Shown here in pieces: positions 1 through 32,418 of a stretch of DNA of 32,418 nt. Origin of the DNA: Gammaproteobacteria bacterium (GTDB lineage: Bacteria > Pseudomonadota > Gammaproteobacteria > Pseudomonadales > Azotimanducaceae); NCBI GenBank assembly GCA_009919975.1, contig RGAU01000004.1:1-32418 (forward strand), read 5' to 3'. Within the stretch, counting starts at the first letter, position 1, and each line of letters starts with the position of its first letter. The position numbers were made by a program, and so were the translations under genes. The notes beneath the pieces were generated by a model that was given only the letters and a program-made list of their open reading frames with translations, was not told the origin of the DNA and ran no database searches.

Positions 1-910
1 GCCAGCTTAAGCGATCGGTGCGCAGCTGCCGATCCCGGAGCCATTGGGCGAGTTCGCCGCAGAGGCGCCGAAGAGGGAAGCGTAGGCCGCCCCGGTGCAC
101 CGCATCTTCCAGAAAGGGCTGGTCCCGGTAGAAGGCCCGGCGGGGCTTCAGGGCGGGACGGAGATCGGGTTTGGTGCCCCAGAATAGTTCGAGTCGATCC
201 CGGGCCTCTGGGCCCAGGCGCGTCTGTAGCGCGGCCCGAGGGAGGGCGCGGAGCGCGCCGAGGTGGTGTAGGCCGAGATCTTCCAGGAGCTTGGCCGTCA
301 CGCCCCTGGGAAAAAGGCTGGCTGTGGGTAGGCGTTCTAGGAGGGGCGCGGCCTGGGTGGCAACGCCCTGGCACCAGCGCACCTTTGGGCTCAGGGTGGG
401 ATCGTCCGGGAGGGCCTGGCGAAGGGCTTCTAGGGAGAGCGTCTGCCCCGCTTCTGCCAGGGCCTGGGCGCTGAGGGGAGTGGGCCCAAGGCTTGCGCTG
501 ACGCTGTAGCCTTGGGCCTGAAGCCCGGCCACGGCAGCGGTCTGGATTCGATCCGCGCCCCCAAAAAGCTTAACGCTATCAGCAATTTGAAGAATTAAAC
601 TCGAAGGGCTTGAAAGACTTACGTCCGAGGTAAACACCGTGGCCCAATCCCCCAGAAGGTGCAGCGTTTGCTGCTCTTCCCGGAGGGCGCGGGGCCGCAC
701 GTCAAGATCCTGGCAGATGCTGAGGGCCGTGCTGAGGGCCATCTGGGGCTTAAGGCCCCGGGCCTGGGCATGAGTGTTGAGCTGACATAGGCGCCCTTCC
801 TCGCTAAGGGCTCGGGGCAGGGCGCCGCCCCCCTCCGGGTCGCTCTTGAGCCAGTGCTCAAGCCCCAGGCGCGGCAGATGAAGGCATAGCCAAAGGGTTT
901 CCCGGGCCAT
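1..910 (-). CDS. imuB: ImuB-like Y-family DNA polymerase-related protein, 3' part cut by window edge
   Basis: Own reverse-strand translation from ATG at 910: MARETLWLCLHLPRLGLEHWLKSDPEGGGALPRALSEEGRLCQLNTHAQARGLKPQMALSTALSICQDLDVRPR..., open to the window edge. Resembles the ImuB/DinP N-terminus (LWLCLHLPRL, GLKPQMALSTAL) and sits directly downstream of imuA. Not in the supplied ORF track because no stop lies in the window. Confidence 0.85.
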   Translation of the reverse strand, partial: MARETLWLCLHLPRLGLEHWLKSDPEGGGALPRALSEEGRLCQLNTHAQARGLKPQMALSTALSICQDLDVRPRALREEQQTLHLLGDWATVFTSDVSLSSPSSLILQIADSVKLFGGADRIQTAAVAGLQAQGYSVSASLGPTPLSAQALAEAGQTLSLEALRQALPDDPTLSPKVRWCQGVATQAAPLLERLPTASLFPRGVTAKLLEDLGLHHLGALRALPRAALQTRLGPEARDRLELFWGTKPDLRPALKPRRAFYRDQPFLEDAVHRGGLRFPLRRLCGELAQWLRDRQLRTDRLSW

Positions 911-937
911 AGGGCATACGCAGGCAAGGGCGCAGGG

Positions 938-1834
938 CTAGTGGCGAGCAGCCTGGGGGGGGGCGTCTCCCCCGGGGCGATGGGCCTGGGGCGTCGACCG
1001 AGGGGATGCCCCGGGAGGGGCCCCTGCGGCGTCCCGGAAAGGCCCCCGGGGGGCCCAAAGGCGCCGCGGCGTTTCTGCTGCGCCCTTGGAGGAAGGCTCG
1101 AGGGAGGCGGCCGCCAAGGGCTGGGCGGGGACCCCAATGCTCACAGGCATAGGCCCACCGGAGGTTATCTCTGGCGCCGGGCTCAGCTGCTGACTTAGGG
1201 GGTCGTTCAGGGCGAGCTCGAAGGGCTCGAGGGGCCAGCCCCCTCGGCGCTTCAGAACGTGTAGTCGCACCTCCTGCGCGTTTTCTCCAGCTTCCAGGCG
1301 CAGGCGTAGCTCCGCCGGGGAGGCCTCCTGGGCCGCGGCTTCCGGACGGAATAGAAAGGCGAGGGTGCCCCCGCTGCGGGCGGCTAGTTGCAGGCGCCGC
1401 AGCACCTGGGGGGTCACGTGGCGCGGATCGAGCCAGCCCAGCAGAGCGCTGCAGGTGCCGGACTTCAGCGCCTGTTCCATGGCCCACAGCTGTTCCTGTG
1501 GCGTTTTGGGATGAATCAGGAGGAGCCGATCGAGGCGGAGCCCCGCGGCTTCCAGGGCTGGCGCGGAGAGCAAATGGGGCGGCGCCACCCAAGCTACCCA
1601 CCGGTCCTCGCTTTGCGTAAGGGTTTTCAGGGTGGGGAGGAGGGTGCGCAATTCACCGATGCCCTGCTGATCGCTTAAGAGCTCAATCAGCCCATCCTGG
1701 GGCCAGCCGGCCTGCTCCAGGGCCCCATCGAGGGTGGCAAAGCCCGTGCTGAGCCCTGACCCGGAGAAACCCCGCTGCGCCGTGGCGCGCCACAGGTGCG
1801 GGTGTTGGAGGAGCTGGTCGAGGGACGCGTTCAT
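938..1834 (-). CDS. imuA: ImuA-like (SulA/RecA-like) translesion synthesis accessory protein
   Basis: 298 aa; STGFATLDGALEQAGWPQDGLIELLSDQQGIGELRTLLPTL is typical of the ImuA/SulA-like family; followed by imuB and preceded by a LexA-like box. Confidence 0.85.
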   Translation of the reverse strand: MNASLDQLLQHPHLWRATAQRGFSGSGLSTGFATLDGALEQAGWPQDGLIELLSDQQGIGELRTLLPTLKTLTQSEDRWVAWVAPPHLLSAPALEAAGLRLDRLLLIHPKTPQEQLWAMEQALKSGTCSALLGWLDPRHVTPQVLRRLQLAARSGGTLAFLFRPEAAAQEASPAELRLRLEAGENAQEVRLHVLKRRGGWPLEPFELALNDPLSQQLSPAPEITSGGPMPVSIGVPAQPLAAASLEPSSKGAAETPRRLWAPRGPFRDAAGAPPGASPRSTPQAHRPGGDAPPQAARH

Positions 1835-1868
1835 GGTTGGGCCTCATCAATCATGGCTTGGAAGGAAA

Positions 1869-1888
1869 TACTGTATAAACAACCAGTA
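1869..1888 (-). promoter_or_regulatory. LexA (SOS) box upstream of imuA
   Basis: TACTGTATAAACAACCAGTA: CTG-N10-CAG with flanking TA/TA, close to the E. coli consensus TACTGTATATATATACAGTA; about 35 bp upstream of the imuA start. Confidence 0.8.
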
Positions 1889-2051
1889 TCAGGTCAAGCC
1901 CTTTTTTCATCGCTTCATCCCTGGGCCCCGGGAGGGCTTGATCTCTGGGAAGGGGGGGCGTATTTCTGAAGCCGGGGATCGCTAAGCGAGCGCTAGGCCT
2001 TAGCCGGCGCGCTGACGATGTCATCGTCGATGGAGTGGAGAAACTATCACT

Positions 2052-3170
2052 ATGAATACGGAAGTCAGTCGAAGAGCCTTTATGGCCACCCTGGCCGGGG
2101 CTGCGGCCGTGGCCACGGCCTTGCCGCAGCGCAGCTGGGCTGCGGCCCCGATGCTTTATGGGCCCAGCGCCAGCGTTGTGAAGCTCAATGCCAATGAAAA
2201 CCCCTACGGTCCTTCGCCTAAGGCTCTAGAAGCCATTACGAAGTCCGCAGCGGAAGGCGGCGCCTACTACCCGGGGAAGATCAATCGTGCCCTGGCGGAG
2301 ATGATCGCCGAACGCCATGGCCTCACGGCGGATCACGTCGTCCTGACCTCCGGTTCCATGGAATGTTTGTTTGCCGCGGCCGCAGCCTTTACCAAGTACG
2401 GCCGCATCGTCGCGCCGGGGCTCACCTTCGGGCCCCACCTCACCGTCGCCGAGCGCATGGGTGGGGAAGTGCTTCGGGTGCCCCTGACGGGGGAAATGGA
2501 CCAGGACCTCGAGCGCATGGCTGCGGTCACGGACAGCATGACCAGCCTGGTCTACGTCTGTAACCCGAATAACCCCACGGGGCTGACGGTGGAAGGGGGG
2601 CGCATGCGCGCCTTCTGCGAAGCCGTAAGCGCCCGGGCGACGGTGATGGTGGATGAGGCCTACAACGAGCTCACGGATAACCCCGATGCGACGAGCATGG
2701 TGGATCTGGTCCGTCGCGGGGAGAACGTCATCATCACCCGGACCTTCTCCAAGCTTTATGGCTTGGCCGGGCTCCGCGTGGGCTATGCCCTGGCGCCGCC
2801 CCACCTGGCAGAAATGCTAAAGCGCCACGCCATGACCTCTCCGAGCGTGGTGGGGGCCGCTGCGGCCCTGGCCAGCTACAACGACGAGGCCTTCCTTGCC
2901 TACTCGAAGAGCAAAATTGTGGAAGGGCGGCAGATGGTGGAGGCGCTCTTTGATCGCCTTGAGATCCCCCACGTGCCGTCCCAGACCAACTTTGTCTACG
3001 CCGACATTGGCCGTGATGCCGATGCCTTCCAGGCGAAGATGCGCGCTGAGAACGTGCTGATTCGCGGCGTGTACGAGCCCTACAAGACCTGGTCCCGGGT
3101 CAGCATGGGCAAGCTCGAAGACCTAGAGCGCTTTGTGCAAACCTTTGAGCGCGTTTACACCCTCGGCTAG
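2052..3170 (+). CDS. HisC-like PLP-dependent aminotransferase with predicted Tat signal peptide
   Basis: 372 aa; N-terminus MNTEVSRRAFMATLAGAAAVATALPQRSWAAA (SRRxF twin-arginine, hydrophobic stretch, AxA-type site), then KLNANENPYGPSPKAL, CNPNNPTG, VDEAYNE, TRTFSKLYGLAGLRVGY. Confidence 0.9.
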   Translation: MNTEVSRRAFMATLAGAAAVATALPQRSWAAAPMLYGPSASVVKLNANENPYGPSPKALEAITKSAAEGGAYYPGKINRALAEMIAERHGLTADHVVLTSGSMECLFAAAAAFTKYGRIVAPGLTFGPHLTVAERMGGEVLRVPLTGEMDQDLERMAAVTDSMTSLVYVCNPNNPTGLTVEGGRMRAFCEAVSARATVMVDEAYNELTDNPDATSMVDLVRRGENVIITRTFSKLYGLAGLRVGYALAPPHLAEMLKRHAMTSPSVVGAAAALASYNDEAFLAYSKSKIVEGRQMVEALFDRLEIPHVPSQTNFVYADIGRDADAFQAKMRAENVLIRGVYEPYKTWSRVSMGKLEDLERFVQTFERVYTLG

Positions 3171-3209
3171 GGCGAGGCTTCGGCGTCGAAGCGGTCGTGG
3201 AACCGGGAG

Positions 3210-3237
3210 AGGGCGGCGCAGGCCGCCCTTTTTCTTT
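3210..3237 (+). terminator. Rho-independent terminator after the aminotransferase gene
   Basis: GGGCGGC-GCAG-GCCGCCC hairpin followed by TTTTTCTTT. Confidence 0.75.
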
Positions 3238-3277
3238 GTATGGGTTGGGCGCCTAGGGGCTTATAGGGGTTGGGGCG

Positions 3278-3985
3278 ATGCTTGCACCTCGAGAGGATTG
3301 GGCAACGCTGGCGCAGCGCTTCGCGGCGGAAGGGCGGCTTCGCTTGGAGCAGGCTCTGCCCGAAGCTCGGGCGAAGGCCTGGCATGGGCTGCTGGCGCAG
3401 GCCGGCTATGCCCTCATGCTGACCCAGGGCGGGCAGGGGCAGGTGCTGGCCCCGGAGGCCCTGGCGCAGCTGTCCCCCGCAGCTCGGGAGGCGCTTCAGC
3501 GCGAGCTTCATCAGGCCGCGACCCAAGGAGTGGGCTTTCTCTACGAAGGGCACCAGCTGGCGGCGTCCCAAAACTTGGACCTCCGGGCCGTGCTGGCGGC
3601 GGTGAATGCGCCGGAAACGCTCGCTCAAGTGCGGGCGCTGACGGGCTTTCAGGACATCACCCACGCTGATGGGCAGGCCACGCGCTATCGCGGAGGGCAT
3701 TTTCTCACCCGCCATCGCGATGACCTTCCTGGGCAAGCCCGGCGCGTGGCCTATGTGCTCAGCCTGACGGAGCGCTGGCATCCGGACTGGGGTGGGCTCC
3801 TGCAGTTCTTTGAGGATAACGGCACCCCCCGAGACGCCTGGGTGCCGGGCTGGAACGTGCTTTCCCTCTTCGACGTGCGTCACGTGCATTCCGTGACCTA
3901 CGTGGCGCCCTTTGCCGGGGCGCCACGGCTGTCCATCACCGGATGGTTTAGGGCCGGGCCTCGCCAGGCCGGGCCTCGACCTTAA
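3278..3985 (+). CDS. 2OG-Fe(II) oxygenase superfamily protein (prolyl-hydroxylase-like)
   Basis: GGHFLTRHRDDLPGQARRVAYVLSLTERWHPDWGGLLQFF (HxD), then DVRHVHSVTYVAP...RLSITGWF (distal His and 2OG-binding Arg). Confidence 0.85.
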   Translation: MLAPREDWATLAQRFAAEGRLRLEQALPEARAKAWHGLLAQAGYALMLTQGGQGQVLAPEALAQLSPAAREALQRELHQAATQGVGFLYEGHQLAASQNLDLRAVLAAVNAPETLAQVRALTGFQDITHADGQATRYRGGHFLTRHRDDLPGQARRVAYVLSLTERWHPDWGGLLQFFEDNGTPRDAWVPGWNVLSLFDVRHVHSVTYVAPFAGAPRLSITGWFRAGPRQAGPRP

Positions 3986-5738
3986 GCACCTGGGATTCCC
4001 CCCGCCCCCGGGGGTCGGACGCGGCCTGCCAACCGTCTCTGCCTCGCACGATCACCTGCACGTTGCCGAACTCCCAAAGATGTTTCTCCGTGCGGTAGCC
4101 CAGCTCCGCCAGCTCTGCCTTCACGGCATCGCTTAAGGGGTTGGCCCAGGAGTGGGTAATCAGATCGGGTGGTAAGAGCTGGTGGTGGAAGCGCGTTGCC
4201 GCCACCGCATCCTCCGGGGACATACCGAAGTCGAGGATGTTCACCATGACCTGGAATACCGAAGTGAAGATGGTACTTCCCCCCGGGGTGCCGATGACCA
4301 TGGTGACCTTACCGGCGTCGTCCAGGAGCAGGGTCGGGGTCATGGAGGACAGCATGCGCTTCCCCGGCTGGATTTCGTTGGCGGTGTTGCCGACAACGCC
4401 GAAGATATTCGGGGTGCCCGCCTTGGCGCTGAAGTCGTCCATTTCATTGTTGAGGAGGAAGCCGGCCCCTTCCACGACCACGCCGCTGCCAAAGGACCAG
4501 TTGATGGTGTAGGTGTTCGATACGGCATTTCCCGCGGCATCAACGATGGAGAAGTGCGTGGTGTCCGCCGGTTCCATCGCTGACAGCGTAGCGCGGGTCT
4601 CCGCCGGCGGGGTGGCTGGCGCAAGTCCCGGGCGGACGCTGTCGAAGGCCGAGATGCGGTCTAGCTGAACCTCCATCGCTCGCCGCTCGATATAGTCGTC
4701 AGCGAGCAGCGCGGCGATGGGGATATCGACGAAGGCCGGGTCCCCAAGGTACTCGGCCCGATCCGCGAATACGCGTTTTTCGAGCTCCGCAACGAGATGT
4801 ACATACGGGGCGGAGTTATGGGCTAAGCCCTCAAAGTGTTCGGCTAGAAGGTCCTTCCCCTGCAGCAGCTGCAGGAGTGCGAAGCCGCCGGAGGAGGGGG
4901 GCGGCGCGGAGACCACAGTCTGGCCCCGCCAGGCATCGCTAAGGGGCTCTCGCCAAACGGCTTCGTAGCTGGCGAGATCCTGGAAGGTGATGAGGCCGCC
5001 GCCCCGTTCCATCTCTGCCACCAGGAGCTCCGCCGTTTTGCCGAGATAAAAGCCGTCCCGACCATCGGTGGCGATGCGCTCTAGGGTATGGGCCAGCTCG
5101 GGTTGAAGCAGACGGTGCCCGGCCTTGGCCGCGGGACCGAAGTAGGTGGAGAAGTTGGTTCGTCCCTCAAGGTTTTCGACCCCCTCGGCGATCTGATCAG
5201 CCAAGTGCTTGGGGACGAGAAAGCCGTCCCGGGCGAGGGCGATGGCGGGCTGGAGGAGCTCCGCCCAGGGTAGGGTGCCGTAGCGTTGATGGGCGGCCCA
5301 CAGGCCTGCCACCGTGGACGGGATGCCGACGGAGCGAGGCCCCACGAGGGTGGAATCGGCGATGACCTCGCCATCTTCACCGAGGTACATGTCCCGGTCG
5401 GCAAGGGCCGGGGCGGTCTCCCGATAATCGAGAAACGCACTCTCGCCACCCATGTGCACAAGCATGAACCCGCCGCCGCCGATATTGCCGGCTTCCGGCA
5501 GCGTGACGGCGAGGGTAAAGGCTGCGGCAATAGCGGCATCCACCGCGTTGCCCCCCGCTTTTAGGGTTTCCGCACTGACTCGGGCGGAATGGGTGTCGGG
5601 CATGGCGACGGCAGCTTGGGCGGTCCCAGCCCCGGTCCGTTCCACGGCGCTAGGCGCTTCCGGTGCTTCCGGCGCGCAGCCCATGAGCAGAGCTGCGGCC
5701 AGGATCATCGGCGCTAGCCGGTAGGTTCGCTTGAGCAT
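3948..5738 (-). CDS. ggt: Gamma-glutamyltranspeptidase, predicted lipoprotein
   Basis: Start set at MLKRTYRLAPMILAAALLMGCAPEAP (lipobox-like LMGC) rather than the longer ORF. Ggt motifs: GGNAVDAAIAAAFTLAVTLPEAGNIGGGGFMLV, DTTHFSIVDAAGNAVSNTYTIN, LNNEMDDF, KRMLSSMTPTLLL, GTPGGSTI. Confidence 0.92.
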   Translation of the reverse strand: MLKRTYRLAPMILAAALLMGCAPEAPEAPSAVERTGAGTAQAAVAMPDTHSARVSAETLKAGGNAVDAAIAAAFTLAVTLPEAGNIGGGGFMLVHMGGESAFLDYRETAPALADRDMYLGEDGEVIADSTLVGPRSVGIPSTVAGLWAAHQRYGTLPWAELLQPAIALARDGFLVPKHLADQIAEGVENLEGRTNFSTYFGPAAKAGHRLLQPELAHTLERIATDGRDGFYLGKTAELLVAEMERGGGLITFQDLASYEAVWREPLSDAWRGQTVVSAPPPSSGGFALLQLLQGKDLLAEHFEGLAHNSAPYVHLVAELEKRVFADRAEYLGDPAFVDIPIAALLADDYIERRAMEVQLDRISAFDSVRPGLAPATPPAETRATLSAMEPADTTHFSIVDAAGNAVSNTYTINWSFGSGVVVEGAGFLLNNEMDDFSAKAGTPNIFGVVGNTANEIQPGKRMLSSMTPTLLLDDAGKVTMVIGTPGGSTIFTSVFQVMVNILDFGMSPEDAVAATRFHHQLLPPDLITHSWANPLSDAVKAELAELGYRTEKHLWEFGNVQVIVRGRDGWQAASDPRGRGESQVLKVEARPGEARP

Positions 5739-5781
5739 AAGGTGCCCTTGTTCATGAAACAGGTTACACGCTGACGTCGGT

Positions 5782-8031
5782 TTAGCGTGGCGCTTCGAGC
5801 AGCGCATTTATCGCCTCGATATGCGCCGTGAGGGCCTCCAGGCGGGCTGCCGTACGTGCCACTTCCTGGGCCACCTGCTCGTACTCCTCCTCCTCGATGG
5901 CCTCCCGCACCGCCGGTAGGGTTTTCACCCCATAGCCCGTGTAGAACCCGGGGGCGTAGAGGAAATGGCGGAACCAAGGGCGCCGGGGCAGGCCCTTGGG
6001 ATCGGTCAGCTGGGCCTCTGCCTGGGCCAGCATGCGGTCGACGGTGGCCCGCAGCGCTTCCGGTAGGGCCGTAGGGTCGGCGGTGAGCGCCCCGTAGTGC
6101 TTGGCGGCCTCTGCCAGCTGGGCGTGGGCATTTCGCAGGGGCGCAAGGTTGAAGTAGGGCACGGAGCGCTGCGCTTCTGGCGGCGCCACAGCGCCTTCAG
6201 GGTCGAGGGCTAGGGCATAGCTTCCATCCTTAAGGCGCGCGGTCCGCTGCTGCTGCGCCGTGCGCTGCTTCTCCGTGGCGCCTTCAAGGTCGCTGAGGAA
6301 GCGATCTACCGCTGCGGCTACGCCTTCAAACTCGAAGGGGAGGAGGGGCGCCTGAGCGAGGCGAAGGGTGGCCCGACCGTTGAGCTCCGCCAGGGCCACG
6401 CCATAGCGGAGGCCAGGGTCCCGAAAACGCGTGTAGTGGGCGTAGGTGTCGTAAAGAGTGTGATAGCTGCCGCTCGGCCCTTCCCCCCCAAAGCTCGTAT
6501 TCAAGGACGCGATGCCTAGGTGCTGGAGGAAGGGCGAGTAGTCCGAGCCCGAGCCCAGGGGCGCGATGGGCAGCTCCGGGGCTTGGGCCTCTTGCTGGTC
6601 GCCCTTGTCCGCGCTCAGCCGAAGTTTGGCCCGGAGCCGGTCCGTGACGGGCACCTCAAGGATTGGGTCAGTGGTGGCTTCGGCCACTTGGTTCATCAGG
6701 CGCTGGAGGCTATGGCTGCCCCCAAGGCTCACGAAGCCGCGGCTGTTGCCGTCCGTATTGAGGTAGGCCACGAGGTGCGCCCGGAGCGCCTCGGCGTGAT
6801 CCTCCACCCACTCCGTGGAGCCGATGAGGCCCTGCTCCTCCGCATCCCAGGCGGCGTACATGACCGTGCGATCTAAGCGATGGCCCTCGGCGGCCAGCGC
6901 CCCAAGGGCCTTGGCCTCCGCCAGCATGGCCACCAGCCCCGAGATCGGGTCCGCGGCGCCGTGGTTCCAGCCATCGTGGTGGTTCCCTCGGAGGATCCAC
7001 TGCTCCGGGAGGCGTGCGCCGGGGAGGCGCGCAATGACGTTATAGGCCGGCACGGTTTTGTAGTCGAAGTCGAGGGTCAGGCGGACCCGAGCGGGGCCCG
7101 GGCCAAGGTGATAGGCAAAGGGCAGCTGCCCGAACCAGTCCGTCGGGGCGACCTCGCCCCCAAGGGCCTTCAGGAGAGGCGTAGCATCAGCGTAGGACAG
7201 GGGGAGGACGGGAATGGGGGTGAGCGTTTCCACCTCCTCCAGGGGAAGGCGCGGCGTACCCTCCTTAGCGCCCGCATAGGGGGTCAGGATATCCCCCGGG
7301 CGCAGGGGTAGGTCCATGACCGAGCCGCGCTGCACCCCCGTTTCGTGCTTGAAGGGCCCCCGGGGATAGGGATCCCCCTGCCCGTAGCCATCGTCCGCAG
7401 GATCGGAATAGATCAGAGCGCCGATGGCGCCTTTCTCCGCAGCAAGCTTCGGCTTAATGCCGCGCCAGGAGCGACCGTATTTGGCTAGGACGATTTTGCC
7501 TTTAACGTCGATGCCGCGCCGAGCCAGGGCTTCGTAGTCTTCCTTTAAGCCGTAATTGACAAAGACCAGCTCTGCTTCCACGTCGCCAGCGGCGGAAAAG
7601 GCATGATAGGGCGGCAGGAGACCTTCCGGGGCTTGGGTGGAGGGATCTTCCGCGAGTCCCGCTTCCGTCAGCGCCGCCTCCCAGGCTTCCGGGGCCGTGA
7701 GGGCGACCCGGCGCACGGTGGGGAAGGGGATGCTCACGTCATAGCGTACGACTTCCGTTTCATAGCCCCAGCTTTCGAAGTGTTCCTTCATCCACTGTAC
7801 GTTCCGGGCCCCGGCGGCGGAGCCCACGTGATGAGGCTCGGCGGTAAGGGTTTTCAGCCACTGATCCTGATCGCTGGCGCTGAGGGCGGCGCTGAAGCGG
7901 GCCTCGAGCGCGTGCTGGGTCGCGCTGCCTTCGGGGCCAAAGCCCAGTAGGGGTGCTTCGCTGGCCCAGAGAAGCGGGGTGCTGACAAGGGCCAGCGCGG
8001 CCAACGCGGGGGTTAGGAATCGCAGGGTCAT
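5782..8031 (-). CDS. M28-family zinc metallopeptidase, glutamate carboxypeptidase II/PSMA-like (PA, M28 and TfR-dimer-like regions), secreted
   Basis: Start set at MTLRFLTPALAALALVSTPLLWASEAP (signal peptide). GNHHDGWNHGAADPISG, DAEEQGLIGSTEWVEDH, LNTDGN, GSGSDYSPFLQHLGI, YHTLYDTY match M28B metal and active-site motifs. Confidence 0.9.
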   Translation of the reverse strand: MTLRFLTPALAALALVSTPLLWASEAPLLGFGPEGSATQHALEARFSAALSASDQDQWLKTLTAEPHHVGSAAGARNVQWMKEHFESWGYETEVVRYDVSIPFPTVRRVALTAPEAWEAALTEAGLAEDPSTQAPEGLLPPYHAFSAAGDVEAELVFVNYGLKEDYEALARRGIDVKGKIVLAKYGRSWRGIKPKLAAEKGAIGALIYSDPADDGYGQGDPYPRGPFKHETGVQRGSVMDLPLRPGDILTPYAGAKEGTPRLPLEEVETLTPIPVLPLSYADATPLLKALGGEVAPTDWFGQLPFAYHLGPGPARVRLTLDFDYKTVPAYNVIARLPGARLPEQWILRGNHHDGWNHGAADPISGLVAMLAEAKALGALAAEGHRLDRTVMYAAWDAEEQGLIGSTEWVEDHAEALRAHLVAYLNTDGNSRGFVSLGGSHSLQRLMNQVAEATTDPILEVPVTDRLRAKLRLSADKGDQQEAQAPELPIAPLGSGSDYSPFLQHLGIASLNTSFGGEGPSGSYHTLYDTYAHYTRFRDPGLRYGVALAELNGRATLRLAQAPLLPFEFEGVAAAVDRFLSDLEGATEKQRTAQQQRTARLKDGSYALALDPEGAVAPPEAQRSVPYFNLAPLRNAHAQLAEAAKHYGALTADPTALPEALRATVDRMLAQAEAQLTDPKGLPRRPWFRHFLYAPGFYTGYGVKTLPAVREAIEEEEYEQVAQEVARTAARLEALTAHIEAINALLEAPR

Positions 8032-8089
8032 GCCGAAGGTCTCCTCGTGCGTAAGGTCTTGGAGTGTGACCCAGCGGAGGCGCGGCGGC

Positions 8090-8117
8090 AAAAAAAACGG
8101 CGCCTTGCGGCGCCGTC
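8090..8117 (-). terminator. Rho-independent terminator downstream of aceA
   Basis: Reverse strand ACGGCGCC-GCAA-GGCGCCGT followed by a run of T; lies between the aceA stop (8175) and the M28 gene start. Confidence 0.85.
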
Positions 8118-8174
8118 TAAAAGGGGCAGGATAGGGGCCTGCCCGGGGGCCGAAAATCGGCCCGGGGAGGAACC

Positions 8175-9691
8175 TTAGAACTGGTTCATGGTGTTGGCGG
8201 CGCCCCCGGCGAGGAGGGCCTTTTCTCCAAGGAAGTATTCCTTGTGATCGTCGCCAATGTTGGAACCCGCAAGATCTTGGTGCTTCACCGCGGCGAGGTC
8301 GCGGCGGAGTTCTGCGCGCTGCACCCCAAGGACGTAGGCCAGCATGCCGTCGTTGCCGAAGTAGCCTTCCGAGAGGCTGTCCGTGGACAGGGCTGCCGTG
8401 TGGTAGGTGGGCAGGGTAATGAGGTGATGGAAGATGCCCGCTTCCCGCGCCGCATCGGCCTGGAAGGACTGGATCTGGCGATCCGCTTCCTGGCCCAGGG
8501 GCGTGGTGTCGAAGCTCACGTCCATAAGGCCCTTCTCGTCCGTGGCCGGATCGGGATAGGCGGACACGTCCTGACCTTCCGCTTTCCAGGTCTCGTAGAC
8601 ATGCTGGCGGAACTTCAGGGTCCAGTTGAAGGACGGCGAGTTGTTGTAAACCAGCTTCGCTTCCGGGCGCTTCTCACGGATCTTGTTCACCATCTCGGCG
8701 ATCTGGCCGACGTGGGGCTTCTCCGTTTCGATCCAGAGAAGGTCGGCGCCGTGCTCGAGGCTGGTGACGCAGTCCAGCACCACCCGGTCGATGCCCGTAT
8801 CCTCCCGGAAGGCATAGAGGCCGTTGTCGAGGCGCTTGGGCCGCACGAGCTTGCCGTCTTGCTGAATCGTGATGTCGCCCTGGCGCAGCTCGGAGAGGTC
8901 CTTGACCTCTTCCACTTCGAGGAAGCTGCAGTATTGGTCGCCCAGATCACCGGCGGTGAGGGAAACGGGGACCTTTTGCGTCAGGCCAGCGCCGAGGGAG
9001 TCGGTGCGGGCCACGATGATGCCCTCGGGGATGCCGAGCTCAAGGAATGCGTAGCGCACGGCGTTGATCTTGGAGATGAAGTCTTCGTGGGGCACGGTGA
9101 CCTTACCGGCCTGGTGCCCACACTGCTTGGCATCGGACACCTGGTTTTCAATCTGGATAGCGCAGGCCCCGGCCTCAATCATCTTCTTCGCGAGGAGGTA
9201 GGTAGCCTCTTCATTACCGAAGCCCGCGTCGATATCGGCAATGATCGGCACCACGTGGGTCTCGTAGTTGTCGATTTTCTCGAGAAGGGCCGTGGTGTCC
9301 TGGCCAGCAGCCCGGGCTTCGTCGAGGGCCGTGAACATATGGCGCAGTTCCCGCGCATCGGCCTGCTTCAGGAAGGTGTAAATCTCTTCGATGAGCTCCG
9401 GCACCGTGGTCTTCTCGTGCATGGACTGATCGGGGAGGGGGCCGAACTTCGAGCGGAGGGCCGCGACCATCCAGCCAGAAAGGTAGATGTAGCGACGATC
9501 CGTGGAGCCGTGACGCTTCTTGACGGACATCATGGTCTGCTGGGCGATGAAGCCGTGCCAGGCGCCCAGGGACTGGGTAAACGGTTCTGCTGGCGCATGC
9601 GCACCACGTACTCGGGATTGATCGCGCCCCATTCCGCCTTGCCCTTCAGGCCTTCGCGGACGGCTTCGATTTCGTTTAGGTAGTTCGACAT
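8175..9691 (-). CDS. aceA: Isocitrate lyase (apparent frameshift near 9579-9581)
   Basis: Main frame contains ICL sequence (DADIDAGFGNEEATYLLAKKMIEAGACAIQIENQVSDAKQCGHQAGKVTVPHEDFI..., KLVYNNSPSFNW). The N-terminus MSNYLNEIEAVREGLKGKAEWGAINPEYVVRMRQQNR is in another frame (start ATG at 9691) and joins FTQSLGAWHGFIAQQTMMSVKKRHGSTDRRYIYLSGW in the main frame. Confidence 0.93.
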
Positions 9692-9734
9692 GGCAAGCTC
9701 CCGTGGGTGAGCAGCGATAGAAAGCGATAGAAGA

Positions 9735-9798
9735 GGAAGCACTCTGGCTAGGCCCCCGGGGAGGGAGGGGGAGGGTTGGAGACCTAGAGAGTGCTTCC
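9735..9798. repeat. Imperfect inverted repeat enclosing a G-quadruplex motif
   Basis: GGAAGCACTCT (9735-9745) and AGAGTGCTTCC (9788-9798) are perfect 11-bp inverted arms; CTAGG (9748-9752) and CCTAG (9783-9787) extend the stem after a 2-nt bulge; loop includes GGGGAGGGAGGGGGAGGG (9758-9775). Confidence 0.85.
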
Positions 9799-9843
9799 GC
9801 TTCCACCGCTACCAGCTGACGGCGCGCACCCTACCAGCCTGAG

Positions 9844-11121
9844 TTGCTAAAGAGTATGGAAAGAGAGACAACTAATACATTCCTAATATTCATCAATTGG
9901 CTGATTCCATTCCTGCTGCTGACCCTGGCCTCTAGCGGGCACAGCGCGGCGGTGATTGATTCCGATGCCGCGTTGGCGAGGCTGCTCGAATCGGGGGCCC
10001 TCGGGCCGGTTATGGAAGATCCGAAGGGCCATCGCGTGCAGGTGCTTTATGCGCCCCTTTCCCGGGACGCAAGTGGTACAGTTTCTATTAAGAAATTCCG
10101 ATATCGTGTTGATAAAAATGAATATTTCTATCCCGCGTCCACGGTAAAGCTTCCCTTGGCGGCCCTGGCCCTGGAGCACCTGGGCACTCTGCTCGGCGCC
10201 GATCGGACGGCCGTGCTCCTGACCGGGGCAGCCCATCCCGAGCAAAGCGCTGTGAGCTATGACGCCTTTGGGGATGGCGCCCTCCCCACGGTGGCGCGCT
10301 ATATCGAGAAGATTGCCCTGGTCAGCGATAACGATGCCTACAACCGCCTTTACGAGTGGCTGGGCCCGGAGGCCGTGGAAGCGCGCATGGCCGCGCTGGG
10401 CCATGAAGGGGTACGCATACGTCATCGTTTGTCCGTTTCCCTGACCCCTGAGGCAATGCAGCGCTTAAATCCCGTACGCCTTCTGGCCCCGGGGCCGCGG
10501 CAATGGACCTGGGGACCGCGCCAAGCCCGCCCCTTGCCGCCCGGACCGGCCCTCCCCCTTGGGCAGGGGGAGGAGCTTGAGGGGCAGCTAATCCCTGGCC
10601 CGAAGGCCTTCGATGAAAAGAATGCCTTTCCCCTAGAGGCGCAGCTGGCCTTTCTCCAAAGTCTTTACTTCCCGGAAACGGTGCCGCCGACCCAGCGCCT
10701 GGCGCTCCCGGAGAAGGATCGACGCTGGTTTCTGGAGCGCTTTGGGCAGCTTGCGCCGCGCAGCGGCTACGAAACCTACGCCGCCTTGCCCGAGGGCTAT
10801 GTGAAGTTCCTCGCCTTTGGAGGGCGGGCGCCGACGCTTCCCGAGGACCTCGTGATTTTCAATAAGGTAGGGGACGCCTATGGTTTTCTAACGGATGTGG
10901 CCTATTTTGTGGAGCGCAGCACGCAAACGGAGTTCCTCCTGGCGGCGACGGTCTATGTGAACGCCAACGGGATCTTTAACGACGATCGCTACGAATACGA
11001 AACCTTGGGCTTTCCCTTCCTTGAGGCCCTAGGGCAGCAGCTCCTGGAGGATGCCCGGCGCCGACCTCGGGAGCGCCTCGCCCCGATGGACTTTGAGCGC
11101 CTCATTCCCTGGCCCCCTTAG
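9844..11121 (+). CDS. Serine hydrolase, class A beta-lactamase-like fold, secreted
   Basis: 425 aa; signal-like N-terminus FLIFINWLIPFLLLTLASSGHSA; STVKL (SxxK) and SDNDAYNRLYEWL (SDN) motifs. Confidence 0.8.
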   Translation: MLKSMERETTNTFLIFINWLIPFLLLTLASSGHSAAVIDSDAALARLLESGALGPVMEDPKGHRVQVLYAPLSRDASGTVSIKKFRYRVDKNEYFYPASTVKLPLAALALEHLGTLLGADRTAVLLTGAAHPEQSAVSYDAFGDGALPTVARYIEKIALVSDNDAYNRLYEWLGPEAVEARMAALGHEGVRIRHRLSVSLTPEAMQRLNPVRLLAPGPRQWTWGPRQARPLPPGPALPLGQGEELEGQLIPGPKAFDEKNAFPLEAQLAFLQSLYFPETVPPTQRLALPEKDRRWFLERFGQLAPRSGYETYAALPEGYVKFLAFGGRAPTLPEDLVIFNKVGDAYGFLTDVAYFVERSTQTEFLLAATVYVNANGIFNDDRYEYETLGFPFLEALGQQLLEDARRRPRERLAPMDFERLIPWPP

Positions 11122-11141
11122 GCCTTGTGCTTCTCCCGAAA

Positions 11142-11161
11142 GACTGTTAATAAAAACAGCC
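11142..11161 (+). promoter_or_regulatory. LexA (SOS) box upstream of the VRR-NUC/helicase pair
   Basis: GACTGTTAATAAAAACAGCC: perfect CTGT-N8-ACAG core; AT-rich island between the 11121 stop and the 11185 GTG start. Confidence 0.8.
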
Positions 11162-11184
11162 TGTAAATCTATACAAGGTACGCC

Positions 11185-12813
11185 GTGGCGCTTTCCGCCC
11201 CCTCTCCGGTGCCCCCCGGGCTTGGCGACTTTTATCGCGAGCGCGTGCTCGAGTTTTTGCGCTGGGTAGGCGGCTGGGCTCCGGGCCTGTGCCCGGAGGA
11301 TCTGCGGGCCTACGTTCGGGACTTTGAACGCCTCCCCTTGCCGGCGCAGCGCCTCTGGGCGCGCCTGCTACTGCGCAAGGGCCCTCGGTTTATTGTTTCA
11401 GAGCTCACCTACGAGGAAGTTGGCGATCCCACCGGTCCCGTCCTTGCGCTGTTGCTCGGGGGCTTTCTGTCCCTCGAGCACGATGTCCCCGCACGCCTTA
11501 CGTTGCTGCCCCGGGCAACCCTTTTTACGCTCTGCGACGCACTAGGTCTGCCCCGGCCGCGGGATCAGCGCCGGCCGGCCCTGGAGGCGACCCTGGTAGC
11601 TGCGGCTCCGGCGCTCCTGGCGCGGGGCCTGCTGCCGCTCACGGTCCGCCGGGAGCGTGCCCGGGCCACTCAGCGCCTAGGTTTTGCTTACTTCGGTGAA
11701 ACGGAGGGAGACCTGAACGCCCTCGTGGTCTCTGCCCTTCAGCAGCGGCGCTTTGCCCAGGTGCCGAAGGGCGCGCCCTGGCCCTCCCGGGGGGCTTTCG
11801 AGGGGGCCCTTGCGCTCCACGAGGCGGCCGATGGCACCTGGTCCCCCGGGCTTCGGCTGCCCGAGGCGGCGGCGCTGCGCCGGCGGCTCTTCTGTGCCCT
11901 GGCCTGGCCTGGGCCGCGGCCCCGGGACGAAGCGCGGCGGGGTCGAGGGCTATGGCGTTTGGCGCGCCATGCCCGCGCGGCGGGGGAGGAGGCCTTTGCC
12001 CTTCGCGTGCTGGGCGCTCTGCCTCGGGCGGTGGAAGGGCTCGCAACCCTTCGCTGGCTCCATGAAATAGGGGCTCGGGAACAGGAGGCCTGGCGTTTGG
12101 CCACCCTCGACGCGACGCCGGGAGGGGACGTTGCCCGCTACGACTACGGCCGCGGTCGCTGTCGCCCGGCGCCGAAGCTGCCGATGATGCGCGCTCGGCT
12201 GGCTCTGCCCGTGGGGCGTCAGCTTGGGCGGGTGGAAGGGGCCGCCTTGCGCCATCTAGGTGCCTTTCGAGGCTGGCACTGGGAGAACCGCTTCCCCGCC
12301 TGGGTGCTCTATCTAAGCGCCGCCGATGTGATCTTTGCCCCAAGCCCCGGCGCCTTTACCCATCCCCAGCAAACGGCCCCCCACGATCTCTTCACCGAGG
12401 ACTTTTATCCAGCACGGGCCGAGGCCCTCGAGGCACGGTGCGCCGCGCTGGCCTCCGGTGCCTTTGACCTCGAAGCCGCCCAAGGGCTCTGGCACCGCTT
12501 TGGGGGCATCGCCAATGCCCTGGTGCCCCGGCAGCTGCCCAGCTCCGCCCTGTGGCTGGCGATGGGGGCGCTGGCCCAAACCCCGGAGCGCTGGGCGGCT
12601 CTGGTGGCCTGGCTGCTCCGCGCACCCCTGCGCTGCCGCCGGGGTTTCCCCGATCTTACCCTGCTGTCCAAGGACGGTGAGCTCAGCTTCGTGGAGGTCA
12701 AGGGCCCCGGGGATCAGCTCCGGCGAGAGCAGCGGGAGTGGCTGACTCTGCTACCGCGCTGGGGCTTTTCCGCAACCTGCCTCGCCCTGGAGGCTGCCCG
12801 CGATGCTGGCTAG
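11185..12813 (+). CDS. VRR-NUC domain (FAN1-like) nuclease
   Basis: 542 aa, GTG start; C-terminal RRGFPDLTLLSKDGELSFVEVKGPGDQLRREQREWLTLL is the VRR-NUC PD...EVK...Q..W signature. Confidence 0.85.
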   Translation: MALSAPSPVPPGLGDFYRERVLEFLRWVGGWAPGLCPEDLRAYVRDFERLPLPAQRLWARLLLRKGPRFIVSELTYEEVGDPTGPVLALLLGGFLSLEHDVPARLTLLPRATLFTLCDALGLPRPRDQRRPALEATLVAAAPALLARGLLPLTVRRERARATQRLGFAYFGETEGDLNALVVSALQQRRFAQVPKGAPWPSRGAFEGALALHEAADGTWSPGLRLPEAAALRRRLFCALAWPGPRPRDEARRGRGLWRLARHARAAGEEAFALRVLGALPRAVEGLATLRWLHEIGAREQEAWRLATLDATPGGDVARYDYGRGRCRPAPKLPMMRARLALPVGRQLGRVEGAALRHLGAFRGWHWENRFPAWVLYLSAADVIFAPSPGAFTHPQQTAPHDLFTEDFYPARAEALEARCAALASGAFDLEAAQGLWHRFGGIANALVPRQLPSSALWLAMGALAQTPERWAALVAWLLRAPLRCRRGFPDLTLLSKDGELSFVEVKGPGDQLRREQREWLTLLPRWGFSATCLALEAARDAG

Positions 12814-15119
12814 GCAGCTTTCCGTTGGTCATCTGGTCCAGACCCTCTATCGCCAGGGAGGGCTTTTCGATCGCCGGGCCCTGCCCCTAGCCCCCCTTGA
12901 AGGGCTTCGGGCGCAGCAGCGCTACCAGGCGAGTAAGGGCGCTGACTACGAAAGGGAGGTGCGCCTCGCAGGCACCTTCCCTCAGGGCGCGCTGGAGCTG
13001 CGCCTTGGGGGCCGAGCCGATGGCGTTGTCCGGAGCGCTCATGGCTGGATGGTGGAAGAGGTCAAAAGCTACGGTGGCACGCTCGGGGAAGCGCAGGAGG
13101 ATCTCGAACTGCACCGGGCTCAGCTGCGCTGCTACGGCGCGCTCCTGGCCCGGCAGACGCCGGAGTGCCCCGATTCCCTAGCGCTTTGCCTCACCTACGT
13201 GCAGGCCAGCTCCGGGGCGGCGACGGCGGTGCGCTGGGAGGAGCCCACGGCCGCCCTCGAGGCCTTTCTCCAGCAATGCCTGAGGGCCTACGGCGCCGGC
13301 CTCGCCGGGGAGGGGGCCCGCCTTCGGGCTCGGAATGGGGCACTGTCTGCCCTGGCCTTTCCCTTGCCCCAGCCTCGGGCCGGGCAGCTAGCCCTGGCTC
13401 GGGCGGCCTTTCGGGCCTGTCGGCGCGGTGAGGGCCTCTTGGCGGAAGCCCCGACGGGCCTGGGGAAAACCCTTGGGGTGCTCTTCGGGGCCCTCAAAGC
13501 CCTGCCCGAGGCCCGGCAGGAGCGGCTCTGGATTATGACGCCGCGGCGCACCCAGCGGGGGGCCTTTCTCCGAACGCTTAAGGAGACGCTTCCCACGGCG
13601 CTGGCCCTACGGGTGGTAGAGCTGCCCGCGGAAAGCACCCTGTGCCTGGCCGCCGATGGGGTCTGCAGCGGCCCCGCCTGTCCCCACGGCCAGGATTTCT
13701 ATGGGCGAAGCCGTCCCGTACTTCGGGCGCTTCGGGCGCCCCGGCGAGGCGATCGCAATGCGCTTTTCACCACAGCGGCGCTTCGCCGCCTCGGGCGTCG
13801 CCACGGCCTTTGCCCCGTGGCCCTTGCGCAGCGCCTGGCCCGGGATGGGGATGTGCTGCTGAGCGACGTGAATTTTGCCTTCGATCCGCTGCAGCGAAAG
13901 CCAGCCTTGCTGTCCCCGGGGGAGGGGGGCGCCATGCTGTTGCTGGACGAGGCCCATCAGCTTCATGCCCGCGTACGGGGCATGTATCGCCAGGCGCTGG
14001 ATGCGGGCGCCTTACGGAGGGCCCTCGCGGAAGCCCCTGCAGGGCCCTGGCAGGGACCGCTGAAAGCCCTCGTCGCCCACCTCGAGCGCCTCTCGCATGC
14101 CCAGGGGATTGGGCCCTCAGGGTCATCGGGCGGGGCCCTTGCGACGCTGCTCGAGCGGACCCTGCACAGCTTGCGCGAGCTGCCCTTTGCCTCGTCTCTG
14201 CGTCCTTTGCGCGGCGAGCTGCTTCGTTTTCATCGCTTGCAGCAGCTGGACGCAGCACACCCCGGCGCCTTTTGGGAGGCGGCGGTCCCGGGTACGCTCA
14301 CCCTCGCGCTCCTGTCCCCGGCGCCGGTGCTGAAAACCCTTTGGCCCGTGACCCCGGCGCGGCTGCTCTTTTCCGCTACCTTGGCGCCGCTGGCTAGCGA
14401 AGGGGAGGCCCTGGGCCTTCCCGAAAGCCCCACGCTCCGTCTGCCAAGCCCCTTCCCCCGGGAGCGTCAGCTCAGTCTTCTCCTTTCCGACTTTGACCTC
14501 CGGGCCCGGCACCGGGAGCACGCCCTGCCGGACCTCGTCACCTTCCTGACGGCCTGGGCCGAGCAGGCTGGCGGTCATCACCTGGTGGTGGTGCCGGCCT
14601 TTGCGTGGCTCGAGAGGCTCGCGGAGGCCCTTCGGGCAGCGGCGCGAGAGCGCCTAGGCCCGGTGCAGCGCCGGAGCTTGAGCGAGGCGGAGCAGGATGC
14701 CTTCCTTGCCGAGCTTGCCGCGCCGCCCCGACAGGCCGGCAGCCCCGGGGCGGGCCGCCTCGCCCTGATCGTGGCCGGGGGGCGCTTTTCCGAAGGCATG
14801 GATCTTCCCCCCGGGGCCCTCGCCAGCGTGCTCATTCTGGGCTTACCCCTGCCGGCCCCCGATGAGGAGCAGGAAGCGCTGGCGGCTCAGGCAACGGAGG
14901 GGCGCTTTCGAAGCTACGAAGCGCGGGCCCTGCGCAGTGCGCTTCAGAGCGCTGGGCGATTAATACGACGCAGCGCCGATCGCGGCGTGGTGGCCTTTGT
15001 GGATCGACGCTTTGCGGCGTCAGACCTCGCGCCCCTATGGCCCGGGGAGACGCCACCCCGGCGCTGCCATCGGGGCCAGGCCCTGGCCGAATGCGAAGCC
15101 TTTTGGCGAGGGGGCCTAG
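12803..15119 (+). CDS. Fe-S (XPD/DinG-like) superfamily 2 DNA helicase with N-terminal PD-(D/E)XK-like region; 3' end probably at TAG 15117-15119 if one G of a G5 run is extra (ORF track end is 15283)
   Basis: LLAEAPTGLGKTLG (Walker A), LLLDEAHQLH (DEAH), CLAADGVCSGPACPHG...GLCP (four-Cys pattern), SATLAPLASE, QSAGRLIRRSADRG (motif VI). N-terminal GRADGV...WMVEEVKSYGG resembles PD-(D/E)XK. Starts inside the VRR-NUC ORF. Confidence 0.85.
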
Positions 15120-15916
15120 AGGGTTTTGCTGATGAGACGGAGCGCGGCGGCGAGGAGCAGCACTGCGAAGGCCCGGCGCAGGGCGAGGGCCGGGACCCGA
15201 TGGGCCAGGCGGACCCCCTGGGGCGCGGAGATCATGGCGCCGAGGGCCAGGGCCGCCACCGCCGGCAGGTAGAGTGCGCCTAGGGTGCCGGAAAGGGGCA
15301 CGGACGGCAGCACGGCGTAGCCCAAGGCCCCGGCGAGGGCCACCGGGACGCCGAGGGCGCTGGATTGGGCGGCGGCGCGCACGGGGCTGATGTTAAAAAA
15401 GATCAGCGTGGGCACGATGATGTTGCCTCCGGCGATGCCCGCGAGCCCCGAAAGCAGACCGGCGCCCAGAGCGAGCCCCGTGGTGCCCGCAGCTCCCGGG
15501 TGCCGGCGCTGCGCCGGGGGCTGCCAGCGAGTCAGGAAGATCACGGCAATCGCCGCGAGGAAGGCACCGAGGAAGCGGGTTAGGGCGATCTCCGGGAGCA
15601 GGCTTGCTAGCGTGCCGGCGCCTAGGCCCCCAAGCATCAACCCCGGTGTCCAGCGCCGGAGCAAGGGCCACTCCAGGGCCCCCCGCCGCCACTGGGCCCG
15701 GCCGGCGGCGAGGCTGGTAAAGACCATGGCGCCAAGGCCTGTGGCCACGGCCTCCCGAATGCCCAGGGGGAGGGCGAAGGCGTCGAAGATCAGCACCAGG
15801 GACGGTACGATGACCACGCCGCCACCGATCCCGAGCAGCCCGCCGAGAAAGCCCGTGCCGAGGCCCAGGGCAAAGCAGAGGGGGAGAAAATTGCCCAGGG
15901 GCATCACATCAGGCAT
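15116..15916 (-). CDS. TauE/SafE-family sulfite exporter-like membrane protein
   Basis: GLGTGFLGGLLGIGGGVVIVPSL and GLLSGLAGIAGGNIIVPTLIF repeat halves typical of TauE/SafE; start set at MPDVMPLGNF. Confidence 0.85.
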   Translation of the reverse strand: MPDVMPLGNFLPLCFALGLGTGFLGGLLGIGGGVVIVPSLVLIFDAFALPLGIREAVATGLGAMVFTSLAAGRAQWRRGALEWPLLRRWTPGLMLGGLGAGTLASLLPEIALTRFLGAFLAAIAVIFLTRWQPPAQRRHPGAAGTTGLALGAGLLSGLAGIAGGNIIVPTLIFFNISPVRAAAQSSALGVPVALAGALGYAVLPSVPLSGTLGALYLPAVAALALGAMISAPQGVRLAHRVPALALRRAFAVLLLAAALRLISKTL

Positions 15917-15974
15917 GCGGCCTCGGTCCGGTTCGGTGGAAGAAGAGCGCAAGCATACGATAGGGGAGAATCGC

Positions 15975-17477
15975 ATGGGGCTTTACGACGCATTGTGGCG
16001 CGCCGCCGAGGGGAAGCCAGAGCAGCGGGCCTTTTCCGGCCCGGACCTGGGCGCCGAGGGGGTCAGCTACGGCGCCCTTCACGCGCGGGCCGGACGCTGG
16101 GCAGCGGGGCTCCAAGCGCTGGGCGTGGGCCCCGGGGATCGGGTCCTGGTGCAGGCGGAAAAATCCGTAGAGGTGGTCGTTCTATATCTGGCGACGCTTC
16201 GTACGGGCGCCTGCTATGTGCCCCTCAATACTGCCTACACGGCGACGGAAATGGCCTATTTCTTCGCCGACGCAGCACCGACGGTGGCGGTGCTGCCCGC
16301 GCCGGAGGCGCTGGCTGCGCACGCCGACGGCTGTTGTTGCCTCACCCTCGACGCCCTGGCCGCGCAGCTCGATGAGGAAAGGGAGGCCCTCGCTCCCGTG
16401 CTTCGGAGCGCCGAAGATCTTGCAGCCATTCTCTACACCTCGGGCACCACGGGGCGGTCCAAGGGGGCCATGCTGAGCCATGGCAATCTATTGTCCAACG
16501 CCCAAGCGCTCCGATCTCTCTGGGGCTGGCAGGCCGATGACGTGCTTGTGCACAGCCTGCCCATCTACCACGTCCACGGCCTGTTTGTGGCCCTGCACTG
16601 CGCCATGCTCGAACCCTCGGAGGTGCGCTTTCTGCCACGCTTCAGCCCCGAGGCCGTCCTCGAGGCCTTACCCGGGGCGACGGTGTTCATGGGCGTGCCC
16701 ACCCATTACGTGCGGCTCCTGGATGCGCCGGGGCTCACGGTCGAGGCCTCCGCAGCCATGCGTCTCTGGGTGTCCGGCTCCGCTCCCCTGCGGCCGGAAA
16801 CCCACGAGGCCTTCGAAGCCCGCACGGGGCACAAGATTCTTGAGCGCTACGGCATGTCCGAGGCGGGCATGATTACCTCCAACCCCCTCGAGGGAGCGCG
16901 CATCCCCGGCACCGTGGGCTTCGTGCTTCCGGAGGGGGAAGTGCGCCTACGGTCCGAAGAAGGCGCGCCGGTGCCTGAGGGCGCCGTGGGGGTTTTGGAA
17001 ATCCGCGGCCCCAATGTGTTCTCGGGCTATTGGCGGCAACCGGAGAAGACCGCGGAAAGCTTCCGGGATGGCTGGTTTATCACGGGCGATATGGCGCAAA
17101 TCGACGAGACCGGGCGGGTGAGCATCGTCGGCCGCCACAAGGATTTGGTCATCTCCGGGGGCTTGAATGTTTATCCCCGGGAGGTGGAGAGCGTGCTCGA
17201 TACGCTGCCAGGTATTGAAGAGAGTGCGGTTTTTGGGGTCCCTCATCGGGACTTCGGGGAAGCGGTGGTGGCGGCGGTGGTTCTTAAGGTGGACGCCTAT
17301 CCTGGGGAGAACGCCACGCTGGCGGCGCTGCGGGAGGCGCTGGCGGCCTTTAAGGTGCCCAAGGCCCTGTTCCCCGTGGCGGCGCTCCCCCGGAACACCA
17401 TGGGGAAGGTGCAGAAAAACCAGCTGCGCGCGGACTATGCCCTGACCTTTAGGGAGACCTCGGGGGCCACGCCGTGA
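15975..17477 (+). CDS. Malonyl-CoA synthetase-like (MatB) acyl-CoA ligase
   Basis: ILYTSGTTGRSKGAMLSHGNLLSNA, FMGVPTHYVRLLD, ERYGMSEAGMITSNP, GWFITGDMAQIDETGRVSIVGRHKDLVISGGLNVYPREVE, LPRNTMGKVQK. Start ATG at 15975; the longer ORF from 15390 is antisense to TauE. Confidence 0.88.
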   Translation: MGLYDALWRAAEGKPEQRAFSGPDLGAEGVSYGALHARAGRWAAGLQALGVGPGDRVLVQAEKSVEVVVLYLATLRTGACYVPLNTAYTATEMAYFFADAAPTVAVLPAPEALAAHADGCCCLTLDALAAQLDEEREALAPVLRSAEDLAAILYTSGTTGRSKGAMLSHGNLLSNAQALRSLWGWQADDVLVHSLPIYHVHGLFVALHCAMLEPSEVRFLPRFSPEAVLEALPGATVFMGVPTHYVRLLDAPGLTVEASAAMRLWVSGSAPLRPETHEAFEARTGHKILERYGMSEAGMITSNPLEGARIPGTVGFVLPEGEVRLRSEEGAPVPEGAVGVLEIRGPNVFSGYWRQPEKTAESFRDGWFITGDMAQIDETGRVSIVGRHKDLVISGGLNVYPREVESVLDTLPGIEESAVFGVPHRDFGEAVVAAVVLKVDAYPGENATLAALREALAAFKVPKALFPVAALPRNTMGKVQKNQLRADYALTFRETSGATP

Positions 17478-18577
17478 GGGTACAGCGCACCTTCGTCTCG
17501 AGCGCTTCGCCCGTGACGCCGGTGAACGGGGCGGGCTTTGCCCCCTGCCAGGGCCTTTGGCACCACCTCGGGGCGCCGGTAAAAACAGCCTTTATCGCGA
17601 CGCACTACAACGTCGATTTTACCGAGCACTACCTCGCGCCCCTCCTGGCGGCCCGGGGCTACGGCTTTCTTGGTTGGAATACGAAATATCGGGGCGCCGA
17701 GGCCTTTTTCCGCCTCGATCACGCCCTCTGCGAAATTGCCGTGGGGGTGCGCTGGCTTCGGGAACAGGGCGTGGAGAACATCGTACTCCTGGGGAATTCC
17801 GGGGGTGGGTCACTCATGGCCGCCTACGAAAGCCAGGCGCAGGGGGTCACGCTCCGGAGCGTGGCCGGGGAGCGCTTGCCCGAGGCGTTGGGTGCGCTTC
17901 CGGGGGCGGACTTCTACATTTCCCTGAACGCCCACGGGGGCCGGCCTGAGGTGCTCACGGCTTGGAGCGATCCTTCCGTGATCGACGAGCGCGACCCCTT
18001 CGCCAGGGACCCGGCACTGGATCTTTTTACTCAGGCCTTGCCCCTCGCCCCGGCCTTTGTGGCGCGCTACCGCGCCGCCCAGGAAGCGCGTAATCATCGC
18101 ATCACGGCCTGGGCCCGGAGCCGCCTAGAAACGCTGGCGGCGGCGGGGCATCGGGATGAGGCCTTCCTGTTCCACCGAGCCTGGGCCGATCCTCGCATGT
18201 GGGATAGCACCCTCGACCCCTCCGACCGCGCCCCGCAGCAATGCTATGCCGGCGATCCTTCTCGGGCGAACTTCACCCCCTTTAACGTCGGTCTCACCTG
18301 CACGCTTCGGAGCTGGCTGGCCATGTGGAGCCTTGAAGCTTCTGAATGCCAGGGGGCGCTGCATCTGGCGCGGCTGCGCATCCCCGCCTTGGTGCTGCAA
18401 AGCACGGCGGACACGGGGGTCTTTCCAAGCGATGCCCAAGCCATCTATGGTGCGCTTGGGAGCGAGGATAAAGCGTTGGTGATGATCCCCGGCGATCATT
18501 ACCTCACCGAGCCCGCGGGGGCACGGGACGGGGCGGCCGATCATATCGATCGCTGGCTGAAGGAGCGGGGGGCCTAG
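17474..18577 (+). CDS. Alpha/beta hydrolase-fold protein
   Basis: 367 aa, GTG start overlapping the MatB TGA stop (GTGA); VLLGNSGGGSLMAAY nucleophile elbow; late DHYL His. Confidence 0.75.
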   Translation: MRVQRTFVSSASPVTPVNGAGFAPCQGLWHHLGAPVKTAFIATHYNVDFTEHYLAPLLAARGYGFLGWNTKYRGAEAFFRLDHALCEIAVGVRWLREQGVENIVLLGNSGGGSLMAAYESQAQGVTLRSVAGERLPEALGALPGADFYISLNAHGGRPEVLTAWSDPSVIDERDPFARDPALDLFTQALPLAPAFVARYRAAQEARNHRITAWARSRLETLAAAGHRDEAFLFHRAWADPRMWDSTLDPSDRAPQQCYAGDPSRANFTPFNVGLTCTLRSWLAMWSLEASECQGALHLARLRIPALVLQSTADTGVFPSDAQAIYGALGSEDKALVMIPGDHYLTEPAGARDGAADHIDRWLKERGA

Positions 18578-18614
18578 GGGCCTGAATTTAACGTTTGCAG
18601 TAAGGCCACTGGCT

Positions 18615-19497
18615 ATGAGCGTAAGCATTCCCTATCGGCGTGAAATGAGCTTTGAGTACGGCAAGCTCGAGCGCCTAAGCTCAAGGATCCGGCGCATTAT
18701 CGCCCACAATCCAAGCGCCTTTACCTTCCACGGCACGGGCACCTACGTGCTGGGGGAAGGCTCGGTGGCGGTCATTGATCCGGGCCCGGACGATCCGCGA
18801 CACATCGAGGCACTCCTGGACGGCCTCGATGGGGAGCGCGTGAGCCACATCCTCATTACCCATTGCCATCACGATCACTCCCCCGGGGCCCGCATGCTCC
18901 AGGCGGAAACGGGGGCGCCTAGCTACGCCTTTGGGCCCCACGGCGCCGGGCGCCTCGGGGATCAGGGGGAAAGCGAGGAGGGCGCGGACTGGGACTTTAT
19001 CCCCGATCACTGCGTGGTGGACGGACAGATCATCGAGGGCGAGGGCTGGTCCGTGGAGTGCGTTTTTACCCCAGGTCATACCTCCAATCATATGGCCTTT
19101 GCCCTGCGGGAAGCATGTGATGGGCTGGTCCACGAGCGTGATCTCGCCCCCCGATGGGGATATGGCCGCCTACATGGCCTCCCTGGAAAAGCTCCTGGAT
19201 CGAGATGACGTCCGCTATTGGCCCACCCACGGGCCGTCCATCGAAGATCCAAAAACCCACGTGCGGGCCTTTATCGCCCATCGACAGGCCCGGGCTCAGC
19301 AGATTCTCGATGCGCTGGCGTCGGGGCTGACACAGGTGTCGGCCATGGTGCCGAAGATGTACGCGGACGTTTCCCCGAACCTTTACCCTGCGGCGACGCG
19401 CTCCGTGTTGGCTGCCGTGGCCTACCTTGAAGATCAGGGCAAGCTCACCGTGGCCGGGGCCCTAAACGCCGACGCGGTGCTGGCCCTCCGCTAGAAC
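18615..19497 (+). pseudogene. MBL-fold metallo-hydrolase, interrupted by an apparent deletion/frameshift near 19111-19116
   Basis: First frame: ILITHCHHDHSPGAR (HxHxDH) and FTPGHTSNHMAFALREA. Second frame (from about 19114): HVMGWSTSVISPPDGDMAAYMASLEKLL...YWPTHGPSIEDP. The expected 'xxLFTGD' segment with the bridging Asp is absent at the junction. Confidence 0.8.
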
Positions 19498-19507
19498 GCG
19501 ATGCGCC

Positions 19508-20232
19508 CTACCAGGGGATAGGCTGGCCGTCGTAGGCGAAGAAGCCGCCGTGATCCTCGAGGGTCAGGGCGCTCACCGTTTTCAGCAGGGCCGCAGCGGA
19601 GCCCTCGGGCGTCAGCAGCTTTGGCTGATCGGGGCGGCGGAAGGGCTCGGAAAGCTTCGTGGCCACGGTGCCGGGATGAAGCGCGACGCAGAGCAGATCC
19701 CGATGCTTGCGCCTAAGCTCGATAGCCAGGGTGCGCAGGGCCATATTGTGGGCCGCTTTGCTCATACGATAGCTGTACCAGCCCCCTAGCCGGTTATCCC
19801 CAATGCTGCCCACCCGAGCCGAGAGGCTGGCCCATAGCGCCGGGCCTCGGCGCGGTATCCCGGGGGAAAGGGCCTTGGCCAGGAGGAGGGGCGCGACGGC
19901 GTTAATCCGGTAGCTGGCCAAAAGGGCCGCGCTCTCCACCTCGGCAAGGCGCTTTTCCGGCGCAAGCCCTTCTCCGTGCAGAAGCCCCGCGGTATAGAAA
20001 ATCAGATTCGGGGCCTGGGGCCCGCTCACCTGCGCTGCGCCGAAGGCAGCGATGGCCTTGTCATCGGTGAGATCGAGGCTTTGGTAGGGAATCCCGTTCT
20101 TTTCCGTGGCCGCGCCGCGGTGCGTTGCGGTCACCGAAGCCACCCGGGGATGGGTGGCCAGGGCCTGGGCAAGGGCATGGCCTACGCCCCCGGCCCCCAG
20201 CACGAGGGGAGGCTTTCGTCCGAAAAGATCAT
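19508..20232 (-). CDS. SDR-family NAD(P)-dependent oxidoreductase (start uncertain)
   Basis: PLVLGAGGVGHALAQALA, YSYRMSKAAHNMALRTLAIEL (YxxxK), ALHPGTVATKLSEPF. No in-frame ATG close to the Rossmann motif; ATG at 20232 (ATGA overlap with the HK stop) is one base out of frame. Confidence 0.8.
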
Positions 20233-22319
20233 TTCGCGTTTCCTCGGAGGCGCCGGGCCAGGGGTAGGCGAACTTCAATTTCCACGCCGGAGCCGTCGGG
20301 GAGATTACGCGCCAGGGCGCTGCCGCCATGGTGCGCAGCAATCACCCGAACCACGTAAAGGCCCAGGCCAAAATGGAGCTTGGTGTCGTTCGTGCCGTCT
20401 CGACGGGTCACCATGGAATCGAACATGCTGGCGAGGGTGTCTTCGGACAGGAGGGGCCCCTGGTTGCGAATGGTGAGCACCGCTTCACTGCGCTCCCGGC
20501 GCAGGGCCACGGTGATAGCCGTGTCCGGTAAGGCAAAATCGAAGGCGTTATCAATGATCTTGTCGAGAAGCTGCTCGATACGGTAATCCGCAGCCTCAAC
20601 CATGACCCCGGTCTCCGGGCCCTGGAAGGTAAGGCGTCGCGGCGCCTGAAGGGCCGCCGAGTTTCGCACGTAGCTTTCCACGAGGGCCTCAAGATCCAGC
20701 GTTTCCAGATCTTCGGCCTTCAGCGATTCCTCGAGATTCGCGGCGTCCGCAAGGTTTTGCACGATCGCCCCAATGCGCTGCACCCCGCGCCGAGCCGCAT
20801 CAAGATACTTGCTGTCGGAAAGCTCCGGCTGGGTGTCCTCAAGGTTCTGCAGGGACGTGGATAGGGTGTTTAGGGGGTTGTTGATCTCGTGGCGCAGGGT
20901 TCGGGGCATATTTTCCAGAAACTGGTTGTGCTGGTGCAGGCGCGCGAGCATCTGGGAGACGTTGCGGGAGAGCTCCCCAAGCTCGTCTCCGGCGCGGGCT
21001 TCCCGGCGCAGCTCGAAGGTACGCAGGCGACCCTGCTGGTCGATGGCTCGGGAGGCTTCCGCGCCCAGGCCCCGAATGCGCCAGGCCAGGCGCAGGGAGA
21101 AGGTGAGAAGGGCCAGGAACACCAGGGCAATGGTCAGCACCGCGAAGCCGATAATGCGATCGAGGGCGTCGCGCTGCAGGGCAAGAATTTCATCCGTGTC
21201 CTGCTCCACCACCACGGCCCCCAGAGTGCGATCTCGCCCGCGAATGGGCACGGCCGCCATGATGATTTCCTGCTGGTCGCTTAGGCGTCGACGCACGGCG
21301 AGGGGGCTTCCGGCGAGGGCCGTGTCGATCACCGCATCGCTCGCGACCGGATCGGCGCCATCTGCCTGGCCGAGCCGAGCAATGGCCAGGAGACCGCGCA
21401 CGAGGGGGCGGAAAAATTCCAAGGGGCCGAGAGCGGGGGCAGACAGGGGAGGGGCTTCCGGCCCCTCCCGTTGGTAGGCGCCCGTTTCCGCGCGCACCCG
21501 GCGCTCGCCATCGATGACCAGAATGCGGGCTCCGGCATAGCCGAGCCCCTCGACGATATTCAGAACCTCTGGGGAGCGCAGCACGATGAGGTTGAAGGCC
21601 TCGGGCCCCGCCGTGGGCAAGGTTTGGACCATGGTGCGCGGGCTGCGGCTAACGGAGTCATCCACATCCACCACGCTGATGCCAAAGGATTCCCGGGCAT
21701 TCAGCATGGCTAGGGGAAGGCGGAACTCCACCACGTAGCCTTCCCCGGTGTTGGTCGGGGAGACGAAGCCCTGAATGCGATTGTCGGGCTGTCCGTCGCT
21801 GGCAAAGCGCCAGGCCTCATCCATCGCGTAGGCGGTGAGCACGCCGGGACCGGAGAAGGTGAGCTGGATGCGCCCCCGGGCACCGCTGGCGTCCTGGAAG
21901 GTGAGACGCACATGATCGGCATTATCGAGCCGTAGGGCGTCCCCGAGGATCAGATCGAAGGAGCCATCGGGACGATCGCCACTGTCCGGGTCGGCGCCAA
22001 ATACTAGGCGGCGTTCGGCGAGCCCGTCCCAGTCCCCGTCCCGACCGTCGAGGCGAATGGCCGAAGGCAGGGGGTGGGCGTAGAGGGAAGCATAGCCCTC
22101 CGCGCTCAGGGGCAGATCGTTGAAGAGATCGTCCCGACCGTTGAGGAGCGTGGAAATTCCTTCGGCGGTGAGGAGCTGGGCCTGGGCCTGGCCCTGGATC
22201 AGAAACTGCTCCATAGCCAAAAGCTGGCGCAGGCTGAAGTAGGGGAGGCTAAGGAGCGCGGCCCCGAGGAGCATGAGCTTGGTGGCGAGACTCGGCCCCC
22301 GGAACCGTCGCTTAGCCAC
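20229..22319 (-). CDS. pdsS: Membrane sensor histidine kinase, similar to the proteobacterial dedicated sortase system HK
   Basis: 696 aa; N-terminal TM, then periplasmic FNDLPLSAEGYASLYAHPLPSAIRLDGRDGDWDG, second TM, MPRTLRHEINNPLNTLSTSLQNLE (H box), IDNAFDFALPD (N box), HFGLGLYVVRVIAAHHGG (G box). Family assignment from memory of the TIGR03785-type architecture. Confidence 0.7.
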   Translation of the reverse strand: MAKRRFRGPSLATKLMLLGAALLSLPYFSLRQLLAMEQFLIQGQAQAQLLTAEGISTLLNGRDDLFNDLPLSAEGYASLYAHPLPSAIRLDGRDGDWDGLAERRLVFGADPDSGDRPDGSFDLILGDALRLDNADHVRLTFQDASGARGRIQLTFSGPGVLTAYAMDEAWRFASDGQPDNRIQGFVSPTNTGEGYVVEFRLPLAMLNARESFGISVVDVDDSVSRSPRTMVQTLPTAGPEAFNLIVLRSPEVLNIVEGLGYAGARILVIDGERRVRAETGAYQREGPEAPPLSAPALGPLEFFRPLVRGLLAIARLGQADGADPVASDAVIDTALAGSPLAVRRRLSDQQEIIMAAVPIRGRDRTLGAVVVEQDTDEILALQRDALDRIIGFAVLTIALVFLALLTFSLRLAWRIRGLGAEASRAIDQQGRLRTFELRREARAGDELGELSRNVSQMLARLHQHNQFLENMPRTLRHEINNPLNTLSTSLQNLEDTQPELSDSKYLDAARRGVQRIGAIVQNLADAANLEESLKAEDLETLDLEALVESYVRNSAALQAPRRLTFQGPETGVMVEAADYRIEQLLDKIIDNAFDFALPDTAITVALRRERSEAVLTIRNQGPLLSEDTLASMFDSMVTRRDGTNDTKLHFGLGLYVVRVIAAHHGGSALARNLPDGSGVEIEVRLPLARRLRGNAK

Positions 22320-22322
22320 GGG

Positions 22323-23023
22323 CTAGCTGCCCACCCAGCGGTAGCCGTAGCCGTATTCGCTCTTGATGGCAGAAAAGCTTGAGTCCACGCCTCGAACTTT
22401 TTGCGAATATTGCGCATATGCGTGTTGATGGTGTTGTTTGTCACCAACGATTGCATGGTGGCGTTCATGAGGGTTTCGTAGCTTACGGCGTGCCCCGGGG
22501 CGCGAACGAGCTTGGCAAGCATGCGAAACTCCGTCCCCGACAAGTCAATGCTTTGGCCCTTCCAGGACACGAGCAGGGCATCCTGGTCGAGCACGAGATC
22601 GCCGATGCGCTGCGCGCTGGGGCTCGGCGCCGTGACGCCGCCGTCGCGCTGGGAGCCGATGCGCAGGAGGGATGCGATCCGCTCGGCCAGATAGTCGAGG
22701 GAGATGGGCTTCGGTAGATAATCCCAGGCGCCGAGGCGGAGCCCGGAGATCTTGTCGATCTCATCGATGCGCTCGGTGAGAAAGAGCACGGGCAGGCTGG
22801 GACGCCGGGCGAGGAGATCGCGGCAAAGCTCGAAGCCCGCGTCGATCTCATCCCCGAGTATGATGTCCAAGATGGCAAGGTCCGGGAGGGCCTGCTCGAA
22901 GCCCGCGAGGGCTTCGGCCCGGGATCCGTAGGCCCGCACCAGGTAGCCCTTTTTGGTGATGGCGTCCCGGTAGTTTTCCCGCTGATCCGGATCGTCCTCG
23001 ACAATGGCGATGGTTTTTTTCAT
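22323..23023 (-). CDS. pdsR: OmpR-type response regulator of the sortase-system type; apparent 1-nt frameshift near 22386-22391
   Basis: MKKTIAIVEDDPDQRENYRDAITKKGYLVRAYGS...LAILDIILGDEIDAGFELCRDL...WDYLPKPISLDYLAERI plus winged helix LSGTEFRMLAKLV...NTINTHMRNIRKKFEA; the other frame completes it as DSSFSAIKSEYGYGYRWVGS-stop. Confidence 0.8.
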
Positions 23024-23050
23024 GCGGTGCCTTCCCGAAGGGGTGTCCCT

Positions 23051-23644
23051 ATGGAGTTTATGAGCTTTTGGACCGTAGATCGCGTCCTCGAATTCGCCGG
23101 GCTGGTGACGGGGCTGGCCTGCGTCTGGCTCCTGATCCGCCAACATATTGCCACCTGGCCCCTGGGCATCGTCTACGTTTTCCTCTCCCTGTATATCTTT
23201 TGGGGGGCCAAGCTCTATGCAGACTTCCTTCTCCACCTAGGGTTCCTTGCCTTAAACAGCTACGGCTGGTGGGTCTGGTCCCGGGGCTTGGGAGGGGAGG
23301 ACTCAACGCTTCCCGTGACGCGTGCGCCCCGGCGCGAGCTCCTCGCCGTACTCGCCCTTGGGGTGTTGGGCACGGTGGTTTTCGGAACGCTCTTCGCGCG
23401 GACCACCGATGCCGCCTTACCCTACTGGGATAACGCCACCACGGCCTTTTCCCTTGGCGCCATGTGGCTATCCGCGCGGAAGCGCTTGGAAAACTGGACT
23501 CTTTGGCTAGCTGTGGACGTGGTTGCGGCGGGTATCTACGCCGTAAAGGGCCTGCCCTTCTATGCGCTGCTCTACACCATTTACCTGGGCCTGGCGGTGC
23601 TGGGCTTTCAGCAGTGGCGCCGCTCCCTGGAGCAAAGCGCCTAG
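23051..23644 (+). CDS. pnuC: PnuC-family nicotinamide mononucleoside/riboside transporter
   Basis: MEFMSFWTVDRVLEFAGLVTGLACVWLLIRQHIATWPLGIVYVFLSLYIFWGAKLYADFLLHLGFLALNSYGWWVW and WTLWLAVDVVAAGIYAVKGLPFYALLYTIYLGLAVLGFQQWRRSL. Confidence 0.9.
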   Translation: MEFMSFWTVDRVLEFAGLVTGLACVWLLIRQHIATWPLGIVYVFLSLYIFWGAKLYADFLLHLGFLALNSYGWWVWSRGLGGEDSTLPVTRAPRRELLAVLALGVLGTVVFGTLFARTTDAALPYWDNATTAFSLGAMWLSARKRLENWTLWLAVDVVAAGIYAVKGLPFYALLYTIYLGLAVLGFQQWRRSLEQSA

Positions 23645-23646
23645 CC

Positions 23647-24156
23647 ATGGACGTGGTGCTCACGGGGGTGGAGTCCACGGGGAAGAGCACCTTGGCTCAG
23701 GCCCTCGCGGCGCGCCTCGGGCGCCCCTGCGTGCCTGAAGCTGCCCGTTCCTACCTCGCGCTGCGAGGGGGGCGCTACGAGGAAGGGGACCTGCTTGCCA
23801 TTGCTCGGCGCCAGTGGGCCTGGGCGCGCTGGGCTGAAGGGCCGGCGGTGCTCGATACGGATCTGTGGACTCTGTTTATCTGGGCGGAGGTGCGCTTCGG
23901 CCGGGTCGATCCCTGGCTTAGCACGGCGGCGGCGGCGCAGGGTCCGCGGCTCTATTTGCTATGCGAACCGGACCTGCCCTGGGATGAAGATCCCCTGCGG
24001 GAACATCCCGCGCCAGAGGCCCGGGCCGCTCTGCACGGGCGTTACGCGGCGATACTTGCGGCCCAAGCCTGGCCTTGGGTAAGCCTTCGGGGCACGGGGC
24101 CCGATCGTTTGGCGGCAGCGGTGGCGGCGCTGGAGGATCGAGGGCTGCTGCCCTAG
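23647..24156 (+). CDS. NadR-like AAA/P-loop kinase (putative nicotinamide riboside kinase, kinase domain only)
   Basis: VVLTGVESTGKSTLAQALAARLG, VPEAARSYL, VLDTDLWTLFIW; immediately downstream of pnuC. Confidence 0.8.
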   Translation: MDVVLTGVESTGKSTLAQALAARLGRPCVPEAARSYLALRGGRYEEGDLLAIARRQWAWARWAEGPAVLDTDLWTLFIWAEVRFGRVDPWLSTAAAAQGPRLYLLCEPDLPWDEDPLREHPAPEARAALHGRYAAILAAQAWPWVSLRGTGPDRLAAAVAALEDRGLLP

Positions 24157-24163
24157 GGGCTCG

Positions 24164-24196
24164 CTAAGCGCTCCCTAAGCGCTCCCTAAGCGCTCT
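24164..24196. repeat. 11-bp tandem repeat, 3 copies
   Basis: CTAAGCGCTCC (24164-24174), CTAAGCGCTCC (24175-24185), CTAAGCGCTCT (24186-24196); spans the stop codon of the minus-strand kinase gene. Confidence 0.9.
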
Positions 24197-25002
24197 AAGG
24201 CCTCGGCGGCCTGGCCTTCCTGAACCTCGGCTTCCGTAATGCCTTCGCCTCTAGCCCAGAGCGCCCAGGCGTACTCGCGAAGCCAGTGGAGGGTTTCGAG
24301 CGTGCGCCATTCCCGGTCGCTCGGGAGCACGGCGCCATAGCTTGAAAAGAGCGCCGTGGCTTGGCGGCGCCCCAGGCCCAGGTGCGTTGCCAGGGTCACG
24401 AGCTCGAAGCGGGGATCGCCGCGGCTCGCGAGCTCCCAGTCGAGAAAGGTGAATTGAGTGCCATGGCGCAAGACGTTACCGCCATGCAGATCATTGTGGG
24501 TCAGGCGGTCGCTGCGAAGAGGATAGGGTAGGAGCGTTTCAAGGCGGCCCTGCCACCGAGGGTCTGCGCTGATTCCCTGCGCTCCGGCGCGCTGCAGGCA
24601 GCGCAGGGCATAGCGGGCGGGGTGGAAGGGCGTGGCGTCCTTCGGGTAGGGCAGGGCATGGAGCTGCCGCAGCTGCTGGCCCAGGGCTTGGCAGCAGGGA
24701 CCGGCCTTGAGGGATGGAGCGTCTAAGGGGGTTCCTGGGCAGGCTTCCGTGGCCAGCCGTCCGCTGTCCGGGTCAAAAAACAGTACCGCTGCGGCGAGGG
24801 ACCCCGCCGCGGCGAGCAGCGCGCCTTCCCTGGCCCAATCCACTCCCGGGGGGGGCGTTGCGCTGCGAGGCGCACGAAAGAACCCTCGGCGCCCTGGGGC
24901 TTGGAGCGCGTATACCGTATTGGTCCAACCGAGCCCCGCTGTGCCCCCGAGCGTGTAGTCAGCGAGGACGCTCGGGAGGGGAGGGGCCTCAGGCGCCTTC
25001 AT
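24175..25002 (-). CDS. APH/choline-thiamine kinase-like phosphotransferase
   Basis: LTHNDLHGGNVLRHGTQFTFLDWELASRGDPRFELVTLATHLGL (HxDxxxxN and DxE motifs). Confidence 0.8.
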   Translation of the reverse strand: MKAPEAPPLPSVLADYTLGGTAGLGWTNTVYALQAPGRRGFFRAPRSATPPPGVDWAREGALLAAAGSLAAAVLFFDPDSGRLATEACPGTPLDAPSLKAGPCCQALGQQLRQLHALPYPKDATPFHPARYALRCLQRAGAQGISADPRWQGRLETLLPYPLRSDRLTHNDLHGGNVLRHGTQFTFLDWELASRGDPRFELVTLATHLGLGRRQATALFSSYGAVLPSDREWRTLETLHWLREYAWALWARGEGITEAEVQEGQAAEALERLGSA

Positions 25003-26161
25003 TACCCCAGAGCGCTGCGTAGAGCCCCTCCATCTCTTCTAAGGTCGGCACTCGGGGGTTATTGGCCGGGGATCCGGAGGCCTGCGCTTGCTGGGCCATG
25101 GTGGGCAGGGCCGTAAACCACGCGTCTCGATCGATGCCGAAGGCCGCAGGGGAGGGCACGGCCAAGCGCTGATTCAGCGTGGAAAGCCCTTCAATCAAGG
25201 CCTGGCTTTGCGTCTCGGAGCTGGCGCTGGCGTCGGCCCAGCCCATGAGCACGGCGGCTTCCCCATAGCGCTGAAGGGCGGCCTCTCGAGAAAAGGCCGT
25301 GACCGTGGGGAGCAGCATAGCGTTAGAAAGGCCATGGGGGACGTGGAAGAGGGCGCCCACGGGACGGGACATGCCATGCACCAGGGCCACGGAGGCATTG
25401 GAGAAGGCAAGGCCCGCTTCGAAGGCGCCGAGCATCATGGCTTCCCGGGCCTCCTGGTCAGCCCCATGCTCATAGGCCCGCTCAAGATGAGCCGAAATCC
25501 GTGCCATGGCCGACCGCGCGAAGGTGTCGGAGACGGGGTTGGCCAGCTTGGACACGTAGGCTTCCAGAGCATGGGTGAGGGCGTCGAGGCCCGTATCGGC
25601 GGTGAGCCGAGGGGGCGCACTCAAGGTAAAGCTGGGATCAATCAGGGCTGCATCGGGTAGGAAAGCGGCGCCCCGGCACAGGAGCTTTTCCTGGCTCGCC
25701 GCTTCCGTAATCACCGTAAAGCGCGTGGCCTCCGAGCCCGTGCCTGCGGTGGTGGGCAGGGCAATGATGGGAACCCGGGGCAGGGTGACTTCGCGAGGAA
25801 CGGCGTAATCGCGAATGCCACCGCCGCCGGCGGCGAGCACGGCCATGGCCTTGGCGCTGTCGATGACACTACCGCCCCCAAGGGCCACAAGGCCGTCGGC
25901 GCCCGATGCAGCAAGCACCGCGACGCCCTGAAGAATGCTGCCATCGGCCGGCTCGGGTTCCGTGTCCGTATGGACTTGGGCATCCAGGCCCGCGTCCTTA
26001 AGCACCCCGAGCACCCGAGCCACGTGGCCCAGGCTTTCCATGGCCGGATCGCTCACGAGCAAGGGGCGGCGGACGCCTAGGGCCCCCAGCACCTCAGGTA
26101 ATTGCTCAAGGGCGCCGTAGCCCAAGCGAAGAAGACGGGGAAAACTTAAGGCGTACGCCAT
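24989..26161 (-). CDS. Iron-containing alcohol dehydrogenase
   Basis: ALGGGSVIDSAKAMAVL, PTTAGTGSEATRFTVIT, DALTHALEAYVS, NASVALVHGMSRPVGALFHVPHGLSNAMLLP. Start set at MAYALSFPR. 3' end overlaps the phosphotransferase start. Confidence 0.9.
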   Translation of the reverse strand: MAYALSFPRLLRLGYGALEQLPEVLGALGVRRPLLVSDPAMESLGHVARVLGVLKDAGLDAQVHTDTEPEPADGSILQGVAVLAASGADGLVALGGGSVIDSAKAMAVLAAGGGGIRDYAVPREVTLPRVPIIALPTTAGTGSEATRFTVITEAASQEKLLCRGAAFLPDAALIDPSFTLSAPPRLTADTGLDALTHALEAYVSKLANPVSDTFARSAMARISAHLERAYEHGADQEAREAMMLGAFEAGLAFSNASVALVHGMSRPVGALFHVPHGLSNAMLLPTVTAFSREAALQRYGEAAVLMGWADASASSETQSQALIEGLSTLNQRLAVPSPAAFGIDRDAWFTALPTMAQQAQASGSPANNPRVPTLEEMEGLYAALWGNEGA

Positions 26162-26197
26162 GGCACCACTCCAGGCCTGGCCCCCGGGGGCCAATGA

Positions 26198-26575
26198 TTA
26201 GGCGAGGGCGCGTTGGCGGATCGAGCGAATATTCCAAAGATGAGCCGCTGCCACCAACATCACCCCAGGCAGAGTGAGATTGTGCGCGTGGTCGAGGTCG
26301 TGGACCAGGGGGCGGAGATCGTAGCCCATGAGCAGGAGTCCCACTGCGCCGAGCGCCGGAATGAAAATCACCCCGTGGCGCCGAAAGCCCTGCCAGAAAC
26401 CGAGCGCGGATAGCGGTAAGGCCACGAAAAAGAAAATGCTGTGAACAAGCTCGTCACTGCCTTCGGACACAAAGAGGAACGGCGTAAAGGACACGAGCAG
26501 AGGCACCGTCAGGCAATGCAGCACGCAGAGCCCGGATAGCACGATGGCAGCGAGATCGACTTTCTTGAAGGCCAC
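26198..26575 (-). CDS. MerC-domain membrane protein
   Basis: MAFKKVDLAAIVLSGLCVLHCLTVPLLVSFTPFL (CxxHC MerC-type motif) and hydrophobic helices. Confidence 0.8.
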   Translation of the reverse strand: MAFKKVDLAAIVLSGLCVLHCLTVPLLVSFTPFLFVSEGSDELVHSIFFFVALPLSALGFWQGFRRHGVIFIPALGAVGLLLMGYDLRPLVHDLDHAHNLTLPGVMLVAAAHLWNIRSIRQRALA

Positions 26576-26604
26576 AGGGTGCGCTCCGATAAGGACGGGG
26601 CAGA

Positions 26605-26619
26605 TGCTATAACATAACA
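26605..26619 (-). promoter_or_regulatory. Candidate Zur box upstream of merC-like gene
   Basis: TGCTATAACATAACA on the plus strand matches 12 of 14 fixed positions of the Zur-type palindrome TGTTATA-N-TATAACA; overlaps the upstream gene's stop and lies about 30 bp from the merC start. Confidence 0.55.
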
Positions 26620-28094
26620 GTAAGCCGTGCTAGCCCTTCCTCCTGAAGGACGGCTTCATCCGCATCGGAGGGATCGTTTCCGGCGTTATCCCGGGCCCGG
26701 ACCCGCTCCCGAAGAACGGCCTCCGGGGCTTCGCAGCGCACGAGCACCGACGGCACCTTGAGGGTTTCGCCCAGGGTTTCGAAGCGCTTCAGAGCGTCCG
26801 CGTTTAGAAACGTCGCATCGACCATCACCGCAAAGCCACTGTTGAGGTGCTGCTGCGCGAGATCTAGAAGCCGTCCATAGGTGCGTTCGCTCATTTCCGG
26901 GCCGTAGCGCACGGCGCGTTCCTCTGCGTTTGCGGGCCGCGTCTCCGGCGCAAGGCCCAAAAGTCGCTTCCGCTCCACATCGCTCCGCAGGCAAAGCGCG
27001 CCCAACGCCGGACCCAGCCGCTGTCCCCAGTAGGATTTGCCACTTCCGGACAGGCCCTGCAGGAGCACCAGCGCGGGCCTAGACAGCGGCGCCTCGGCGA
27101 GCGTCACCTGCGCTTCTAGCCGGGTAATGCAGTCCTGCCGCGCCTCTGGGGCGGCCTGGGCCAGATCGAGGGCCGCGACCTTGGCGCGCACCAGCGCGCG
27201 ATAGCGCACGTAATAAGGCAGCACGGCGATGCCATCGTGGTCTCCCGAGCCATCAAGCCACCCCTGGAGCAAGCTGAAGGCTTCTCGGGAGGCCCCCCGA
27301 GCTCGTAAGTCCATGAAAAGAAAGGCTAAATCGCTAACGGTGTCGATCCACCGGAGCTGGGGAGAAAAGTCAATGCAATCAAAGGCTTGGACCGTATCTT
27401 GGTAGAGGCAGAGATTTTTCAGGTGGAGATCCCCGTGGCCTTCGCGGATAAAACCCTGGGCAAGCCGGTCTCTGAAGCGGGGGGCGAGGGCCGCGCCCTC
27501 CTCCAGGCCTTGCTGCTCTAGCGCGGCGAGGCGCGCAGCGCCATCGTGCAAGTAAGCCACCTTGGGCCAGAGATGGAAGAAGTTGGCTGCCACGGGCTTT
27601 TGCACCGCGTCGACGGTTCCCCAGGGGCCGCTTTCCGGGGCGCGCTCAAAGTCCGCCTGGCGGGCCGCCCAGTGGCCGCCAAAGGCGCGAAGGGCGTCGG
27701 CGGACAGCGCGTCCCGGGCGAGCTGCTCATCGAGCTGGGCCGCCTGAGGGAAGCGCGCCATAAGCACGGCAATCTCTTCCCCTGCCTCCGGGTCGTCGAC
27801 GATTTCAAAGCCCGTGCCCCGGCGGCGAAAGGCCACCACCCCTTGGTAGAGATCCGGGGCGAAGCGGCCGTTTAAGCGCAGCTCCTCCTCGCAGCAGGCG
27901 CGCCGGCGGCTCAGGGTGGAAAAGTCGAGAAAGCCAAAGTTGACGGGCTTTTTAATCTTTAGGGCGTAGTTTTCGCTGAGCAGCACCCAGGCGCTGTGGG
28001 TGGTGATGCGCGTGAGCGCCTCGCAGGGCTCGAAGGGCCAGCGGGCGGGATGGGTTTCAAAGTGCGTTACCAGGGCTTCGCCGATGCCAGTCAT
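26607..28094 (-). CDS. Bifunctional aminoglycoside phosphotransferase-like / P-loop kinase protein
   Basis: N-terminal APH-like HGDLHLKNLCLYQDTVQAFDCIDFSPQLRWIDTVSDLAFLFMDL; C-terminal Walker A LLQGLSGSGKSYWGQRLG. Start set at MTGIGEALV. Confidence 0.85.
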   Translation of the reverse strand: MTGIGEALVTHFETHPARWPFEPCEALTRITTHSAWVLLSENYALKIKKPVNFGFLDFSTLSRRRACCEEELRLNGRFAPDLYQGVVAFRRRGTGFEIVDDPEAGEEIAVLMARFPQAAQLDEQLARDALSADALRAFGGHWAARQADFERAPESGPWGTVDAVQKPVAANFFHLWPKVAYLHDGAARLAALEQQGLEEGAALAPRFRDRLAQGFIREGHGDLHLKNLCLYQDTVQAFDCIDFSPQLRWIDTVSDLAFLFMDLRARGASREAFSLLQGWLDGSGDHDGIAVLPYYVRYRALVRAKVAALDLAQAAPEARQDCITRLEAQVTLAEAPLSRPALVLLQGLSGSGKSYWGQRLGPALGALCLRSDVERKRLLGLAPETRPANAEERAVRYGPEMSERTYGRLLDLAQQHLNSGFAVMVDATFLNADALKRFETLGETLKVPSVLVRCEAPEAVLRERVRARDNAGNDPSDADEAVLQEEGLARLTVML

Positions 28095-28180
28095 TGCCGC
28101 GCCAGTCCTTTGCCTTGAGCCTCTTGGTTCTCCCTCTGGCCAGGGTACACTTAAGGCGTTCCGTTTAGGGGAGTTTGTCC

Positions 28181-28702
28181 ATGTTCCAAGGCCTAGGGCG
28201 CGGGTTTGCGGCAATGGCCCTGCTGCTGTTGGCCCTGGGCGCCAGCGCAGCGGAGGTGCGACGCCTGAAATGGACCGAGCTGATTCCCGCGCATCTGGCG
28301 GCCACGCCCTTGACGCCGTTGGCGATTGATCACGCGAGCCCCGACCCCATGGCCCAGCCCACCCCCTGGGGCCCCCTCGCCATGAGCGAACTCGTGGTCC
28401 CGGAGCTCGACGCCACTCGGGTGCGCATCCCCGGCTTTATCGTGCCCCTGAACATTACCCGGGACCAAACGGTGGACGAATTTCTGCTCGTGCCCTACTT
28501 CGGCGCCTGCGTCCACGTGCCGCCGCCCCCGGCGAATCAGATTATCTACGTCACGACGACCCAAGGCTTGGCCGCAGACCGGATTTACGAAGCCTGGGAA
28601 GTAGAGGGCGTGCTGCGAACGGCGGCGGTAGACAGCGCCATGGCTCAGGCGGCCTATCAAATTGAGGCCGAGGACGTTGTGCTTTATGGAGGTGGACGAT
28701 GA
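28181..28702 (+). CDS. DUF3299-family exported protein
   Basis: Signal-like N-terminus; RIPGFIVPLNITRDQTVDEFLLVPYFGACVHVPPPPANQIIYV is the DUF3299 core. Confidence 0.85.
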   Translation: MFQGLGRGFAAMALLLLALGASAAEVRRLKWTELIPAHLAATPLTPLAIDHASPDPMAQPTPWGPLAMSELVVPELDATRVRIPGFIVPLNITRDQTVDEFLLVPYFGACVHVPPPPANQIIYVTTTQGLAADRIYEAWEVEGVLRTAAVDSAMAQAAYQIEAEDVVLYGGGR

Positions 28703-29166
28703 CGAGCCCCCATTATCACGATCACGATGCCTGTGTGGCCTCAGCCCTCGCCGCGGCGGAGCGCATATGCTCCCTGAAGAGCGCCCGCTTGACGCCCAAT
28801 CGTCGGCGCGTGCTTGAATTGATTTGGAGCTCCCATGATGTGGTGGGCGCCTACGATTTGCTGGCGGCGCTGCAAAAGGAAGATCCGGCGGCTAAACCTC
28901 CTACCGTCTATCGAGCCCTCGAGTTCCTGCTTGAGCTGGGGCTGATCCATCGCATCGAATCGGCCAACGGCTTTACGCGTTGCGAAGCCCCCGAGGGGTC
29001 TCACGTGTGCCAGTTCCTGATCTGCGATGAGTGTGGCTTGGTTGAGGAGCTTCATTCTTCCAAGCTGGCCTCGGCCCTTGAAGCTCAAGCCGAAGACGCG
29101 GGCTTTGAGCCGACCTTTCAAACCGTTGAGGTGCGGGGTCGCTGCCGCGGCTGCGTGTCCGCTTAA
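28699..29166 (+). CDS. zur: Fur-family regulator, Zur-like
   Basis: RLTPNRRRVLELIWSSHDVVGAYDLLAAL, PPTVYRALEFLLELGLIHRIES, CQFLICDECGLVEE and RGRCRGC zinc-site cysteines; ATGA overlap with DUF3299. Confidence 0.85.
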   Translation: MTSPHYHDHDACVASALAAAERICSLKSARLTPNRRRVLELIWSSHDVVGAYDLLAALQKEDPAAKPPTVYRALEFLLELGLIHRIESANGFTRCEAPEGSHVCQFLICDECGLVEELHSSKLASALEAQAEDAGFEPTFQTVEVRGRCRGCVSA

Positions 29167-29179
29167 GTAAGGATTCCCC

Positions 29180-30091
29180 ATGAAACTGGCCCGCTTTCGC
29201 CCCGCTGGTGGAGAAATCGCTGAGCTCGGCGTGCTCCGGGGAGAGGCGCTCGATGCCTTCGTACCCTTTTCTGGCCTGGGGGCGGCGCTCCCCGGCGGCG
29301 AAGCCCCGAAGGATCTTCGCGTCTGCTTGGCTTGGTCCTCGGCCGAGCGTAAGGCCGTGGCCGAGGCCGCTAGGACAGCAGAAGCGCACCCCCTCAGCGA
29401 AGGCACCCTCCTCGCCCCCCTGAAGCCAGAGAAATGCCTGGCCATTGGGCTGAACTACAAGGCCCATGCCGAGGAGTTCGGCGGGACCGTGGCCCCCTGC
29501 CCTACGGTCTTCACGAAGCAGGTGAGCTGCATCACGGGCCCCTTTGCGCCGATCCATCGGCCGCGCGTCTCCGAGGCCCTCGATTACGAAGGGGAAATGG
29601 TGCTGGTGATTGGGAAACGCTGCCGCCACGTTCCGGAAGCTCGCGCCCTGGAGGTGGTGGGAGCCTATTGCGTCGGAAACGACGTCAGCGTCCGTGATTG
29701 GCAGCTGCAGACGCCCCAGTTCACCATGGGCAAATCCTTCGATACCCATGGCCCGATCGGTCCGTACCTGACCACGGCAGACGAGATCAACGATCCTCAA
29801 GCGCTGAACCTTCAGACCTGGGTGAATGGCGAACTGCGGCAGGAAAGCAGCACGGCGCTCATGATCTTCTCCTGCGCCCAGCTCATTGCCCATTTGTCCA
29901 CGGCCTTCACCTTAGAGCCGGGGGACATGATCTTTACGGGCACCCCTGCGGGTATTGGTCATGCCATGAAGCCCCCGGCCTACCTCAAGGTCGGGGATCG
30001 GGTGCGCGTGGCCGTAGAAGGCCTTGGAGAAATCGAGAACGTGGTGGTGGCGGAGCCCGAGACCACGGCGCTGCCCTTCCCCGCTGCCTAG
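29180..30091 (+). CDS. Fumarylacetoacetate hydrolase-family protein
   Basis: KCLAIGLNYKAHAEEFG, LDYEGEMVLVIGKRCRHV, GNDVSVRDWQL, GKSFDTHGPIGPYL, LEPGDMIFTGTPAGIGHAMKPP. Confidence 0.92.
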   Translation: MKLARFRPAGGEIAELGVLRGEALDAFVPFSGLGAALPGGEAPKDLRVCLAWSSAERKAVAEAARTAEAHPLSEGTLLAPLKPEKCLAIGLNYKAHAEEFGGTVAPCPTVFTKQVSCITGPFAPIHRPRVSEALDYEGEMVLVIGKRCRHVPEARALEVVGAYCVGNDVSVRDWQLQTPQFTMGKSFDTHGPIGPYLTTADEINDPQALNLQTWVNGELRQESSTALMIFSCAQLIAHLSTAFTLEPGDMIFTGTPAGIGHAMKPPAYLKVGDRVRVAVEGLGEIENVVVAEPETTALPFPAA

Positions 30092-30094
30092 GCC

Positions 30095-31090
30095 CTAAGC
30101 CGCTTCGGCCTTCAAGGAGAAGGCCTCCGCAAGGCGCTGGTAGCTGAGCTCCCGCTGCTCATGCTCGGGCGTGATGGTGATCACGTTGCAGTGATCGGCC
30201 CCCGTTTCTTCGAGCAGCGCACTCAGGCGGCTGCGAACCACGCCTGGCGTTCCGGCGATGGCATGGCTCCCTCCGTCGGGGCCATCGGTGCCCAAAATGC
30301 GTTCCGCTTCCTCGATGGTCGGCCAGGGGCCGGCCTCTCCTCGCATCAGCCGTTGGCGCCAGAGATCTCGGCAGCGCGCCAGGGCCGCGGCTTCCCGGGG
30401 CGTATCGGCGCAGAGGGCAAAGACCCCTAGGGAACTGTACGGCGCTCCCAGCGTAGGCGAAGGCCGGAAGCGGTCCCGGTAGAGCTTCAAGATCGCCGCG
30501 GCGTGGTCCGGGGCGATGAAGTGGGCGAAGGCAAAGCGCAGCCCCAGGTGCGCCGCCAGCTGGGCGCTTTGATCCGTGGAGCCCAGCAGCCAAAGCTCCG
30601 GCGCCGAGGGGATTTTAGGCCCGCAGGGCACGGTGCTCAGGGCTTGGGTATGGGGTGTTCCATCGATGAGCCAGGCTTGGAGGTCGGCGACCTTCGCCGC
30701 GAAGTAGTCTGCGCCCACGGCATTACCGTAGCCCAGGGCCGCCGTGGTGTGTCCATCGGCGCCCGGTGCTCGGCCGATCCCTAGATCGATACGACCGGGA
30801 AAAAGCGCCTCGAGGACGCGGAACTGCTCCGCCACCTTGAAGGGGGAATAATGCATAAGCATGACGCCCCCGGTCCCGACCCGGAGGGTGGAGGTGGCGC
30901 TGGCAATGCGGGCGGTGAGAATTTCCGGGGCCGGCCCGGCGAGGGCTTGCCCCCCGTGGTGCTCTGCGAGCCAGTAGCGATCAAAGCCGAGGGCTTCGAC
31001 GTGCTGGGCGAGGCGCACGGATTCCCCGAGCGCCTCGACCGGCGTGCTCCCCGGACGAACCGGGGTTTGGTCCAATACGCCGAAGCGCAT
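30095..31090 (-). CDS. LLM-class (luciferase-like) flavin-dependent oxidoreductase
   Basis: MRFGVLDQTPVRPGSTPVEALGESVRLAQHVEALGFDRYWLAEHHGGQALAGPAPEILTARIASATSTLRVGTGGVMLMHYSPFKVAEQFRVLEALFPGRIDLGIGRAPG. Confidence 0.93.
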   Translation of the reverse strand: MRFGVLDQTPVRPGSTPVEALGESVRLAQHVEALGFDRYWLAEHHGGQALAGPAPEILTARIASATSTLRVGTGGVMLMHYSPFKVAEQFRVLEALFPGRIDLGIGRAPGADGHTTAALGYGNAVGADYFAAKVADLQAWLIDGTPHTQALSTVPCGPKIPSAPELWLLGSTDQSAQLAAHLGLRFAFAHFIAPDHAAAILKLYRDRFRPSPTLGAPYSSLGVFALCADTPREAAALARCRDLWRQRLMRGEAGPWPTIEEAERILGTDGPDGGSHAIAGTPGVVRSRLSALLEETGADHCNVITITPEHEQRELSYQRLAEAFSLKAEAA

Positions 31091-31105
31091 GGCAGCCTGG
31101 GGCCC

Positions 31106-32317
31106 TTAGAGCCCCAGAACCAGCTTCGCCATGATGTTGCGCTGCACTTCGTTAGACCCCGCATAGATGGAGGCCTTGCGAATGTTGAAGTGATGCAGCG
31201 GCGCCTTAGCAGAGGTCCAGTCGTAGACCGGCTCTTCGTTCATGCCTGCGCTTGGGTCTGGGTGGTGGAAGGGAATGCCCTGGGCCCCCACCGTTTCCAG
31301 CGCGAGCTCTGCCACCTGCTGCTGGAGCTCCGTGCCCCGGCACTTGAGCATGGACGATTCCGGCCCCACGTTTTGTCCGGAGGACAGGGCGCTCAAGATT
31401 CGCAGCTCCGTGAACTCCATGGCGCGGATGGCGATTTCCGTATCCGCCAGCTTGCGCTGGTAGCCAGGATCGGCAGCAAGGGGCTCGCCGCTGGCTTCGA
31501 GCTGGCTGGCATAGCTGCGGATGCGGTCGAGCTTCGCAAGCAGCGCCGGAGCGTAGGCGTTGCCGCGCTCGAACTCCAGGAGGTACTTGGCGTAGGTCCA
31601 GCCCTTCCCTTCTTCCCCGATAAGATTTTCCGCCGGGACCTTCACGTTCTCGAAGAAGACCGTGTTGATTTCCTGGTGCCCCGGGGGCGGGTTATCGATG
31701 GTGACGATGGGGTTTACCGTGATGCCTTCACTCTTCATATCGATGAGGAGGAAGGAAATGCCATCCTGGCGCTTCTCTTCCTTCGAGGTGCGCACGAGGC
31801 AGAAAATCATGTCGGCGTGCTGGCCCAGGGTGGTCCAGGTTTTCGTGCCGTTGACGATGTAGTGATCGCCGTCGCGCTTGGCCGTGGTCCCCAGGGAGGC
31901 CAGGTCAGAGCCGGAGCCGGGCTCGGAATAGCCCTGGCACCACCACACCTTGGAGTCCCGGATATCGGGGAGGTACTTCTCCTTCTGCGCCTGAGAGCCG
32001 TACTTCATGATCACCGGCGCCACCATGGTGACCCCAAAGGGCAGCACGCGCGGGGCGCTGGCTTTGGACATCTCGAGGTCGAAGATGTACTTCTGGGTGG
32101 CCGTCCAGCTGGGACCGCCCCACTCCGCCGGCCAGTTCGGCACGGCCCAGCCTTTCTTGGCGAGGCGCTGTTGCCATTCAATTTGAAGCGTCTTGGACAG
32201 GTGCCCGGTGGGGCTGCGCTGCAGCACTTCCCGCATGTCTGGCGTGAGGTTTTCGTCGATAAAGGCCTTAACCTCAGCCTGGAAGGCGAGATCCTCGGCG
32301 GAGAACTCAACGTTCAT
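31106..32317 (-). CDS. Acyl-CoA dehydrogenase
   Basis: MNVEFSAEDLAFQAEVKAFIDENL, WCQGYSEPGSGSDLASLGTTA, DHYIVNGTKTWTTLGQHADMIFCLVRT, AGSNEVQRNIMAKLVLGL. Start set at MNVEF. Confidence 0.93.
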   Translation of the reverse strand: MNVEFSAEDLAFQAEVKAFIDENLTPDMREVLQRSPTGHLSKTLQIEWQQRLAKKGWAVPNWPAEWGGPSWTATQKYIFDLEMSKASAPRVLPFGVTMVAPVIMKYGSQAQKEKYLPDIRDSKVWWCQGYSEPGSGSDLASLGTTAKRDGDHYIVNGTKTWTTLGQHADMIFCLVRTSKEEKRQDGISFLLIDMKSEGITVNPIVTIDNPPPGHQEINTVFFENVKVPAENLIGEEGKGWTYAKYLLEFERGNAYAPALLAKLDRIRSYASQLEASGEPLAADPGYQRKLADTEIAIRAMEFTELRILSALSSGQNVGPESSMLKCRGTELQQQVAELALETVGAQGIPFHHPDPSAGMNEEPVYDWTSAKAPLHHFNIRKASIYAGSNEVQRNIMAKLVLGL

Positions 32318-32418
32318 AGGTGCTCCCTCGTGGTTAATCACAGCGGTGCCCGCTCACCCCGAGTATACGCAGCGATTTCCTCCTTTGCATTGCCTTGACC
32401 ACCGCTTTTTCCCGGGCT

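Follow-up and report, generated by a model that had tools for sequence, protein, structure and literature searches.

Two overlapping genes behind a predicted LexA box encode a FAN1 homologue and an EndoDinG helicase, a candidate SOS-induced DNA-repair pair

We propose that two adjacent genes in a gammaproteobacterial contig, one encoding a FAN1 homologue and the other an EndoDinG helicase, form an SOS-induced (i.e., LexA-repressed) DNA-repair operon in which the helicase would expose or trim DNA and FAN1 would cut flaps or unhook crosslinks. We put the probability of this reading at roughly 0.6. The genes lie in a stretch of 32,418 nt, hereafter the window, and their features are listed in Table 1. 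The parts are known, and their conserved, SOS-linked pairing appears to be undescribed in the literature we searched; key FAN1/VRR-NUC papers fall outside that search, so priority is not certain. A near-obligate and repeatedly LexA-boxed pair ties bacterial FAN1 to EndoDinG, making both testable in laboratory bacteria, and may offer a minimal model for how FAN1 cooperates with an XPD-family helicase.

Table 1. Coordinates of the predicted operator, the two genes and their motifs in the window
Feature	Coordinates	Strand	Details
Predicted LexA-type operator, GACTGTTAATAAAAACAGCC	11142..11161	.	Perfect core CTGT-N8-ACAG at 11144-11159
Bacterial FAN1 (VRR-NUC) homologue, 542 aa, GTG start	11185..12813	+	Pfam FAN1_HTH and VRR_NUC; phmmer to 4r89
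EndoDinG: XPD/DinG-type Fe-S SF2 helicase with N-terminal nuclease domain, 826 aa as read	12803..15283	+	Top PDB match 9kqh
Predicted PD-(D/E)XK (Cas4/RecB-like) domain, residues ~1-182	12803..13348	+	E52, GRxD73, E86xK88, Q107xxxY111; motif-I His = Gln38
Walker A APTGLGKT (residues 216-223)	13448..13471	+	
Fe-S cluster cysteines C281, C288, C293, C337	13643..13813	+	51-homologue alignment
DEAH box (residues 382-385)	13946..13957	+	

The original prediction placed a perfect CTGT-N8-ACAG just upstream of a GTG start, and this holds: 25 bp separate the core from the GTG, and it is the sole perfect core in the window, where shuffling expects 0.15. The source assembly (2.5 Mb, 79% complete) encodes LexA and contains two perfect cores genome-wide, the operator before FAN1 and one in the recA promoter (TACTGTCTTTTCGTACAGTA), while lexA has its own one-mismatch box directly upstream (CTGGATAAAATCACAG). 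A reversed-pattern control over the whole assembly gave three matches, so the core count alone is not evidence, and it is the positions before recA and before FAN1 that matter. A relaxed CTGK/MCAG motif was uninformative in this genome, with 146 matches per strand. We reject a chance box on location and on recurrence in relatives (see below), although across the genome such cores are no more frequent than the control pattern. With a core near the start codon, the same motif at recA, and a LexA encoded in the genome, the pair most likely sits behind a predicted LexA (DNA-damage) switch.

The protein behind the box had been called a VRR-NUC protein, and both FAN1_HTH (3.7e-11) and VRR_NUC (8.6e-10) match it above the Pfam cut-offs. 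It thus joins FAN1_HTH and a C-terminal VRR-NUC in one protein of ~550 aa, the arrangement of the bacterial FAN1, VRR-NUC, KIAA1018 clade. Residues 6-522 align by phmmer with Pseudomonas aeruginosa PaFAN1 (PA1865; PDB 4R89 and 5Y7G), a full-length match sharing the two domains and the catalytic residues, and the active-site E, PD and ExK are all present (E367, P489-D490, E504 and K506). Identity to its relatives is only about 21-28%. The literature searched deals with PaFAN1 as a protein on its own; closer, Pseudomonas-type orthologues adjoin EndoDinG on its upstream side and have a LexA-like box. We found no account in that literature of an in vivo partner for the structurally studied bacterial FAN1. 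Most VRR-Nuc subfamilies, KIAA1018/FAN1 included, adjoin DNA-metabolism genes (eLife 2022, PMC9635880).

The second gene overlaps the first by 11 nt, and the four-cysteine Fe-S pattern, Walker A motif and DEAH box predicted for it are all found. The Fe-S positions C281, C288, C293 and C337 are Cys in 49, 44, 49 and 49 of 51 homologues, respectively, giving the CCCC set of EndoDinG, and Helicase_C_2 (Pfam) is strongly matched. The top PDB match is 9kqh by both sequence (5e-50) and fold (6.6e-52), with XPD next by fold, and the full-length AlphaFold2 model has a pLDDT of 87. Two other labels were considered and rejected. As a canonical DinG or YoaA, the protein misses the NCBIfam equivalog cut-offs (64.4 vs 598 bits for DinG, 79.7 vs 680 for YoaA). 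As a CasDinG (type IV CRISPR), it should keep other company: none of the nine adjoining ORFs scanned is a Cas gene, and all four Fe-S cysteines are kept, whereas the CasDinG Fe-S is vestigial. In its own genome, this EndoDinG may be the sole DinG-family member, as no second DinG/YoaA-like helicase was matched in the 79%-complete assembly.

EndoDinG is a subgroup named in 2025 (Cheng 2025, PMC11981726), and the window protein belongs to it by its predicted architecture, a DinG-like helicase whose N-terminus has the PD-(D/E)XK fold. The same review predicts the nuclease residues H (alpha2), E, D, E and K, reports endonuclease activity of Bdellovibrio DinG (an EndoDinG) as unpublished data, does not mention VRR-NUC or FAN1, and assigns no pathway (PMC11981726). 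Bdellovibrio DinG and, structurally, Finegoldia magna DinG (9KQH) have the N-terminal PD-(D/E)XK domain, the Fe-S CCCC and the XPD/DinG motor in common with the window protein, which differs in its motif-I residue (Gln in place of His) and in its association with FAN1 and a LexA box. No paper describing structure 9KQH was found in the literature searched.

The operon we favour could work as follows. Damage would activate RecA, LexA would be cleaved, and FAN1 and EndoDinG would be made together. The XPD/DinG-type motor would load onto single-stranded DNA wherever a gap, a crosslink or a stalled fork offers it and move 5'->3', opening the duplex and yielding flaps or single strands. The Cas4/RecB-like N-terminal domain would nick or trim the strand fed to it, and FAN1 would incise 5' flaps and unhook crosslinks, as PaFAN1 does. 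We infer the polarity and enzymatic activities of both proteins from their families, and we likewise infer the hand-off between them, the order of the cuts, any complex, and crosslinks or flaps as the substrate.

Analogy with FAN1 and XPD/DinG homologues suggests that the three activities may be joined in a single machine that handles crosslinks or flaps. In eukaryotes, FAN1 and an XPD-family helicase are both used in crosslink repair. FANCJ and XPD have the Fe-S SF2 helicase core in common with EndoDinG (sequence match to FANCJ, 7e-8) but are without the nuclease domain that it carries, so the parallel is an analogy. The boldest form of the idea is one physical, SOS-induced FAN1-EndoDinG machine, a bacterial counterpart of eukaryotic FAN1 plus an XPD/FANCJ-type helicase. 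Within it, crosslink unhooking or fork clearance would take two incisions, made by FAN1 and the helicase's Cas4-like nuclease. We consider this boldest form rather unlikely.

A survey of gene neighbourhoods, called for in the original prediction, found the pair to be conserved. Using a set of 195 genomes from the same taxonomic order, the window's included, with EndoDinG called at E <= 1e-20 and FAN1 by profile, we found EndoDinG in 59 genomes, the window's among them. FAN1 is immediately upstream in 55 of the 58 other same-order EndoDinG loci, mostly with overlapping gene ends. Both genes occur in 57 of the 195 genomes, EndoDinG only in 2, FAN1 only in 20 and neither in 116 (Fisher 2e-29, uncorrected for phylogeny). 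Named genomes with the pair include Marinobacter, Halomonas, Pseudomonas, Herbaspirillum, Massilia and Trinickia. Pairwise distances of FAN1 and EndoDinG are congruent (rho 0.91; permutation maximum 0.27), which fits co-inheritance, but plain vertical descent is expected to give the same.

EndoDinG occurs without FAN1 in Firmicutes and some betaproteobacteria, and its Firmicutes loci have no constant partner gene, with varying upstream genes (a formyltransferase, unrelated ORFs). In some Bacillales-type genomes, EndoDinG lies directly 3' of the formyltransferase gene (loci L115 and L119). Downstream of FAN1-only loci, the genes are unrelated and include no shared helicase. Since 20 of the 195 genomes have only FAN1, and EndoDinG stands alone in Firmicutes, neither strictly needs the other. 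FAN1 homologues without EndoDinG at three loci (L205, L206 and L207) are longer than usual, at ~720-740 aa, and the one at L207 has a near-consensus LexA box.

To look for LexA boxes in relatives, we scanned from -150 to +60 of each FAN1 start with a LexA PWM built on 18 E. coli LexA sites, at a threshold of at least 14. The window's own operator scores 14.6, below most of the E. coli sites behind the PWM. A LexA-like box is present before 23 of the 86 pair loci, whereas shuffled and gene-internal controls gave none; perfect cores occur in 7/59 loci vs 0.6% of background windows (binomial 8e-8, relatedness ignored). About three quarters of pair loci are without a clear box by this E. coli-based PWM. 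The expectation that the box would be conserved upstream in relatives is thus borne out as recurrence but not as a general rule, being confined to a minority of lineages; judged by these predicted sites, SOS control of the pair is recurrent across relatives and not universal. UV-C and ciprofloxacin are reported to induce P. aeruginosa PaFAN1 (PA1865), and the gene numbered next to it, PA1866, likewise changed after UV-C (PMC12796719). PA1866 may be the EndoDinG.

LexA-like boxes also precede each gene alone: 2/16 FAN1-only genes and some EndoDinG genes without FAN1 (Cupriavidus, Polaromonas; boxes of Gram-positive type in Listeria and others, 6/53 vs 0.2%). Together with the occurrence of each gene without the other, this is what one would see if FAN1 and EndoDinG were co-regulated neighbours with separate jobs, i.e., general SOS genes with no common substrate or contact. 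The near-obligate adjacency of EndoDinG and FAN1, with overlapping genes, in this taxonomic order argues the other way, and we judge separate jobs to be unlikely. At two betaproteobacterial loci without FAN1 (Cupriavidus and Polaromonas; L138 and L190), the box retained upstream of EndoDinG is a strong one.

At the EndoDinG N-terminus, a GRADG...VEEVK segment had been put forward as PD-(D/E)XK-like. AlphaFold2 gives this domain a confident model (pLDDT 94.2, pTM 0.88) with the PD-(D/E)XK fold, and Foldseek ranks 9kqh first, followed by SSO0001, RecE, AddA and human EXO5. A profile search returns 9kqh at 3.7e-55 and SSO0001 (4ic1), which we take to be a Cas4 protein, at 2.6e-6. Pfam PDDEXK_1 is matched individually by 16 of 58 members, and in the 58-sequence N-terminus alignment L11, G19, E52, G70, R71, D73, E86, K88, Q107 and Y111 are invariant. 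E, GRxD, ExK and QxxxY form the pattern of RecB/Cas4-like PD-(D/E)XK nucleases. Alignment and model agree that the N-terminus is a genuine PD-(D/E)XK domain, as proposed, and that the helicase belongs to the EndoDinG subgroup.

Among the predicted catalytic residues, E52, D73, E86 and K88 are present in the window protein, and the His of motif I is Gln38 (codon 12914-12916). The same His38-to-Gln change is seen in four homologues, of which three belong to the family of the window's source, so it is a lineage trait and not a sequence error. Gln38 could weaken or alter the nuclease, with altered metal use as one possibility, and nuclease activity of the window EndoDinG is uncertain for this reason. 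Carried to its end, this would make the domain catalytically dead or DNA-binding only in the window's lineage, leaving EndoDinG as a helicase that feeds FAN1. That E52, D73, E86, K88, Q107 and Y111 are invariant in 58/58 sequences points the other way, and we give a dead nuclease a low probability.

Least probable, and in our view very unlikely, is that FAN1 and EndoDinG act in defence against phages or plasmids, with the nuclease-helicase degrading incoming DNA, and are under SOS control since infection damages DNA. The best PADLOC match is typeIV_DinG (PDLC01439, 4.6e-71), and Hna, another DinG-like SF2 protein with a PD-(D/E)XK nuclease, is anti-phage (PMC13381803), but the Hna nuclease is C-terminal and Hna has no Fe-S cluster, whereas the EndoDinG nuclease is N-terminal and its four Fe-S cysteines are kept, unlike in CasDinG. 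The flanking genes are housekeeping (isocitrate lyase, gamma-glutamyltranspeptidase, TauE and an AMP-binding enzyme), and 72,556 plasmids yielded one match, on a 1.3 Mb replicon; despite the typeIV_DinG match, these two results argue against a mobile defence island, as do the congruent FAN1 and EndoDinG distances against defence. Searching viral_contigs with the window protein as the only query gave no relative. A phage collection gave 12 matches, all <60% identity; these come from short or unannotated records (Listeria, Enterococcus, faecal) and look like Firmicutes EndoDinG.

The gene end needs correction. The helicase gene had been taken to stop at 15119, but the TAG at 15117-15119 lies in another frame, sharing a CTAG with the stop of the convergent TauE gene, and the in-frame stop is at 15283. 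The last ~50 residues (15109-15283) have no counterpart in relatives, which end near residue ~770; this tail is predicted to be disordered and runs antisense to the TauE gene. We suspect that the frame has shifted, naturally or through an assembly error, close to the G5 run that immediately precedes the TAG, and the natural end of EndoDinG is possibly near residue 772. Elsewhere in the window, the open frame of the isocitrate lyase gene (8175-9806, minus strand) seems to extend too far at its N-terminal end, and its Pfam match falls into three separate stretches.
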